From NCBI RefSeq assembly GCF_041154505.1, contig NZ_AP028672.1:1377001-1441000 (forward strand): a stretch of 64,000 nucleotides of DNA. The letters run 5' to 3'. How positions within the stretch are numbered: position 1 is the stretch's first letter; each line of letters opens with the position of its first letter. Below, piece after piece: positions 1-64,000 of this stretch. The position numbers were made by a program, and so were the translations under genes. Source of the stretch: Acidovorax sp. A79 (GTDB lineage: Bacteria > Pseudomonadota > Gammaproteobacteria > Burkholderiales > Burkholderiaceae_C). The notes under the pieces were generated by a model. That model was not told the origin of the DNA. It did no database searches and saw nothing but the letters and a program-made list of their open reading frames with translations.

Positions 1-1482
1 GCTCACGCGGCCCGGGTACTCGCGCTCCTGGTGCATGCGAATGGTGCCGTACATGGCGTTGTCCAGCAGCACCACGATGATCGGCAGGCCGTACTGCACG
101 GCGGTCGCGAACTCCTGGCCGTGCATCAGGAAGTCGCCGTCACCCGCGAAGATCACCACCTCGCGCTGCGGCCACAGGCGCTTGCCGCCCACACCGGCCG
201 GCAGGCCGTAACCCATCGACCCGCTGGTGGGCGCGAGCTGGCTGGCATAGGTGGTGAAGGGCCAGAAGCGGTGCACCCACGTGGCGAAGTTGCCCGCGCC
301 GTTGCAGAAGATGGTGTCGGCGGGCAGCACGTCCTTGAGGTGCTGCATCACCTGGCCCATCTGCAGATCACCGGGGATGCGGATGGGCGCGGTGTCGCTC
401 CAGGCCAGGTAGTCGGCATGGGCGGCTTCGGTGTGGGCCTTCCACGGCACCGGCGCCGCAGGGCGCACGGCATCCAATGCCGCGGCGAAGGCCTGCGGCG
501 TGGCGTGGATGGCCTGCGTGGGGCGGTACAGCTTGCCCAGTTCATCGGCATCGGCATGCACATGCACCAGGGGCTGTGCGGGCGTGGGGATGCCGAACAG
601 CTCGTAGCCCTGCGACGGCACTTCGGACAGGCGCCCGCCCACCACCAGCACCAGGTCGGACGCGCGGATGCGCGCCAGCAGCTTGGGGTTCACGCCCAGG
701 CCCAGGTCGCCGCCATAGCAGGCGTGGGTGGCGGCAAACAGCATCTGCCGGCGGAACGAGCAGTACACCGGAATGGACCACGCCTCGGCAAACGCCGTGA
801 ACTCGCGCACCGCCTGCTCGGACCAGCGGCTGCCGCCCAGGATGGCCACGGGGCTCTGGGCGGCCTGCAGGCGCTGGGCCAGCTCGGCCATCTGCGCGGC
901 GCCGGGGTGGGTCTCGGTGACCTGGTAGGGCAGCGCATCGGCCACGCTGGCGGCTTCGGTCAGCATGTCTTCGGGCAGCGCCACCACCACCGGGCCGGGG
1001 CGGCCCGAGGTGGCGACGTGGAAGGCGCGCGAGATGAGTTCAGGCACACGCGCCGGGTCGTCGATCTGCACCACCCACTTGGCCATGGTGCCGAAGACCG
1101 CGCTGTAGTCGAGCTCCTGGAACGCCTCGCGCCCCATGGCGCCGCGCGCCACTTGCCCCACGAACAGGATCATCGGGGTCGAGTCCTGGTGCGCGATGTG
1201 CACCCCGGCTGACGCATTGGTGGCGCCCGGCCCGCGCGTCACGAAGCAGATGCCTGGCTGCCCCGTGAGCTTGCCCTGCGCCTCGGCCATCATGGCCGCG
1301 CCGCCTTCCTGGCGGCACACCGTCACGCCGATGTCCGCATCGTGCAGGGCATCGAGCACAGCCAGGTAGCTCTCGCCCGGCACGCAGAACAGCTGCTTGA
1401 CGCCATGGGTGATGAGCTGCTGCACCAGGATCTGGCCGCCGGTGCGGCTTGGGGCGGGGCTGGAGGTGGAAGGCGTGGTCAT
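1..1482 (-). CDS. ThDP-dependent enzyme, acetolactate-synthase-like (partial, 3' end beyond left edge)
   Basis: The first 494 residues are present and the reading frame runs off the left edge. The N-terminal Pyr domain carries the ThDP-activating glutamate in RQEGGAA (E59) and the RGPGATNAS loop. A central Rossmann-like domain follows, and the C-terminal PP domain has the Mg-ThDP motif GDG at 447-449 with its partner asparagine about 28 residues later (LLDN). This is the acetolactate synthase / benzoylformate decarboxylase fold. Substrate specificity cannot be read, and no regulatory subunit gene is adjacent, so a catabolic role is likelier than branched-chain amino acid synthesis. The ATG at 1482 is the first start and lies 48 bp after the aminotransferase gene on the same strand, so this is probably the last visible gene of the same operon. 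Confidence 0.85.
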   Translation of the reverse strand, partial: MTTPSTSSPAPSRTGGQILVQQLITHGVKQLFCVPGESYLAVLDALHDADIGVTVCRQEGGAAMMAEAQGKLTGQPGICFVTRGPGATNASAGVHIAHQDSTPMILFVGQVARGAMGREAFQELDYSAVFGTMAKWVVQIDDPARVPELISRAFHVATSGRPGPVVVALPEDMLTEAASVADALPYQVTETHPGAAQMAELAQRLQAAQSPVAILGGSRWSEQAVREFTAFAEAWSIPVYCSFRRQMLFAATHACYGGDLGLGVNPKLLARIRASDLVLVVGGRLSEVPSQGYELFGIPTPAQPLVHVHADADELGKLYRPTQAIHATPQAFAAALDAVRPAAPVPWKAHTEAAHADYLAWSDTAPIRIPGDLQMGQVMQHLKDVLPADTIFCNGAGNFATWVHRFWPFTTYASQLAPTSGSMGYGLPAGVGGKRLWPQREVVIFAGDGDFLMHGQEFATAVQYGLPIIVVLLDNAMYGTIRMHQEREYPGRVS

Positions 1483-1530
1483 GTCAAAAGGTCCGGAACG
1501 GGAAAATATCAAACGAGGAAAACAGGCGGG

Positions 1531-2757
1531 TCAGCGCAGCGCCTCGCACGCACGGCGGATACGTGAGCAGGCCCCCTGCAGGTCGGCCATACTGGCAGCG
1601 TACGAGATACGGAAATACGGCGCCAGCCCCAGCACGCTGCCCGGCACCACGGCCACGTGGAACTCGCGCAACAGGTAGTCGCAAAAATCGGCATCCGTGC
1701 GCAGCAGCGCGCCGCCCGGCGTGGTGCGGCCCAGCACGCCTTCGCAGCTGGCAAACGTGTAGAACGCACCCTCGGGCACGCGGCAGCGCAGGCCCGGCGA
1801 TGCGTTGAGCGAAGCCACCACGAGGTCGCGCCGCGCCTGGAACTCGCGGCAGCGCTCGGCCACCACGTCCTGCGGGCCGGTGAGCGCCGCCACCGCCGCC
1901 GCCTGGCTGATGGACGATGCGCACGACGTCGCCTGGCTCTGCACCACCGCCATGGCCGCGATCAGTGCACGCGGGCCCGCGCCGTAGCCGATGCGCCAGC
2001 CCGTCATGGCGTACGACTTGGACACGCCGTTCACCGTGAGCGTGCGCTCGCGCAGCGCGGGCAGCACGACCACCGGCGTGGCGAACGCATGGCCGTCGTA
2101 CAGGATGTGTTCGTAGATGTCGTCCGCCAGCACCCACACCCGCGGGTGGCGCAGCACCACCTCCAGAAGGGGCCGCAGTTGCTCGGCGCTGTAGGCCGTG
2201 CCGCTGGGGTTGGACGGCGAGTTGATGAACACCCAGCGCGTGCGCGGCGTGATGGCGGCATCGAGCTCCTGCGCCGTGATGCGAAAGCCGTTGTCTTCGC
2301 TGCACGGCACCACCACGGGCACACCGCCCGCGATCAGCACCATGTCGGCATACGAGGTCCAGTACGGCGCGGGCAGGATCACCTCGTCGCCGGGGTTCAG
2401 GCTGGCCATCAGCGCGTTGTAGATGACCTGCTTGGCACCGGCGCCCACCGTGATCTCATTGGTGGCGAACGCGAGGCCGTTGTCGCGGCGGAACTTGAGC
2501 TGGATCGCGGCCTTGAGCTCCGGCGTGCCGTCGAGCACCGTGTAGTGCGTGTCACCCCGCGCCATGGCGCGCTGCGCGGCCTCCTGGATGTGCACGGGCG
2601 TGTCGAAGTCCGGCTCGCCCAGGCCCAGCACGATCACGGGCTGACCCTGGCGCTTCAATTCATTGGCGGCCTGGGTGATGCGCACGATGTCCGACACGCC
2701 GATGGCGCTGATGCGGTCGGCCGCGCGAAAGGCTGTGGCGGGGATGGCGGCGTTCAT
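1531..2757 (-). CDS. PLP-dependent aminotransferase, class I/II (AspC-like)
   Basis: 408-residue fold-type I aminotransferase. Visible landmarks are GEPDFDTP (48-55), SPSNPSG (180-186), the pyridine-nitrogen aspartate in ADDIYEH (D212) and the Schiff-base lysine in NGVSKSYAMTGWRIGY (K247). An arginine in PYFRISYA near the C-terminus would bind the substrate alpha-carboxylate. The chosen ATG overlaps the TGA of the upstream binding-protein gene (ATGA), which indicates translational coupling; the longer frame upstream lies inside that gene and is not used. In an operon with an ALDH7-type dehydrogenase it could be an alpha-aminoadipate or branched-chain transaminase, but sequence alone gives only the subfamily. 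Confidence 0.9.
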   Translation of the reverse strand: MNAAIPATAFRAADRISAIGVSDIVRITQAANELKRQGQPVIVLGLGEPDFDTPVHIQEAAQRAMARGDTHYTVLDGTPELKAAIQLKFRRDNGLAFATNEITVGAGAKQVIYNALMASLNPGDEVILPAPYWTSYADMVLIAGGVPVVVPCSEDNGFRITAQELDAAITPRTRWVFINSPSNPSGTAYSAEQLRPLLEVVLRHPRVWVLADDIYEHILYDGHAFATPVVVLPALRERTLTVNGVSKSYAMTGWRIGYGAGPRALIAAMAVVQSQATSCASSISQAAAVAALTGPQDVVAERCREFQARRDLVVASLNASPGLRCRVPEGAFYTFASCEGVLGRTTPGGALLRTDADFCDYLLREFHVAVVPGSVLGLAPYFRISYAASMADLQGACSRIRRACEALR

Positions 2758-3665
2758 TGCTGGTAGGACTCCAGGGGCTTGTCGTTGGGTGCGGAGAACA
2801 GCTGGCGCAGCGTGGTGCCCAGCGGCAAATTCAGGCTCATGTTCTTGGGCGGAATGGGGTTCACGAACCACTTGGTGTAGATCTTTTCCATCTCGCCGCT
2901 CTGCATCAGCCGGGTGAGCACGCCGTCCACCGCGGCCTTGAAGGTGGGGTCGTCCTTGCGGAACAGCAGCGCGATCGGCTCGGCGCCCAGCGGCTCGCCC
3001 ACGATGCGGTAGGCCGACGGGTCCTTGGAGTTGGAGATCAGGCCCGCCAGCAGGTTGTCGTCCAGCACGAACGCATCAGCGCGGCCGGATTCGAGCAGCA
3101 TGAAGCTCTCGTGGTGGTCCTTGCCCAGCACCGTCTTGACGGGTGCGCCCAGCGTGCGCTCCTGCTTGCGCAGCAGCTGCACGGCCGTGGTGCCGGTGGA
3201 GGCCGCGATCGTGCGGTTGCCCAGCTGGCTGATGGACTTTAGGTCCGAATCCTTGCGCACCGCCATGCGCACCTCGCTCACATAGGTGGTCACGGCAAAA
3301 GCCACCTGCTGCTGGCGCGCCAGGTTGTTGGTGGTGGGGCCGCAGCCGATGTCCAGCGTGCCGTTCTGCACCAGCGGCATCGTGTTCTGCGCCGTCACGG
3401 CCATGTACTCGAGCTTCGCGTCGGGCACGATTTCCTTGAGCACGCGCTCGCACAGCTCCACATGGTAGCCCACATATTTCTCGTTGGCCCCCAGTGCGTA
3501 GGCCATGGGCGGCGAGGTCTCGCGCACGCCCAGCACCGCCTTGCCCGATGCCTTGATCTTCTCCAGCGTGGGCATGGCGGGTTGCGCCTGCGCGGGCACG
3601 AAGGCCGTGCAGGCCAGTGCGAGCCCTGCAGCGAGCGCGGTGAATGTCTTGCGGGAAATTGCCAT
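2754..3665 (-). CDS. Periplasmic amino-acid ABC transporter substrate-binding protein (family 3)
   Basis: 303 residues with a Sec signal peptide (hydrophobic core about 10-24, probable cleavage after AQA) and a type II periplasmic binding fold (SBP_bac_3). It resembles glutamate/aspartate-binding proteins such as GltI, seen in GVRETSPPMAYAL (46-58), TNNLARQQQVAF and the C-terminal IYTKWFVNPIPPKN. It should capture a polar amino acid for an ABC importer. No permease or ATPase gene is adjacent in this window, so the partner lies past the left edge or elsewhere. It is followed by the aminotransferase with an ATGA overlap and preceded by 97 bp after the FAD oxidoreductase gene. Confidence 0.88.
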   Translation of the reverse strand: MAISRKTFTALAAGLALACTAFVPAQAQPAMPTLEKIKASGKAVLGVRETSPPMAYALGANEKYVGYHVELCERVLKEIVPDAKLEYMAVTAQNTMPLVQNGTLDIGCGPTTNNLARQQQVAFAVTTYVSEVRMAVRKDSDLKSISQLGNRTIAASTGTTAVQLLRKQERTLGAPVKTVLGKDHHESFMLLESGRADAFVLDDNLLAGLISNSKDPSAYRIVGEPLGAEPIALLFRKDDPTFKAAVDGVLTRLMQSGEMEKIYTKWFVNPIPPKNMSLNLPLGTTLRQLFSAPNDKPLESYQQ

Positions 3666-3762
3666 GGTCGTTGTCTCCGGTTGTGTTGTGGTTGGCAGGT
3701 GGGAAAGCGTCGAAAAAGAGGAAGGGCCGGATGGGCGGGGCCCCGGTGCGGGGCTCCTGGGT

Positions 3763-4980
3763 TCAGATGACGTTCTTCTCCAGCAGCGGCTGGTTGCGCG
3801 CGATGCGCTCGATGGACAGCGGCGACAGGTCCAGGCTCTGGTAGCGCCCCGTCAGCATCAGCTCGGCCAGGCCGCGCCCCACGGCAGGGCACTGCTGCAG
3901 GCCATGGCCCGAGAACCCGTTGGCGAACACCAGGTTGTCGCACGTCGGATGCAGGCCCACGATGGCGTTGTGGTCGAAAGTGTTCATCTCGTAGTAGCCC
4001 GCCCAGGCGCCCTGCATGCGCAGTGCCTCGAAGCCCGGAATGCGCTCGGCCAGGGCAGGCCACACGTGGTCTTCAAAAGCGTGGTGCTCCGGCTCCAACG
4101 GCGCAAAGTCGGCATCGTCGCCAGCCTGCGGTGCAAAGCCGCAGATGAAGCCCGAGCCCTCGGGCCGCAGCCAGATGCCGCTGGTGTCGATGAGCAGCGG
4201 GCAGCCGGGCAGCGCCGCGGGGCTGGCCAGGTGGAACACCGTGCGGCGCTTGCCCACCACGGGCAGGCCGATGCCCGCCCAGCCCGCGATGGCCGCGGCC
4301 CAGGGGCCACCCGCGTTCACCGCAAAGCGGCACGGCAGCTCGCCACCGCTTTTCAGGCGGACGGCACGCACATGCCGCACGCCATCGCTAGCCACCACGT
4401 CCAGGCCCACGGCCTCATCGGCCACGTAGCGCACGCCCTGGCTCTGCGCCTTCTTGCGCAGCGCGGTCAGCAGCAGGTAGCCGTCGAACCATCCCTCGCC
4501 CGACAGCCCGAGCGACCCCAGCACCACGTCCTGCAGCGCCAGCCACGGAAAACGCCCGGCCAGCTGCTGCGGGCCGAGCAGCGCCACATCGGCGCCGTGA
4601 CGCTTTTGCAGCGCATGGTTCTCGCGCAGCGTGGCCTCGCCGGCCGCGGTGGCCAGGTACAGATAGCCGCCCTCGTGCAGGCCCACATCCGGCGCGTCGC
4701 CGCTGCAGGCCAGCAGCGTGTTCACATTGCGCAGAAAGTCGATGCCATAGGCCGAGATCTGGACATTGATGTCGGTGGAGAACTGCTGGCGGATGGAGCT
4801 GGCCGACAGCGCGGACGATGCGCGCGCATAGGTCGGGTCCCGCTCGACCACCACCACCGCGCAGCCCGGCTGCTGCAGCGTCAGGAAGTACGCGATGGCG
4901 CTGCCGATGACGCCGCCACCGATGACGACGATGGGTGGCGTTTCAGCCGGCATGAAAGCGCTTGCCACTGCGCTGCTCAC
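3763..4980 (-). CDS. FAD-dependent oxidoreductase, DAO family
   Basis: 405-residue D-amino-acid-oxidase-type flavoprotein. The dinucleotide motif GxGxxG is at 21-26 (VVIGGGVIGSAIAYFL), followed by the ribose-binding acid in VVVVERD. A substrate domain and the C-terminal FAD loop (FANGFSGHGLQQCPAVG) follow. Members oxidise secondary or primary amines such as sarcosine, glycine, pipecolate or D-amino acids. The most upstream start is a GTG that overlaps the TGA of the aldehyde dehydrogenase gene (GTGA), supporting coupled translation; an ATG nine codons downstream (4953) is the alternative. Next to an ALDH7-type enzyme, an amine or imino-acid dehydrogenase such as L-pipecolate oxidase is a reasonable but unproven guess. 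Confidence 0.85.
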   Translation of the reverse strand: MSSAVASAFMPAETPPIVVIGGGVIGSAIAYFLTLQQPGCAVVVVERDPTYARASSALSASSIRQQFSTDINVQISAYGIDFLRNVNTLLACSGDAPDVGLHEGGYLYLATAAGEATLRENHALQKRHGADVALLGPQQLAGRFPWLALQDVVLGSLGLSGEGWFDGYLLLTALRKKAQSQGVRYVADEAVGLDVVASDGVRHVRAVRLKSGGELPCRFAVNAGGPWAAAIAGWAGIGLPVVGKRRTVFHLASPAALPGCPLLIDTSGIWLRPEGSGFICGFAPQAGDDADFAPLEPEHHAFEDHVWPALAERIPGFEALRMQGAWAGYYEMNTFDHNAIVGLHPTCDNLVFANGFSGHGLQQCPAVGRGLAELMLTGRYQSLDLSPLSIERIARNQPLLEKNVI

Positions 4981-6512
4981 ACGTCGAAGGTCACGCCCTG
5001 CGCCAGCGGCAGTGCCGTGGAATAGTTGATGGTGTTCGTCGCCCTGCGCATGTAGGCTTTCCAGCTGTCGGAGCCCGCCTCGCGCCCGCCGCCGGTTTCC
5101 TTCTCGCCGCCAAACGCGCCGCCGATTTCCGCGCCGCTCGGGCCGATGTTCACGTTGGCAATGCCGCAGTCCGAGCCGGCTGCCGACATGAACAGCTCGG
5201 CCTCGCGCACATTGAGCGTGAAGATCGACGACGACAGGCCCGCGCCCACGGCGTTGTTCATCGCGATGGCTTCGTCCAGCGTGCTGTAGCGCACCACGTA
5301 CAGGATGGGCGCAAAGGTTTCGTGCAGCGCGGGGCCTTCATGGGCTTTCAACTCCACCAGAGCGGGGCGCACGTAATACGCATCCGCACCGCCCACGCCT
5401 TCCACGCGGCCACCACCGTGCACCGTAGCGCCCAGCGCGCGGCTTTGCTCCAGCGCTTTTTGCATGCCGTCAAACGCAGGGCGGTCTATCAGCGGGCCCA
5501 CCAGCGTGCCGGGCGTGCGCGGGTCGCCCACCTGCACGTTGGCGTACACCTTGGTCAGCTGGGGCACCAGCTGGTCGTAAATGCTCTCGTGCACAAACAG
5601 ACGGCGCAGCGTGGTGCAGCGCTGGCCCGCCGTGCCCATGGCGGCGAACGCAATGCCGCGCAGGGCCAGGTTCAAATCGGCCGAGGGCGCCACGATGGCG
5701 GCGTTGTTACCGCCCAGCTCCAGGATGCCGCGCGCAAAACGCGCTGCAAGGCGCGGGCCCACGGCGCGGCCCATGGCGGTGGAGCCCGTGGCTGACAGCA
5801 CGGGCACGCGGGCGTCATCCACCAGCACCTCGCCAATGTCGCGCTGGCCCACGATCAGCTCCAGCAGGCCTTCGGGCGCGTCGGCACCAAACCGCGCGAT
5901 GGCACGCTGCGCGATGGCGTGCGTGGCCAGGGCCGTGAGCGGGGTCTTTTCGGACGGCTTCCACACCACCGAATCACCACACACCAGCGCCAGCGCCGCG
6001 TTCCACGACCACACGGCCACCGGGAAGTTGAAGGCCGAGATCACGCCGCACACGCCCAGCGGGTGCCAGGTTTCCATCATGCGGTGGCCGGGGCGCTCGG
6101 TGGCAATCGTCAGGCCATACAGCTGGCGCGACAGGCCCACCGCGAAGTCGCAGATGTCGATCATCTCCTGCACCTCGCCCAGGCCTTCGGACGGAATCTT
6201 GCCCGCCTCGATGGTGACGAGCAGTCCCAGGTCCGCCTTGGCGGCGCGCAGCTCTTCGCCCAGCAGGCGCACCAGCTCGCCCCGGCGCGGCGCAGGCACG
6301 TTGCGCCAGGCCTGGAAGGCCGCATGCGCACGGCCGATGGCGGCGGTCGCCTCGGCGGGGCCGTGCTGCGGCACCCGGGCCAGCACCTCGCCCGTGATGG
6401 GCGAGCGGGCGGCCAGCGTGCCACCGGTGTAGCCCGCGCGGGGCACGCCCAGGCGTTGCAGCAATTGATCGACTTCGGTCACGAGGGGGGTGGCGGCAGG
6501 GGTGACGGACAT
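4977..6512 (-). CDS. Aldehyde dehydrogenase, ALDH7 (antiquitin/AmaB) type; probable piperideine-6-carboxylate / aminoadipate-semialdehyde dehydrogenase
   Basis: 511 residues, full length for the ALDH superfamily. FNFP (N162) and WKPSEKT (K185) contact substrate and cofactor, LELGGNN supplies the general base E265, and AGQRCTT supplies the nucleophile C299. The C-terminal stretch ETGGGREAGSDSW followed by KAYMRR and TNTINYS is what I recognise from ALDH7 / AmaB enzymes, which oxidise alpha-aminoadipate semialdehyde in lysine catabolism. The ATG at 6512 is preferred over an in-frame TTG at 6524. It is the first gene of the minus-strand operon and is divergent from a LysR regulator, which probably controls it. 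Family assignment is strong; the lysine pathway is inference. Confidence 0.85.
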   Translation of the reverse strand: MSVTPAATPLVTEVDQLLQRLGVPRAGYTGGTLAARSPITGEVLARVPQHGPAEATAAIGRAHAAFQAWRNVPAPRRGELVRLLGEELRAAKADLGLLVTIEAGKIPSEGLGEVQEMIDICDFAVGLSRQLYGLTIATERPGHRMMETWHPLGVCGVISAFNFPVAVWSWNAALALVCGDSVVWKPSEKTPLTALATHAIAQRAIARFGADAPEGLLELIVGQRDIGEVLVDDARVPVLSATGSTAMGRAVGPRLAARFARGILELGGNNAAIVAPSADLNLALRGIAFAAMGTAGQRCTTLRRLFVHESIYDQLVPQLTKVYANVQVGDPRTPGTLVGPLIDRPAFDGMQKALEQSRALGATVHGGGRVEGVGGADAYYVRPALVELKAHEGPALHETFAPILYVVRYSTLDEAIAMNNAVGAGLSSSIFTLNVREAELFMSAAGSDCGIANVNIGPSGAEIGGAFGGEKETGGGREAGSDSWKAYMRRATNTINYSTALPLAQGVTFDV

Positions 6513-6745
6513 GGCGGCTCGCAAGGATCAGAAGGGCAGGAAAAAGGGGCAGCGCAGGAGAAAACACGCAATGAAGGCGCCAATATCCGCCAATCCTGCC
6601 GCGCTGGATAGCAAAAAAATGGAACTACTTGATCACAAATTGGAATGAAGTACCTGAAAATAGCAGGAGCCCGCACCGCACACCGCATCAGTGCCACGGA
6701 CTTGAAAGGCCTTGCCTGGGCCACCGCCGATCATTCCCCCCACGC
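6513..6745. promoter_or_regulatory. Divergent control region between ALDH operon and LysR gene
   Basis: This 233-bp gap separates the minus-strand catabolic operon from the plus-strand LysR gene and is the expected site of LysR binding. It is locally AT-richer (about 6605-6660) than the flanking genes. An inverted repeat TACTT-N17-AAGTA spans 6626-6652 and is a candidate LysR contact site. No convincing -35/-10 pair could be assigned by eye. Confidence 0.4.
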
Positions 6746-7672
6746 ATGACCATGCTGCGCCGCTCCTTCCTGCCTTCCACCGCCGACCTGCTGGCCTTTG
6801 AAACGGCTGCCCGCCACCAGAGCGTGTCGCGCGCGGCCGAGGAGCTGCACCTCACGCAAAGCGCCGTGTCGCGCCAGATCCGCCAGCTGGAGGAGCAACT
6901 GGGCACCGCCCTCTTCCACCGCGTGCGCCAGCGCGTGGTGCTCACCGACGCGGGCCGCGTCTACGCCGCCGACGTGCTGGCCGTGCTGCAGCAGCTGTCG
7001 ACCAGCACGCAAAAGGCCATGGCGTTCGCGAGCACCGACGGCCTGCTCAACCTGGCCGTGCTGCCCACGCTGGGCACCCGCTGGCTCATCCCACGCCTGG
7101 GCGGCTTCATGGCCCAGCACCCCGAGGCCATGGTCAATTTTTCGGCCCGCACCGAGCCCTTTGATTTCGCGGGAACACCGTTCGACGCGGCCATCCACTT
7201 CGGTGCGCCGCACTGGGCGGGTGCCGTGTGCGAATACCTGATGCACGAAGAGACGGTGCCCGTGTGCAGCCCCGCCTACCGCGACCGCCACCACATCCGC
7301 ACGCCACAGGATCTGACCCGCGTGGTGCTGCTGCAGCAAAGCACGCGCCCCACCCAGTGGGCCGAGTGGTTCGAGCTGGTGGGCGCCCCCACGGCCCTGG
7401 CCCTGCGCGGCCCCCAGTCCGAACACTTCGCCATGATCGCCCAGGCCGCCGTCTCGCACCTGGGCGCGGCGCTGCTGCCGCGTTTCCTGATCGAGCAGGA
7501 GCTGGCGGCGGGCAGCCTGGTGGAGCTGTCGGGCACGGTACTGACCAGCACCGATGCGTACTACCTCGTGTACCCGGAGGCGCGCGCGCAGACGCCGCTG
7601 GTGAAGGCGTTCAGGGACTGGGTGGTGGGGGAATGCCAAGCACACTCGGCTGTGGCGCAGCACGGTGGCTAA
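6746..7672 (+). CDS. LysR-family transcriptional regulator (GcvA-like)
   Basis: 308 residues. An N-terminal winged helix-turn-helix (about 10-65) has the LysR recognition pattern RAAEELHLTQSAVSRQIRQL, followed by the linker helix and a type II periplasmic-binding-like effector domain (about 95-295). The sequence style resembles GcvA/AmpR-type regulators. The frame is open further upstream, but family alignment of the HTH places the start at the ATG at 6746 (MTMLRRSF), with MLRR two codons on as an alternative. It is divergent from the ALDH-FAD oxidoreductase operon, so it is probably that operon's regulator, with an amino acid or its catabolite as effector (inference). Confidence 0.9.
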   Translation: MTMLRRSFLPSTADLLAFETAARHQSVSRAAEELHLTQSAVSRQIRQLEEQLGTALFHRVRQRVVLTDAGRVYAADVLAVLQQLSTSTQKAMAFASTDGLLNLAVLPTLGTRWLIPRLGGFMAQHPEAMVNFSARTEPFDFAGTPFDAAIHFGAPHWAGAVCEYLMHEETVPVCSPAYRDRHHIRTPQDLTRVVLLQQSTRPTQWAEWFELVGAPTALALRGPQSEHFAMIAQAAVSHLGAALLPRFLIEQELAAGSLVELSGTVLTSTDAYYLVYPEARAQTPLVKAFRDWVVGECQAHSAVAQHGG

Positions 7673-7699
7673 GGCACGGACCGGCCTCCGCACAGGCCT

Positions 7700-9733
7700 T
7701 CAGGGCACCAGAATATCCGGCGCCTCCGCCTTGGCCCAGCCCGCAAACTCCTTGGCGACCAACTTGCTGGCAAATTCTGACAGATGAAAATATTCATCCC
7801 TGAAAGCAGGCATGACGGGGAGTTTGAACTGGCACCCACGCTCGTTGCAGAAAGTCGAGTTCTGATTGAAGGCCAATATTTTTGGATTTGTCTGCCGGAT
7901 TTCATCCACCAGCCAATTGAAATACTTCATGATCTTCATGTAATTCTCAGCAGATATTTGGCAATCTCTCTTGGATTCCTTCAATGGCCGCGCATAGCAA
8001 TTTTTAATATCGTAGTCCATCCTTACATGGGGACTGAAAAGAATGACATTGACGCCGTTCTTTTCAAGAAAATCAACTCTTCTTTGCAGCCTTTTGATGT
8101 ATCCTTCCTTCATGTTGATGGGAATACCATCGATGATGGCATAGCGAATTGATTTTTCTTTGAGCACGATGTTATTGATGAGCTCCTGCTGCTCAAATTG
8201 CCTGTGACCAGAGCAGGGTAGGGTACTCAACTCGCTGACGGGGTCGGACATTTCCACCCAGGCAGGGTCGCAAGCGCCGATGGAAAGTACGGAGTGGTGC
8301 TTGAGATCATCGTTCAGAGCCAATCCAGGGTAGAGGTGATTGGCAAAGCTGTTTCCCAGCAGAAGCAGGGTTGGTTTCTCTTGGCTGCTTGCCATGCAAA
8401 ACCACCACCCGTATTTCTCCACATCCACCAGCGGATATTTGGACAGGCAGGTGTCATTCTTCATGAATTTCCACCCCGGCCCTACGAACTGCGCGTTGAT
8501 GGAATCCATCTGCACGATACCGCTTCTGGACTTCAAGCCATCCCTGTCATAGATAAAATAACCGGCAAACCCGACGATGAGCATCAGGGTGGTCAACAGG
8601 GCTACTTTCCACCCATTGCGGTTCCCACTCCGCACCGGCCGCTCGATGAATCTGTAGGTGAGCCATGCGAGCACGATGGACAGAGCCACTGCGGCCACAC
8701 GAACATTCCGACTGGGAGTCTCTCCTTCCACGATACGGGCAAAGGAAAGCAGCGGCCAGTGCCAAAGGTACAACGGGAAGCTGATCAAACCAATCCAGAC
8801 TGCCAACCGGTTCGACAGGATTCTTTTATTGATCCATGCATCCGGGCCGGCGAGAATTATCAGCACGGCCCCCAATATGGGGATAGCTGCCCAGATTCCC
8901 GGGAAATCCGTGTTCTTGTTGATCCGCCAGAATCCATAGGCCAGCAGCAGTGAGCCAAGAAACGAACAGAGGTTCGACAGGCTCTTGCCGCAGGATTCAC
9001 CCTCTTTGAAAAGCGCGGCCAGACGCCACCTGTCCTTCAGCGCATATCGCAGTTTGCCGCCCACTTCCTGCCCATAAAGAGAAAACCATGCCAGGAGACT
9101 CCCACATTGAAGCTCCCAGAACCGCGTCTGCGGAGAATAAAAGTTGGCAACGGAATTTTGCCCTGCCCCCTGGAGGTTCAACCCGAAAGAAACTACCGTG
9201 CAAGTGGCGGTTACCACCAGCAGATTGCATTTGCACCTATAGGCCAGCCAGAGCAAGAGCGGCCAAATGATGTAGAACTGCTCTTCGATACCCAGGCTCC
9301 AGAGATGCAGCAGGATCTTGGTTTCCGCGGAGTTGTCGAAATACCCCGACTCGCGCCACAGCACAAAATTGGAGACAAAACCCACGCCTCCCATGACATG
9401 CTTGCCCAGCTGCATATACTCATCCACGAGCAGCGCAAACCAGCCCAAGGCAAGACAGGAAGCCAGAACGAGCAAGAGTGCTGGAAATATGCGCCTTATG
9501 CGCCGGGCATAGAACAGCGAAAAACTGAAAAATTCTCCGTCAAGGCTTTTGAAGAGGATCAATGAAATCAGATACCCCGATATAACGAAAAATATATCGA
9601 CTCCGATGAACCCCCCTTCGAGCCACTCTGGAAAAGCGTGAAAGACAACCACGGAGACAATGGCCACGGCCCTCAGGCCATCAATGTCCAGACGGTATTT
9701 CGGGTGGGCGGTTTGGGAGTTTTGCGTTGCCAT
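7700..9733 (-). CDS. OafA/YrhL-type acyltransferase with C-terminal SGNH domain (surface polysaccharide O-acyltransferase)
   Basis: 677-residue membrane protein. The N-terminal acyltransferase-3 domain (about 12-390) has the usual opening YRLDIDGLRAVAIVSVVVFH with the catalytic histidine, the ISGYLIS stretch, LHLWSLGIEEQFYIIWPLL, and roughly ten hydrophobic helices. The C-terminal periplasmic domain (about 440-677) is SGNH-hydrolase-like with block I as LLLLGNSFANHLYPG and a C-terminal block DEYFHLS. Such proteins O-acetylate lipopolysaccharide, capsule or peptidoglycan. Two oddities: block I reads GNS rather than the usual GDS, and the gene has visibly lower GC and more mixed third codon positions than its neighbours. 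That composition suggests horizontal acquisition. It stands alone, without other polysaccharide genes nearby. Confidence 0.9.
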   Translation of the reverse strand: MATQNSQTAHPKYRLDIDGLRAVAIVSVVVFHAFPEWLEGGFIGVDIFFVISGYLISLILFKSLDGEFFSFSLFYARRIRRIFPALLLVLASCLALGWFALLVDEYMQLGKHVMGGVGFVSNFVLWRESGYFDNSAETKILLHLWSLGIEEQFYIIWPLLLWLAYRCKCNLLVVTATCTVVSFGLNLQGAGQNSVANFYSPQTRFWELQCGSLLAWFSLYGQEVGGKLRYALKDRWRLAALFKEGESCGKSLSNLCSFLGSLLLAYGFWRINKNTDFPGIWAAIPILGAVLIILAGPDAWINKRILSNRLAVWIGLISFPLYLWHWPLLSFARIVEGETPSRNVRVAAVALSIVLAWLTYRFIERPVRSGNRNGWKVALLTTLMLIVGFAGYFIYDRDGLKSRSGIVQMDSINAQFVGPGWKFMKNDTCLSKYPLVDVEKYGWWFCMASSQEKPTLLLLGNSFANHLYPGLALNDDLKHHSVLSIGACDPAWVEMSDPVSELSTLPCSGHRQFEQQELINNIVLKEKSIRYAIIDGIPINMKEGYIKRLQRRVDFLEKNGVNVILFSPHVRMDYDIKNCYARPLKESKRDCQISAENYMKIMKYFNWLVDEIRQTNPKILAFNQNSTFCNERGCQFKLPVMPAFRDEYFHLSEFASKLVAKEFAGWAKAEAPDILVP

Positions 9734-9915
9734 TTTTATTTATGGGTAATCCGGACAATGCGCGCCAGCGCGCGGCGCTCTCGACACCGTGGTGCGGGCT
9801 CACGCACCATCTCGGAACAGCTTCAGCCCTGGAGTATGCCGGTCGGATGCGCAAGAAATTACGGGAGGACCCACGGCAACGGCCCGCGCACTGCTACCCC
9901 GGACGGGCTACCCGC

Positions 9916-11415
9916 CTAGGCTTGCACCCGATTGCGCCCTGACGCCTTGGCCCGGTACAGCCCGCCATCCGCCGCCTCGATCAGTTGCCGCTCGCACCCC
10001 TGCGCGTAAGGCCCTGCCATCGTGGCGGCTCCCACGCTCACCGTGACGCAGCCCCACGAGCTGCCGCTGTGCGCGATAGCCAGCGCCTCGATCCGCTCCC
10101 GCACGACCTCCGCCACAATGCGCGCCCCCTGAAGATCCGTGCCGGGAAGAATGATCGCCAGTTCTTCCCCGCCGTAGCGCGCCACGAGGTCACCGGGGCG
10201 TTTGGCGTACTGCACCAGGCATTTCGACACCGCCTGCAGGCAGGCATCGCCCGCCACATGGCCGTAGGTGTCGTTGAAACCCTTGAAGTAGTCGATATCG
10301 ATGAGCAGCAGGGACAGCGGCGTCCCCTGCCGGCTCGCGCGGCGGCACTCCATGTTCAGGGTTTCGTCGAAGCAGCGGCGATTGGCCAGGCCCGTGAGCT
10401 GGTCTTGCGCGGCCAGCGCCTCCAGCTTCTGGTTCACCCGCATCAGATCCTCGCGCGCAGCCACGAGGGAGGCCTCGGCGCGGGTCCGGCGGCGGATGTC
10501 GAGCAGCAGCCGCCAGCCGATGACCGCGATGCCCAGGAGCAAGGCACCGACGACGGCCGCAGTGAGCAGCGCCTGATGCCGCCAGCCGGACAGGGCTTCT
10601 TCCTTGCCCACCGCCACGGTGGTGACCACGGGATACCGGTCGCTCTTGCGAAAGGCGTAAAGCCGCTGCGTTCCGTCGATGCCGGACTTGAACGAGGCCG
10701 TGCCCGACACGGCGCCGGAGTAGACGCGCTGGAAATTGGCCGATTTGGAGAAGTCGCGGCCCAGGTCCTGCTCGCGGTAGGGATAGCGAACGAGCATCTG
10801 CCCGCCCGTGGTCGACAGCCCGATGGCGCCTTGGTCGCCCACGTCGATCTTGCCGAACAGCTCCAGAAAGCTCTTGATGCCCAGGCTCACCACCACCACG
10901 CCGCCAAAGCGCCTGTCCTTGTCCTCGAAGCGCTGGCTGATGGTGATGACCCAGTCGCCGGTGGAGCGGCTCCGGATGGCCGGCCCGATGAAGGGCTCGC
11001 GCGACGCGCTGTCGCGGTGGTGGGCAAAGAAGGCCCTGTCCGTGCTGTTGGCCTGGGCCGGCAAGCGCCCGGCCGAAGACATGAGCCAGTCGCCGGTGGC
11101 GCCATAGATGACGATGCCATTGAGCTGGGTCAGCAAATGTTCCTGCTGGTCGATCAGCCGCTGCAGGCGCTGCATGTGCTGGGGGCCGGTGCCCTCTTCC
11201 TCCAGCCGCTCCACGATGCCCAGCAGCAGCATGGCGCTTTGCGTGATGACGCCTTCGGTGTAGGTGTTGAGGGTCTGCGCCAGGTTGAGGTTCTGGGTGT
11301 CGATTTCGGCCAGCGAGCGCTCCCGCGCCGACCACATCTGCCAGGCGGTGGCGGCAGACACCGAGAGGTACACAACGGTCAGCAGCAGCACTGCCAGGCG
11401 AACATCACGCTTCAT
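9916..11415 (-). CDS. Membrane diguanylate cyclase with periplasmic Cache sensor (GGEEL active site)
   Basis: 499 residues: membrane helix at about 5-25, a dCache-type periplasmic sensor (about 30-270), a second helix (about 280-300), a short coiled linker and a GGDEF domain (about 335-499). The active site is GGEEL at 415-419, a functional variant of GGDEF, and the inhibitory I-site RxxD (RPGD) sits exactly five residues upstream. It is predicted to make c-di-GMP in response to an extracytoplasmic small molecule and to be product-inhibited. The ATG at 11415 (MKRDVRL) is chosen over an in-frame TTG at 11448 because it places the transmembrane helix at the N-terminus. The sensor region resembles that of the larger PAS-GGDEF protein at 34549-36831, so they probably belong to one family. 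Confidence 0.9.
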   Translation of the reverse strand: MKRDVRLAVLLLTVVYLSVSAATAWQMWSARERSLAEIDTQNLNLAQTLNTYTEGVITQSAMLLLGIVERLEEEGTGPQHMQRLQRLIDQQEHLLTQLNGIVIYGATGDWLMSSAGRLPAQANSTDRAFFAHHRDSASREPFIGPAIRSRSTGDWVITISQRFEDKDRRFGGVVVVSLGIKSFLELFGKIDVGDQGAIGLSTTGGQMLVRYPYREQDLGRDFSKSANFQRVYSGAVSGTASFKSGIDGTQRLYAFRKSDRYPVVTTVAVGKEEALSGWRHQALLTAAVVGALLLGIAVIGWRLLLDIRRRTRAEASLVAAREDLMRVNQKLEALAAQDQLTGLANRRCFDETLNMECRRASRQGTPLSLLLIDIDYFKGFNDTYGHVAGDACLQAVSKCLVQYAKRPGDLVARYGGEELAIILPGTDLQGARIVAEVVRERIEALAIAHSGSSWGCVTVSVGAATMAGPYAQGCERQLIEAADGGLYRAKASGRNRVQA

Positions 11416-11597
11416 CGATTCATTTCCACCCACCAGCACACTCAGCAAACGTCAGGACAGATCGGCGGCCTGGCTGGCCTCTACCCCTCTACGGACCATA
11501 CTAAGTGATTGGTGGTGGCTTTGCTACTGGGATGAAACCCCACCTTTCAGAAACCCGCCGCGCGGGCGGTGGCGTGCGTGCCTGGGCTTGCGCGCCT

Positions 11598-12239
11598 TCA
11601 GGGGCGCCGCGCGGCCTCGCGCACCATCAGCCAGTACGTGCGGCCAGAGACCGGTTCCACGCACTCCACCGTGCGCGTGAACCCCAGGCGCCGGTAGAAC
11701 GGCAGGCTGAGCGGGTTGAAGGTTTCCAGAAAGCAGATGGCGCGCGCCAGGTCTGCGCGGGCCAGCGTCAGCCGCAGCAGTCCCTGCGCCAGCCCCTGGC
11801 CCTGCGCAGCAGGGCGCACGCCCAGGATGGACAGGTACCACGCACCCCGCAGGTCGCCGGGCACCTGCTCCTCCATGGCGGCGGCGATGCGCACATAGTT
11901 GGCGAAACCTGCGGGCCCGAGCAGCCGGGAAAGCCCCTGGGTGCGGCGCTCGCCGTGCAGGGCCTGCGCGCTGGCCGTGGCCTCCTGGGTCAGCCAGAGG
12001 GCGGCGCCGTCGGCGCCCGACACATGCACCTCGCCCACGGCGCGGGCCTCGTCCAGGGCCAGCGCGAAGTAGTGGGCCAGCACACGGTGCCGCAGGGCGG
12101 GGTCGGCCGCGTGGTCGATGGTGACGGCCTGATAGAACGCATCGTCCCGCAGCGCTTCGGCCAGGGCGCCGCACACGGGAGCAAAGGGTTCCAGTGCGCC
12201 GCTCGCGGGTGGCTGCGCCGGCGTGGCATGGGGTTGCAT
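11598..12239 (-). CDS. GNAT-family N-acetyltransferase
   Basis: 213 residues with a GNAT core in the C-terminal two thirds. The acetyl-CoA loop is recognisable in WYLSILGVRPAAQGQGLAQ (about 135-155), followed by LETFNPLSLPFYRRLGF, the usual beta4-alpha4 and Phe/Tyr segments of the family. The substrate is unknown. The ATG at 12239 is preferred; the longer upstream frame overlaps the preceding gene. It lies 16 bp downstream of the TipAS-domain gene on the same strand and is probably cotranscribed. GNAT enzymes of this shape acetylate small amines, including drugs. Confidence 0.82.
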   Translation of the reverse strand: MQPHATPAQPPASGALEPFAPVCGALAEALRDDAFYQAVTIDHAADPALRHRVLAHYFALALDEARAVGEVHVSGADGAALWLTQEATASAQALHGERRTQGLSRLLGPAGFANYVRIAAAMEEQVPGDLRGAWYLSILGVRPAAQGQGLAQGLLRLTLARADLARAICFLETFNPLSLPFYRRLGFTRTVECVEPVSGRTYWLMVREAARRP

Positions 12240-12255
12240 GGGCCTCCAGGGAGCG

Positions 12256-12642
12256 CTATTGCAGGTTCTGCAGCGCGTAGACGAACGCGGCGTCGCCCAG
12301 GAACTCCACCATGCGCGGGTGGTAGGCATTGTGAAACGCCTTCATGTCGGCATTGTCGGCATAGAACAGCACGGTGCCCACATAAGCGTCGCGCGATGGC
12401 ACGTAAAAACGCGCGACGATGGAAAAGTGCTTTTCCATCAGGGCCTGGATGGCCTCGGATTCAGGGGCGTGCGCATCGATCAGCGGTGCCAGCTCCTGGT
12501 AGAACGCAGTGAAGTCGGCATGCACCTGGGGCTTGTCCACGTGCGCCCAGTCGTTGGTGGCCGCCAGGGATTGCTCCTGCTCAGCCCGCTGCGCGGCGCG
12601 GCATTGGTCGAGGTATTCGGGGGTGGTCTGCTGCAGGCCCAT
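12256..12642 (-). CDS. Stand-alone TipAS-like (antibiotic-recognition) domain protein
   Basis: 128 residues, all-alpha. The C-terminal half (FYQELAPLIDAH, then ARFYVPSRDAYVGTVLFY, then HPRMVEFLGDAAFVYA) matches my memory of the TipAS/TipA-L C-terminal globin-like domain that traps thiopeptide antibiotics in MerR-type regulators. Here no DNA-binding domain is attached. The ATG at 12642 is preferred over upstream in-frame starts because it begins the conserved region. It is followed after 16 bp by a GNAT acetyltransferase gene, suggesting a drug-sequestering/modifying pair. That role is inference; the domain call itself is moderately sure. Confidence 0.7.
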   Translation of the reverse strand: MGLQQTTPEYLDQCRAAQRAEQEQSLAATNDWAHVDKPQVHADFTAFYQELAPLIDAHAPESEAIQALMEKHFSIVARFYVPSRDAYVGTVLFYADNADMKAFHNAYHPRMVEFLGDAAFVYALQNLQ

Positions 12643-12837
12643 GGTGTTCGTTTTTTTCTTGTCTTGAAGAGGCGGGTCGGTCAACACGGCGTGCATCGCC
12701 GGCACGCAAACCGCCAGGGGGAGCGCGGACTATAGCGGGGCGGACTGCCACCACGCTGTTCAGCGCATTTTTCTGCGGCCACGCGGATGGCGGCCGGGAC
12801 TTGCCGAGCGCGGGCCGCGCGCCGCCAGGCCAGCAAC

Positions 12838-13710
12838 TCAGCCCAGGGGGTCGGATGCGCTCGCCCGGTCCGCGCCGGGCACCACCCGCTGCGCTGGCGG
12901 CGAACCCGCCAGGCTTTGTGCAGGCCGGCGCAGGGTGGCGTCAAAGGGGTTGATCCGGGGCCCGATGGCAGCGGCCTCGCGCTTGAGCAGCTCCACCACC
13001 GTGGGCATGCGGTCGGCGTTCAGGCGGTCGGCGATGGTGCCCACGCTCAGCGCCGCCACGGCGCGGCCTTCGCGGTCACAGATGGGCACGGCCACACCGG
13101 CCATGCCTTCGAGCAGGCCGGTGTTGCGGCCCGCGTAGCCCTGCTGGCGCACGCGCTCGATCTCGGTGCGCAAATACACCTCGTCGTACACGCCGTACTC
13201 GCGCACGCGCGACAGGTTGAAGCGGATGACCTCTTCGCGCTCGGCCTCGGGCAGGAAGGCCAGGATGGCCAGGGCGCCCTGCCCCACCCCCAGCGCCACG
13301 CGGCCACCGATGTCGCCGGTGAACGAACGGATCGGGAAGGGCCCCTCGCTGCGGTCCAGGCAGATGGCGTCGAAGCCGCTGCGCGCCAGCAAAAAGATGC
13401 TGTCACCCAGGCTGCCGCACAGCCGCAGCAGCGCCGGGCGGCACAGGCTGCGCAGGTCGCCCGGGTTGCCGGCGCGGGCCGCCAGCGCGAAGAAGTCCAT
13501 GCTGAGGCGGTAGAGCTTGCTGCGCTCGTCCTGCTCGACCATGCCTTCTGCCACCAGCGATTGCAGCAAACGGTGCGTGGTGCCCTGCGTGAGACCGATG
13601 GCACGCGCCAATTGGGTGACCCGGCCGCCCTCGGCCTGCACGGCCACCAGGGCGCGGATGAGGGCAAAGACCCGGGGTACGCCGCCCGTGCCTGCGGTTG
13701 CTGCTTCCAT
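12838..13710 (-). CDS. IclR-family transcriptional regulator
   Basis: 290 residues: N-terminal winged HTH (about 12-70, with RVTQLARAIGLTQGTTHRLL) and C-terminal IclR effector domain (about 85-265, with GLLEGMAGVAVPICDREG and AALSVGT). About 25 extra residues rich in Pro, Ala and Ser follow the domain. It is divergently transcribed from the transporter/flavoenzyme operon that starts at 14004 and almost certainly controls it. Two 17-bp palindromes just upstream of its start are likely operators. The effector should be the imported substrate or its oxidation product (inference). Confidence 0.92.
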   Translation of the reverse strand: MEAATAGTGGVPRVFALIRALVAVQAEGGRVTQLARAIGLTQGTTHRLLQSLVAEGMVEQDERSKLYRLSMDFFALAARAGNPGDLRSLCRPALLRLCGSLGDSIFLLARSGFDAICLDRSEGPFPIRSFTGDIGGRVALGVGQGALAILAFLPEAEREEVIRFNLSRVREYGVYDEVYLRTEIERVRQQGYAGRNTGLLEGMAGVAVPICDREGRAVAALSVGTIADRLNADRMPTVVELLKREAAAIGPRINPFDATLRRPAQSLAGSPPAQRVVPGADRASASDPLG

Positions 13711-13753
13711 GCATCGCTCCTGCGGAATAGATGGGCTTCATTCTACCCATCAC

Positions 13754-13770
13754 ATTCCAACTATCGGAAT
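13754..13770. promoter_or_regulatory. Candidate IclR operator 1
   Basis: Palindrome ATTCC-N7-GGAAT, 17 bp, both arms perfect. It lies 44 bp upstream of the iclR-type start codon in the divergent gap, 30 bp from a second copy of the same pattern. Confidence 0.6.
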
Positions 13771-13783
13771 AATTTAAAGAAAA

Positions 13784-13800
13784 ATTCTGATTAATGGAAT
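13784..13800. promoter_or_regulatory. Candidate IclR operator 2
   Basis: Second 17-bp element, ATTCT-N7-GGAAT, with one mismatch between its arms. The start-to-start spacing of 30 bp from operator 1 is close to three helical turns, which would put both sites on the same DNA face, as expected for an IclR tetramer. Confidence 0.55.
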
Positions 13801-14003
13801 ACCCGGTGCGATCTGGTTCGGTTGTTGCAATAGAGTGAACTGAAAACGCCAAGGCTCTCCATCCTGAACAGCCCCATGCACCACGGCGGTGCAGCAGTGG
13901 CAAGCCCCTTGTTCAGCAGAGGCAGCCCGGCACAAAGACATCCATGCGCGCGCCGCTCGGAGCACGCGCATGGCAGGAAACCGGAATCCGAAGAAAGGCC
14001 CCC

Positions 14004-15098
14004 ATGTCCTTCCTGAAGCTCAGTGATGTGACCAAGTTCTACGGCAGCACCTGCGCGGTGCAGTCCATGAACCTCACGGTGGAAAAAGGCGAATTCGTCT
14101 CCCTGCTCGGCCCCTCGGGCTGCGGCAAGACCACTACCTTGCAGATGGTGGCGGGCTTCGAGGCGGTCAGCAGCGGCCGCATCCAGCTGGACGGGCGCGA
14201 CATCACCCACGCCAAGGCCAACACGCGCGGGCTGGGCATCGTGTTCCAGAGCTATGCGCTTTTTCCGCACATGACGGTGGCCGACAACGTGAGCTTTGGC
14301 CTGGAGATGCGCAAGGTGCCCAAGGCCGAGCGCAAGGACCGCGTGGCCCAGGCCCTGGGCCTCGTGCACCTGGAGGCGCACGCCACGCGCTACCCCCGCG
14401 AACTGTCGGGCGGCCAGCGCCAGCGCGTGGCCCTGGCGCGCGCACTGGTCATCGAGCCCCCCGTGCTGCTGCTGGACGAGCCCCTGTCCAACCTGGACGC
14501 CAAGCTGCGCGAGGAGATGCAGTTCGAGCTGCGCCAGATCCAGCGCAAGGTGGGCACCACCACGGTGATGGTCACGCACGACCAGAGCGAGGCCATGTCC
14601 ATCAGCGACCGCGTGGTGGTGATGGAGGCCGGCCGCGCCACGCAGATCGACCACCCGCACCGCGTGTACGAACACCCGCGCACCCGCTTCATCTCCACCT
14701 TCGTCGGCAAGGCCAACCTGGTGCCCGGCAAGGTGACGTCAGCCAACAACACGCACACCCACGTGGGCACAGGGCCCATCGAGGTGCGGGTGGACGGCGC
14801 GCAGTTTCGCCCCGGCGCGGCCGTGCTGCTGAGCGTGCGGCCCGAAAAGCTGCAGCTGGTGCCTGCGGTGCAGGGCCGCATCGGCGGCGAGGTGCGCGAA
14901 CGCTTCTTTCTGGGCAGCCAGTGGCTGTACCGCGTGGGCACCCCCCTGGGCGACCTGATGGTGCTGGTGCCCAACGACGGCCGCAACGCGCTGGACGAAG
15001 GCGACCGCACCGGCCTGGACTGGCCCGACCACTGCATGCGCCTGCTGCCCGCCGATGAAGCCGCAACGGCAGGCGCCGAGGCCGAGGCCACGCCATGA
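14004..15098 (+). CDS. ABC transporter ATPase, polyamine/opine type (PotA-like)
   Basis: 364 residues. Walker A is GPSGCGKTT (36-44), the ABC signature is LSGGQRQRVALARAL, Walker B is VLLLDEPLSNLD, and the H-loop is in VMVTHDQSEA. A C-terminal TOBE-like regulatory domain covers about 250-345. It is the ATPase of a Pot/Fbp-class importer. The ATG at 14004 begins the conserved region and has a purine-rich AAGAAAGG upstream; the frame is open upstream but without homology. It overlaps the next permease gene by ATGA. First gene of the operon divergent from the IclR regulator. Confidence 0.93.
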   Translation: MSFLKLSDVTKFYGSTCAVQSMNLTVEKGEFVSLLGPSGCGKTTTLQMVAGFEAVSSGRIQLDGRDITHAKANTRGLGIVFQSYALFPHMTVADNVSFGLEMRKVPKAERKDRVAQALGLVHLEAHATRYPRELSGGQRQRVALARALVIEPPVLLLDEPLSNLDAKLREEMQFELRQIQRKVGTTTVMVTHDQSEAMSISDRVVVMEAGRATQIDHPHRVYEHPRTRFISTFVGKANLVPGKVTSANNTHTHVGTGPIEVRVDGAQFRPGAAVLLSVRPEKLQLVPAVQGRIGGEVRERFFLGSQWLYRVGTPLGDLMVLVPNDGRNALDEGDRTGLDWPDHCMRLLPADEAATAGAEAEATP

Positions 15099-15991
15099 CA
15101 GCCGCCCCATCGACCCTGTCCGCAGCGCCCCACCCGCTGCTGGGCAAGAAGGCCATGCCCTGGTGGCTGTCCGGCCCGGCGCTGCTGCTGTTCACCGTGC
15201 TGCTGCTGGTGCCATTGGCGCTCACAGCGGTGCTGTCGTTCAACGCGTTCGACCCGGCCACGGGGGTGAAGGCGGGCGAGTTCACGCTGGAGCACTACCG
15301 CCATGTGTTTGCCGATTCGTACTACCACGCGATCTTCTGGCGCACGTTCTGGATCGCCGGGCTGGTCACGCTGATCTGCGTGGCCATCGGCGCGCCCGAG
15401 GCCTATGTGCTCAGCCGCATGCGCAACCCGTGGCGCTCCATCCTGCTGCTGGTGGTGCTGGCGCCCTTGCTGGTGTCGGTGGTGGTGCGGGCCTTTGGCT
15501 GGAGCATGCTGCTCGGCCCCGAGGGGCTGGTGAACGCGGCCTTCGGCCTGGTGGGCATCGGCCCGGTGAAGATGCTCTACACCGAGATCGCCGTGGTGGT
15601 GGCGCTGGTGCACGTGATGCTGCCCTTCATGGTGATCCCCGTGTGGACATCGCTGCAGAAGCTGGACCCGGGCGTGGAGAACGCCGCGCTGTCGCTGCGG
15701 GCCTCGCCCTTCACCACGCTGCGGCGCATCGTGCTGCCGCAGGTGCTGCCGGGCATTCTGTCGGGCAGCCTGATCGTGTTCGGCCTGGCCGCCAGCTCGT
15801 TCGCCATTCCCGGCCTGCTGGGCGGGCGGCGGCTGAAGATGGTGGCCACGGTGGTGTACGACGAGTACCTGCACGAGCTGAACTGGCCGCTGGGCGCCGC
15901 CATTGCGCTGACCTTGCTGGTGGCCAATCTGGTGGTGATGCTGAGCTACAACCGCCTGGTTGAAGGCCGGTACAAAAAATCTCTCGGGTAA
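15095..15991 (+). CDS. ABC transporter permease (PotB-like)
   Basis: 298 residues with six predicted membrane helices and the EAA loop typical of binding-protein-dependent permeases (ENAALSLRASPFTTLRRIVL followed by PQVLPGILSG). An N-terminal hydrophobic helix is followed by a periplasmic stretch and then the conserved core. It pairs with the second permease at 16087 to form the membrane channel of the importer. Its start overlaps the ATPase stop; its end is separated from the next permease by 95 bp holding a palindromic repeat, the only such break within this part of the operon. Confidence 0.92.
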   Translation: MTAAPSTLSAAPHPLLGKKAMPWWLSGPALLLFTVLLLVPLALTAVLSFNAFDPATGVKAGEFTLEHYRHVFADSYYHAIFWRTFWIAGLVTLICVAIGAPEAYVLSRMRNPWRSILLLVVLAPLLVSVVVRAFGWSMLLGPEGLVNAAFGLVGIGPVKMLYTEIAVVVALVHVMLPFMVIPVWTSLQKLDPGVENAALSLRASPFTTLRRIVLPQVLPGILSGSLIVFGLAASSFAIPGLLGGRRLKMVATVVYDEYLHELNWPLGAAIALTLLVANLVVMLSYNRLVEGRYKKSLG

Positions 15992-16000
15992 GTATGACCA

Positions 16001-16081
16001 CCCCCACGCTCCATCACTTCGTGTATTCGCTGCCCCCCAAGGGGGCGCAGGCCTCCCTTGGGGCGGCCCGGCGGGAGTCCT
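16001..16081. repeat. GC-rich palindromic intergenic repeat (REP-like)
   Basis: The gap between the two permease genes is filled by a GC-rich element containing the hairpin GCCCCC-CAA-GGGGGC at 16032-16046 and a second CCTCCCTTGGGGCGG segment at 16052-16066. From memory, elements of this make-up recur between genes in Comamonadaceae genomes. No other copy is present in this window. It could stabilise mRNA ends or weaken expression of the downstream half of the operon. Confidence 0.6.
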
Positions 16082-16086
16082 GATCC

Positions 16087-16881
16087 ATGCAAAAAAACGG
16101 CCCCATCGCCCTCGCGTTCAACGCGCTCGTCATCACCTTCATGCTGGCCCCGCTGCTGGTGGTGTGCATCGTCGCCTTCACGCCGCACAACACGCTCACG
16201 CTGCCCACCACCGAGTTCTCGCTGCGCTGGTTCAAGGCGGTGTTCGACCACCCGGACTTCATGCAGTCGTTCTGGAACAGCCTGTGGCTGGCCCTGGCGT
16301 CGGCCACGCTGGCGACAGTGCTGGCAGTGCCCGCGGGCATTGCGATCACGCGCTACGACTTTCCCGGGCGCGGCTTTCTCAATGGGCTGTTTTTGTCGCC
16401 ATTGATCATTCCGCACCTGGTGCTGGGCGTGGCCCTGCTGCGCCTGTTCGCGCTGATCGGCGGCACGGGCAGCTTTGGCTGGCTGGTGGTGGCGCACGCG
16501 CTCATCGTCACGCCGTACACGCTGCGCCTGGTGGTGGCGGCGCTGGTGGGGTTCGACCGCAGCGCGGAGCATGCAGCCCTGTCGCTGGGCGCCAGCCAGG
16601 CCACGGTGTTCACGCGCATCACGCTGCCCATGATTTTGCCGGGCGTGACGGGCGGGTGGATGCTGGCCTTCATCAACAGCTTTGACGAAGTGACCATGTC
16701 GATCTTCGTCACCTCGCCCAGCACGGTGACGCTGCCGGTGCGCATGTACATGTACGCCACCGAATCCATCGACCCGCTGATGGCGGCCGTGTCGGCGCTG
16801 ATGGTGGCCGTGACGGCGTGCGCCATGGTGCTGCTGGACCGTGTCTATGGACTGGACCGCGTCCTCGTGGGCCGGAAGTAG
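16087..16881 (+). CDS. ABC transporter permease (PotC-like)
   Basis: 264 residues, six predicted helices, with the EAA motif HAALSLGASQATVFTRITLP and GVTGGWMLAFINSFDEVTMS, the pattern of PotC-type permeases. It is the second half of the heterodimeric channel. The stop TAG is followed immediately by the ATG of the [2Fe-2S] protein gene at 16882 without any gap, consistent with one transcript. Confidence 0.92.
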   Translation: MQKNGPIALAFNALVITFMLAPLLVVCIVAFTPHNTLTLPTTEFSLRWFKAVFDHPDFMQSFWNSLWLALASATLATVLAVPAGIAITRYDFPGRGFLNGLFLSPLIIPHLVLGVALLRLFALIGGTGSFGWLVVAHALIVTPYTLRLVVAALVGFDRSAEHAALSLGASQATVFTRITLPMILPGVTGGWMLAFINSFDEVTMSIFVTSPSTVTLPVRMYMYATESIDPLMAAVSALMVAVTACAMVLLDRVYGLDRVLVGRK

Positions 16882-17223
16882 ATGAGCACCGAAAACATGA
16901 GTTCCAGCCCTGCCTTGCTGCACCGCGTGGCCGAGAAGAGCCGTGCGCCCGTGCACTTCACCATCAACGGCCAATCCGCCACCGCTCTTCAGGGCGATAC
17001 GGTGCTGACGGCCATCCTCACGCAGCATGCGCAACTGCGCCGCAACGAGTTCAGCCACGAGCCGCGCGCAGGCTTCTGTTTGATGGGTGCCTGCCAGGAC
17101 TGCTGGGTGCTGACCGACAGCGGCGAGCGCCTGCGCGCCTGCAGCACCTTCGTCACCCCCGGCATGGCGCTGCGCACCGAACCCGCCGACGCGGCCACCT
17201 TTGCCAGCGGGGGCCAGCCATGA
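16882..17223 (+). CDS. [2Fe-2S] ferredoxin-like subunit, HcnA/OoxA-type small subunit
   Basis: 113 residues. A ferredoxin-type iron-sulfur domain carries cysteines in FCLMGACQDC and RLRACST, that is C-x4-C-x2-C...C, the pattern of the small subunit of hydrogen-cyanide synthase (HcnA), opine oxidases and D-hydroxyproline dehydrogenase, and of the N-terminal domain of sarcosine oxidase alpha. It should relay electrons out of the flavin subunits encoded next. Its stop overlaps the next start (ATGA), so the subunits are made in stoichiometric order. Confidence 0.85.
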   Translation: MSTENMSSSPALLHRVAEKSRAPVHFTINGQSATALQGDTVLTAILTQHAQLRRNEFSHEPRAGFCLMGACQDCWVLTDSGERLRACSTFVTPGMALRTEPADAATFASGGQP

Positions 17224-18626
17224 CGACGAAGCCTGCTTTGCAACCCGTGATCGTGGGTGCAGGCCCCGCCGGCATCCGCGCCGCGCAGACGCTGGCGGCG
17301 CACGGCGTGCGCCCTGTGCTGATCGACGAAGCCGCGCGCGGCGGCGGGCAGATCTACCGCCGCCCGCCTGCCCACTTCAAGCGCACCCCCGCCACGCTGT
17401 ACGGCACCGAGGCCGCGCGTGCCACCGCATTGCACGGCACGCTGGACGGCCTGCACGCACAGATCGACTACCAGCCCGACAGCCTGGTGTGGAACGCACA
17501 GGGCGGCCTGCTGGATGTGTTGCACGGCCCCACGCAGACCACGCGCACCGTGCCCTACGGCCAGCTCATCGTGGCCAGCGGCGCCACCGACCGCGTGCTG
17601 CCCGTGCCGGGCTGGACGCTGCCGGGTGTCTACACGCTGGGCGGCGCGCAGGTGGCGCTCAAGTTCCAGGGCTGCGCCATCGGCAGCCGTGTGGTGCTGA
17701 TGGGCACGGGCCCGCTGCTGTACCTGGTGGCCTACCAGTACGCCAAGGCCGGCGCCATGGTCGCTGCGGTGCTCGACACCGCGCGCTTTGCCGACCAGCT
17801 GGCCGCCGTGCCCGCCATGCTCACGCAGCCTGCGGTGTTCGCCAAGGGCGTGTACTACGTGGGCTGGCTGCGCGCGCACGGCGTGCCCATCCACAGCGGC
17901 ATCCGCCCCGTGCGCGTGCTGGGCGACGGCCGCGTGGCGGGCGTGGTGTGGGCCGATGGTGCCGGGCGCGAACACACGCTCAGCTGCGACGCCGTGGGTT
18001 TTGGCTACGCGCTGCGCTCCGAAACACAGCTGGCCGACCTGCTGGGCTGCCGCTTTGCCTGGGCACCGATGCACCGCGCCCACCTACCCGAGCGCGATGC
18101 CGCGGGCCGCAGCAGCGTGCGAGGCGTGTACCTGGCGGGCGACGGCGCGGGCATCCTGGGCGCCGACGCGGCCGAGTGGGCCGGCGAGCTGGCCGCGCTG
18201 GCGCTGCTGCAGGACCACGGGACGGCCGTGGATGCGGCGCGCATGCAGGCGCTGCAGGGGCAGCTTCACCGCCTGATGCGGTTTCGCCAGGGGCTGGAAC
18301 GCGCCTTTCCCTTCCCCACCGACTGGGCCGCGCACGCGCCCGACGCGCTGGTGGTGTGCCGCTGCGAGAACATCACGGCCGGCGATCTGCGCGCCTGCGT
18401 GCGCGAGACCGGTGCCGATGAAATGAACCGCCTGAAGGCGCTCACCCGCGTGGGCATGGGCCGCTGCCAGGGCCGCAGCTGTGGCGTGGCAGCGGCCGAG
18501 ATCCTGGCGCAGGCCACCGGCCAGCCCGTGGAGCGGGTGGGCCGGCTGCGCGGGCAGGCGCCGATCAAACCGGTACCGATCCACCTGCAGGCACGGCAGG
18601 CCACGGACGCGGGAGCCAGCGCATGA
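17220..18626 (+). CDS. FAD/NAD(P)-binding oxidoreductase with BFD-like [2Fe-2S] domain, HcnB/OoxA-type subunit
   Basis: 468 residues. An N-terminal FAD dinucleotide fold (VIVGAGPAGIRAAQTLAAHG, about 10-30) and a second nucleotide-binding fold (RVVLMGTGPLLYL) are followed by a C-terminal BFD-like domain with CRCENIT and GRCQGRSCG, four cysteines placed to hold a [2Fe-2S] cluster. This architecture is that of HcnB, opine oxidase subunit A and related multi-subunit amine dehydrogenases. The true start is the ATG at 17220; a much longer in-frame opening upstream covers the preceding gene in another frame and is not coding. It overlaps the next gene by 4 bp. Confidence 0.9.
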   Translation: MTTKPALQPVIVGAGPAGIRAAQTLAAHGVRPVLIDEAARGGGQIYRRPPAHFKRTPATLYGTEAARATALHGTLDGLHAQIDYQPDSLVWNAQGGLLDVLHGPTQTTRTVPYGQLIVASGATDRVLPVPGWTLPGVYTLGGAQVALKFQGCAIGSRVVLMGTGPLLYLVAYQYAKAGAMVAAVLDTARFADQLAAVPAMLTQPAVFAKGVYYVGWLRAHGVPIHSGIRPVRVLGDGRVAGVVWADGAGREHTLSCDAVGFGYALRSETQLADLLGCRFAWAPMHRAHLPERDAAGRSSVRGVYLAGDGAGILGADAAEWAGELAALALLQDHGTAVDAARMQALQGQLHRLMRFRQGLERAFPFPTDWAAHAPDALVVCRCENITAGDLRACVRETGADEMNRLKALTRVGMGRCQGRSCGVAAAEILAQATGQPVERVGRLRGQAPIKPVPIHLQARQATDAGASA

Positions 18627-19804
18627 GCAGCAGCACGCCTCGAACCATCAAGACCGACGTCGCCATCGTGGGCGGCGGCATCGTGGGTGCATCGGCCGCG
18701 CTGGCCCTGCGCCGCCAGGGCGTGGACGTGGTGCTGCTGGAGCGCGACCTGTGCGGCTCGCGCTCGAGCGGCGTGAACTACGGCGGCGTGCGCCGCCAGG
18801 GGCGGCCGTTGAGCCAGTTGCCGCTCGCGCAGCGCGCGCACGAGATCTGGGCGCGGCTGCCCGCGCTCATCGGCACCGACGGCGAGTACCAGCGCACCGG
18901 GCACTTCAAGATCGCGCGCAGCGAGGCGGACATGGCCGCGCTGGAGCACTACGCCCACCTGAGCCGGGACTTCGACCTGGGCATCGAGCTGATCAGCGGC
19001 GAGCGCCTGCGGGCGCAGTGCCCCTGGCTGGGCGGCAAGGCGGTGGGCGGCTCGCTGTGCGTGGACGATGGGCAGGCCAACCCGCGCCTGGTGTCGCCCG
19101 CGTTCGCGCTGGCAGCCCAACGCGCCGGCGCGCAGATCTTCGAGCGCTCGCCGCTCACACGCATCGAACACGACGGCCGGCAGTTGTTCACGCTGCACTC
19201 GGGCACGGCACTGGAGGTCAGTGCCCCGGTGGTGCTCAACTGCGCGGGTGCCTGGGCCGGTGCGATGGCGGAGCAGTTTGGCGAACCGGTGCCGCTGCGC
19301 TCCGGCCACCCCGCGATGATGGTCACCGAGCCCCTGCCCTATTTCATGCAATGGAGCCTGGGCGTGGAAGGCGGCGGCATCTACTGCCGCCAGGTGGCGC
19401 GCGGCAACCTGGTGCTGGGCGGCGGGTCGGGCTTCTGGCTCGACGGCGACCGCGCGCGCTCGGAGCGCAGCGCCATCGCGTCGCTCACCGTGCAGGCGGT
19501 CGAGCTGCTGCCCGCGCTGAAACACGCGCACTTCATCCGCACCTGGAGCGGCACCGAGGGCTACCTGCCCGACCGCCAGCCCGTGCTGTGCAAGAGCCGC
19601 ACCACGCCCGGCCTGATCCACGGCTTCGGCTTTGCGGGCGCGGGCTTTCAGATCGGCCCCGCCGTGGGCGAAGTGCTGGCCGAACTGGCGCGCGACGGGC
19701 ACACCAGCACGCCGATCGACGCGTTTTCCCTGGCTCGCTTTGACACGCCGCCAGCGCCCGCCGCGGGCGCCACGCCCACAACAACCACAGCGCAGGCCCA
19801 CTGA
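18623..19804 (+). CDS. FAD-dependent amine/imino-acid dehydrogenase subunit, HcnC/DAO type
   Basis: 393 residues of DAO fold: GGGIVGASAALALRRQG (about 15-31) binds FAD, VNYGGVRRQGR and GTEGYLPDRQP line the substrate side, and FGFAGAGFQIGPAVGE is the C-terminal FAD loop. It is the likely catalytic subunit, oxidising the C-N bond of an amino or imino acid substrate, with the HcnA- and HcnB-like subunits as electron carriers. HcnABC itself oxidises glycine to HCN, but homologous trimers act on opines and D-hydroxyproline, so the actual substrate is open. Followed after 46 bp by the binding-protein gene. Confidence 0.88.
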   Translation: MSSSTPRTIKTDVAIVGGGIVGASAALALRRQGVDVVLLERDLCGSRSSGVNYGGVRRQGRPLSQLPLAQRAHEIWARLPALIGTDGEYQRTGHFKIARSEADMAALEHYAHLSRDFDLGIELISGERLRAQCPWLGGKAVGGSLCVDDGQANPRLVSPAFALAAQRAGAQIFERSPLTRIEHDGRQLFTLHSGTALEVSAPVVLNCAGAWAGAMAEQFGEPVPLRSGHPAMMVTEPLPYFMQWSLGVEGGGIYCRQVARGNLVLGGGSGFWLDGDRARSERSAIASLTVQAVELLPALKHAHFIRTWSGTEGYLPDRQPVLCKSRTTPGLIHGFGFAGAGFQIGPAVGEVLAELARDGHTSTPIDAFSLARFDTPPAPAAGATPTTTTAQAH

Positions 19805-19850
19805 GCCCGCCGACCTCTCCCCACCCCCTCCCACCCGAAAGGCAATCACC

Positions 19851-20924
19851 ATGAACTTCGCTTTCCGCCCGAACGTTTCCCTGCGCCGCGGCCTGCTGGC
19901 TGCGGCCGCTGCCACGGCCCTGGCCGCCAGCGGCGCAGCCGTGGCACAGACCCCCAAGACGCTGTACATCGGCATGAACGGCGGCACCATGGAGAAGGCG
20001 TACACCCAGTACGTGTTCCCGGCGTTCGAGAAGCTGCACGGCGTGAAGGTCGTGGTGGTGCCGGGCACGTCCTCGGACATATTGGCCAAGGCCCAGGCCA
20101 ACAAGGACAAGCCGCAGATGCACGTGATGTTCCTAGATGACGGCATCATGGTGCGCGCCATGGGCATGGGCCTGTGCGAGAAGCAGCGCCCCAACCCGCA
20201 CCTGAACGACATCTACCCGGCCGCCCGCTTCAAGGACGACCTGGCCAGCGGCGTGAGCCTGGGCATGACCGGCATCGCCTACAACACCAAGATGTTCACC
20301 GAAAAGGGCTGGGCTGCGCCCACCTCGTGGATGGACTTTGCGGACCCCAAGTACAAGGGCAAGGTGGTGTTCCAGTCCATGCCGTCGTCGTCGTTCGGGC
20401 TGCACGGCTTCCTGATGTTCAACCGCATCCAGGGCGGCAACGACAAGAACGTGGAACCGGGCTTCAACAACTGGGCCAAGACCATCGGCCCCAATGTGCT
20501 CGAATACATCCCGAGCTCGGCCAAGATCTCCGAGATGGTGCAGACCGGCGAGGCCGCGCTGTTCCCGCTCACGCCCACGGCCGTGGCCGCGCTCAAGTCC
20601 AAGGGCATTCCCGTGGAATACGCACAGCCCAAGGAGGGCTCGGTGGTGCTGATGACCGGCCAGTGCGTGATCGCCAGGAACAGCGAGCCCGAGCTGGCGC
20701 AGAAGCTGGCCGAGTTCCTGCTGAGCCCGCTGGCGCAGGCCAACGTGCTGCAGTTCGGCGCGCAGATCCCCACCAACCCCAAGGCCCCGGCCGTGGGCGA
20801 AGGCGCGGCGCAAGTGGCGCAGATCAGCCAGTGGATGAAGAACGCCGTGACGCTGGACTGGGACAGCGTGAACGCCAACCGCCCGGCCTGGAACACGCGC
20901 TGGAACAAGACCATCGAGCGCTGA
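19851..20924 (+). CDS. Periplasmic substrate-binding protein of a Pot-type ABC importer
   Basis: 357 residues. The signal peptide (1-about 32, twin Arg in LRRGLLAAAA then a hydrophobic run, cleavage near AVAQ) is followed by a PotD/extracellular solute-binding family 1 domain with TLYIGMNGGT, FLDDGIMVRAMGMGL and GMTGIAYNTKMF. It delivers substrate to the permeases encoded at 15095 and 16087. Placement after the oxidase genes rather than at the head of the operon ties transport and oxidation to one substrate. Spermidine/putrescine is the name the family carries, but amino-acid derivatives and opines are equally possible ligands. Confidence 0.9.
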   Translation: MNFAFRPNVSLRRGLLAAAAATALAASGAAVAQTPKTLYIGMNGGTMEKAYTQYVFPAFEKLHGVKVVVVPGTSSDILAKAQANKDKPQMHVMFLDDGIMVRAMGMGLCEKQRPNPHLNDIYPAARFKDDLASGVSLGMTGIAYNTKMFTEKGWAAPTSWMDFADPKYKGKVVFQSMPSSSFGLHGFLMFNRIQGGNDKNVEPGFNNWAKTIGPNVLEYIPSSAKISEMVQTGEAALFPLTPTAVAALKSKGIPVEYAQPKEGSVVLMTGQCVIARNSEPELAQKLAEFLLSPLAQANVLQFGAQIPTNPKAPAVGEGAAQVAQISQWMKNAVTLDWDSVNANRPAWNTRWNKTIER

Positions 20925-20945
20925 ACCTTCGCGGCCCCCCACACC

Positions 20946-20981
20946 GGCGGGCCGTTTGTGACAAATGTCACCGGCCCCGCC
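20946..20981. promoter_or_regulatory. Large inverted repeat with CRP-like core upstream of cytochrome c gene
   Basis: GTGACA-AA-TGTCAC (20958-20971) is a perfect palindrome whose core reads TGTGA-N6-TCAC, one base from the CRP/Vfr-type consensus. It is nested inside GC-rich arms (GGCGGGCCG at 20946-20954 and CGGCCCCGCC at 20972-20981), so the RNA could form a long hairpin. There is no following T-run, so a classic terminator is less likely than a regulatory site or an operon-end hairpin. Confidence 0.45.
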
Positions 20982-21077
20982 ACGCCTTGCGGCGGCGGGT
21001 GGCACAAACCGCTTCTTCGAATTCAGAATCCGGCGCCTGGACACGCCAATCATTCATTCGAAGAAGAGGGACCCCCC

Positions 21078-22052
21078 ATGAAACGCTGGATCAAATGGAC
21101 CGCCGGCGGCGCGCTGCTGCTGAGCGCCATCGTTGCCGCCACGGCGGCCAGCGGCCTGTATCTGGCCGAGCAAAAGCGCAACCGCTACATCGACATCAAG
21201 CCCCGGCCCGTGGCCTACACCACCGATGCGCAGACCATCGAGCGCGGGCGCTACCTGTATGCATCGCGCGGCTGCACCGACTGCCACGGCGCGCAGGGCA
21301 CGGGCCGCGAATTCGTCAACGACGGCAAGGGCACGCGCATCATCGGGCCCAACATCACGCCCGCCGGCGTGGTGGCGCGCTACCAGCCCGAGGACTGGAA
21401 CAGCGTGATCCGCCATGGCGTGAAGCCCAACGGCCGCCCCGTGCTGGTGATGCCCAGCGAGGACTACAACCGCTTCACCAACGACGACCTGAATGCCCTG
21501 GTGTCGTATGTGCGCCAGCTCAAGCCCCAGGAGGGCACGCAGGCGGTGGTGGAGCTGCCCCGCCCCGCCTGGGTGCTGTACGGCCTGGGCGCCATCCCCG
21601 ACGCGGCGGCGCGCATCGACCACCAGCTCGCTCCGTCACGCCCCGTGCCAGCCGGCGTGACACTGGCCAACGGCCAGTACGTGGCCAACATGTGCATCGG
21701 CTGCCACGGCGCCACGCTGGAGGGCGGCAAGATTCCGGGCGGACCGCCCGACTGGCCCGCTGCCGCCGACATCCGCCCCGGCGCCGACAGCGCCCTGGCG
21801 CGCTACCCCACGGCGGCGAGCTTCGTCGCCATGCTGCGCACCGGCAAACGGCCGGACGGCACGCCCATCCAGGTCATGCCGTTCGAGTCGCTGGGCCAGC
21901 TCAGCGATGTGGATGCACAGGCGCTCTACCTGTACCTCAATGCCCCCGCCGGGAGCGTGAAGGTGGACAACGTGGGCGCGCCGGCCGCGGGCAACAAGAG
22001 CAGCGCCAACACCATTCCCTCGGGACCGGGCGGCCTGAAGCTGCCGGGCTGA
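21078..22052 (+). CDS. Membrane-anchored dihaem cytochrome c
   Basis: 324 residues. An uncleaved N-terminal helix (about 8-30) anchors two class I cytochrome c domains, with haem sites CTDCH (66-70) and CIGCH (206-210); methionines in VLVMPSEDY and QVMPFESL are candidate axial ligands. It would shuttle electrons from a periplasmic-side or membrane dehydrogenase to the terminal oxidases. The ATG at 21078 is preceded by GAAGAAGAGGG, a strong purine-rich ribosome site, and is preferred over the upstream open frame. It lies 153 bp after the flavoenzyme/transporter operon on the same strand, so it may be the acceptor for that dehydrogenase (inference). Confidence 0.88.
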   Translation: MKRWIKWTAGGALLLSAIVAATAASGLYLAEQKRNRYIDIKPRPVAYTTDAQTIERGRYLYASRGCTDCHGAQGTGREFVNDGKGTRIIGPNITPAGVVARYQPEDWNSVIRHGVKPNGRPVLVMPSEDYNRFTNDDLNALVSYVRQLKPQEGTQAVVELPRPAWVLYGLGAIPDAAARIDHQLAPSRPVPAGVTLANGQYVANMCIGCHGATLEGGKIPGGPPDWPAAADIRPGADSALARYPTAASFVAMLRTGKRPDGTPIQVMPFESLGQLSDVDAQALYLYLNAPAGSVKVDNVGAPAAGNKSSANTIPSGPGGLKLPG

Positions 22053-22118
22053 GGAAGCGAAGGGCCGGCACGGCCCACGGGGCGCCGGCCTGCCCGCTGG
22101 CCCGCCATCCGGTGGACC

Positions 22119-22137
22119 ACCCGCCGTGGTGGCGGGT
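22119..22137. terminator. Candidate shared hairpin between convergent genes
   Basis: ACCCGCC-N5-GGCGGGT forms a 7-bp GC stem between the cytochrome c gene and the convergent cupredoxin gene, touching the latter's stop codon. There is no T-run, so this is only a possible bidirectional end signal. Confidence 0.35.
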
Positions 22138-22880
22138 CAGCTGCCGGGGTGCAGGTGGGCGCCGCCCGCGGGCGCCTGGCTGTACGAACCCATGGGGCCT
22201 CCCGGGGGCGCGGCGGGCGGGGCGCGGCGCACGCGCGGCACCACGCTGAGCTGCACGGTGTCGAGCACCGGGCCGGGCGCCACGTTCAGGGCCTTGCGCG
22301 GCAGGTCCACCAGCTGCTCCGCATGCCATACGCGGACCTGGGCGGCACCTTCGGGCACGGCGGGAAAGCGGGCAATGCCGTCGCCGTCGGTCTTGAGGGC
22401 CCAGGCCGAATCGGTCACGAACACATGGCCGCGCATGGAGCCGTGCAGATGGCAGCCCAGCAGCACCACGCCGGGCGTGTCGAGCTTCACGTCGGCGAAG
22501 TTGGAGGGCTTGCCATCGGTCTTGCCCGCCAGGCGCAGCTCGAAGCCGGGGTTGGTGCCGCCCGGCGCCGCGGCGGCCGCGACCGTGGCGGGGTTGCCGC
22601 GCACATGGTGGTCCCACCGGTCCTGGTTGGTGAAGCGCACGGTGGTGCCGGGGGCCACCACCGTCAAGGCGGGCACGAAGCGCATCTTCTCCTGTTCGAT
22701 GGTGGGGCTGGCCTGCAGCAGGCTCGGGGGCGTGCCGGCCGTGGCGCCGGGGTACACCACCACCACCGCATCGGGCACGGGCCGGCCCTCGCGGTCCAGC
22801 ACCTGGATTTGAACATTTCCGGCGCTAGCGCTTACCCATAAAGCGCTGATAGCTATCAAAATAATAGTATTTTTCATCAT
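22137..22880 (-). CDS. Secreted cupredoxin-like (plastocyanin-type) copper protein
   Basis: 247 residues: a signal peptide of about 20 residues ending SASA-G, a beta-sandwich with a likely copper site made from the histidines in DRWDHHVRG and from CHLHGSM (Cys, His and Met spaced as in blue copper proteins), then a Pro/Gly-rich tail with HLH. It resembles proteins annotated as methylamine utilisation/plastocyanin. Probable periplasmic electron carrier or copper binder. It is the last gene of the DUF3034-globin-cupredoxin operon, starting 4 bp after the globin stop. The signal-peptide coding sequence coincides with a copy of the dispersed repeat described separately, which is exceptional. Confidence 0.8.
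   Translation of the reverse strand: MMKNTIILIAISALWVSASAGNVQIQVLDREGRPVPDAVVVVYPGATAGTPPSLLQASPTIEQEKMRFVPALTVVAPGTTVRFTNQDRWDHHVRGNPATVAAAAAPGGTNPGFELRLAGKTDGKPSNFADVKLDTPGVVLLGCHLHGSMRGHVFVTDSAWALKTDGDGIARFPAVPEGAAQVRVWHAEQLVDLPRKALNVAPGPVLDTVQLSVVPRVRRAPPAAPPGGPMGSYSQAPAGGAHLHPGS
22822..22880 (-). repeat. Dispersed palindromic repeat, copy A (inside cupredoxin gene start)
   Basis: Read on the minus strand it shows TTGATAGCTATC, then GCGCTT-TATGGGT-AAGCGC, then TAGCGCCGGAAAT. The order and spacing match copies C and D. It begins at the start codon and provides codons about 1-20 of the cupredoxin. Confidence 0.75.
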
Positions 22881-22884
22881 GGCG

Positions 22885-23349
22885 TCAGTGGATGGTGATC
22901 ACGTCCCGGTGCATGGGTGCGAGCAGGGCCAGCAACCGGTTTTGCTGGGCGAAGGGTATGCCCTGGGCATCCATGGCGCTTTGCAGCACCTCCACGAGGG
23001 CATGGAAGTGGCCCTTGTGGATGTCCATGTCGGCATGGGCCGATTTCATGTCAGCGCCTTCATATTTGCAAGGCCCCCCGCTGAGCTGGCAGACCTGGTC
23101 GGTCAGGCTTTCCTTGAGGGCCTGGGGCTTCGCCTCCTTGAAGTGGCCGCCGATGCGCGGGTCTCTCACGACACGGTCCACGAAGTCGTCCATGAGGCGG
23201 GTGATGCCGGGCTTTTCGCCCAGCGCCTGGTACAGGCCCGCGGGCGCCGCCGGGGAGGTGGCCGGGGCAGGCTGCGACAGGGCAGCTGGAGCCCACAGGC
23301 AGGCGGCGGCCAGGGCCAGGGCAGAGAAGGTGTTGCGTTTGATCATCAT
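22885..23349 (-). CDS. Exported group 1 truncated haemoglobin-like protein
   Basis: 154 residues with a signal peptide (about 1-24, cleavage near LSQPA) and a truncated-globin domain (about 35-150): GLYQALGEKPGITRLMDDFV and the segment SAHADMDIHKGHF, which carries the proximal histidine. Export of a small globin is unusual compared with cytosolic members and suggests oxygen, NO or electron chemistry in the periplasm next to the cupredoxin encoded 4 bp downstream. Tandem ATG codons at 23349 and 23346 are both possible starts. The gene lies 19 bp after the DUF3034 gene. Confidence 0.85.
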   Translation of the reverse strand: MMIKRNTFSALALAAACLWAPAALSQPAPATSPAAPAGLYQALGEKPGITRLMDDFVDRVVRDPRIGGHFKEAKPQALKESLTDQVCQLSGGPCKYEGADMKSAHADMDIHKGHFHALVEVLQSAMDAQGIPFAQQNRLLALLAPMHRDVITIH

Positions 23350-23368
23350 GGGGGTCTCCGAAGCGGGC

Positions 23369-24304
23369 TCAGAAAGCGACCTGGGCCGACAGGTAGTAGC
23401 CCGTCTGGCGGCGGTTGTTGGTGATGCCCGGCACGATGCGCCCCAGGTCCACATACGCCAGCGTGAGCGACACGTTCTTGGTGGGTGCCCAGGCGATGAA
23501 GATGTCCTTCCAGTCGTCCTCGCGCAGCGCGGCGCCCAGGCCGGCCGCCGCCCCCAGCGCCTGCAGGTTGTTGGGCTTGAAGCGGTACTCGGCGCCGACC
23601 GCCAGGTTCTTGCTCAGCAGGTAGGCCATCGAGAACTCGGGCTGCAGGCTGCGGCTGTTCCTGCCCGGCGCGGCCGAGCCAAAGCCCAGCAGGCCGTTCT
23701 GGTTGGCATTGGTGTAGCGCAGGGTGCCGTTGACGAGCAGGCTCTGCGCCAGCAGCAGCTTGGTGGCGCTCACATACACATCGGTGCCGCTGGTTCTTGT
23801 ACCGAGGAAGTCGAGCACCGACCGGATGGAGCCCGCGTGCGTCCGCTTGTGCTCCAGGCCCACGGCGATCTGCGGCATGAGGCTGTCGGCATCCAGCACG
23901 GCATCGCCCGCCACCTTCACCTTGATGCCCACCACATCCATCCGGATGTGCTGGCCGGGCGCCACGCCAAAGGGCGCGATGCCGTTGAGCGCCAGCGCAG
24001 GCGAGGCATCAAGATCCTGCCGGGCCAGCGACAGCTCCACCCGGTCGTGCAGGCCCAGCGCCACGCCATAGCCCGTGAGGCCGTAGTCCTGCGTGGCCGC
24101 TCGCGTGGCGTAGCCGCTGAAGCCGGTCTCGCCCGCCGTGGCGTTCGTGCCGATCACGGCCCAGGGCGTGAGCCCGCCGCCGGCCGACCCGCCGATGCTG
24201 CTGACGCCGCCGGTGAGCAGCAGCTTGCCCGTCCCGGCCTGGGCCAGCCCGGCGGCGCCCATCGCCAGTGCCGCGAGCAGCGTGCAGTGAAGCCTGTATT
24301 CCAT
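23369..24304 (-). CDS. DUF3034 family outer-membrane-like protein
   Basis: 311 residues. A signal peptide (about 1-25, cleavage after AQA) is followed by alternating short hydrophobic strands and a C-terminal aromatic residue (ending QVAF), as in outer-membrane beta-barrels. KLLLTGGVSSIGGSAGGGL near the N-terminus and the overall length match what I know as DUF3034, a family of unknown function. It heads the three-gene operon with the globin and cupredoxin and is preceded by a predicted ECF promoter. ATG 24304 is chosen over an in-frame start five codons upstream because it gives a normal signal peptide. Confidence 0.75.
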   Translation of the reverse strand: MEYRLHCTLLAALAMGAAGLAQAGTGKLLLTGGVSSIGGSAGGGLTPWAVIGTNATAGETGFSGYATRAATQDYGLTGYGVALGLHDRVELSLARQDLDASPALALNGIAPFGVAPGQHIRMDVVGIKVKVAGDAVLDADSLMPQIAVGLEHKRTHAGSIRSVLDFLGTRTSGTDVYVSATKLLLAQSLLVNGTLRYTNANQNGLLGFGSAAPGRNSRSLQPEFSMAYLLSKNLAVGAEYRFKPNNLQALGAAAGLGAALREDDWKDIFIAWAPTKNVSLTLAYVDLGRIVPGITNNRRQTGYYLSAQVAF

Positions 24305-24359
24305 CGTGATCTCTCCCAAAGGGCGGTGTCGCGGTTGTAAGTGGATGTTGCTCCCAACT

Positions 24360-24386
24360 TACGAACCCCGGCACCCGGTGGATTCA
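24360..24386 (-). promoter_or_regulatory. Predicted ECF sigma promoter of the DUF3034-globin-cupredoxin operon
   Basis: On the minus strand a -35-like TGAATCC (24380-24386) is followed by exactly 16 bp and a -10-like CGTA (24360-24363). The same two boxes with the same spacing lie in front of the adjacent ECF sigma gene, about 56 bp upstream of this operon's first codon. Confidence 0.75.
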
Positions 24387-24446
24387 AAAACGACAGATAA
24401 ATTTTTTTTGACGGGCGCCTGCGCCAGCCCTCCACCCCGGCGCCCC

Positions 24447-25238
24447 TTACAGCATGCGCTCGATCAGCGCGCCCTTGAACAGCACCGGCCCGGTAGGTCC
24501 GGTCGCGCTGGGCACGCCACCCTTGGGCTCCAGGCTGATCGCCAGGGCTGGCACCTGCTTCACATCGGCCTCGCCCGCCACCAGGGTGAGCAGCCTGTCC
24601 TGCCCCAGCACCCCCAGCGAACGCGGCCCGCCCGAGGGCGGCAGCGCCCACAGCTGGAGCGACTTGTCGGCCCCTTCCTGGAAGCCGCCCACGCGCTGCA
24701 GCACCAGCTGGTTGTTCCTGGGGTCGAAGGTGACCAGCATCGACGCGGCCTCCTTGTCGTCGGACAGCACGGCCACGTACTGGATCTGCGGCGCGGCCTG
24801 CAGTTGCTGCTGCAGCGTGGCAATCTGCCGGCCCGACGTGGCCTTGAGCGCGCCGTGCACCTGCACGCCGATCGCCACCGCCGCCACGGTGGCCAGCGCG
24901 CCGGCGGCGGCCGCGCCGCGCCACACCAAGAGGCTGTGCCACCAGCCGCCGCCCGGCACCCGGTCCGCGGGCCGATGGGCGGCCTGCAGGGCCCGCGCGG
25001 CCTTGTCCGCCTCGACCAGGTTGTGGATGCGGGTCCAGACATGCGAGGACGGCTCGGCCAGTTCCTGCAGTTCGGTCAGGCCGGACCAGCGGCCTTGCCA
25101 CACCAGCGCGGCAGCCCGCACGGGGGCCTGCTCGCGGGCCAGGGTTTCGAAGCGGCGGCGCGCGCCGCCCCGCAGCGTGCCCAGCGCATAGCTGGCCGCC
25201 AGGCGGTCCAGCAGTTCGGGGTGTCGGGAAAGGTTCAT
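24447..25238 (-). CDS. Anti-sigma factor, RskA type
   Basis: 263 residues: cytoplasmic N-terminal domain (about 1-100) that should hold the sigma factor, a single membrane helix (about 107-127), and a periplasmic RskA-like domain (about 140-263) with LQLWALPPSGGPRSLGVL. The N-terminal domain lacks an obvious zinc-binding His-Cys motif. It would sequester the ECF sigma factor encoded 15 bp upstream until an envelope signal triggers proteolysis. Cotranscription with its sigma factor is the standard arrangement. Confidence 0.9.
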   Translation of the reverse strand: MNLSRHPELLDRLAASYALGTLRGGARRRFETLAREQAPVRAAALVWQGRWSGLTELQELAEPSSHVWTRIHNLVEADKAARALQAAHRPADRVPGGGWWHSLLVWRGAAAAGALATVAAVAIGVQVHGALKATSGRQIATLQQQLQAAPQIQYVAVLSDDKEAASMLVTFDPRNNQLVLQRVGGFQEGADKSLQLWALPPSGGPRSLGVLGQDRLLTLVAGEADVKQVPALAISLEPKGGVPSATGPTGPVLFKGALIERML

Positions 25239-25253
25239 GGGGAGGTTCCTGGC

Positions 25254-25829
25254 TCAGGCATAGCGTGCCATGCAGGCGCGCAGCTGTTCCAGCCCGCGCC
25301 GGATCCAGGTCTTGACGGTGCCCAGCGGCAGCTTGAGCTGCTCGGCCAGCTCGCCGTGGCTCAGGTCGCGCAGGTAGGCCAGGCTCACCACCTCGCGCTG
25401 CCGCGTCTCCAGCTTGCCCAGGCATTGGTGCAACGCGAAGGCCTGCTCGCTCGCCTCGGTGGCGTCCATGGGGTTGGCGCCCTCGCCCGGCAGCGTTTCC
25501 GCCAGGGCATCGTCCAGTTCGTTCATGAGGTCCGCGCGGTCGCTGGTGCGCTTGCGCAGCGCATCGAGCGCGCGGCTGCGCACGATGAGCCCCAGCCACG
25601 CCATGGGCGGGCTGAGCGATGCACGGTAGCTGGCGGCCGACCGCCAGATGGTCAGGAACGACTCCTGCAGCACGTCCTCGGCCGCATCACGGTTGCGCAC
25701 CACGCGCAGCGCCAGGCCAAAAAGCCGCGACGAGGTGCTCTCGTACAGGCTTTTCAGCGCGGTGTCGTCCTGCGCGGCGATGCGGTCGAGGAGGTCCATC
25801 AGTTCACGGTCTGTGTGGAGGGTGCTCAT
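25254..25829 (-). CDS. ECF-type RNA polymerase sigma factor (SigK-like)
   Basis: 191 residues with region 2 (RDAAEDVLQESFLTIWRSA, about 46-64) binding the -10 element and region 4 (LSHGELAEQLKLPLGTVKTW, about 156-175) binding the -35. It belongs with sigma factors paired to RskA anti-sigma factors. The ATG at 25829 is chosen because upstream in-frame sequence holds the predicted promoter, not homology. Autoregulation is likely, since TGAATCC-N16-CGTA precedes both this gene and the DUF3034 operon. Confidence 0.92.
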   Translation of the reverse strand: MSTLHTDRELMDLLDRIAAQDDTALKSLYESTSSRLFGLALRVVRNRDAAEDVLQESFLTIWRSAASYRASLSPPMAWLGLIVRSRALDALRKRTSDRADLMNELDDALAETLPGEGANPMDATEASEQAFALHQCLGKLETRQREVVSLAYLRDLSHGELAEQLKLPLGTVKTWIRRGLEQLRACMARYA

Positions 25830-25888
25830 GCGCCCATTCTCTGGGATTGGTCTCTGTTCACGGTGCAATGGGATCTTCTGTGGGTGAA

Positions 25889-25915
25889 TACGCCACAGCG
25901 GGCGCTTTGGATTCA
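25889..25915 (-). promoter_or_regulatory. Predicted autoregulated ECF promoter of the sigma/anti-sigma operon
   Basis: Minus-strand TGAATCC (25909-25915), 16 bp, then CGTA (25889-25892), about 60 bp before the sigma start codon. Box sequences and spacing are identical to those in front of the DUF3034 operon. Confidence 0.75.
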
Positions 25916-25991
25916 TCGCCCGGCCCGAAGAGTGCAGCGCGCGGCGGCCGCGTTCAAGCCGCCCCGGGCGGCGCTGCTGCGGCTGCGACCG

Positions 25992-26945
25992 CTACCACTG
26001 CGCGCAGACCCCCACGAGCCCCGCCACCACCAGCGCCAGCCCCACGCCCTCGGTGCGCGTCAGGCTCTCGCGGAACACGCGGCGCGAGACGAGGTAGCTG
26101 AAAAGCACCTCCACCAGGCCCAGCGTGCGCACGTCGGACGCGGGCCGCATGGCGTAGGCCGTGAACCACGCGATGGACGCGACCGCGCCCATCGATCCCG
26201 CCACCACCGACATGCGCCAGGCCCGCGCGATGGCGCCCGCCACGCCGGGCTGGCGTGCCAGCAGCCAGCCGCCCAGCACCACCGACTGCAGCAGCTGCGC
26301 CCAGAACACGCCCCAGGCACCGGCCACCCAGGGCGCCACGCCCGCATTGGCCTCTGCCAGCGCCAGCGACGCACCGCGAAATCCCACGCTGGCCAGCGCG
26401 AAGCAGGCGCCCGATGCCAGCCCGTAGACCACGAGCCGGCCGCTGCCCTGGCCGTCCACGGCCCCTGGCCCCGCGCGCAGCGCGCGCCAGCCGCCGCCCG
26501 GCGGCAGCGACAGCAGCACCACGCCCACCGTGGCCGCCGCCATGGCGCCCAGCGCCAGCGGGCCCGGCAGTTCGTGCAGCAGCACGGCCGAGAACAGGGC
26601 CACCTGCAGCACCTCGGTCTTGGAATACGCCACGGCGAGCACGAAGTTGCGCTCCTTCATCGCCAGCAGCAGGAAGGCCGTGGCCCCCACCTGCGTGAGC
26701 GCGCCCATGGCAAGCCACGCGGCATACATCCCGTTGAACTGAGGAATGCCGCCCGCCCCTGCCCAGGTCAGCCCCGCCACCCAGGCCGTGGCCAGCGGCA
26801 GGCCGTACAGAAAGCGCACCAGCGTGGCCGCCAGCGTGCCCAGCCCGGCGGTGAGCGAGCGCTGCGCCGCGTTGCGCGCGGTCTGGGCCAATGCGGCCCA
26901 CAGCGTCAGCGGTATCCACGCCCAGGCGATCCAGGAAAGAGTCAT
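25992..26945 (-). CDS. DMT/EamA-family membrane transporter
   Basis: 317 residues with about ten predicted membrane helices in two repeated halves, as in EamA drug/metabolite transporters; KERNFVLAVAYSKTEVLQVAL and the C-terminal RVFRESLTRTEGVGLALVVAGL are typical. The substrate is not predictable. The start at ATG 26945 puts the first helix at the N-terminus. It is separated from the sigma gene by 162 bp and from the Bug gene by 46 bp; no functional link is apparent. Confidence 0.88.
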   Translation of the reverse strand: MTLSWIAWAWIPLTLWAALAQTARNAAQRSLTAGLGTLAATLVRFLYGLPLATAWVAGLTWAGAGGIPQFNGMYAAWLAMGALTQVGATAFLLLAMKERNFVLAVAYSKTEVLQVALFSAVLLHELPGPLALGAMAAATVGVVLLSLPPGGGWRALRAGPGAVDGQGSGRLVVYGLASGACFALASVGFRGASLALAEANAGVAPWVAGAWGVFWAQLLQSVVLGGWLLARQPGVAGAIARAWRMSVVAGSMGAVASIAWFTAYAMRPASDVRTLGLVEVLFSYLVSRRVFRESLTRTEGVGLALVVAGLVGVCAQW

Positions 26946-27067
26946 GCAGGGGTTATAGCGGCCCCATGGCGCGCCGCCCGACGCCAATGGGCAATGCGGC
27001 CATGCAGGGGCGCGAGGGCGCGGTGCGCCCCCACGTCAGCGGCCCGGTCAGTCAGACGGCCAGACGG

Positions 27068-28060
27068 TCAGTCCGCCGTGATGTGGCTGGTCTCGGCCAC
27101 CTTCTTCCACTTCACGATGTCGTCGGCAATGATCTTGGCGAAGGCCGCGGGCGTGTCCTCGACCGTGATGGCACCGGCGGCGGCGAACTTCTCCTGCACC
27201 ATCGGCGTGCGCAGCGCACGCACGATGGCGCCATGCAGCTTCTCCAGCACATCGGCGGGCAGGCCGGCGGGCGCCAGCACGCCGTTCCAGAAGCCTTCGT
27301 TGGCGCTCTTGAGGCCCAGCTCCGCGAAGGTGGGCACCTCGGGCAATTCCTTCAGGCGCCGGGGCGTGGCCAGGGCCATGGGCACCAGGTTGCCGGCCTT
27401 GATATGCGGCATCGACGAGGCCAGCGTGTCGTAGATCATCTCGACCTGGCCGCCGATCACGTCGTTGAGCGCCGGGCCCGTGCCGCGGTACGGCACATGC
27501 ACCACGCGCAGGCCGCTGAGCGACTTGTAGTACTCCATCGCCATGTGGGTGGCGCCGCCGTTGCCCGAGGAGGCATACGAATACTTGCCGGGCGACTGGC
27601 CCACGAGCTTGGCGAACTCCGCATAGTTCTTGGTGGGGAAGCTCTTGTTGATGGCCAGCACCCCGGGCACCGACAGGATGCGCGTGATGGGCGTGAAGCT
27701 CTTGAGCGCATCGAAGCTCAGGTTCTTGTACACCGCCGAATTCGTGCCGTTGGTGCTGGTGGTGCCCAGCAGCAGCGTGTAGCCGTCGGCCTTGGATTCG
27801 GCCACGAAGCGCGCGCCCACCGAGCCGCCCGCGCCCGCCTTGTTCTCCACGATCACCGGCTGGCCCAGTTCCTTGGACAAGGCGTCGGCCAGCACGCGGC
27901 CACTGATGTCCGACGTGCCGCCCGGCGGAAACGGCACCACCAGCTTGACGGGTTTGTCAGGGAAGGCGCCCTGCGCGGCGGCGGGCAGCGCCGCCGCGGC
28001 CCCCAGCAGTGCCAGTGCGATGCCAGCGGCCGTGCGGCGGTTCATTCGGTGCTTGTTCAT
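27068..28060 (-). CDS. Bug-family (tripartite tricarboxylate transporter) periplasmic binding protein
   Basis: 330 residues. The signal peptide is about 1-32 (AAALPAAAQ). The mature part opens with FPDKPVKLVVPFPPGGTSD, the family's ligand-binding loop, and contains VIVENKAGAGGSVGA, HVPYRGTGPALNDVIGGQV and the usual C-terminal segment. Bug proteins capture carboxylated or aromatic ligands for TctAB-type transporters; no tctA or tctB gene is present, as is common for Burkholderiales orphans. It lies downstream of the SDR gene (70 bp) in the citryl-CoA lyase/CoA ligase cluster and probably binds that pathway's substrate. Confidence 0.92.
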   Translation of the reverse strand: MNKHRMNRRTAAGIALALLGAAAALPAAAQGAFPDKPVKLVVPFPPGGTSDISGRVLADALSKELGQPVIVENKAGAGGSVGARFVAESKADGYTLLLGTTSTNGTNSAVYKNLSFDALKSFTPITRILSVPGVLAINKSFPTKNYAEFAKLVGQSPGKYSYASSGNGGATHMAMEYYKSLSGLRVVHVPYRGTGPALNDVIGGQVEMIYDTLASSMPHIKAGNLVPMALATPRRLKELPEVPTFAELGLKSANEGFWNGVLAPAGLPADVLEKLHGAIVRALRTPMVQEKFAAAGAITVEDTPAAFAKIIADDIVKWKKVAETSHITAD

Positions 28061-28130
28061 GGGTGTTGTCTCCTGCGAATGTGGGAATGAAAGAATCAAT
28101 GGAACTTTGAAACGCTGGAACGTGAAGGGC

Positions 28131-28997
28131 CTACTTGCCCGTGCAGCCCTTGCCGCCATCCACCGGAATGCACACGCCCGTCACGTAGCGCGCCTCGTCG
28201 CTCGCCAGGAACAGCGCCGTGTAGGCCACGTCCCAGGCCTGACCCATGCGGCCCATGGGGCTGGCGGCGTTGCGCGTGCGCAGCATGTCTTCGGTGCTGG
28301 CGAACTGGCCGGCGATCTGCTGGTGGATGAGCGGTGTGTCGATCACGCCCGGCAGCACCGCGTTGGCGCGGATGCCCTGGGCCGCGTACTGCACGGCCAG
28401 CGCCCGCGTGAAGTGGTTGAGCCCGGCCTTGGCCGCGTAGTACGGCATGTACGGGTAGCTGTTGATCTGCTGCGAGGCCAGCGACGAGATGTTGACGATG
28501 GCGCCGCGCCCCTGCGCCAGCATCACCGGCACCACGTGCTTGCAGGTGAGGAACACGCCGGTCAGGTTGGTGTCGATCACCTGCTGCCAGGTGGCTTCGT
28601 CCATGTCGATCACGCTGCCCATGCGCGTGATGCCCACGTTGTTGTGCAGGATGTCGATGGCGCCAAAGCGCGCGTGCACGCGCCGCGCCACCTCGGCCAC
28701 GGCGGCGGAGTCCGTGACGTCGGCGGCATAGGCCTCGGCGTCGAAGCCCTCGGCGTACAGCTGGGCACGGGTTTCCTCGGCCGCCTCGCGGCGGATGTCC
28801 ACCACCGCCACGCGCGCGCCTTCGCGGGCGTAGACCATGGCGGCGGCCTTGCCGTTGCCCCAGCCGGGGCCAGCCGAACCGCCACCGAACACCAGCGCCA
28901 CCTTGCCCGCCACACGGCCCCGGCCGGGCAGCGCATCGAGCGGCGGGAAGTACGCGGCCGACGTTGCCGGGCTGCTTGCATGTGCTGTGGTCGCCAT
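28131..28997 (-). CDS. Short-chain dehydrogenase/reductase
   Basis: 288 residues of classical SDR fold. The cofactor loop reads GGGSAGPGWGNGKA (about 39-52), a longer, modified form of TGxxxGxG; NNVGI, the serine in VNISS and YYAAKAG (Y-x3-K) complete the catalytic set, and VDGGKGCTGK ends the protein. It should oxidise a hydroxyacyl or alcohol intermediate with NAD(P). It follows the duplicated-domain protein by 40 bp in the same operon. The extended glycine-rich loop is a noticeable deviation from most SDRs. Confidence 0.9.
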   Translation of the reverse strand: MATTAHASSPATSAAYFPPLDALPGRGRVAGKVALVFGGGSAGPGWGNGKAAAMVYAREGARVAVVDIRREAAEETRAQLYAEGFDAEAYAADVTDSAAVAEVARRVHARFGAIDILHNNVGITRMGSVIDMDEATWQQVIDTNLTGVFLTCKHVVPVMLAQGRGAIVNISSLASQQINSYPYMPYYAAKAGLNHFTRALAVQYAAQGIRANAVLPGVIDTPLIHQQIAGQFASTEDMLRTRNAASPMGRMGQAWDVAYTALFLASDEARYVTGVCIPVDGGKGCTGK

Positions 28998-29037
28998 GAA
29001 TGTCTCTTTCTTTGTGGGTTGTGCCGGGCCTTCAGCC

Positions 29038-29862
29038 TCAGTGCACGGCCGCCATGAGTTCGGCCCAGTCGCGTGCGCCCTGCCCCTCGCGCGCCCCCAG
29101 GGCGTAGGCCGCCTGGTTCACGCGGCTGATCACGCCGGTCTCCCATGCGGACCGCGCGTCGCCAATGCGCGCGCTGCTGGCAGCCACCGTGGCAGCCGGG
29201 ATGCCCCGCGCATCGAGCGCCGGCAGGCGCGAGACGCCCGCGCCGTCGCAGCCGATGCCCGCATCGTTGTAGAGCGCGGCGAACACGGGCAGCTTGATGG
29301 CGGTCTCGAACCGGCCACCCAGCAAGCCGCCGTGCGAGGCGGTGATCACCACGCAGTCGCGGTCCTCCTCGGCCACCAGCGAGGCCGAGTCGATGAGCAC
29401 GACGGTGCGGTGCCCATGCAGTCCCGGCAGCACCTTGCGCGCCTCGCCGGGCGAGGGTCCCGGGTCCACGGCCTGCAGGTCCGCAGCGGCCATGCACTGC
29501 GCGGCCTGCAGGGCGGGCATGCCCACGCGCACGCCCAGCTGCACGGCACGCGCGTTGGCGTACGAGACCAGGCCGCGCCGCGCGCAGTCGGCCCCGTCGC
29601 CGATGCGCGCCGAGCGGTGGTGGAGGGCGGCGCACGGCACGCCCAGGCTGTTGGCATGGTCCAGGCCCGCGATGCCCGCGCGCTCCAGCCCCACGCCCGC
29701 ATCACACACCACCAGGCCGGCCACGCCCTCCTGCAGCGCCAGGTGCACCGCGAACACGCCGCCATGCGAGGCGGCGATGGCCACGCGGCCCCGCACGTCC
29801 TGCCCCATGCGGGTGACCGAATCGCAGACCAGGATGTCGCGCGAAGGGGTGGTGCCGGTCAT
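29038..29862 (-). CDS. Conserved protein of unknown function made of two tandem homologous halves
   Basis: 274 residues with no family I can name. Residues about 10-118 and 154-262 are homologous to each other: ASHGG at 31-35 and 175-179, DAGxG at 54-58 and 200-204, and SARIGD at 84-89 and 230-235, with almost equal spacing and matching surrounding hydrophobic pattern. The repeated unit looks like an alpha/beta domain with Gly/His-rich loops, suggesting a ligand-binding or catalytic pseudo-dimer. Its ATG overlaps the stop of the citryl-CoA lyase gene (ATGA), so it is translationally coupled to that enzyme and likely works in the same pathway. No signal peptide is visible, so it is cytosolic. 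Confidence 0.7.
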   Translation of the reverse strand: MTGTTPSRDILVCDSVTRMGQDVRGRVAIAASHGGVFAVHLALQEGVAGLVVCDAGVGLERAGIAGLDHANSLGVPCAALHHRSARIGDGADCARRGLVSYANARAVQLGVRVGMPALQAAQCMAAADLQAVDPGPSPGEARKVLPGLHGHRTVVLIDSASLVAEEDRDCVVITASHGGLLGGRFETAIKLPVFAALYNDAGIGCDGAGVSRLPALDARGIPAATVAASSARIGDARSAWETGVISRVNQAAYALGAREGQGARDWAELMAAVH

Positions 29863-30662
29863 TCGCCGCTCCGGTCCTTGTTGTGGCCCTCGCCCGTGCC
29901 GCGGTAGGGCACCTCGTGGTCCACCAGGTCCCACACGAAACGGGCGGACGGAATGCGCTGCTCTTCCGCGATGTGCGCCACCAGCCCCGCCGCGCGCGAG
30001 ATGACGGCAAAGCCGCGCATCATCGCCGGGGGCACGCCCAGCTCGCCCAGCAGCGTGCCCACCGCGCCCGTGGCGTTGATGGTGATGTGCTTGCCGAAGG
30101 CGCCATCCACCTCGCGCGAGAGGACCTCGATGGCCTGCAGGTAGCGCCCCTCGAAGCGCGGATGCTCGCGGCCGATGGCCAGCAGCCTGGCGGCGCGTGG
30201 GTCGTCCGGCTTGTGCATGTGCTGGCCGAAGCCGGGGATGGGCTTGCGCTCGGCGCGGTGGCGCTGCACCGTGGCGCGCGCCGCGGCCTCCACGCCTTCG
30301 GGCGCATCGATGATCTGGCGCAGCAGGATGGCCGAATTTTCCACCGTGCCCACGAACTGGCTGCCCACGGCCAGCAGGCCCGCGGCCACGCCGCTCTGGA
30401 TGTTCTCGGGCGAGCTCATGTAGACCATGCGCGTGGCGATGGCGCTCGGCGTGAGGCCGTGTTCCATGATGGCGATGAGCGCGGCGTCGAGCACGCGCAG
30501 GTCGTCTGCGTCAGGCCGGCGGTTGAGGATCTGCGAGAACAGCACGTCGGTGAAGCCGCGCTGGCCCAGCACGTCCTCGGCCAGGTTGTCGCCCCGGTAG
30601 TGGATCGACGTTGCCGAGTGCGTGCACAGCTCGGTGTAGGGGCGTTCCACGGGCTTGTTCAT
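29859..30662 (-). CDS. Citryl-CoA lyase / citrate synthase-family protein
   Basis: 267 residues, shorter than a full citrate synthase (about 430) and covering its catalytic part: EHGLTPSAIATRMVY, GFGQHMHKPDDPRAARLLAI, and FGKHITINATGAVGTLLGEL with the C-terminal EVPYRGTGEGH. This compact form is annotated as citryl-CoA lyase and cleaves or condenses a beta-hydroxyacyl-CoA with acetyl-CoA or an analogue. Its start overlaps the acyl-CoA ligase stop and its stop overlaps the next start, so three genes are translationally coupled. The true substrate need not be citryl-CoA. Confidence 0.85.
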   Translation of the reverse strand: MNKPVERPYTELCTHSATSIHYRGDNLAEDVLGQRGFTDVLFSQILNRRPDADDLRVLDAALIAIMEHGLTPSAIATRMVYMSSPENIQSGVAAGLLAVGSQFVGTVENSAILLRQIIDAPEGVEAAARATVQRHRAERKPIPGFGQHMHKPDDPRAARLLAIGREHPRFEGRYLQAIEVLSREVDGAFGKHITINATGAVGTLLGELGVPPAMMRGFAVISRAAGLVAHIAEEQRIPSARFVWDLVDHEVPYRGTGEGHNKDRSGE

Positions 30663-32185
30663 GCGGGCTGCTCCTGGCGCACCAGGCGCGTGATGTCGGC
30701 CTTGAGTGTGACCTTGTGCACCTTGCCGGCCACGCTGCGCGGCAGGTCGGCGTAGAAGTGCACGGCCTTGGGGGTCTTCACGGAGCCTAGGTGCTCCTTG
30801 GCGAAGGCGATGAGCTCCTGCGCGCTCACCTGCGCGCCGGGCTTGAGCTGCACGGCCGCGTGCACGGCCTCGCCCCACTTGTCGTCCTCGATGCCGAACA
30901 CGGCGGACTCGTGCACGGCCGGGTGCTGGTCGAGCACGCTCTCCACATCGATGGGGTAGACGTTGAAGCCGCCGGTGATGACCACCTCGCGCAGCCGGTC
31001 CTTGAGGAACAGGTAGCCGCGCTCGTCCACGTAGCCCCGGTCGCCCGTGTGCAGCCAGCCGTCCACGATGGTCTCGGCGGTCTTCTCCGGCATCTTCCAG
31101 TAGCCGTTCATGATGAGGTCGCCGCGCACCACGATCTCGCCCGCCTCGCCCGTGGGCAGCAGGGCGCCTTCCGGGCTCATGATGGCCATATCGGTCACCA
31201 GGCCCTGGCGGCCCACGGAGCGCCAGTTGGCCTCGTCGGCGAAGTCTTCGGCGCGCATCACGCTGACCACCTGCGGCGCCTCGGTCTGGCCGTAGGTGGT
31301 CTCCAGCACGGGGCCGAAGCATTCGCGCACCACGCGGATCTTCTCGGGCGGCATGGGCGCGCCGCCGTAGATCAGGTGCCTGAGGCGGGGCAGCCGAAGG
31401 CGCTCGCCATGCGCCTCGGCCACCAGCATGTACAGCAGCGTGGGCGGCATGAAGGTGGTGGTGATGCCATCCTCGCGGAAGCTGCGCAGCAGCTCGGCCG
31501 GCTTGTTGCTGGCGGGCAGCACGTGGCAGCCGCCCTGCGCCAGGATGGGCAGCAGGTAGGTGGAGGTGCCGTGCGTGACGGGCGCCGAGATGAGGTAGCG
31601 GTCGTCCGCGCCGAAGCCGAACGCCTGGATCTGGTTGACCAGCGTGGCCACCCACGCGCGGTAGGGCTGCATCACCCCCTTGGGCACGCCCGTGGAGCCG
31701 CCCGTGAACTTGATGGCCTGGGCCTCGTCGCGCGAGCGGTCGTGCGGCCGGGGCCGCTGGCCCGCGTGCGCAGCCTCGGCGGCCTGCAGCGTGGCGCGGG
31801 CTTCACCGCCCTCGCCCAGCGCCAGCACGGCCTTCACGCCGGCCAGGTCGAGCGTGCCCAGGTGCGCGGGCTCGGCCACCACGATGGTGGGTTCGGTGAA
31901 CGCGATGATGCGGTTGAGCTCCGCCGCCGGGTTGCGCCAGTTCAGCGGCACCCACACCTTGCCCGCCGCCAGCACGGCCAGCAGCGCCACGACGTGGTCC
32001 ACGGTGTTGCCGGCGCAGATGCCGACGCGCGAGCCGGGTTCGGCGTCCAACTGCTGCAGCGCGCAGGCGGCGGCGTCCACGCGCGCGGCCAGCGCGGCAT
32101 AGGTCAGCACCTGGCCGCCGCCGGCCAGGGCTTCCCGCTGCGGATACATCCGGGCAGCGCGGTAGAAGAAATCGATGGGGTACAT
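30659..32185 (-). CDS. AMP-dependent acyl-CoA synthetase/ligase
   Basis: 508 residues, class I adenylate-forming enzyme. The phosphate loop is FTGGSTGVPKGV (about 163-174), followed by YGQTEAPQV, the ATP-binding TGDRGYVDE and the C-terminal lysine segment SVAGKVHK. It should activate a carboxylic acid to its CoA thioester, feeding the citryl-CoA-lyase-type enzyme. The ATG at 32185 is preferred; an in-frame TTG lies five codons upstream inside a predicted IclR operator. It is the first gene of a minus-strand operon (ligase, lyase, unknown protein, SDR, Bug) divergent from an IclR regulator. Confidence 0.9.
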   Translation of the reverse strand: MYPIDFFYRAARMYPQREALAGGGQVLTYAALAARVDAAACALQQLDAEPGSRVGICAGNTVDHVVALLAVLAAGKVWVPLNWRNPAAELNRIIAFTEPTIVVAEPAHLGTLDLAGVKAVLALGEGGEARATLQAAEAAHAGQRPRPHDRSRDEAQAIKFTGGSTGVPKGVMQPYRAWVATLVNQIQAFGFGADDRYLISAPVTHGTSTYLLPILAQGGCHVLPASNKPAELLRSFREDGITTTFMPPTLLYMLVAEAHGERLRLPRLRHLIYGGAPMPPEKIRVVRECFGPVLETTYGQTEAPQVVSVMRAEDFADEANWRSVGRQGLVTDMAIMSPEGALLPTGEAGEIVVRGDLIMNGYWKMPEKTAETIVDGWLHTGDRGYVDERGYLFLKDRLREVVITGGFNVYPIDVESVLDQHPAVHESAVFGIEDDKWGEAVHAAVQLKPGAQVSAQELIAFAKEHLGSVKTPKAVHFYADLPRSVAGKVHKVTLKADITRLVRQEQPA

Positions 32186-32193
32186 GCAAATAT

Positions 32194-32206
32194 TCCGCAA
32201 TACGGA
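32194..32206. promoter_or_regulatory. Candidate IclR operator in front of the CoA-ligase operon
   Basis: TCCGCAATACGGA: arms TCCG/CGGA around CAATA. It ends 9 bp before the ligase start codon, so a bound regulator would cover the ribosome-binding/transcription start area. A near-identical element faces the regulator gene. Confidence 0.6.
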
Positions 32207-32288
32207 CTTTTATTGTTGAATCGTCGTCAGTGAAATAAATTTCTCATTGAATTATTCCTTTGCACGGCCGGACGCCAAAGCAAATAAG

Positions 32289-32301
32289 TCCACAATATGG
32301 A
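32289..32301. promoter_or_regulatory. Candidate IclR operator in front of the iclR-type gene
   Basis: TCCACAATATGGA differs from the first site only at the two symmetric positions that keep the dyad. It lies 20 bp before the regulator's start codon; its centre is 95 bp (about nine helical turns) from the other site. Confidence 0.6.
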
Positions 32302-32321
32302 TTTACAGTGAATTTGATGAC

Positions 32322-33065
32322 ATGACCACCGTTCAAAGCCTGGACCGGGCCATCGGGCTGCTGCGGCTGATTTCCTCCGAGCACAAGTCCGGCGCCCGCC
32401 TGTCCACGCTGGTGGCGGCCAGCGGCCTGGCGCAGCCCACGGTGCACCGGCTGCTCAAGCAACTGGTCGAAGGCGGGCTGGTGATGCAGGACGCCCGGCG
32501 CCGCTACCGGCTGGGCCACTTCGCCTACGAACTCGGGCTGGTGGCGTCCACCCACTTCAATTTGCGCGACCAGTGCGCGCCCTTCCTCGCACGCATCAGC
32601 GCCGAGACGGGGGACACCGCCTTCCTGGTGGTGCGCAGCGGGGCGGATTCGTTCTGCCTGGACCGCCAGTCCGGCAGCTTTCCGATCCAGGTGCTGACCG
32701 TGGAAGTGGGCAAGCGCCGGCCCCTGGGCATTGGCGGCGGGGGGTTGGCGCTGCTGAGCTTCATGCCGCAGGACGAACTGCCCGAGGTGCTCGGCCGCAT
32801 CGAGCCGCACCTGGCCACCTACGGGGGCCTCACGCGGCAGATCCTGCTGGACCTGATGGAAACCGCCCGTGCGCGGGGCTACGCCAGCATCACCAACTAC
32901 GCCGTGGCGGGCGTGACCAGCATTGGCGTGCCCATCCGGGACCGGGGCGGCATGGTGGTCGGCGCCATCAGCGTGAGCGCCATGACGGCGCGCATGCAGC
33001 CGCGCGAGGACTTCGTGGTGCAGACCCTGCAGCGGGAGATCGCGGCGCTGCAGAAGACGCTGTAG
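32322..33065 (+). CDS. IclR-family transcriptional regulator
   Basis: 247 residues: winged HTH (about 5-65, RLSTLVAASGLAQPTVHRLL) and effector domain (about 75-245, with ITNYAVAGVTSIGVPIRDRG and GAISVSAM). The ATG at 32322 is chosen since the protein then begins at the HTH as in other IclR members; the 25 extra in-frame codons upstream contain the predicted operator. It is divergent from the ligase/citryl-CoA-lyase operon and, by the matched palindromes, probably regulates both itself and that operon. Confidence 0.92.
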   Translation: MTTVQSLDRAIGLLRLISSEHKSGARLSTLVAASGLAQPTVHRLLKQLVEGGLVMQDARRRYRLGHFAYELGLVASTHFNLRDQCAPFLARISAETGDTAFLVVRSGADSFCLDRQSGSFPIQVLTVEVGKRRPLGIGGGGLALLSFMPQDELPEVLGRIEPHLATYGGLTRQILLDLMETARARGYASITNYAVAGVTSIGVPIRDRGGMVVGAISVSAMTARMQPREDFVVQTLQREIAALQKTL

Positions 33066-33104
33066 GTCCTGCGCACCGGCCGGCCGCGGTTGCACGGGCC
33101 ACGG

Positions 33105-34268
33105 TTAGGCGGGGTAGGTGCCCGGCAGCAGGATGGACTGGTCCACCGTGTTGATGTTGGTGTGGCCGCAGAAGGCCATGGTGATGTCCAGCTCCTTCTG
33201 GATGATCTGCAGCGCGCGGGTCACCCCCGCCTCGCCGAAGGCACCCAGGCCGTAGAGGAAACTGCGCCCGATCAGCGTGCCCTGGGCGCCCAGCGCACGC
33301 GCCTTGAGCACGTCCTGCCCGCTGCGGATGCCGCCGTCCATCCACACCTCGATGTCCTTGCCGGCAGCGGCCGCGATGCCGGGCAGCGCGGCGATGGACG
33401 ATGGCGCGCCGTCCAGCTGGCGGCCGCCGTGGTTGCTGACGATGAGCGCATCGGCGCCGCTGTCGACCGCTAGGCGGGCGTCCTCCGCGTCCATGATGCC
33501 CTTGAGGATCAGCTTGCCGCCCCAGCGCTTCTTGATCCACTCGACATCGCCCCAGTTGAGCTGCGGGTCGAACTGCTCGGCCGTCCAGGACGAGAGCGAG
33601 GACAGATCGCCCACGCCCTTGGCATGGCCCACGATGTTGCCGAACGAGCGGCGCGGGGTGCCCAGCATGCCCAGGCACCAGCGCGGCTTGGTCGCCAGGT
33701 TGATGAGGTTGGCGAGCGTGGGCTTGGGCGGCGCCGACAGTCCGTTCTTGATGTCCTTGTGGCGCTGGCCCAGGATCTGCAGGTCCAGCGTGAGCTGCAG
33801 CGCCGAGCAGTTGGCGGCCTTGGCGCGGTCGATCAGGCGCTCGATGAAGTCGCGGTCGCGCATCACATACACCTGGAACCAGAACGGGTGGCGCCCCGTG
33901 TGCTCGGCGATGTCCTCGAGGGAGCAGATGCTCATGGTCGAGAGCGTGAACGGGATGCCGAACGCCTTGGCCGCCTTCGCGCCCAGGATCTCGCCGTCGG
34001 CATGCTGCATGCCCGTGAGGCCCGTGGGCGCGATGGCCACGGGCATGGCCACGTCCTGCCCCACCATGGTGGTGCGCGTGCTGCGGCCTTCCATGTTCAC
34101 GGCCACGCGCTGGCGCAGCTTGATGCGCTGGAAGTCGCTTTCGTTGGCGCGGTAGGTGCCCTCGGTGTACGAGCCTGAATCGGCGTAGTCATAGAACATG
34201 CGCGGCACGCGCCGCTGGGCGATGACACGCAGGTCTTCGATGCAGGTGATTTTGGACAAGTCAGGCAC
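33105..34268 (-). CDS. lldD: FMN-dependent alpha-hydroxy-acid (L-lactate) dehydrogenase
   Basis: 387 residues, TIM-barrel FMN enzyme of the lactate dehydrogenase/glycolate oxidase family. RRVPRMFYDYADSGSYTE is the N-terminal family pattern, QVYVMRDRDF and LTLDLQILGQRH line the FMN, and SNHGGRQLDG holds the catalytic base His and substrate-binding Arg. It oxidises a 2-hydroxyacid to a 2-oxoacid and passes electrons to the respiratory chain. No upstream ATG fits, but a GTG at 34268 is preceded by GGAG at a normal distance and starts the conserved N-terminus (VPDLSKITCIEDL). It stands alone, converging with the IclR gene 39 bp away. Confidence 0.88.
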   Translation of the reverse strand: MPDLSKITCIEDLRVIAQRRVPRMFYDYADSGSYTEGTYRANESDFQRIKLRQRVAVNMEGRSTRTTMVGQDVAMPVAIAPTGLTGMQHADGEILGAKAAKAFGIPFTLSTMSICSLEDIAEHTGRHPFWFQVYVMRDRDFIERLIDRAKAANCSALQLTLDLQILGQRHKDIKNGLSAPPKPTLANLINLATKPRWCLGMLGTPRRSFGNIVGHAKGVGDLSSLSSWTAEQFDPQLNWGDVEWIKKRWGGKLILKGIMDAEDARLAVDSGADALIVSNHGGRQLDGAPSSIAALPGIAAAAGKDIEVWMDGGIRSGQDVLKARALGAQGTLIGRSFLYGLGAFGEAGVTRALQIIQKELDITMAFCGHTNINTVDQSILLPGTYPA

Positions 34269-34419
34269 GCGGACGCTCCAGAAGGGGTTGCACAGGGGAC
34301 GGTAAGAACTGCGCGGATGGTAGGCACTTGCGCGCTGGCGGGCCATCAAAATTATTTGCGCGGGGCTGCAACAAATTTCCAAGGCGGGCCGGGGCGGGCC
34401 CGCGCAAGCCCCAGGACTT

Positions 34420-34487
34420 TCACTAAAAACACCGCCTGGCGCTTATTCCACAAGCGCAATAAGCTATTATTTTCATAGCAAAACATG
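34420..34487 (-). repeat. Dispersed palindromic repeat, copy C (intergenic)
   Basis: On the minus strand: GCTATGAAAATAATAGCTT, then GCGCTT-GTGGAAT-AAGCGC, then AGGCGGTGTTTTT. It lies in the 280-bp gap between the hydroxy-acid dehydrogenase start and the PAS-GGDEF gene end, where it may act as an RNA hairpin. Nothing else recognisable is in that gap. Confidence 0.7.
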
Positions 34488-34548
34488 ATCCCACCGTGGG
34501 TTCTGGCATGCGGCCCCCCTCCCCGCACCGCGTCGCACCGCCGCATGC

Positions 34549-36831
34549 TCAGCGCACGCGGCCTCCCGCGTTGTCGGCCAGCACGACCTCGGGCGTCTCG
34601 TCCGGGCCCCGGTAGAGCATGAAGCGCATGCGCCCGCCGCGCTTGGCGGCGTACATGGCGCTGTCGGCATGGCGCGAAAGCGCGTCGAAGGTGTCGCCAT
34701 GCTGGGGGTACAGCGCGATGCCGCCGCTCAGCCCGATCTGCAGCACCCGCCCCGCCAGCTCGAAAGGCAGGTCGCAGGACGCGAGGATCTTGCACGCCAC
34801 GCTGCACGCGGGCTCGGCGCCGTCCAGCCCCGGCAGCAGCACCACGAATTCGTCGCCGCCCTGGCGGCACACGGTGTCCGAGGCGCGCACGGCGGCCTTC
34901 AGGCGCTGGGCGAACTGCACCAGCAGCAGGTCGCCCACATCGTGGCCGAGGGTGTCATTCACGTCCTTGAAGCCGTCCAGGTCCAGGTACATCACGGCCA
35001 GGCACTTGCCGTCGCGGCGCGCCTGCGAGATGGCCAGCTGGGCGCGGTCCTGCAGCAGCACGCGGTTGGGCAGGTCGGTCAGCGCGTCGTACTGGGCGAG
35101 GTGCGCCATGCGCTCGGCCATGACCACCGATTCGGTCACATCGCGCAGCACGGCCACGGCGCCCGTCACGGCCCCATGGCGGTCGGTGATGGGGCTGGAG
35201 GTTTCCTCCACCTGAAAGCGCTGCCCGCTGGTGCGGTGCAGGACCACGCCGCGCACCGCTTCCACCGCCAGGCCCTGCTCCATGGCCTGGCGCAAGGGGC
35301 TGGCCAGCACCGCGTCGTTGTCGGGGCTGCGCAGGTTCACTACCTCGTCCACGTTGTGGCCCGCCGCGTCGAAGGCCTGCCAGCCGGTCAGGCGCTCGGC
35401 CACCGGGTTCAGGTACGTGACCGCTCCATGGGCGTCCGCGCAGACCACCGCGTCTCCGATGGACTGCAGCGTGAGGCGCACGCGCTCCTTCTCGTCAAAC
35501 AGTTCGTCCTCCATGCGCTTGCGTTCCGAGATGTCCGTCACCTGCACGAAGATGCCACGCACCTTGCCGCCCTCGGTGTCGGGCAGGTAGGAGGCCATGG
35601 TGTGGCGCGCAACGCCATGCACATCCGCGAAGGTGCGCTCGAACAGTTGCGGCTCGCCCAGCAGCGCCCTGTCCAGGAACGGCTTGTTCTGCGCGAACAG
35701 CTCCGGCCCGAGCAGGTCGCTCAGGTGCATGCCGGGCATGCGCTCGGGCCGCACGCCGAACCACTCGAAATAGACCTGGTTGGCGAACCGGTTGCGCAGC
35801 CCGGCATCCCAGTAGCCGATCATCGAGGGCATGTTGTCGAGAATGGTGCGCGTGTTGCGTTCGGCCTCGCGCAGCCGCGCGGAGACCTGCTGGCGCAGCG
35901 TGAGCTCGCGCACGAACAGCGTGGCCAGCCCCACGCAGCTGACCATCAGCAGCAGCGCGAACCCGCCCAGCACCCAGGCGCTGCGGTACCACTTGGCCAG
36001 GACGGTGTCGGTGGACTGCGCCACGTTGAGGATCAGCGGATAGCGCCCCACGGGACGGAACGAATACAGGCGCTCCATGCCGTCGATGGTGGACGTGCCG
36101 ATGAAGGTGCCCGTGCCCTCCTTCTGGAAGCGGATCATGTTGGGGGTGCCCGCCAGGCTGCGGCCCACGTCGGCGTCCCCATAGGGAAACCGGGTGATCA
36201 CGACGCCGTCGCTGCGAAACAGGTTCACGCCGCTGTGGGGGCCCATGTCGAGCGAACCGAACAGCTCATTGAAATAGCTCAGGCTGATGGCGCCCACCAC
36301 CACCCCGGCGAAGCTGCCGTCCGGACGGTAGTAGGCGCGCGAGACCGGCAGGATGTTGAGCCCGGTCACGCGCGAGGGCACGGGCTTGCCCACGAACAGG
36401 CCCTGGTGCCCGCCCGACTGGAACGCCGTGAAATAGTCGCGGTCCGCGAAGTTGACCCGGCGCGGCGGCAGCGGGCCCGAATCGAGCACCACGTTGCCCA
36501 GGGTGTCGAGCACCAGCACATCGCCCGCGCCACGCGCGCGCAGGGAGTTGTCGAACACCACCCGGGCGCGCAGGTCGGGCGGCAAGGCCCACACCTCGGG
36601 CCTGCCCACCTCGCGCGCCACGCCTTCCAGCGATTTATCGAACGTGTCGAGCGCCCAGCTCAGCCCCTGCTCCAGCGTGCGCGCGAGATTGGCGTTGGTC
36701 TGGGCGGCGTAGTTCCACTCGTCAGCGCGAATGGTCCAGATCGTGCGTGCGAAGAGTGCGCCAATGCCCAGCGAGACCAACAGGGCCAGCCAGATCAGGC
36801 GATGGGAAAAGAACTGGCGCAGAAAGGGCAT
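34549..36831 (-). CDS. Membrane PAS-GGDEF diguanylate cyclase with Cache sensor
   Basis: 760 residues: membrane helix (about 10-30), periplasmic dCache-like sensor (about 40-275), second helix (about 285-305), two PAS domains (about 325-440 and 450-565) and a GGDEF domain (about 580-735). The active site GGDEF is intact in VCRQGGDEFVVLLPG, and the I-site RxxD lies five residues upstream. Predicted c-di-GMP synthesis is therefore under combined periplasmic and PAS control and product inhibition. No EAL domain follows. About 50 non-domain residues end the protein. Its periplasmic sensor is similar to that of the GGEEL protein at 9916-11415. Confidence 0.93.
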   Translation of the reverse strand: MPFLRQFFSHRLIWLALLVSLGIGALFARTIWTIRADEWNYAAQTNANLARTLEQGLSWALDTFDKSLEGVAREVGRPEVWALPPDLRARVVFDNSLRARGAGDVLVLDTLGNVVLDSGPLPPRRVNFADRDYFTAFQSGGHQGLFVGKPVPSRVTGLNILPVSRAYYRPDGSFAGVVVGAISLSYFNELFGSLDMGPHSGVNLFRSDGVVITRFPYGDADVGRSLAGTPNMIRFQKEGTGTFIGTSTIDGMERLYSFRPVGRYPLILNVAQSTDTVLAKWYRSAWVLGGFALLLMVSCVGLATLFVRELTLRQQVSARLREAERNTRTILDNMPSMIGYWDAGLRNRFANQVYFEWFGVRPERMPGMHLSDLLGPELFAQNKPFLDRALLGEPQLFERTFADVHGVARHTMASYLPDTEGGKVRGIFVQVTDISERKRMEDELFDEKERVRLTLQSIGDAVVCADAHGAVTYLNPVAERLTGWQAFDAAGHNVDEVVNLRSPDNDAVLASPLRQAMEQGLAVEAVRGVVLHRTSGQRFQVEETSSPITDRHGAVTGAVAVLRDVTESVVMAERMAHLAQYDALTDLPNRVLLQDRAQLAISQARRDGKCLAVMYLDLDGFKDVNDTLGHDVGDLLLVQFAQRLKAAVRASDTVCRQGGDEFVVLLPGLDGAEPACSVACKILASCDLPFELAGRVLQIGLSGGIALYPQHGDTFDALSRHADSAMYAAKRGGRMRFMLYRGPDETPEVVLADNAGGRVR

Positions 36832-36914
36832 AGAAATATCTTGTAACCATTCTAGGCGTCTACCTGTGGCGTGCCGGGCGGCAAGTCACACCGTATCCCT
36901 CGGATTTCGTGGCG

Positions 36915-39290
36915 TCAATGCGCAGTGGCCCTGGGTGCGGCCGCCACGGCACCCGCGCCGCGCACCTCGATGCGGACCTCGTCCAGCACCTGGCCCTGGA
37001 CATCGGTGAGCTGCACCACGTGCCGCCCCGGCCAGGGCATCCAGGCCACGCGCGCGCCGCGCCCGAGCGGCCTGCCGTCCATGCGCCACAACCACCCGCT
37101 TCCCGTGGCGGTGAACTGCAGGCGCTGGCGCGCGGGAGGGATGTCCGGGTCCAGCGCGATGATGGTGCCAGGGGCCGGCGCCGTGATGCGCGCGCCAAGG
37201 CCCGGCGCGGCCGCCCCGGCCTCCCGCCCCGGGGGATGGGGGGTTCTTTTGGCGCTGGCGCTGGTTTCGTCTTGCCCGTTAGCTCCTGAATCAATAGCAA
37301 ACAGGGGCTGCTGGGTGCCCTCCAGGAACCACTCCTGCCGCGCCGCCTCCAGGGGCTGGCGGGCGTCGCCCGCGCCACCGGGCTGTGGCGCGGCGGGCCC
37401 GAATTGCACGGCGGCCCGGGCAAGGCCTGGGGGCGCCTTGGGGGCGCGGCTGGGTTCGCGCGCGTGCAGGAAGCCCATGACCGCGGCCCAGATGGGCGCG
37501 GCGCCGCTGGTGCCGCTCACGTCGTGCATGGCCGCGCCGCTGGCATTGCCCACCCATACGCCCACGGTGTAGCGCGCGGACCAGCCCACGGCCCAGTTGT
37601 CGCGCATGTCCTTGCTGGTACCGGTCTTCACGGCGGTCCAGAAGCGCGTGGCCAGCACGCTGTCGGTGCCAAAGGTGCGCGCCCGCGCATTGCCGTCGGA
37701 CAGGATGTCGCCCACGATGAAGACGGCGCGCGGATCGAGCGCGGGGGCGAAGGCCGGGGCCTTGCCGGGGGGCGCCTGGGCCCATGCCACCGGGCTCAGG
37801 CGCCCGCCGTTGGCGAGGGTGCGAAACGCGTTGGACAGGTGCAGCAGCGGCACCTCGGGGCTGCCCAGCGCGAGGCTGTAGCCAAAGTAGTCCCCGTTTT
37901 CGCGCAGCGGCATGCCCGCCGCGGAGAGCTGGCGATGGAACGCGTCCGGCGTGACCATGACCAGCGTGCGCACCGCCGGCACGTTCAGCGACGCCGCCAG
38001 CGCGGTGCGCACCGACACCCAGCCCTTGAACTGGCGGTCGTAGTTCTGCGGGATGTACAGGCCGCCCGCGGTGGCGATGTGCGCGGGCGAATCGTCCACC
38101 AGCGAGGCCGCCGTGAGACGCCGCTCGGCGATGGCCTGCGCATACAGGAACGGCTTGAGCGTGGAGCCCGGCTGGCGCGGCGCCAGCACGCCATCCACCT
38201 CGCCGGCCTGGCTCAGCGGCCCCGACGAGCCCACCCAGGCCAGCACCGCGCCCGTGGCGTTGTCCAGCACCAGCACCGCGCCGTCTTCCACGTTGCGCCC
38301 GCGCAGCTCCCGCAGGTGCTGCTGCAGGGTCTGCACGGCAAAGCGCTGCAGCGGCGCGCGCAGCGTGCTCTGCACGCGCTCGGGCACCACGCCCCCTTCC
38401 TTGAAGCGCTGGCGCAGCAAGTGCCGCGCGAAGTGGGGGGCCACGCCCTCGCTCGCATCGAACGCGCGGCGCTGCAGCGCCGCCGTGGCGAACAGGTCCA
38501 GGGCATCGCAGTCCACGGGGGGCAGGTGCTGTGCCGGACGGCCGGAGGCCAGGGATGGCGGCCGCGCCGGTGGCTGCTGCGCCCGCATGTCGCGCAGCAC
38601 CCCGCAGGCCCGCTGCGCCACCAGGCCGGGGCGCGCGTTGGGCGCGCGCACCAGCGCGGCCGCCACGGCCGCCTCGCGCTCGTCCAGGCCATGGGCGGCC
38701 TTGCCGAACAGCGTGCGACTCAGGGCGTCGATGCCCACCAGTTCGCTGCGAAAGGGCACGAGGTTGAGGTAGGCCTCCAGGATCTGGTCCTTGCGCCAGC
38801 GCCGGTCCAGCACCTGTGCGGCCACCGTCTGGCCGAGCTTTTGCGCCACCGAGCGCCCGCCCGGCCCCTGGCGCCAGTCCCCATCGAGCAGGCCCGCCAG
38901 CTGCATGGTGATGGTGCTGGCCCCGCGCGTGCGCTGGTTCCACAGGTTGCCCCAGGCGGCGGCCGAGGCGGCTTGCCAGTCCACCCCGCTGTGCTCGAAG
39001 AAACGCTTGTCCTCGCTGAGCACCAGGGCCGTGCGCAGCGCGGGTGAAATGTCGGCCAGCGCCACCCACTGGCCACGGCGCACGGTGGTGTCGGTGCGCA
39101 GGCGCTGCAGCACCTCGCCCTCGCGCGAGAGGAGCACGGTGTCGGACGGTCTGAAGTCCGCGCGCACCTCCTCGAAAGTCGCGATGGCCGCCGCGGGCGC
39201 CGCCAGGAAGGCGGACAGGGCCGCCACGGCCCACCCCTTGTACGGCCTGCGCGCCCGCCCGGGCACCACGGGCCGGCCACGGTCAGTCAT
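36915..39290 (-). CDS. pbpC: Penicillin-binding protein 1C, bifunctional peptidoglycan synthase
   Basis: 791 residues. After a short cytoplasmic N-terminus and one membrane helix (about 18-38), the GT51 transglycosylase domain has its catalytic glutamate in LSEDKRFFEHSG (E93). The transpeptidase domain carries STLK (S376 nucleophile, K379), SLN (434-436) and KTG (555-557). A C-terminal PbpC-specific BiPBP_C domain (about 695-791) follows. It polymerises and crosslinks peptidoglycan. It overlaps the small membrane-protein gene by 8 bp and lies in an operon with an alpha-2-macroglobulin gene, a conserved pairing. The linker before the BiPBP_C domain (about residues 663-682) contains a copy of the dispersed repeat. 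Confidence 0.96.
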   Translation of the reverse strand: MTDRGRPVVPGRARRPYKGWAVAALSAFLAAPAAAIATFEEVRADFRPSDTVLLSREGEVLQRLRTDTTVRRGQWVALADISPALRTALVLSEDKRFFEHSGVDWQAASAAAWGNLWNQRTRGASTITMQLAGLLDGDWRQGPGGRSVAQKLGQTVAAQVLDRRWRKDQILEAYLNLVPFRSELVGIDALSRTLFGKAAHGLDEREAAVAAALVRAPNARPGLVAQRACGVLRDMRAQQPPARPPSLASGRPAQHLPPVDCDALDLFATAALQRRAFDASEGVAPHFARHLLRQRFKEGGVVPERVQSTLRAPLQRFAVQTLQQHLRELRGRNVEDGAVLVLDNATGAVLAWVGSSGPLSQAGEVDGVLAPRQPGSTLKPFLYAQAIAERRLTAASLVDDSPAHIATAGGLYIPQNYDRQFKGWVSVRTALAASLNVPAVRTLVMVTPDAFHRQLSAAGMPLRENGDYFGYSLALGSPEVPLLHLSNAFRTLANGGRLSPVAWAQAPPGKAPAFAPALDPRAVFIVGDILSDGNARARTFGTDSVLATRFWTAVKTGTSKDMRDNWAVGWSARYTVGVWVGNASGAAMHDVSGTSGAAPIWAAVMGFLHAREPSRAPKAPPGLARAAVQFGPAAPQPGGAGDARQPLEAARQEWFLEGTQQPLFAIDSGANGQDETSASAKRTPHPPGREAGAAAPGLGARITAPAPGTIIALDPDIPPARQRLQFTATGSGWLWRMDGRPLGRGARVAWMPWPGRHVVQLTDVQGQVLDEVRIEVRGAGAVAAAPRATAH
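37246..37302 (-). repeat. Dispersed palindromic repeat, copy F (within pbpC)
   Basis: Minus strand: GCTATTGATTCAGGAGCTAA, then a diverged middle, then CAGCGCCAGCGCCAAAA. It is in frame in pbpC and encodes a hydrophilic linker (FAIDSGANGQDETSASAKR). It is the most diverged copy, so confidence is lower. Confidence 0.5.
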
Positions 39291-39651
39291 CCCGATGCTC
39301 CCGGTCGAACCGCGTTTCGGCCTCGGTCAGGTGGCGCAGCAGCACGTGCGAGATCAGGTTGACCCCGATGCCGCCGAACACCACCGGCAGGATATACAGG
39401 GCAATCGACAGCTCGGAGATGAACACCGCGTCGTCCGCCAGCGACGGCGTGCCTTTGGCCAGGGCCGCGAGCGATTGCAGCAGGTACACGTCCACGCCCG
39501 CGATCAGCACCAGCGCCACGCCAAAACCCAGCACCGCCATGCGCGAGATCGAGCGCGTGGCCAGCAGCAGCCCATAGATGCCCGCGGGCAGCACCAGGGA
39601 AAACGCCACCAGCAGCCAGAACCGCAGTTCCACGAAGACACTGAGGCTCAT
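39283..39651 (-). CDS. Small membrane protein of unknown function
   Basis: 122 residues with three predicted membrane helices (about 8-30, 35-57 and 75-105) and a charged C-terminus (ETRFDREHRDD). No family recognised. Its stop lies 8 bp inside the pbpC gene, and it starts 51 bp after the alpha-2-macroglobulin stop, so it belongs to that cell-wall operon and may act with PbpC at the membrane. Confidence 0.7.
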   Translation of the reverse strand: MSLSVFVELRFWLLVAFSLVLPAGIYGLLLATRSISRMAVLGFGVALVLIAGVDVYLLQSLAALAKGTPSLADDAVFISELSIALYILPVVFGGIGVNLISHVLLRHLTEAETRFDREHRDD

Positions 39652-39702
39652 GGCGCGCGGCTCCGGGGACGGCTCATGACGGGGCGTGGCACGGCGCCGC
39701 GG

Positions 39703-42700
39703 CTACCTGGCCGCCTCCACCTTGACCCGCGCGTTGGGCAGCTCGCCGAACATCTCGGGCGCGTACATGGCCTCCACGCGGCTCGGGGGCAGCGCGAAAT
39801 CGCCCACGTTGTTCAGGCGCACGGTGTACTCCATCTTGACCGTGCCCTTGGGCAGGTACTCGTAGTAGCTGCGGAAGGCCTCGAAGCTGCGCTCCTCGAA
39901 CGCGGGCCAGCCCGCGCCGCTCTTCGCCTTCTCGCCCTGCGTGGCGATGGCCGAGTCGCGGCCCAGGCCGCTGCCCAGGATGGTGGCGCCGCCCGGGACC
40001 GGGTCGGTGATGGCCACCCAGGTCATGTCGGCGCTGGCGTTCACCTCCAGGGTCACGCGCAGCACGTCGCCGCGCGTGTACTGGCCTGCGGGCAGCGACT
40101 TGTTGGCCTGCTCCACCGGCGTGACGGTCTTCTTGATGGCATAGCCTGCGGCAAACGGCGCCTTGAGCTGGATGGCGGCCACGGACTGCAGGGTGAGCCA
40201 CGGCTTGCCCGGCCCTTGGTGAGCCACCGCCAGGCTTTCCTTGCCACCCGCTTTGCCCCAGGCCAGGAACATGTCGTTGTTCTTGAGGTTGCCGGGCGAT
40301 GCGGGGGCTCCGAACCAGGTCGTCTGGTGCGCGGCGCCCGTGGCGTCACTGGCCTTCACGCGCTCGACCTTGCTCCAGTCCACGGTGGCACTGCTGCCAG
40401 ACATCGTGGCCTTGGTGGTGCCCGAGACCGGCACGGCCTCGAACTTGGCGCTGAATTTCTCCAGCGCCAGCCCGCCCCACAGGTTGGCCGTGGTGGTGTG
40501 CCAGGCGCCGGCCTGCTGGCGGCTGATGAAGCCGTTGGCCAGGCGGCCCATGTCGTCCTTCCAGGCCGGGTCGTCCATCACCGCGAGCATCAGGCGCGCG
40601 GTGTTCACGTCGCCGTTCTGCATCAGCCACCACCAGTAGTCGTCCTGCTCGGTGCTGAAGATCAGCTTGGTGCCCTGGAACGACAGGCGGCTGCGCAGGA
40701 TCTGCAGGGCTTCGGCCAGGCGCTTGTCGCGCTCGGGCACGTCGGCCACGCGTTTGAGCACGTTCACCCAGTCGATCACCGTGTGCGTGGGCCACTGGTT
40801 GGGCGCGATGGTGATGCTGCCGACCATCCGGCCCTGGGCCTTGCCGTAGCGCGAGAGCGCCTCCAGCGCGGCCACCTTGCGCATGTCCAGGTCCTTGCGC
40901 GGGCTCCAGAAGCTGCGCTGGATGCGGCCTTCCACGAACGCGATCAAGCCGCGCTCCATGGGCGCGCGGGCCTCGTCGGGCAGGGCAAACGCGGGGTTGA
41001 GGCTGGCCGCCTCGTGCGTGGCCGCCAGCACGTAGGCCGTGAGCGTGTCGCTGCCCCGGTTGGCGTCGCCGTCGCGCGGCGGGAAGTAGTTGGCCAGGCC
41101 GTCGCTGTCCAGGTAGGTGGGCAACTGCGCCACCACGGTCTGCCACAGCGCGCCGTCACGCAGGCCCACGGCCTTGCTGGTCTTTTGCTCCAGGCAGGCG
41201 AACGGGTAGCGGGCCCACCAGTCGCGCACGCCGGGCAGGCCCTCGGCCAGCTTGGGCTGCAGCGACATCTTGAGGCCGCCCCGGCCCGGCAGCGCATCGG
41301 CGGGCGGGTTCACGTCCAGGCTGAAGCTGCCGTCCACCTGCACGAGCGTGGCCTGCTGCACCGTGAGCGGCACGGCGGGGATGATGCGCTGGCGTGCCTT
41401 GAGGGCATCGCGCGCGCCGCTGACGGTGTCCTTGGCCTCGATCTCCCACAGGATGGACTCGGAGCGCGTCTGCGCCAGCTGGGCCGGCGCGGTGACGTTC
41501 CAGGCCACCTCGCGCGACTCGCCGGCGGGGATGTCGACGGTCTGGGGCTTGAGCTCCAGCAGCGTGGCGCGCGGCGCTACCTCGACCCTCATCGCCGCCT
41601 TGGTGGTGTTGCGCAGCGTGATCTGCGCGCGGAACTGGTCGTCCTCGCGCACCAGGGGCGGCAGGCCGCTGATGATCTGCAAATCCTGCGTGGCGCGGAT
41701 GCTGGTGCTGCCGGTGCCGAACAGGCCGGTGGACGCATCGGCCACCGCCACGATCTTGAACGTGGTCAGCGCGTCATTGAGCGGCACCGTCACCTTGGCC
41801 TGGCCGTTGGCGTCCAGCTGCAGGGCCGGCTCCCAGAGCAGCAGCGTGTCGAGCAGCTCGCGCGTCTGCGCCCTGCCCCCTCCGCCGCCGGCAGGCACGG
41901 CCTTCTTGCCATAGTGGCGCCGGCCGATGATCTCCATCTGCGCGGTGGAGGTCTCCACGCCCCAGCTGCGGCGCTGGAGCATGGCTTCGAGCAGGTTCCA
42001 GCTGTTGTTGGGCATCAGCTCCAGCAGCGCCTGGTCCACGGCGGCCACGGCCACCTCGGCATTGGCGGCGGGCTTGCCGCCCGGCAGCGTGGCGGTGATG
42101 GTGACCTGCGCCTTGCCGCGCACGGCATAGCTTTCCTTGTCGGCCGCCACCTTCACGCTGATCTGGTGGGCCTGCGTGCCCACGCGGATCTCGGCCAGGC
42201 CCAGCCGGAAGGCGGGCTTGGACAGGTCCACCAGCGCCGTGGGCGCCTGGTACTCCTTGCCCTCGTACCAGAACGAGGTCCACCACTCGCGCGGCGCCTT
42301 GAAGCCCCAGGTGAAGAAGCTGTACCACGGCACCTCGCGCAGGCGCCCGCGCAGGGCCAGCACGCTCACGTACACGTTCGGGCCCCAATCCGGCTGCACC
42401 TTCAGGCTCACCGTCGGGTCCTGGCCGTTGAGCTGCACCACCTGGGTGTCGATGACGCCCTCGCGCTCCACCGCCACCAGTGCCGTGGCAAAGCGGAACG
42501 GCATGCGCACCTGGAACTTGGCGGTCTCGCCCGGCTGGTAGCTTTTCTTCTCGGGCAGCAGGTCGATGCGGTCGTGGTCCTCGCCGCCAAACCACAGCTC
42601 GCCCTGGCGCGTGACCCACACCGACGAGGCGGCCACGCTGGTGTTGCCGTCGCGGTCGGTGGCCGTGACCACCAGTTCCACCTCGCCGGGCTCGTCCAGC

Positions 42701-45693
42701 CTGGACTCGCACAGCAGCAGGCCGCGCGCGTCGCTCTTGCCGCTGCACAGCGTGCCCAGGTCTTTCGTTTCGGTCTGGTTGTCATAGCTGTAGAAGCCGC
42801 CCACCATGCGCTTGCGCGTGGTGGTCGTGATGCGCGCGATGGCCTGCACCTGCAGCGAGGTGTCGGCGGCGGGCTTGCCGTCGTGCTGCAGCGCCAGGGC
42901 CTGGTAGCGGATCTTCTGGCGGGCCGAGACCCAGCCCTCGGTCTTCACGCCCGCCACCACGCCGGCGGGCCACAGCGTGTGCGTGCCGCGCAGGGTCTGC
43001 ACCTCGCCGTTGGGGTCGGCATACGTGGCCTCCATCAGCAATTCCTGTGGTTCGCGCGCCTGGGGCACGTTGTCGATGGTCAGCTTGCCCGCCCCGTCCT
43101 TGTTCAGCGTGAGCGGCAGCTTGTCGGCGATCACGCGCGCGTCCTGGCTGGCGGCGGGCTCCTCGTCGTCGCCACCCGCGCTGGAGGCCTGCGCGCGCTT
43201 GCGCGGAGGGTTGAAGCTGAAGGCCTCGTAGTCGGCGTACTGCAGGCTCTTGCCGCGCACCAGGGCGGACACCCGCACCGGCAGATGGGCCGCGCCGCCG
43301 CCCGCCACGTAATTGACCTGCACGTCGGTGGGCACCGAGCGCACGCGCACCAGCGCCTTCTTGTCGGCCGGCGCAATGCGCCCTTCGAGCACCGGCAGGC
43401 GGAATTCCTCCACGCGGAACTCGCCCGAGCTGAAGCTGCGCTCATTGTCGGAATCGCTGCGCAGCTCCACCTGGTACACGCCGAGCTTGGCGGCGGGCGG
43501 CACGGCGAAGCTGCTCTGCGCGCTCAGCCCCCCGGTGGCGGTCGCGCGCCATGCGAGGCTCTGGGTGAATTGCTGGCCGCTGCCCACATGGGTGATGACC
43601 AGGGTCTCGGGCCGCTGCGCGGGCAGCGCGAACCCCTGGCGGGTTTCAGAGCGCAGCACGTGCTTCATCGACACGGTTTCGCCCGCCCGGAACAGGGTGC
43701 GGTCGAAGATGGTGTGGGCCCGCTCGCTGGGGCGCGGGGCGCTGTTCGTGGGCACGTTGAAGCGCCAGGGCTCGATGCCGCGCTGCCAGTCGCTCCAGGT
43801 GAAGGCCATGTCCTCCACGCCGTCGTCGCCCTTGTGGCGCGCACTCACGAAATAGGCCTGGCCGCCATCGCCGCCGTGGTAGGCATCGCCGCAGCGCGGC
43901 GGTTCGGACGACAGGCCCTCGATGTTCGCGACCCCCTGGTCGTTGGTGATGGCCTGCGCCAGCTCGTTGCCCTTGCAGTCGGACACACGCACCGTGGCGC
44001 CCTGCACCGGCTGGCCCTTGTCGAGCGTGGTCACCCAGGCCAGTGCGTTCTCGCGGCCCAGCTTGAAATGCACGCCCAGGTTGGTGACCAGGGCCGAGGT
44101 GCGCACATACATCGTGCGGGCATCGCCATGGCGTTCGTCGAGCAGCGAGGCGCCCAGCTTCTGCGAGGCGATCTCCACCACGTGGAACCCAGGCGTGAGG
44201 GGAATGCCCACCACCTCGAACGGGCGCGGGTCGTTGCCGGAAGGCCTGGGCAGGTCCAGCGTCTTCACCCCGCCCTTGCCCGCCAGCAGCGACAGCATGC
44301 GCGACTGCACGTACTCCTTGTCCTCGTCCAGCGCCTTGGGCAGCGGGCCGCTCACGTCCTGCCGCGCCTGCTTGCGGTTCACCACGTAGTTGTCATAGCG
44401 CTGCACCTTGCGGAACCACGCGATGATGTCCGCATCGGTGCGGGGCTTGAGCGTGCTCACCTTGCCTGCCGGCGCCTCGGCGCCCGGCTGCAGCCCCTGC
44501 ACGCGCAGCGCCGCCTCGACATTGCGCAGCGTCACCGGCAGCAGCGCGGGGGGCTTGTCGGAGCGCGGCCCCTCGGCAAAACGCTCCACGATGCCGAACG
44601 GCGCCGCCGCGAACTTGGCCAGCGGCGGCATGCCGCCCGTGGCCACCTTCAGCGGAAAGCTGTCGGCATTGCGCAGCGGACGGCCCGAGGCGTCCTTGAG
44701 GTCCTTGGGCAGCTCCAGCGTGAACGCCGTGTTCTCGGCCAGGGGCGCGGCGAACTGCACGCTGTTCACCAGCGCATCGCCCGCCTGGCCGTCGCCCGCG
44801 CCTTCCATCCGGGGCTGGAGCGTCTCCTTGGCCGATTTGAGGCGGATGGCCGCTGCAAGCTTGCGCGGCACGGGGGCATTGAAGGACAGCTGCAGCGGAC
44901 GGATGGGCAGGCAGGCCGCCTGCGCGTTCTCCCGCTCACAGCTGAATTCGGCCGAGAAGGGCTCGCGCACCTTGAAGTCAAAGCGTTTTTCCACCGCGTT
45001 GGCCACCCCGCTGGGCGTGGCGACGCCCTTGCCGAACACGACCTGCATGCGCGAACCGGACGTGAACCGCCGGTTGCAGGCCAGCGCGGCGTACTGCAGG
45101 GGCTCCTGCGCGGCGCTTTTCTCCAGGCCCAGCGCCTTCAGGATCTCGGCCCGCTGCGCGCCCTCGATCAACCGGACCGGGATGCGCTCGCCCACGCCTT
45201 CGGCCGTGCACCACACATTGCCCTGCACGCTGGCGGTGGTGGCGGGGCCATTGAGCTGCAGCACGAAGAACTGCTCTTCGTCGATCTCCTGGTAGGGGTT
45301 CGGGCGGATGGCCTGCACGAATGGCCCTCCGCTATTGAATTGATAGCTTTTCGCGCCCGTCAATTCAGCACCAGCGGCCGATTTGAACCCTGCCCTGACG
45401 GTGGCGGTGCAGCGCACCCCCGGCGGCAGGTCGCGCTCGAAGTCGAACACCCACTCGCGCTCTCCCGTCCAGCGGCCCGTGCCCTTGGTGGCCCCGGCAT
45501 CGCTGCAGCTCAGGGCCAGCGGCGCGGGCGCCTTGGGGTCGCCAAAGTTGACGGCAGCGGCATCGAACTTGGCCACCACCTGCCGCACCCGGGCCACTTC
45601 GCCCTGCGGCGAAAAGCTGGTGATCTGCAGGGCCTGCGCCCCCCAGGCCGCCAGCGACAGGCTGGTGGCCAGCATCCATTTCTTTGCGTTCAC
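39703..45693 (-). CDS. yfhM: Bacterial alpha-2-macroglobulin with thioester motif
   Basis: 1996 residues. A signal peptide (about 1-21, ending AQA-LQ) is followed by MG domains, a bait region and the thioester domain with CLEQ (C1500), the CxEQ motif that covalently traps attacking proteases. Pairing with pbpC is the known arrangement for the YfhM branch, believed to protect the periplasm when the wall is breached. Unlike E. coli YfhM, no lipobox cysteine follows the signal peptide, so this protein is probably soluble in the periplasm. Start: GTG at 45693, preceded by GGAGGGGACAGC, a strong ribosome site. Residues about 104-121 are encoded by a copy of the dispersed repeat. Confidence 0.93.
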   Translation of the reverse strand: MNAKKWMLATSLSLAAWGAQALQITSFSPQGEVARVRQVVAKFDAAAVNFGDPKAPAPLALSCSDAGATKGTGRWTGEREWVFDFERDLPPGVRCTATVRAGFKSAAGAELTGAKSYQFNSGGPFVQAIRPNPYQEIDEEQFFVLQLNGPATTASVQGNVWCTAEGVGERIPVRLIEGAQRAEILKALGLEKSAAQEPLQYAALACNRRFTSGSRMQVVFGKGVATPSGVANAVEKRFDFKVREPFSAEFSCERENAQAACLPIRPLQLSFNAPVPRKLAAAIRLKSAKETLQPRMEGAGDGQAGDALVNSVQFAAPLAENTAFTLELPKDLKDASGRPLRNADSFPLKVATGGMPPLAKFAAAPFGIVERFAEGPRSDKPPALLPVTLRNVEAALRVQGLQPGAEAPAGKVSTLKPRTDADIIAWFRKVQRYDNYVVNRKQARQDVSGPLPKALDEDKEYVQSRMLSLLAGKGGVKTLDLPRPSGNDPRPFEVVGIPLTPGFHVVEIASQKLGASLLDERHGDARTMYVRTSALVTNLGVHFKLGRENALAWVTTLDKGQPVQGATVRVSDCKGNELAQAITNDQGVANIEGLSSEPPRCGDAYHGGDGGQAYFVSARHKGDDGVEDMAFTWSDWQRGIEPWRFNVPTNSAPRPSERAHTIFDRTLFRAGETVSMKHVLRSETRQGFALPAQRPETLVITHVGSGQQFTQSLAWRATATGGLSAQSSFAVPPAAKLGVYQVELRSDSDNERSFSSGEFRVEEFRLPVLEGRIAPADKKALVRVRSVPTDVQVNYVAGGGAAHLPVRVSALVRGKSLQYADYEAFSFNPPRKRAQASSAGGDDEEPAASQDARVIADKLPLTLNKDGAGKLTIDNVPQAREPQELLMEATYADPNGEVQTLRGTHTLWPAGVVAGVKTEGWVSARQKIRYQALALQHDGKPAADTSLQVQAIARITTTTRKRMVGGFYSYDNQTETKDLGTLCSGKSDARGLLLCESRLDEPGEVELVVTATDRDGNTSVAASSVWVTRQGELWFGGEDHDRIDLLPEKKSYQPGETAKFQVRMPFRFATALVAVEREGVIDTQVVQLNGQDPTVSLKVQPDWGPNVYVSVLALRGRLREVPWYSFFTWGFKAPREWWTSFWYEGKEYQAPTALVDLSKPAFRLGLAEIRVGTQAHQISVKVAADKESYAVRGKAQVTITATLPGGKPAANAEVAVAAVDQALLELMPNNSWNLLEAMLQRRSWGVETSTAQMEIIGRRHYGKKAVPAGGGGGRAQTRELLDTLLLWEPALQLDANGQAKVTVPLNDALTTFKIVAVADASTGLFGTGSTSIRATQDLQIISGLPPLVREDDQFRAQITLRNTTKAAMRVEVAPRATLLELKPQTVDIPAGESREVAWNVTAPAQLAQTRSESILWEIEAKDTVSGARDALKARQRIIPAVPLTVQQATLVQVDGSFSLDVNPPADALPGRGGLKMSLQPKLAEGLPGVRDWWARYPFACLEQKTSKAVGLRDGALWQTVVAQLPTYLDSDGLANYFPPRDGDANRGSDTLTAYVLAATHEAASLNPAFALPDEARAPMERGLIAFVEGRIQRSFWSPRKDLDMRKVAALEALSRYGKAQGRMVGSITIAPNQWPTHTVIDWVNVLKRVADVPERDKRLAEALQILRSRLSFQGTKLIFSTEQDDYWWWLMQNGDVNTARLMLAVMDDPAWKDDMGRLANGFISRQQAGAWHTTTANLWGGLALEKFSAKFEAVPVSGTTKATMSGSSATVDWSKVERVKASDATGAAHQTTWFGAPASPGNLKNNDMFLAWGKAGGKESLAVAHQGPGKPWLTLQSVAAIQLKAPFAAGYAIKKTVTPVEQANKSLPAGQYTRGDVLRVTLEVNASADMTWVAITDPVPGGATILGSGLGRDSAIATQGEKAKSGAGWPAFEERSFEAFRSYYEYLPKGTVKMEYTVRLNNVGDFALPPSRVEAMYAPEMFGELPNARVKVEAAR
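45331..45384 (+). repeat. Dispersed palindromic repeat, copy G (within alpha-2-macroglobulin gene)
   Basis: Plus strand GCTATTGAATTGATAGC followed by TTTTCGCGCCCG and CAGCACCAGCGGCC. The first 29 bases match copy D (56291-56319, opposite strand) at all but a few positions. It is in frame with the gene on the minus strand. Confidence 0.6.
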
Positions 45694-45768
45694 GCTGTCC
45701 CCTCCGAAGGAACCGGCAAGCGTAACAAAACGGCACTGCACCCGGCGCGGCGTTGCAAGCGCTTACGT

Positions 45769-45788
45769 ATCCGGCCAGCCGGCCGGAT
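45769..45788. promoter_or_regulatory. Perfect inverted repeat between divergent yfhM and katE
   Basis: ATCCGGCC-AGCC-GGCCGGAT: 8-bp perfect arms with a 4-bp spacer, in the 204-bp divergent gap, 76 bp from the yfhM start and 109 bp from the katE start. A regulator site for one or both genes is plausible. No OxyR-type site could be identified by eye. Confidence 0.45.
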
Positions 45789-45897
45789 CACCGCCCGCCG
45801 ACGACGGCCCGATACGGTGGCGTCCTACCCCGCGGCGGCGTGTGGCCCTCAAAGATGGGGGTTTGTTTCCCTTCCTTCCCACCGTTCAGGAGCGCCC

Positions 45898-48015
45898 ATG
45901 GCACGAACCCCCACCACCCGCGGCGCGGCAAAGAAGACGCTGCCCGCTGCTCCCTCCTCCACCCAGGCCGACACCTACCGCGGCAACGCGGGCGAGTTGC
46001 AGCAGCAAGCTGGCGGCAAGCACCCCGTGCTCACCACGCAGCTGGGCATTCCCGTGGCGGACAACCAGAACTCCCTGCGTTCGTCGCCACGCGGCCCCAC
46101 GCTGCTCGAGGATTTCATCCTGCGCGAGAAGATCACCCACTTCGACCACGAGCGCATTCCCGAGCGCATCGTGCACGCGCGCGGCTCGGCGGCCCACGGT
46201 TTCTTCGAGCTCACCCATTCCCTCAAGCAGTACACCACCGCCCGCGTGCTCACGGAGGTGGGCGTTCAGACACCCGTGTTCACGCGCTTTTCCACCGTGG
46301 CGGGCGGCGCCGGTTCGGTGGACACGCCGCGCGACGTGCGCGGCTTCGCCGTCAAGTTCTATACCCCCGAGGGCAACTGGGACCTGGTGGGCAACAACAT
46401 CCCCGTGTTCTTCATCCAGGACGCGATGAAGTTTCCCGACCTCGTGCACGCCGTCAAGATGGAGCCCGACCGTGCGTTTCCCCAGGCGGCCAGCGCGCAC
46501 GACACCTTCTGGGATTTCATCTCGCTGATGCCCGAGTCGCTGCACATGATCATGTGGGCGATGAGCGACCGCACCATCCCGCGCAGCCTGCGCATGATGG
46601 AGGGCTTCGGCGTGCACAGCTTCCGCCTGATCAATGCCGCGGGCGACAGCACCTTCGTGAAATTCCACTGGCGCCCCAAGCTGGGCATCCAGTCCACGGT
46701 GTGGGACGAGGCCGTGAAGCTGCAGGCGGCGGACAACGACTTCCACCGACGCGACCTGTTCGAGGCCATCGAGGCGGGCGATTTCCCGGAATGGGAGCTG
46801 TCCGTGCAGCTCTTCACCGAAGAGGATGCGGAGCGCTTTCCGTTCGACCACCTGGACCCCACCAAGCTCGTTCCCGAGGAACTGGTGCCGCTGCAGCCCG
46901 TGGGCCGCATGGTGCTCAACCGCTGGCCCGACAACTTCTTCGCGGAGACCGAGCAGGTGGCCTATTGCCCCGCCAATGTGCCGCCAGGCATCGACTTCAG
47001 CAACGACCCGCTGCTGCAGGGCCGCCTGTTCTCGTACCTGGACACGCAGCTGTCGCGCCTGGGCGGGCCCAACTTCGCGCAGATTCCCATCAATGCGCCC
47101 AAGTGCCCCTTTCACAACATGCAGCGCGACGGCCACATGCAGATGCAGGTGCCCAAGGGCCGCGTGAACTACGAGCCCAGCAGCCTGCAGTCCGATACGC
47201 CGCGCGCCTCGCAGGCGCTGGGAATGCGGCATTTCGCGCAAGGGGACGACGGCGCCAAGGGGCGCATCCGCGCCGAGAGCTTCGCCGACCACTACAGCCA
47301 GGCGCGCATGTTCTTTCGCAGCCAGAGCCCGCTAGAGCAGGCGCACATGGCGTCCGCGCTGGTGTTCGAATTGTCCAAGGTGGGCACGCCGCATGTGCGC
47401 GAGGCCGTGGTGGGCCACCTGCAGCATGTGGACCCCGAGCTGGCCCGGCGCGTGGCCGACGGGCTGGGCCTGCAGGCCCTGCCCCCCGCCCCGCCGGTGG
47501 CCGATCCGGTGCAGGACCTGCCGCCCTCTCCCGCGCTGCGCATCATCGACCGCATGAAGCCCACGCTGCAGGGCCGCTGCATCGGCATCCTGGTGGCCGA
47601 CGGCTCCAACGGCAACACGGTGGCCAACCTGCGCAAGGCGGCGGAGAAGGCCGGCGCCACCGTCAAGATCGTGGCGCCCAAGGTGGGCGGTGCCCGGCTC
47701 AGGGACGGCACCCAGCTGCCCGCCGACGGGCAGCTGCAAGGCACGCCATCGGTGGTGTTCGACGCCGTGGCCTCGGTGCTGTCGCCCGAGATGGGCGCGC
47801 AGCTGGCCCAGGAGGCCGCCGCCGTGGACTGGTTCCGCGACGCGTTCGGGCACCTCAAGGCCATCGCGGCCTGCAAGGGCACCCAGGCCATCCTGCAGGC
47901 CGGGGGCATCGAGCCCGATGCGGGCGTGGTGGACCCGGCCGACGTGCAGGGCTTCCTGGCTGCCGCGCAGACCCGCCAATGGGAGCGCGAACCCAGGGTC
48001 CGCACCCTCGCATGA
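45898..48015 (+). CDS. katE: Large-subunit monofunctional catalase, HPII/KatE type
   Basis: 705 residues. The catalase core includes the distal histidine in [13 protein letters not shown] (H93), [19 protein letters not shown], the distal asparagine in the segment [17 protein letters not shown], and the proximal haem tyrosine in [17 protein letters not shown]-terminal flavodoxin/GATase1-like domain (about 565-700, [20 protein letters not shown]) marks the large-subunit clade. It decomposes hydrogen peroxide, typically in stationary phase. AGGAG precedes the ATG at 45898. The frame is open for 7 kb upstream, but that part is antisense to yfhM and pbpC and is not coding. Ferritin-like gene follows after 54 bp. 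Confidence 0.97.
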
Positions 48016-48069
48016 ACGAACACCCCCTGCGCACACCCCATTGCCAACCCAACCACCGAAGGAGAAACC

Positions 48070-48678
48070 ATGCCCAAAGCCCACTATGACAGCCACCAGC
48101 TTGATGATCTCGTGCTCCAGATGATGGAGACCGAACTCGGCGGCGAGCAGGTGTACCGCACCGCGCTCACCTGCGCCGTGAACCCGGATCTCAAGAAGGA
48201 ATGGCAGACCTATCTGGAAGAAACCCTGACCCACCAGGAGGTGGTGCGCAGCCTGTGCGACGCCCTGGGCCTGGACCCGGCCGCGCAGTCACCCAGCCGG
48301 GCGGTGGTCAAGCACATCGGCGAATCCCTGGTCAAGGCCATGCTGCTGGCGAAACAGGGGGGCGACCCCGCCGCCGCCCAGCTGGTGGCCTGCGAATGCG
48401 TGGTGCACGCCGAGACCAAGGACCACGCCAACTGGGAACTGCTGGGCAAGGTGGCCGAGGTGGCCACGGGGGACGTGGGCCAGACGCTGAAAGCGGCCCA
48501 CAAGGCCGTGGAAAAGGACGAGGACCACCACCTCTACCACACCAAGGGCTGGTGCCGCGAACTGGCCATTGAGGCGCTGGGCATGCCCGCCGTGCTGCCG
48601 CCGCCCGAAGAGGTCAAGAAGGTGGAAACCGCCATCGGCGCGTCGCGCGCCGAGCAGCAGCGCGAGGCCATGCTGTAG
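48070..48678 (+). CDS. Ferritin-like diiron-fold protein, catalase-associated
   Basis: 202 residues, predicted four-helix bundle with Glu/His positions suited to a diiron site: METELGGEQVY in helix 1, EETLTHQE in helix 2, HAETKDHANWELL and EKDEDHHLYH in later helices. I recognise the fold but not a named family. Ribosome site GAAGGAGA precedes the ATG, and the gene follows katE by 54 bp, so the pair probably shares a transcript and an oxidative-stress role (iron storage or peroxide removal). It ends before a strong terminator-like hairpin formed by the dispersed repeat. Confidence 0.75.
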   Translation: MPKAHYDSHQLDDLVLQMMETELGGEQVYRTALTCAVNPDLKKEWQTYLEETLTHQEVVRSLCDALGLDPAAQSPSRAVVKHIGESLVKAMLLAKQGGDPAAAQLVACECVVHAETKDHANWELLGKVAEVATGDVGQTLKAAHKAVEKDEDHHLYHTKGWCRELAIEALGMPAVLPPPEEVKKVETAIGASRAEQQREAML

Positions 48679-48721
48679 CCGGACAAGCCGCGGGGGGGGC
48701 GCCGCCAGGCGCTCCATGCCA

Positions 48722-48780
48722 AAGCTACAAAAACAATAGCCGCCAGCGCTTGATTGACAAGCGCTGGCGGCTATTTCATT
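48722..48780 (+). repeat. Dispersed palindromic repeat, copy B, acting as likely terminator
   Basis: Contains 18-bp perfectly complementary arms (48735-48752 and 48758-48775, with GCCGCCAGCGCTTG pairing to CAAGCGCTGGCGGC) around a 5-base loop ATTGA. Its position just after the katE operon and before the convergent Bug gene fits a bidirectional transcription end. It is the most symmetric copy of the family. Confidence 0.8.
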
Positions 48781-48819
48781 GCCCGGCCGCGCTGGCGCCA
48801 CGGCCCTTCGGAACCCCCA

Positions 48820-49812
48820 CTACTGGGCCACGAACCCGCTCGTCTTGATGATGCGGGTCCAGGCGTCGGTGTAGGAAGCCTGGCGGGCGGCCAGCTGCTG
48901 GGGCGACATGTGGCCCACGGTGAGCCCCATGGCGGTGAGGTGGTCACGCACGTCGGGCATGGCCACGACCTTGGCCAGCGCGGCCGAGAAGTCGGTGATG
49001 AACTTCTGCGGCGTGCCGGTGGGTGCGTAGATGCCGTAGTACGGCAGGTCCTCGAAGCCCTTGAGGCCCATCTCGTCGAACGTGGGCACGTCGGGCATGG
49101 CCGCCTGGCGCCTGGTGCCCAGCACGCCCACCACGCGCACCTTGCCGGCCTTGTGGTTCTCCATGAAGTCCTGCACCGAGGCCACGCCCGCGCTGATCTG
49201 GTTGCCCAGCATGTCGGCCATCATGGGCGCACTGCCCCGGTAGGGGGCCGAGACCAGGTCCAGCTGGTACTTCTGGCCCAGCAGCTTGACCAGGAACTCG
49301 GGCGTGGAGGCGGGTGCCGGAATGCCGACCGCGCCCTTGCCGTGGCCACTGGCCTTCACCCAGGCCACGTACTCGGGGAACGACTTCGCCGGCGTGCCGC
49401 CCGAGACGGCGAACGCGTTCACGAAGGTGGCGAAGCCACCCACGGGCACGAAGTCGCGCACCGGATCAAAGCCCGGGTTCTTCACCACCTGCGGCAGGAT
49501 GGAGATGGTGTGGTCGTGCGTGAGGAACAGCGTGGTGCCGTCCGGCGCCGAGGCCTTGAGCGCCTGCGCGGCGATCTGGCCGCCCGCACCGGGGCGGTTT
49601 TCCACCACCACGGGCTGGCCCAATTCGTCCTTGAGCTTCTCGGCGAGCGTGCGCGCGATCGCATCGGTGCCGCCGCCGGGCGGGAAACCCACCAGCAGGC
49701 GGATGGGCTTGGGTGCCTGGGCAAAGGCCAGCCCCACGGTCAGCGCGGCGCCCACCAGGGCGGTGGTGCGCAAAAGACGGGACAGCAGGCTGCGGCGGAA
49801 AGTGGTCGTCAT
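48820..49812 (-). CDS. Bug-family (TTT) periplasmic binding protein
   Basis: 330 residues, signal peptide about 1-31, then PIRLLVGFPPGGGTDAIART, VVVENRPGAGGQIAA and SAPYRGSAPMMADMLGNQI, the classic Bug ligand loops. Ligand unknown. No TctA/TctB gene is nearby. It stands alone between the katE operon and argH, with 204 bp to argH in which nothing recognisable was seen. Confidence 0.92.
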   Translation of the reverse strand: MTTTFRRSLLSRLLRTTALVGAALTVGLAFAQAPKPIRLLVGFPPGGGTDAIARTLAEKLKDELGQPVVVENRPGAGGQIAAQALKASAPDGTTLFLTHDHTISILPQVVKNPGFDPVRDFVPVGGFATFVNAFAVSGGTPAKSFPEYVAWVKASGHGKGAVGIPAPASTPEFLVKLLGQKYQLDLVSAPYRGSAPMMADMLGNQISAGVASVQDFMENHKAGKVRVVGVLGTRRQAAMPDVPTFDEMGLKGFEDLPYYGIYAPTGTPQKFITDFSAALAKVVAMPDVRDHLTAMGLTVGHMSPQQLAARQASYTDAWTRIIKTSGFVAQ

Positions 49813-50016
49813 GGCAGAACTCCGGTTTGTTCGAATGTGGTCGCTGGGGTGCGCATCCGCACACCTAGCACGGTTCAGGCCAGCGGCCCCGGCGCACCAG
49901 GGGCCGCCCCGCCGTGGCTGCGGCGCTGCGCTGGCGTGCGCTGGCGGCGTGCCCCTTCCCGAACTGCGCGGCGATTCGAGAGACGGGCAAAGGCGCGCAG
50001 CGCCCCGGGGGTTGTC

Positions 50017-51489
<1,473 letters not shown>

Positions 51490-51540
51490 AGGAGGGCAAT
51501 AATCCGGAGGTTCAGACACCCGGACAACCCGGGCGCCGCA

Positions 51541-52794
51541 ATGCAAAACACGCAAATTTTATCGACCCAGCCTCCGCCGCCCGATTCGGCCCTGCCGCGA
51601 GGCTCCGCGCGGGGTGGCCTGGCGCCCGCGCGCCGGGTGCTGGTGTTCGATGCCTGCCAGGTGGGCGTGGTGCTGCGGGCCGTGCTGTTCGTGGAGCTGG
51701 TGGTGGGCGTGGGCGCGATGTTCGGAGCGGGCAACCCCGTGGAATGGCTGGCCACGATGGCGCTGCTGACGGGCGGGGCATTGCCGGCCACGCTGCTGTG
51801 GCTCATCACGGCCTGCAGCCTCAAGACTGTTCTGCAGCGCCTCTCCACCGCGCAGCAGTATGCGGCCGGCGTGCTGCTGGGCGCGCTGGCGGGCGCCTAC
51901 GCCTGCGGCATGCTGGCGCTGGTGGCGCAACCTGCGTCACCGCCCTGGCTGGCCAGCGCCGCGACAGGGGCGCTGCTGGCGGCCATGCTGGTGGCGGCGC
52001 TGGTGCTGCGCGCACGGGGCCGCACGCCCGCGGCCACCACGGCGCGGCTGACCGAACTGCAGTCGCGCATCCGGCCGCACTTCCTGTTCAACACCCTCAA
52101 CAGCGCCATCGCGCTGGTGCGCGCGGAACCGGCCAAGGCCGAATCGCTGCTCGAAGACCTGAGCGACCTGTTTCGCCACGCGCTGGTGGAACAGGGGGAA
52201 TCGGTCACGCTGGCCGAAGAGATCACCCTGGCGCGCCGCTACCTGGCCATCGAAGAGGTGCGCTTTGGCAAGCGCCTGCAGGTGCAGTGGAACCTGGACC
52301 CCCGCACCGACAGCGCCCGCCTGCCGCCGCTGCTGCTGCAGCCGCTGGTGGAGAACGCCGTCAAGCACGGCGTGGAGCCCAGCGCGCGCGGCGGGCGGCT
52401 GCGCGTGCTGACCGAGCTGCGCGGCAGCCGCGTGGTCGTGCGCATCACCAACACCCTGCCCCCCAAGGAAGGCAGGAACGGCAACGGCCATGGCGACGAC
52501 ACGGCGCCCCGGGGCCACGGCATTGCCCTGGCCAACGTCCGCGCGCGGCTGGCGCTGCTGCATGATGTGCAGGGCGAATTCACCGCCGGCGTGCAGGACG
52601 GCCTGTACCAAGTGCGCATCACCCTGCCCGCCACCGACCCCAAGGCGCGCGCCCGGGGCGCGCGCGGCGCGGCGCCAGCCCGAAGGGGCCCCCATGGCGG
52701 CCGCGCGCAAACATCCCAGCGCCGCATGGTGGACGGCGAAGACGACCTCAACCACAGCAGCCCCGCTACCGACCATGAACATCCTGATCGTTGA
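51541..52794 (+). CDS. Sensor histidine kinase, LytS/AlgZ (FimS) type
   Basis: 417 residues. Four predicted membrane helices (about 38-60, 68-92, 107-130 and 140-158) are followed by the His_kinase domain with the phosphoacceptor H180 in [12 protein letters not shown] and a HATPase_c domain with [13 protein letters not shown] and [13 protein letters not shown]. It phosphorylates the LytTR regulator encoded by the next gene, whose start overlaps its end by 20 bp. The argH-histidine kinase-LytTR neighbourhood matches that of algZ/algR in Pseudomonas. The last 50 residues are low-complexity Arg/Ala-rich. Confidence 0.92.
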
Positions 52795-53533
52795 CGACGA
52801 AGCCCTGGCCCGCAGCCGCTTGCGCACCCTCCTGTCCGACTGCGCCCAGGCCCAGCCTGCCCAGCGCATGACCGTGGCCGAGGCCGCCAACGCCGGCGAA
52901 ACCATGGCGCTGCTGGGGCCCACGGGCGGACGCGCCTTCGACCTGGTGCTGCTTGACATCCACATGCCCGGCCAGGATGGGCTGGCACTGGCCCACACCC
53001 TGCAGACCCTGCCCCAGCCCCCGGCCGTGGTGTTCGTGACGGCCCACGCGGACCATGCCGTGAGCGCGTTCGAACTGGATGCCACCGACTACCTGACCAA
53101 GCCCGTGCGCCGCGAACGCTTGCAGCAGGCACTGGCCAAGGTACAGCGTGGCACGCGCCCCCCCGCGTCCGCGCCCACCACCGGCGTGCCCGAAGGCGAA
53201 ACCCTGCTCATCCAGGACCGGGGCCGCACCGAACGCCTGCCCCTGGCCGAGGTGCTGTACTTCAAGGCCGAGCAGAAGTACGTGACCGTGCGCACCGCCA
53301 CGCGCAGCTACATCATGGACGGCGCCCTGAGCGAGCTGGAGGCCAAGTTCGCGCCGCGCTTCCTGCGCATCCACCGCAACGCGCTGGTGGCCCGCCGCGC
53401 CGTGCGCGCGCTGGAAAAGCACTACGACCCCGAGGAGGGCGAAGGCTGGGCCGTGCGGTTGCAGGGCTCCACGGAACTGCTGGCGGTGTCGCGCCGGCAG
53501 GTGGCTGCGGTGCGGGAAGAGTTGGCGCGCTGA
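52775..53533 (+). CDS. LytTR-family response regulator (AlgR-like)
   Basis: 252 residues: receiver domain (about 1-125) with the acidic pair DD (7-8), phosphoacceptor D61 in LVLLDIHMPG and the conserved lysine in YLTKPV, then a LytTR DNA-binding domain (about 145-248) with LPLAEVLYFKAEQKYVTV and FLRIHRNALVARRAV. It acts as the DNA-binding partner of the upstream kinase. AlgR-type regulators control surface structures and virulence traits; the targets here are unknown. Confidence 0.94.
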   Translation: MNILIVDDEALARSRLRTLLSDCAQAQPAQRMTVAEAANAGETMALLGPTGGRAFDLVLLDIHMPGQDGLALAHTLQTLPQPPAVVFVTAHADHAVSAFELDATDYLTKPVRRERLQQALAKVQRGTRPPASAPTTGVPEGETLLIQDRGRTERLPLAEVLYFKAEQKYVTVRTATRSYIMDGALSELEAKFAPRFLRIHRNALVARRAVRALEKHYDPEEGEGWAVRLQGSTELLAVSRRQVAAVREELAR

Positions 53534-53715
53534 CCGCGTTCGCTGCATGTGGATGGTTTCTGTCGAGAGCATCCAGGCTCACGACAGCCCCACTGCCCAA
53601 CTGAGCCTGGCCAAGCCAGAGCGCTCCTGGGCCCCAGTGTGAGCCCCGCTCCAACAAGCCCGGGGACAACGACTTCCAAGGTGTGGCGAATCCCGAGAAC
53701 ATCCATCGGAGCCAG

Positions 53716-54738
53716 TCAACCCAGCCCCGCGTCGCACCGCGCCTGCCCGGGGGTCATGCCGTAGTGCTGCTTGAACGCGCGGTTCAACGCCGACGCCTCC
53801 GAGAACCCGCACGCGTGCGCAATGGCCGAAATGCTCAGGCCCGCGTTGCGCGGATCGGCCAGCATGGCACGGGCAGCTTGCAGGCGGGCCGTGCGCACCG
53901 CATCCTGGTAGCTGGTGCCGGCCTGCGCCAGCAGGCGCCGCAGGTGGCGGGCGGAGATCCCTTGGCGTTCTGACAGCCAGTCCATGCTCAGGCGCCCGCT
54001 ACCCAGGTGGGCCGCAATGTCGGCCTGCACGGCGCGCAGCCGGGCGGTGGGCAGGCTGTGGTCTTCGGCCCACTCCGTGAACTCGCGCGACTGGCCGAGG
54101 GCAACGGCGAGCATGTCCTGCAACTGTCGCGCGGCCAGTTGCTGGGCTGCGGCGCCGTGCAGCGGGTCGGAGTCGAGCAGCCTGCCCATGCGCGGCAGCA
54201 TGTGCAGGAGCGGCGTGCCCTGGTGCAGCGCCAGCAGCGGGGCCGCAGACAGGCGCGGCAGGCGCCAGGCCAGATCGCGGTGCGGCACCCGCAGCGCCCA
54301 CAAAGTGCCAGCCTGCTCCTGCACCACGCGCATGGGCCGCGCCCGCGACGCCAGGGCTGCCCCGCCGGGCAGAATGCGCAGCGTCTCGTGCCCCGGCTGT
54401 TCGATGGTCATGCAGGCCGACGACACGAACAGCATGAGGTCGTCCTGCCCGTCACGGCACATGGCGGCGGTGCGTGTGCTGACCACGGGGTCGAAACGCT
54501 GGGTGCTCCACGTCGCCCCCGGAACGGTACGCGTGGCGCCCTCGTAGCACCAGGGCTGGTGGGCGTGCAACGGCGCGAAGTCGGCCCGCACGATGTCGGC
54601 CAAGTAGTCGCGCATGGCGAGCAGATCGCGGTCGCCGGGCAGGCCGCTCAGGCGCAAGCGCTGGATGGGTACCGTCGCGCCAGCAGGCTCTGGCTGTTCT
54701 TCTTCCACCCCTTCCAGGCTGGGCGTGGGTGTCTGCAT
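53716..54738 (-). CDS. AraC-family transcriptional regulator (divergent from an IPTL-CTERM protein gene)
   Basis: 340 residues: N-terminal AraC-binding-like sensor domain (about 50-210) and C-terminal HTH_18 DNA-binding domain (about 240-335) with two helix-turn-helices, LSERQGISARHLRRLLAQAG and ISAIAHACGFSEASALNRAF. The start at ATG 54738 is preferred since upstream codons show no homology. It is divergent from the IPTL-CTERM beta-helix gene at 54885 (146-bp gap) and is similar in layout to the AraC protein at 60071, which also precedes such genes. It converges with the LytTR gene across 182 bp in which nothing was recognised. Confidence 0.92.
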   Translation of the reverse strand: MQTPTPSLEGVEEEQPEPAGATVPIQRLRLSGLPGDRDLLAMRDYLADIVRADFAPLHAHQPWCYEGATRTVPGATWSTQRFDPVVSTRTAAMCRDGQDDLMLFVSSACMTIEQPGHETLRILPGGAALASRARPMRVVQEQAGTLWALRVPHRDLAWRLPRLSAAPLLALHQGTPLLHMLPRMGRLLDSDPLHGAAAQQLAARQLQDMLAVALGQSREFTEWAEDHSLPTARLRAVQADIAAHLGSGRLSMDWLSERQGISARHLRRLLAQAGTSYQDAVRTARLQAARAMLADPRNAGLSISAIAHACGFSEASALNRAFKQHYGMTPGQARCDAGLG

Positions 54739-54884
54739 GGGCCGCCTCCTCGTCTCTTTCTCTCTCGATGGCGCGTAGTGTTGCAGGTTTTGACACGTGT
54801 CCGCAGCAGTCAATGCGAGGGCCGCAGGCGTCAAGACGGAGAGCAGGGTTTTCACAAGAATCCCGGCAGCCAGACTTACCACCA

Positions 54885-56267
54885 ATGCACGCCATGCCGC
54901 ATACCCGCCTTCCTGCCTCCATCTTCCCTCTCGTGGCCCGATCGGCTGCCGTCCTGGCCCTGGCTGGCGCCCTGCCCGCGCAAGCGGCCGTGGGCTCTGG
55001 CACGCCGGCCAGTTGCACCGAGGCCGCACTCGACCTGGCGCTGGCTGGCGGCGGCGCGGTGTCGTTCAACTGCGGCCCCAGCCCCGTTTCCATCCCGATC
55101 ACCAGCACCAAGGTGCTCAACCAGTCCACCCACATCGACGGCGGGGATCTCGTCATCTTGCAGGGCGACGGCAATGTGCGCCTGTTCGACTTGACCGGCG
55201 CGGCCAGCTATACGATGGCGAACCTGGTTCTGACGGACGGCATGGCCCTGAATGGCAGCGGGGGCGCCATCCGCATCGAGACCAGCACGCTGCTGCTGAA
55301 CAACGTGACCTTGTTCGGCAACGTGGCATCCGGTGCGTTCAGCCGGGGCGGCGCCATCTACTCGTTCGGGGGCGCGCAGCTCACGCTGCAGAAGGTGACG
55401 GCCACGGGCAACATGGCCAACGCGGGCGGCGCCATCTACACCGGGGGTGACGCCGACACGCTCACGTTGACCGACTTCGTCGCGGTGGAGAACATCGCAG
55501 GCGCCGACGGCGGCGCCATCCTGCACGCCGGCGCCGCGCTGAACATTGCGCAAAGCCTGTTCACCCGCAACCAGTCCCATACCTTGGGTGCCACCGGAGG
55601 CGCCATCATCGTCAGCCCCGGCCTCACGAGCACGCTGTCCATCACCAACAGCACCTTCCAGGGCAACCTGCGGGATGCGAGCGGCAGCGGCAACGCGATC
55701 GGCGTCTCGGGCGTGCCTGCGGGCACCATCACCAACAGCACCTTTGCCGACAACGGCGGTTCACCCGGCACCATCACGGTGTTCGGCACCAACACGCCCA
55801 CCCACCTGACGCTGCGCAACACACTCATCGGCAACACCACCGGGGGCCAGTCCAATTGCGCCATCTATGGAATGGCGGGCAACACCATCGTGGATGGGGG
55901 CAACAACCTGCAATGGGGCGGCTCGGCGGCTCCGTCGTGCGGCGCGTCCATCCCCGTCGCCGACCCGCTGCTCGCCCCGCTGGCCGCCAACGGCGGCTTC
56001 AGCCAGACCATGGCCTTGCAGGCAGGCAGCCCGGCCCTCAACACCGGCGGCAGCTGTGCGGCGACGGATCAGCGCGGCGTGGCGCGCCCCATCGGCCCGG
56101 CATGCGACATCGGTGCCTTTGAGTCGCCGCTGGGAGCAGCAGGCGGCGGGGGCGGCCCGGCCAGCCCTGCCGCCATCCCCACGCTGGGACATGCGGGGCT
56201 GGCGCTGTTGTCAGCCCTGATGGCGGGGGTATGCGCGCTGCGGCGCAGGCGCATTTTTTATGCATAA
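54885..56267 (+). CDS. IPTL-CTERM surface protein with parallel beta-helix (choice-of-anchor Q type)
   Basis: 460 residues. Signal peptide about 1-35 (AVLALAGALPAQA). A long parallel beta-helix with pectate-lyase-like rungs follows, built on repeats such as GGAIYSFGGAQLTLQKV and GGAIIVSPGLTSTLSIT. Next is the conserved segment DQRGVARPIGPACDIGAFE, then a Gly/Pro linker and the C-terminal sorting signal: IPTL (about 426-429), a hydrophobic helix, and the basic cluster RRRR. IPTL-CTERM signals are thought to be processed by a dedicated sorting protease; I see no such enzyme here. It is probably a surface adhesin. ATG 54885 is used; 54894 is possible. Confidence 0.85.
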   Translation: MHAMPHTRLPASIFPLVARSAAVLALAGALPAQAAVGSGTPASCTEAALDLALAGGGAVSFNCGPSPVSIPITSTKVLNQSTHIDGGDLVILQGDGNVRLFDLTGAASYTMANLVLTDGMALNGSGGAIRIETSTLLLNNVTLFGNVASGAFSRGGAIYSFGGAQLTLQKVTATGNMANAGGAIYTGGDADTLTLTDFVAVENIAGADGGAILHAGAALNIAQSLFTRNQSHTLGATGGAIIVSPGLTSTLSITNSTFQGNLRDASGSGNAIGVSGVPAGTITNSTFADNGGSPGTITVFGTNTPTHLTLRNTLIGNTTGGQSNCAIYGMAGNTIVDGGNNLQWGGSAAPSCGASIPVADPLLAPLAANGGFSQTMALQAGSPALNTGGSCAATDQRGVARPIGPACDIGAFESPLGAAGGGGGPASPAAIPTLGHAGLALLSALMAGVCALRRRRIFYA

Positions 56268-56326
56268 AAATTGCCCTAGGGCTTATCCATAAAGCGCCAA
56301 AAGCTATCAATTTAATAGCTTTTGTG
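56253..56326 (-). repeat. Dispersed palindromic repeat, copy D (at the end of an IPTL-CTERM gene)
   Basis: Minus strand: GCTATTAAATTGATAGCTT, then GCGCTTTATGGATAAGCCC and TAGGGC. It begins within the last codons of the IPTL-CTERM gene, where TTTTTATG-CATAAAAA (56255-56270) is a perfect palindrome spanning the stop codon. It can serve as that gene's terminator. The rest of the 137-bp gap is unremarkable. Confidence 0.75.
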
Positions 56327-56404
56327 TCGCCATGACCGATGGTGCAGCCACCATCGACCCCAGCGCATGCCCCCCACCGGCAGGTTGACCACCCCGCCGG
56401 CGGG

Positions 56405-57424
56405 TCATTCCTTGATGTTCGCCGCCTTCACGATCGCGGCATACCGGGCGCTTTCGATCTGCACAAACCGCGCAAACTCGGCGGCGCTTCCCTTGCCCGC
56501 CACGGCACCGCCATCGGCCAGCTTGGCGCGCACATCGTCCATGCGCAGCACTTCGCCCAGCTCGCGGTTCAGGCGTTCCACCACGGCAGGGGGAGTCTGC
56601 GCGGGGGCAAACAGGCCCGTCCACGAGACCATGTCAAACCCTTTGAAGCCCGCGGTCTCGGCCACCGTCGGCACGTCGGGCAGAGAGGGCAGGCGCTGGT
56701 CGTCCGTCAGGGCGATGGCCTTGAGCTTCTTGCTGTGGATGTGCGGCGCCGCCGTCACGCTGATGAGCACGGCGAGGTCCACCTGGTTGCCGATCACATC
56801 GGTCACGATCTGTGCGCCACCCCGGTACGGCACATGCACCATGAAGGTCTTGCTCTGTTCCTTGACGCGCTCCATGGCCAGGTGCAGCACCGTGCCCACG
56901 CCCGAGGTGGCGTAGCTCAGCTGTCCGGGCTTTTCACGCGCCAGACGCAGCACATCGGCCAGGTTGTTCGCCGGCAGCCCGGGGCGCGCCACGATCAGCA
57001 TGGGGGCGGTGGTCACCAAACCCACCGGAGCCAGGTCCTTGAGGGTGTCGTAGCGCACGGCCGCAGGATTCACCAGTCGTGCAATGGCCGCCGGGCTGTC
57101 AGCACCCAGGACCAGCGTGTAGCCATCTGGCGCCGCCCTGGCGGCCTTTTCCATGCCGATGACGCCGCCAGCGCCTGCCACGTTGTCCACCACCACGCTC
57201 TGTTTCAGGCGTTCTCCGAGCCTTTGCGCGATGAGCCGCCCCGTCACATCCACATTGCCCCCGGCACTGAAGGGAACGATGAGCGTGATGGGCTTGGCGG
57301 CGGGCCAGGCGGCCTGCGCGTGCGCAGCCATGCTGGCGCCTGCGCCGAGCAGCGCAGCCACCAGGGGCCACGCCAGGCGCCGTGGCAAGAAGGACGGTAC
57401 AGGGAAGAACCGGGAGGGAAACAT
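56405..57424 (-). CDS. Bug-family (TTT) periplasmic binding protein, deaminase-linked
   Basis: 339 residues with a signal peptide (about 1-37, AAHAQA) and Bug domain: KPITLIVPFSAGGNVDVTGR, VVVDNVAGAGGVIGMEKA and HVPYRGGAQIVTDVIGNQV. The gene starts 12 bp after the stop of the adenosine-deaminase-like gene and is cotranscribed with it, so its ligand is probably related to that enzyme's substrate, which would be unusual for the Bug family. A LysR regulator is divergent from the pair. Confidence 0.92.
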   Translation of the reverse strand: MFPSRFFPVPSFLPRRLAWPLVAALLGAGASMAAHAQAAWPAAKPITLIVPFSAGGNVDVTGRLIAQRLGERLKQSVVVDNVAGAGGVIGMEKAARAAPDGYTLVLGADSPAAIARLVNPAAVRYDTLKDLAPVGLVTTAPMLIVARPGLPANNLADVLRLAREKPGQLSYATSGVGTVLHLAMERVKEQSKTFMVHVPYRGGAQIVTDVIGNQVDLAVLISVTAAPHIHSKKLKAIALTDDQRLPSLPDVPTVAETAGFKGFDMVSWTGLFAPAQTPPAVVERLNRELGEVLRMDDVRAKLADGGAVAGKGSAAEFARFVQIESARYAAIVKAANIKE

Positions 57425-57436
57425 GCAAGGACTCCT

Positions 57437-58522
57437 TCAGGGGGGGACGGCAGAGAACAGGTTTGTCTGCGCCAGTTGCTTGTCAAACGCTGCCAGCCAC
57501 TGCGTGGACCATGCACGCCGCGTGCCATCGTCAATCCAGGCGGCATCCAGTCCATTGGCCAGGAAACCGCGCAGGTCCCCGGCACCAAAGCCGAAGTCGC
57601 GCACCATCATGGCCCAGGCCTGGGTGGGGTTCACGTGGTGCAGCGTGGGGTCATCGGTGTTGGGGTGAATGCGCAGGCCCGCCGCCGGCATGTGGCGGAT
57701 GGGGTGGTCCAGCGCCCAGCGTTCGGGGGCCAGGGTGCGCAGGTAATACGAATTGGTGGGGACCACGGTGAAGACGATGCCCCGATCGGCGCATTCGCGC
57801 ACCAGGGCCGGGTTGTCGAGGACCGTGTAGCCGTGGTCGATGCGGTCCACCTGCAGCACGTCGAGGGCCGTGCGCACGTTGTTCCAGGGCATGCCGAACT
57901 CGCCCGCGTGGGCCGTGGTCCTGAGCCCGCCCTGGCGCGCCAGCGCGTAGGCCTGGGCGAACCATTCAGGCGGGTGATCCACCTCGCGGTAGTCGATGCC
58001 GATGCCAATCACCTCGTCGCGCCGGTGGGCCAGCACCCATTCGACCATTTCGGTGGCGGCCTCGGGCGGGGCCTCGCGGTCGATGGCGGCAACCAGGCGG
58101 CCCGTGATGCCGAAGTCGGCCTCGGCATCTGCAATGGCGCGCACGATGCCTTCCAGCGCCTGCGGATAGGCCAGCCCCGATTGCCGTGCGGTACCCGTGG
58201 GGTTCCAGAAGAACTCGGCATAGCGCACGTGGTGCGCGGCGGCATCCTGCAGGTATTCGTAGGTCAGGCGGTGCAGGTCATCCGGGCTGCGGATCAGTTC
58301 GGCATCCAGCGCGCGCAGCACCCGCAGCACGCCCACGGGTTTTTCGCCCCGGGTGTAGAAGGCCTCGATCTCGGCATCGCCGATGGGGGCGCCCGCCCGG
58401 CGAACGAGGCTGGTGAACGTATCGCGCCGAACGGTGCCGAGCAGGTGACAGTGCAGCTCCACCTTGGGCAGGGCGTGGAGAAAGGCGTACAGCGGATCTG
58501 CGGGTGCGGCAAAGGTGGGCAT
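57437..58522 (-). CDS. Adenosine deaminase-family metallohydrolase
   Basis: 361 residues, amidohydrolase TIM barrel. Zinc and catalytic residues are in place: HCH (H24, H26), TAHAGE (H205, E208), RIDHG (H230) and NTDDP (D290-D291). This is the set of adenosine deaminase and its adenine-, aminofutalosine- and other-purine-deaminating relatives. It hydrolyses an amino group from a purine-like ring; the exact substrate is not readable. No exported signal. It is the first gene of an operon with the Bug protein and is divergent (69 bp) from a LysR regulator. Confidence 0.9.
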   Translation of the reverse strand: MPTFAAPADPLYAFLHALPKVELHCHLLGTVRRDTFTSLVRRAGAPIGDAEIEAFYTRGEKPVGVLRVLRALDAELIRSPDDLHRLTYEYLQDAAAHHVRYAEFFWNPTGTARQSGLAYPQALEGIVRAIADAEADFGITGRLVAAIDREAPPEAATEMVEWVLAHRRDEVIGIGIDYREVDHPPEWFAQAYALARQGGLRTTAHAGEFGMPWNNVRTALDVLQVDRIDHGYTVLDNPALVRECADRGIVFTVVPTNSYYLRTLAPERWALDHPIRHMPAAGLRIHPNTDDPTLHHVNPTQAWAMMVRDFGFGAGDLRGFLANGLDAAWIDDGTRRAWSTQWLAAFDKQLAQTNLFSAVPP

Positions 58523-58591
58523 GGCCGCATGCTATGCAGCGCGGTGTGATGGCGGAAGTGATTTAATTTGATGTTGCAATAAAAGCAACTT

Positions 58592-59533
58592 ATGAGCAAA
58601 CACCCCGCCACACGGCCCGCGGCCGAGCGCCCACCCGCGCACCGCACGCCCACGCTGCGCCAGTTGCGCAGCTTTCAGGCCGTGGCCCGGGCCCTGAGTT
58701 TTCGGCAGGCGGCTGAGGCCCTGTCGCTCACGCAGCCCGCGCTGTCCGCCTCCATCCGCGAGCTGGAGGCCGTGCTGGGCGCGCCCGTGCTGGAGCGCAG
58801 CACGCACCACGTGCGCCTCACGCCCCAGGGCGCCCTGCTGCTGCCGCAGGTGGAACGGCTCATCAATGGCTACGAACAGGGAGTGGATGGGCTGTACCGC
58901 ACGCTGGACGATGGCAAGCGCACCCTGCACGTGGCCGCGCTGCCCTCAGCCATGCACCTGCTGGCCGAGCCGCTGCGGCAGTGGCTGGCGCAGCACCCGG
59001 ACGTGGACCTGCGCCTGCAGGACCCCCTCAACGACGATCTGGTGGCCGCGCTGCAGCGCGGCGAGGTGGACCTGGCCTTGGGCGTCGCGCTCGATCTTCC
59101 GCCCCATATCGAGACCTTCCCCGTGGCCCACGACGACCTGGTGGCGGTGCTGCCCATCCGCCACCGGCTGGCCCGGCGCAAGCGGCTGGCATGGCAAGAC
59201 CTGGCCGGCGAACGCCTGGCCCTGTTCGCGAGGGGCAGCACCTACGACCTCGCGGTGGCCACCTTGCGCCAGCACGGGGTGGACCTGGCAGCGGCAGACC
59301 AGTTGCTCTACAGCGAATCTCTCTACAGCCTGGTGCGCTGCGGGCTGGCGGTGGGGGTGATTTCCCGGCTGTACACCCACAACCTGGACGCGGCCGCCGT
59401 ACGGGTGAGCCCGCTGCACGCACCGGTGATCTCGCGCCGGGTGGCGCTCATGGCGCACGCCCCCATGGGGGCGCGGCCCCCGCTGGTGCAGGATTGCCTG
59501 GAGTTCCTCACTCAGGCGCTGCGCACGGGATAA
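58592..59533 (+). CDS. LysR-family transcriptional regulator
   Basis: 313 residues: LysR HTH at about 20-80 (FRQAAEALSLTQPALSASIR) and effector domain (about 105-305). An N-terminal tail of some 20 Pro/Arg-rich residues precedes the HTH. It is divergent from the deaminase-Bug operon and probably responds to its substrate. The 69-bp gap with AT-rich sequence (TTTAATTTGATG) is the likely operator/promoter. Confidence 0.92.
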   Translation: MSKHPATRPAAERPPAHRTPTLRQLRSFQAVARALSFRQAAEALSLTQPALSASIRELEAVLGAPVLERSTHHVRLTPQGALLLPQVERLINGYEQGVDGLYRTLDDGKRTLHVAALPSAMHLLAEPLRQWLAQHPDVDLRLQDPLNDDLVAALQRGEVDLALGVALDLPPHIETFPVAHDDLVAVLPIRHRLARRKRLAWQDLAGERLALFARGSTYDLAVATLRQHGVDLAAADQLLYSESLYSLVRCGLAVGVISRLYTHNLDAAAVRVSPLHAPVISRRVALMAHAPMGARPPLVQDCLEFLTQALRTG

Positions 59534-59595
59534 GCCGCCTGGGCGGAGACAGCCCTGGCAACCAGTCGCACCGGGCTCAGTGCCCGTGCGCCGCC

Positions 59596-59962
59596 CCGCT
59601 CATCTTTGGCAACACCGAATGCCACGCCGACGGCAGGGGCGTGGGTCGCACGTACCCGGGCAACGGCGGTCAGTACAGCGGCAGCCTCACGCTAACCCAT
59701 CTGCCCGCGGGCACGGTGTTGACGATGACAGCCTCGTTGGACTTGGGGCGAGGTTCGGCACGTCGGAACCCTCGCTGTGCGTGGTGGTGGTGGCCGCCGG
59801 GTCGGGTGGCGGGCCCGTGGGCGGCCCTGCGGCCATCCCCGCGCTGGGCTGGCACGGCCGTCGGCCATGGTGGTGGGTGCGGGCGCGCTGCGGCAAAGGC
59901 ACGCAAGGCGCACCAGAACTGCCGGCAGCGGCCGCTTTGGCACAAATGGAAGGAGCGGGTAG
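59596..59962 (+). pseudogene. Frameshifted remnant of an IPTL-CTERM protein C-terminus
   Basis: Between the LysR and AraC genes (537 bp without an intact gene) three reading frames in succession resemble the end of the protein at 61133-62749. Frame 1 has LIFGNTECHADGRGVGR and PAGTVLTMTAS (compare VFGNTSCGTPQGRV and PAGTYLSMTAT). A shifted frame has FGTSEPSLCVVVVA and GGPAAIPALGW (compare ETSEFSACAQV and IPTLGH). After a second shift comes AGLARPSAMVVGAGALRQR (compare AGLALLSALMAGVCALRRR). At least two frameshifts, no start. It is the tail of a decayed gene of the same family. Nothing recognisable lies in 59963-60070. Confidence 0.75.
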
Positions 59963-60070
59963 CGGGCGCAAGCGGCGCCTGCCTCCTGCCTGTATCTACC
60001 ATGCGACGCGATGGATTGCCGGGTTGCCCGTGCCTGATGTACAAAGGCGCGAAACGTCCATCGCCCCGCC

Positions 60071-61039
60071 ATGCCCGCCAGCCACCCCGCGCCGCCCTCG
60101 TCCATCCGCCTGGCCTCCAGCGACTTTGCGGGGCCTGACAAGGCCGCCGCGTTGCGCGAACTGTATGGGCGCGAGCTGATGCGCGTCGATCTCTGGAGCC
60201 ATGCCAATGCCCAGGGCTCTTTCGAGTTTTCCACCAGCGTGACGACCTTGGGCCAGGACGTGGTCCATGCAAGGACGCTGTGCACGCCCGCCCACCAAGC
60301 GCGCTCGCGCGCGCTGATGCAGGACGGCTGCGACGACATTTTTCTGGCCACCAGCCGCGCCCCCATGGTGCTGCGGACCCCGCACGGTGAGCAGCATTTG
60401 CCTGCGAACAGCATGGTCGTGGTGTCAAAGGCGCGCGAGTACGAGGTCATCACGCCCTGTGGCGGCCCCACGGCCTGCGTGCTGATGCCGCACGCCAGCA
60501 TCGCGCCCCTGGTGCCGCGCCTGGAAGAGGCTCCGCTGCTCGTGCTGCAGCCCGGTGCGCCCAGCGGCGCGCTGGCCCTGGCCTACGCCCAGCTGCTGGC
60601 CGAAAGCGCACCGCTGGCGCCGCCGCAGCAGGATCTGGCCGTGGCCCACCTGCGCGAGCTGCTGGCGGGCGCCATCGCCCCGGCCCTTCAGGCCCACCTG
60701 CCGCCAGGGCGTGCGGCACAGGCCACCCCGCGTCTGGCGCTGATCCGCCACGACATGCAGGCGCGGCTGGGGCAAGCCAGCCTTTCGCTGGAAGAGGTGG
60801 CGCGGCGCCACCACCTCACGCCGCGCCAGGTGCAGCGCCTGTTCGCGCAAGAGGGCACCTGCTTTTCCGACGCGCTGCGCGAGGCACGCCTGGACCGCGC
60901 CCGCGCGCTGCTGCAGGCCCCCGCGCAACGCCAGCGCCGCGTGCTCGACATCGCGCTCGACTGTGGCTTCGCCGACATCTCCACTTTCAACCGGGCCTTC
61001 CGCCGGCGCTTCGGGCTGGCGCCGTCCGATCTGCGCTAG
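60071..61039 (+). CDS. AraC-family transcriptional regulator (upstream of two IPTL-CTERM-type genes)
   Basis: 322 residues: AraC-binding-like N-terminal domain (about 30-190) and C-terminal HTH_18 domain (about 220-320) with LSLEEVARRHHLTPRQVQRL and LDIALDCGFADISTFNRAF. It has the same domain layout as the AraC protein at 53716. It is followed on the same strand after 93 bp by an IPTL-CTERM gene and then a second beta-helix gene. It probably controls these surface proteins. Confidence 0.92.
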   Translation: MPASHPAPPSSIRLASSDFAGPDKAAALRELYGRELMRVDLWSHANAQGSFEFSTSVTTLGQDVVHARTLCTPAHQARSRALMQDGCDDIFLATSRAPMVLRTPHGEQHLPANSMVVVSKAREYEVITPCGGPTACVLMPHASIAPLVPRLEEAPLLVLQPGAPSGALALAYAQLLAESAPLAPPQQDLAVAHLRELLAGAIAPALQAHLPPGRAAQATPRLALIRHDMQARLGQASLSLEEVARRHHLTPRQVQRLFAQEGTCFSDALREARLDRARALLQAPAQRQRRVLDIALDCGFADISTFNRAFRRRFGLAPSDLR

Positions 61040-61132
61040 GAGCCTGTCGGACTGGGGCATGTCGCCTGGTGCATGGCGCTTTTGTCGCGCCGTGCGCAGA
61101 CGGCCGGGCGGTTCTTTTGAAGAATCGCCGCG

Positions 61133-62749
61133 ATGCTGTTCACACCCGCTTACACCGCGCCGGCCCTGGCGGTCGCCCTGCTCCTACCCGCTGCTGCATC
61201 GGCCGCCACGTTCACGGTGAACGACACAGGCGACGCCCCCTTGAGCGTCTCCGTGCCCTGCAACGGCGGGATCACCCCCTGCACGCTGCGCGCCGCCATC
61301 GAGGCGGCCAACAACAATCCCGCATCGGCCGACACCATCAATTTCAACTTCTCGAGCGGCTCCGTCACCATCGAGCCCCAAAGCCCGCTGCCCGCCATCG
61401 CCGGCGTGACCACCATCGACGGCTACGCCCTCGGCGCAGGCATCCCCAACACCTTGCCCGTGGGCAATGACGCCTACATCAGCACCCGCATCGACGGTGC
61501 CAACGCGGGCGCGGGCACGCACGGCCTGCGGTTCGTGCCGGGCGCATCCGGCTCGGTGCTGCGCGGGCTCGCCATCACCGGTTTCGGGGGCCACGGCGTC
61601 GTGCTGGACGGGCAAGGCTCCGCGAACGGCTTGGTGGGCGTGGCCATCGCGGGCAACTTCATCGGCACCAATGGCAGCGGCACGGGCGGCGACCAGACCG
61701 GCGCGCTGGTCAACCTGTTCTCGGGCATCTATATCGACAACAGCGCCAGCAACACCACGGTGGGTGGCGCCAACCCGGCCGACCGCAACCTCATCGTGGC
61801 CAGCAGCAGCGGGCGGGCCGTTTCGCTGGGCGCTTCTCCAGGCACGCTGGTGCAGGGCAACTACATCGGCACGAACCGCGCGGGCACGGCACGCGTCAGC
61901 ACTCATACGGGCATTGCCGTGGCCAGCCCCCAAGGCGCCGGCAGCATGGTGCGCGGCAACGTGATCGGCGCCGCCGACACGGGGGTGATCCTCCATGGCG
62001 GCGCCCGCAATGCAACGCTGCAGGGCAACGCCATCGGCGTGGGCGCCGACGGCACGGCCAGCGTGGCGGGCAGCGGCAACGGCGTGTACATCACCGACGG
62101 CGGACTGCCCCTCAGCCCGTGGTTCATCCACATCGGCGGCACCGACCCCGGCGAGGGCAACACCGTCGGCCATTGGGGGGGCAACGGCATCCGCGTGGAG
62201 CACAGCTCCGCGCCCGCTCCCGCCCTGCGCTACCACAGCTTCACGAACAACAGCATCCACGGCAACGCGGGCCGGGGCATCGCGCTGGTGGACACCGCCG
62301 GCAGCGACCCGGCCACGGTGAACAGCGGCCAGCCCGCACCCGCCATCACCGGCGCCACCAGCACGGTGGTGAATTTCAGCTTCAGCAGCGTGGCAAACAC
62401 CACGCAGCGCTTCGAGGTGTTTGGCAATACCAGTTGCGGCACGCCGCAAGGGCGCGTCTTCCTCGGTTCGCTGCAAACGGGCACCGACGGCAGCGGCCAG
62501 GTGAACGGCAGCATCAATCTGCCGCCCCAGCCCGCAGGCACCTACCTGAGCATGACCGCGACGCGCTATTTCAGCGGCGGCGGCGGCAACAACCAGGAAA
62601 CCTCGGAGTTTTCGGCCTGCGCGCAAGTGCCGGGCGGCCCCGCGGGCAACCCCAGCGCCATTCCGACACTGGGCCACGCGGCACTGGCGCTGCTCGCGGC
62701 CCTGCTGGCGAGCCTGGGTGCTCTTAAAAAGAGAGCTGCTCGCGCTTGA
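61133..62749 (+). CDS. IPTL-CTERM surface protein with CSLREA-like start and beta-helix
   Basis: 538 residues. Signal peptide about 1-23 (PAAASAATF). The start of the mature part, TFTVNDTGDAPLSVSV followed by CTLRAAIEAANN, is the CSLREA-type domain. A parallel beta-helix (about 90-390) with rungs such as GLRFVPGASGSVLRGLAI and GNFIGTNGSGTGGD follows, then a beta-sandwich segment with FEVFGNTSC, and the sorting signal IPTLGHAALALLAALLA plus a basic tail KKRAARA. The last residues and the stop codon are encoded within copy E of the dispersed repeat, which also supplies the upstream part of the next gene. Surface adhesin-like role is inferred. Confidence 0.85.
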   Translation: MLFTPAYTAPALAVALLLPAAASAATFTVNDTGDAPLSVSVPCNGGITPCTLRAAIEAANNNPASADTINFNFSSGSVTIEPQSPLPAIAGVTTIDGYALGAGIPNTLPVGNDAYISTRIDGANAGAGTHGLRFVPGASGSVLRGLAITGFGGHGVVLDGQGSANGLVGVAIAGNFIGTNGSGTGGDQTGALVNLFSGIYIDNSASNTTVGGANPADRNLIVASSSGRAVSLGASPGTLVQGNYIGTNRAGTARVSTHTGIAVASPQGAGSMVRGNVIGAADTGVILHGGARNATLQGNAIGVGADGTASVAGSGNGVYITDGGLPLSPWFIHIGGTDPGEGNTVGHWGGNGIRVEHSSAPAPALRYHSFTNNSIHGNAGRGIALVDTAGSDPATVNSGQPAPAITGATSTVVNFSFSSVANTTQRFEVFGNTSCGTPQGRVFLGSLQTGTDGSGQVNGSINLPPQPAGTYLSMTATRYFSGGGGNNQETSEFSACAQVPGGPAGNPSAIPTLGHAALALLAALLASLGALKKRAARA

Positions 62750-62775
62750 TGTGCGGGCGCTAGAGGCCAAAATGA
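62724..62775 (+). repeat. Dispersed palindromic repeat, copy E (spanning two gene ends)
   Basis: AGCTGCTCGCGCTTGATG, then GGGCGCTAGAGGCC and AAAATGATC. It encodes the basic C-terminal tail and stop of the IPTL-CTERM protein at 61133-62749 and the leader and first codon of the gene at 62772. Confidence 0.7.
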
Positions 62776-64000
62776 TCAAAAAAATACTGCTACCCGCCCT
62801 GCTGTGCGCCAGCGCCGCGCAGGCGGCCACCTACACCGTCAACGACGCGGGCGACGCCGCCGACGCGAACCCGGGCGACGGCCTGTGCGCCACAGCCGGC
62901 GGCACCTGCACGCTGCGCGCGGCCATCGAGCAGGCCAACGCCCACATCAGCGCGGACACCATCGCCTTCAACTTCGGCGGCGTGCCCACCACCATCAGCC
63001 TCGCCACGCCGCTGCCGCCGATCACCTACCCGGCCACCATCGACGGCTATACCAACGGCGGCACGCCCAACAGCGCGGCCACGGGCACCAACGCGGTCAT
63101 TACCGTGCGCATCGACGGCGCGAACGCCGGAGCGGGGGCGAACGGCATCCTCTTCTTGAACGGCGCCTCCGATTCGGTGCTGCGCGGCGTGGCCGTCACG
63201 CGCTTCGGCGGCGCGGGCGTGATGGTGAACGCCCAGCAGATCTACAACCTGAACATGGTGCGGGTACTGGGCAACTTCATCGGCACCGACGGCAGCGGGT
63301 CGGCCGACGACGCGACGGGCCTGCTGGCCAACCGGCGGGGCATCTCCGTCATGCTCTATGCCCAGGCCACGCTCGTGGGCGACGGCACGCCCGCCGGGCG
63401 CAACCTGGTCGTGGCCCGCGCCGATGGCCAGAGCTTTTACCTCGAAGACCAGGTGGTGGACACCCACATCACCGACAACCTCATCGGCACCGACCACAGC
63501 GGCAACCAGCCGCGCGGCGGCGCGCCCATCGCCATCAGGGTGATTGGCACCAGCGGCATCACCATCCAGGGCAACGTGATCGGCGCGCGGGAGACGGGCA
63601 TCGAGATAGCGAACGAAAGCCACGGGAACGCCATCGTCTCCAATCTGATCGGCGTGGGCGTCGACGGCACCTCGCCCATCGGCGGCAGCGGCCACGGCGT
63701 ACTCATCCGCCACACCCAGAACGCGAACGGCGCCTTCCCCTTGCGCACCCGCGTGGGCGGCGCCAGCGCGGGCCAGGGCAACACCATCGCCCACTGGGGC
63801 GGCAACGGCATCCGCGTGCAGCGCGACGAGCTCGCCGTGGACGCGCCGGAAAGCAACCGATGGCTGGGCAACCGCATCCACAGCAACGGCGCCTTGGGGC
63901 TGGAGCTAATCGATCCTGCCAACCCCCCCGCCATGGGGGCCGACCCCGCGCAGCCCCCACCCATCTGGGCCGTGCACATGCCCATGATCGCCAGCGCCAC
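62772..64000 (+). CDS. Beta-helix surface protein, CSLREA-like (partial, 3' end beyond right edge)
   Basis: The first 409 codons are present; the frame runs off the edge, so the IPTL-type signal cannot be seen. Signal peptide about 1-18 (LLCASAAQA), then ATYTVNDAGDAADANPGDGL and CTLRAAIEQANAH as in the preceding protein, followed by a beta-helix with rungs of the type GNFIGTDGSGSADD and GNVIGARETGIEI. It is a paralogue of the upstream gene, from which it is separated by 22 bp. The ATG at 62772 is at the edge of repeat copy E. It probably shares the operon and AraC control of its neighbour. Confidence 0.85.
   Translation, partial: MIKKILLPALLCASAAQAATYTVNDAGDAADANPGDGLCATAGGTCTLRAAIEQANAHISADTIAFNFGGVPTTISLATPLPPITYPATIDGYTNGGTPNSAATGTNAVITVRIDGANAGAGANGILFLNGASDSVLRGVAVTRFGGAGVMVNAQQIYNLNMVRVLGNFIGTDGSGSADDATGLLANRRGISVMLYAQATLVGDGTPAGRNLVVARADGQSFYLEDQVVDTHITDNLIGTDHSGNQPRGGAPIAIRVIGTSGITIQGNVIGARETGIEIANESHGNAIVSNLIGVGVDGTSPIGGSGHGVLIRHTQNANGAFPLRTRVGGASAGQGNTIAHWGGNGIRVQRDELAVDAPESNRWLGNRIHSNGALGLELIDPANPPAMGADPAQPPPIWAVHMPMIASA

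Follow-up and report, generated by a model that had tools for sequence, protein, structure and literature searches.

Can a short repetitive element that lies, in hundreds of copies, mostly between the genes of a bacterial genome also supply the signal peptides of conserved proteins? The question is raised by a minus-strand gene at positions 22137..22880 of the window, i.e. the whole 64-kb stretch of Acidovorax DNA that was analysed. This gene, taken from the list of open reading frames, begins with ATGATGAAAAATACTATT... and codes for a cupredoxin-like, predicted exported protein of 247 amino acids with the N-terminus MMKNTIILIAISALWVSASAGNVQIQ. Comparison with Pfam gave only CarboxypepD_reg and DUF4198, both below the cut-offs, and the protein had neither a match in NCBIfam nor a sequence relative in the PDB; the name cupredoxin rests on the GCHLHGSM and DHH motifs, which, by eye, we take to resemble a copper site. 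Judged in the same manner, the N-terminus has the properties of a Sec signal, namely a lysine, a hydrophobic core and an S-A-S-A end. In the source genome (G000), whose nearest named relative, at 100% identity, is Acidovorax sp. sif1233, the third-position GC content of the gene is 0.38 in the signal vs 0.93 in the body. The stop codon of an upstream ORF with a Bac_globin domain in Pfam (22885..23454, minus strand) lies only a few bases ahead of the start, on the same strand. The globin/cupredoxin/DUF3034 cluster is adjoined by anti-sigma (RskA_C) and sigma-70-region genes (window 24447-25916, minus strand), which likely form a regulator pair.

The start of the gene was compared with a profile of 55 positions built from 121 intergenic copies of the repeat, all from a single genome, found in 1.6 Mb of the source genome outside the window. 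The profile aligned with positions 22869-22821 on the minus strand (envelope 22870-22818) at 45.6 bits and an E-value of 2.9e-13. The REP-like copy defined by this match (22818..22870, minus strand) consists of an AT-rich left arm (22848..22869 on the minus strand in the profile alignment; TACTATTATTTTGATAGCTATC in the sense direction) and a core palindrome, AGCGCTT-N7-AAGCGCT, at 22827..22847 (G000:C1:1399827-1399847, on no particular strand), which was located by pattern search and forms a hairpin when the sense strand is folded. According to the original prediction, codons 1-20 of the protein are read straight from a repeat copy on the minus strand. The match to repeat DNA proved to be real, but it spans codons 4/5-20 only, which encode the hydrophobic core and the S-A-S-A end. 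By the profile boundaries, the Met-Met-Lys start is supplied by the flank (ATGATGAAA, 22872..22880, minus strand), so that of the predicted Sec-like signal the repeat provides the hydrophobic run and the end, as judged by eye, but neither the first lysine codon nor either of the two ATGs, the second of which (22877-22875) corresponds to the lone ATG of most relatives.

The element itself is ∼ 55 bp long and AT-rich, forms a hairpin and is present in ∼ 500 copies in this Acidovorax genome. The palindrome pattern AGCGCTTN{3,12}AAGCGCT occurs at 90 places in the genome vs one in the reversed control, and a directional pattern allowing up to two mismatches matched the genome 256 + 251 = 507 times and its reversed sequence 0 + 0 times. 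When 80 evenly spaced 20-kb stretches of the source genome, 1.6 Mb in total, were scanned with the profile, 145 distinct copies (207 raw hits) were obtained, and none in the reversed sequence. With genes called by a simple codon-score method made for this analysis, the midpoints of 23 of these 145 copies fell in a called gene, 72 in tandem spacers, 38 in convergent and seven in divergent spacers, and five at stretch edges. The total length of spacers of at least 60 bp is the same for convergent (58.0 kb) and divergent (58.6 kb) gene pairs, despite the 38 vs seven copies, and in tandem spacers the upstream stop is the nearer gene boundary for 49 of the 72 copies. Because of this convergent excess and of the nearness to the upstream stop in tandem spacers, we conclude that the element sits mainly at gene 3' ends. 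The base composition of the 121 intergenic copies is 46% GC. Five further copies are found in the window, at 34435..34480 (minus, 37.9 bits), 45331..45383 (plus, 29.8 bits), 48724..48776 (plus, 43.9 bits), 56274..56319 (minus, 35.0 bits) and 62719..62770 (plus, 33.5 bits), the last of them followed directly by the in-frame start of a signal-peptide-like ORF (MIKKILLPALLCASAAQAAT...). An Rfam scan of the 64-kb window at gathering thresholds gave no hits, and the family is absent among the window's 20 largest direct and 25 longest inverted repeat families listed.

When the 121 intergenic copies were translated, a check that followed from the original prediction, the frame used by the cupredoxin proved to be open in 70 of them; in 41 it is strongly hydrophobic, and in 21 a motif of the A-x-A type comes after it. 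This sense frame, stop-free in more than half of the copies, has the consensus NTIILIAASALWTSA, in which a hydrophobic stretch leads to an end resembling A-x-A. One antisense frame is also often usable, being open in 74 of the 121 copies and hydrophobic in 19; in the remaining four frames the numbers of hydrophobic copies are 0, 1, 1 and 1. The hydrophobicity of these two frames explains how the element can have given rise to signal peptides repeatedly, and in two frames. A copy within a long called gene (L123:14546-16399, minus strand) encodes, in the cupredoxin frame, a hydrophobic, transmembrane-like stretch, IAIVLVAASAYQSSDRGRF.

Called genes of the 1.6-Mb sample that begin in the repeat code for SCO1/SenC, DsbD, a TPM-domain protein and an ABC-transporter ATPase. 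The SCO1/SenC N-terminus (MLKRSALKTIAFAALSISAAGIFSAC, of the lipoprotein type) and that of DsbD (MPQRLLHRLAVTLLFIAASALWTSASAQ) are read in the same sense frame as in the cupredoxin, and that of the TPM-domain protein (MPLALIHKALIAIFFIAFALPWARAD) in the antisense frame just described; all three proteins look exported. The ATPase (L148:226-1041, plus strand), which is not of an exported type, takes its first ∼ 15 residues from a repeat copy (MNSVAISACQISASIGNRL); its best NCBIfam hits, below the cut-off, are heme and corrinoid ATPases.

Given that the peptide might by itself force a resemblance to the repeat, the four G000 genes were each recoded synonymously 3000 times according to the gene's own codon usage. 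Not one recoding reached the real score, the maxima being 18.8 vs 45.7 bits for the cupredoxin, 15.0 vs 33.0 bits for SCO1, 20.3 vs 46.3 bits for DsbD and 26.0 vs 43.4 bits for the TPM protein. With recodings peaking at 18.8 vs 45.7 bits, a chance match forced by the peptide is excluded for the cupredoxin signal DNA. When all scored rows were recoded (20 times each), a score of at least 10 bits, our threshold in the comparisons below, was seen in 2/1200 cases for the cupredoxin, 2/1520 for SCO1 and 31/840 for DsbD, so that this threshold is lax for DsbD, as it is for the TPM frame, where 616/3000 recodings pass it.

Analysis of orthologues showed that the repeat DNA at these gene starts is conserved. 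In 24 of the 27 same-genus cupredoxin loci (own included) the signal region scored at least 10 bits with the frame preserved, and such scores were also seen in 22 of the 33 scored loci (34 found) of a set of named cupredoxins whose species overlap with the same-genus set. A score of 0 was obtained for L021/L094 (G008), L022/L096 (G004), L023/L099 (G031), L097, L100, Delftia L103 and five Curvibacter loci. Within the genus, SCO1 reached at least 10 bits in 41 of the 46 scored genomes (own included), the five exceptions being G004, G031, G063, G069 and G029 (9.0 bits). DsbD, which has a match in 44 of the 47 genus genomes, did so in 38 of 42 scored (own included), and all four misses are again G004, G031, G063 and G069. 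The TPM protein, with a match in 37 of the 47 genomes and the repeat on the opposite strand, reached 10 bits in 27 of 31 scored (own included), 20 of which lie above 26.0 bits, the best of the 3000 recodings; it missed in G004, G063, G069 and L350 of G065 (7.6 bits). Rows L341, L346, L352, L357, L358 and L359 of the TPM set and, elsewhere, L102, L226 and L246 were left unscored. Outside the genus, 30 hand-picked genomes, of which 22 have more than 20 copies and eight have nine or fewer, were examined for SCO1; it scored at least 10 bits in 16, falling below 10 bits in seven of the 21 scored repeat-rich genomes (the repeat-rich L305 was unscored) and exceeding it in two of the eight repeat-poor ones. 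Thus, the phenomenon is broader than first noted, with one repeat family serving four protein families in two frames in most of the genus.

The number of pattern matches varies from 2 to 709 across the 47 genus genomes, six of which have eight or fewer (G030, 2; G004, G031 and G063, 4 each; G069, 5; G001, 8). In a family-wide draw of 150 genomes, the pattern was matched once or more in 71, and the genomes with high counts were scattered among genera. Phylogenetic trees, which were of low resolution, placed the repeat-poor clade without support; one of them took in only 33 of the 76 SCO1 rows owing to a motif that was too narrow. The SCO1 signal score follows the genomic copy number with a rho of 0.82 over 63 genomes, uncorrected for relatedness; these are 63 of the 76 SCO1 rows, 13 near-copies having been dropped, with L226 set to 0 by hand and L305 outside the 76. 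The cupredoxin signals of two genomes count against the reading of co-option given below. The repeat-rich G008 encodes a near-usual cupredoxin peptide, IAASAVGASASAG, in GC-rich codons (L021/L094), and the repeat-poor G199, of another genus, with five two-mismatch pattern hits, keeps repeat DNA in its cupredoxin signal (27 bits, 0/3000 recodings as high), the copy at C14:57385-57413 being itself one of the five.

By the original prediction, orthologues from repeat-free genomes would be expected to carry a different signal. This was so for the TPM protein, which in all three repeat-poor genomes read has another signal (MPHA...WR...), but in SCO1, and perhaps in the cupredoxin, part of the peptide is retained although GC-rich codons now specify it: the SCO1 peptides of the repeat-poor clade resemble KRNALKxIAxGA. 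In DsbD of this clade a short AT-rich stretch is left, scoring 6.5 bits in L244 (0/3000 recodings as high); recodings reached the real score in 4/3000 cases for L245 and 14/3000 for L241, and L243 gave no score. As no recoding reaches the real score in the four genes tested, we read the similar, GC-rich peptides of the repeat-poor clade and of G008 as silent decay after co-option, not chance similarity. The part of the SCO1 peptide that the repeat-poor clade shares could also be ancestral.

In divergent pairs of repeat-rich orthologues, codons ending in A or T were kept identical in the repeat vs the body in 1120/1448 vs 390/1519 comparisons for the cupredoxin, 5348/6729 vs 1348/8179 for SCO1 and 1804/2241 vs 570/2400 for DsbD, i.e. 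77–80% vs 16–26%, the pairs being non-independent. Other 5' codons kept A/T endings in 44–75% of cases (cupredoxin, 184/244; SCO1, 1418/3203; DsbD, 204/366), the 75% of the cupredoxin, from two codons only, being no different from the 77% of its repeat. Since these codons too keep A/T endings more than the bodies do, part of the effect is general to 5' ends; nevertheless, the far greater retention in the repeat than in the bodies indicates that the DNA itself may be under constraint. Codon identity at identical residues was similar in repeat and body (0.74 vs 0.70, 0.63 vs 0.64 and 0.75 vs 0.69), a comparison that is hard to read because the codon bias of the bodies inflates identity, and the A/T-ending test was used instead. 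In the coding rows, a mean of 5.4–5.7 of the seven stem pairs of the hairpin form in the proper register vs 1.8–3.3 when it is slid, and at least six of the seven pairs are present in 30/58 cupredoxin, 47/72 SCO1 and 34/42 DsbD rows; compensatory change in the stem is slight.

The best overall explanation, to which we assign a probability of about 0.8, is that repeat DNA has been co-opted as signal peptide. It is preferred because the match is at the DNA level, the frame is conserved (in 24/27 cupredoxin loci, as above) and three further families of exported type share the element, one of them on the opposite strand; the central claim of the original prediction, co-option of a high-copy intergenic element, is thereby supported. 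The ∼ 55-bp REP-like hairpin element, of which many Acidovorax and a number of other Comamonadaceae carry hundreds of amplified copies, lies mostly at gene 3' ends but also at several gene starts, where an ATG-Lys ahead of its sense frame would create a ready-made Sec (or lipoprotein) signal. The cupredoxin-like protein, SCO1/SenC and DsbD would have taken their signals from such insertions early on, as would the TPM-domain protein, in the antisense frame; the copies would then have been inherited vertically and kept by selection on the peptide, to which a nucleotide constraint, itself presumably selective, was apparently added in repeat-rich lineages. In a clade that would have lost the intergenic family, the codons probably became GC-rich through drift at silent sites, or else another signal took over. 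Descent of the gene copies looks vertical, as related species share off-consensus variants: GCAATATC..TATGCGC in SCO1 of L178, L182, L186 and L187, and GCGCAATATTCAC in the cupredoxin of L005, L010 and L014.

Could the similarity instead be a by-product of the common composition of signals, hydrophobic, rich in Ala and Ser and AT-rich at the 5' end, with no descent from the repeat? The A/T endings of non-repeat 5' codons and the recodings that reach 10–26 bits in DsbD and the TPM protein point that way; the match, however, includes silent sites and a palindrome kept in register, and with no own-codon recoding attaining the real score in any of the four G000 genes this account is scarcely credible. 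A family born from a segment of a signal-peptide gene that then spread would explain why one frame of the element's consensus spells a signal peptide, and such an origin was considered for parts of RU-1 and RU-2 in an earlier study (Delihas, PMC2759123). Here it appears very unlikely: the cupredoxin frame is interrupted in 51 of the 121 intergenic copies, the conserved core is the palindrome, and one source gene would not suffice for four unrelated carriers, one of them using the other strand. It is this use by unrelated genes on both strands that argues for the direction from repeat to gene.

Co-option from the repeat could also have been followed by continual refreshment of the gene copies by gene conversion from intergenic ones, so that repeat-like DNA persists mainly where the family is abundant, as the correlation of the SCO1 score with copy number and the repeat-like silent sites would have it. 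We regard this as unlikely in view of the off-core variants common to related species, which vertical descent predicts, and of the G008 cupredoxin, which escaped. A role chiefly at the RNA level, in which a start-proximal hairpin controls translation or the decay of the mRNA while its reading as a signal peptide is secondary, retains a small but real chance: it would account for the silent-site conservation and for the frequency of nearly complete hairpins, but in the repeat-poor clade the N-terminus still resembles the usual peptide or is signal-like in another way with the repeat DNA gone, and in DsbD and SCO1 the element lies where a signal is expected. Returning to co-option, a bolder version of it, which we put forward tentatively and consider somewhat doubtful, is that in repeat-rich Comamonadaceae the element has a function as a nucleic-acid module and serves at the same time as a portable signal peptide. 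Co-opted copies would then be dual-coded, under selection as protein and, for as long as the cell possesses the machinery that keeps up the repeat family, as DNA or RNA too; once a lineage has lost this machinery, intergenic copies would vanish and gene copies would keep only the recoded peptide.

Repeat-derived signal peptides are a kind already known: in Yersinia, the predicted signal peptide of YPO1552 is reported to consist in part of RU-2/YPAL (Delihas, 2007; PMC2759123; PMC2229807), and YPO1552-like proteins of other genera are described as having signals unrelated to the RU-2 repeat (PMC2759123). That case concerns a 168-bp sequence, chiefly at a single locus, that is conserved between Y. 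pestis and Y. pseudotuberculosis, whereas the Acidovorax element is ∼ 55 bp long and is used by four protein families genus-wide, with SCO1 and one cupredoxin case beyond the genus. Like the Rickettsia palindromic elements, for which inserts are reported in 19 reading frames, the one in gmk being neutral or mildly deleterious in effect (PMC2229807), it is a palindromic repeat read in frame within conserved proteins; unlike them, it provides an N-terminal, targeting-like segment. The BRE, reported in Comamonadaceae including Acidovorax with some copies overlapping or inside ORFs, is described as ∼ 90 bp long, with 69% GC in Bordetella and at most 29 copies per genome (PMC3110155), vs ∼ 55 bp, 46% GC and ∼ 500 copies here; in GC content and length the element does not fit the description of BRE. 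Within the literature covered by our search, to which most subscription papers did not belong, we found no account of this element or of recurrent signal-peptide co-option. The Acidovorax family offers a strong bacterial case of several conserved proteins owing their targeting-type sequence to high-copy repeat DNA. That this can recur has a simple reason, one repeat frame being signal-like by itself, and dozens of natural replicates, repeat-rich and repeat-poor, are available in which repeat-to-coding origins and nucleotide constraint alongside protein function can be followed.

Like the REP elements that go with RAYT transposases (PMC2817692), the family is short, palindromic and mostly intergenic and numbers hundreds of copies, which in this case are biased to gene 3' ends. 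It differs from them in having no clear copy near a Y1_Tnp gene and a copy number unlinked to such genes. The one gene of G000 that matches Y1_Tnp (L238:6814-7596, plus strand) has in the surrounding 15 kb a sole profile hit of 7.7 bits, ∼ 5 kb away, and no clear copies. Y1_Tnp matches, many of a ∼ 240-aa kind, occur in 44 of the 47 genus genomes; all six repeat-poor genomes have one and three repeat-rich genomes are without. With no clear copy flanking the gene and no link between Y1_Tnp presence and copy number, there is no support for a RAYT/Y1_Tnp protein as the mobiliser. One genome, G070, has 37 Y1_Tnp matches, mostly of one 153-aa type, vs one to three in the other genomes with a match, a set that we take to be a burst of an apparently IS200/IS605-like element.
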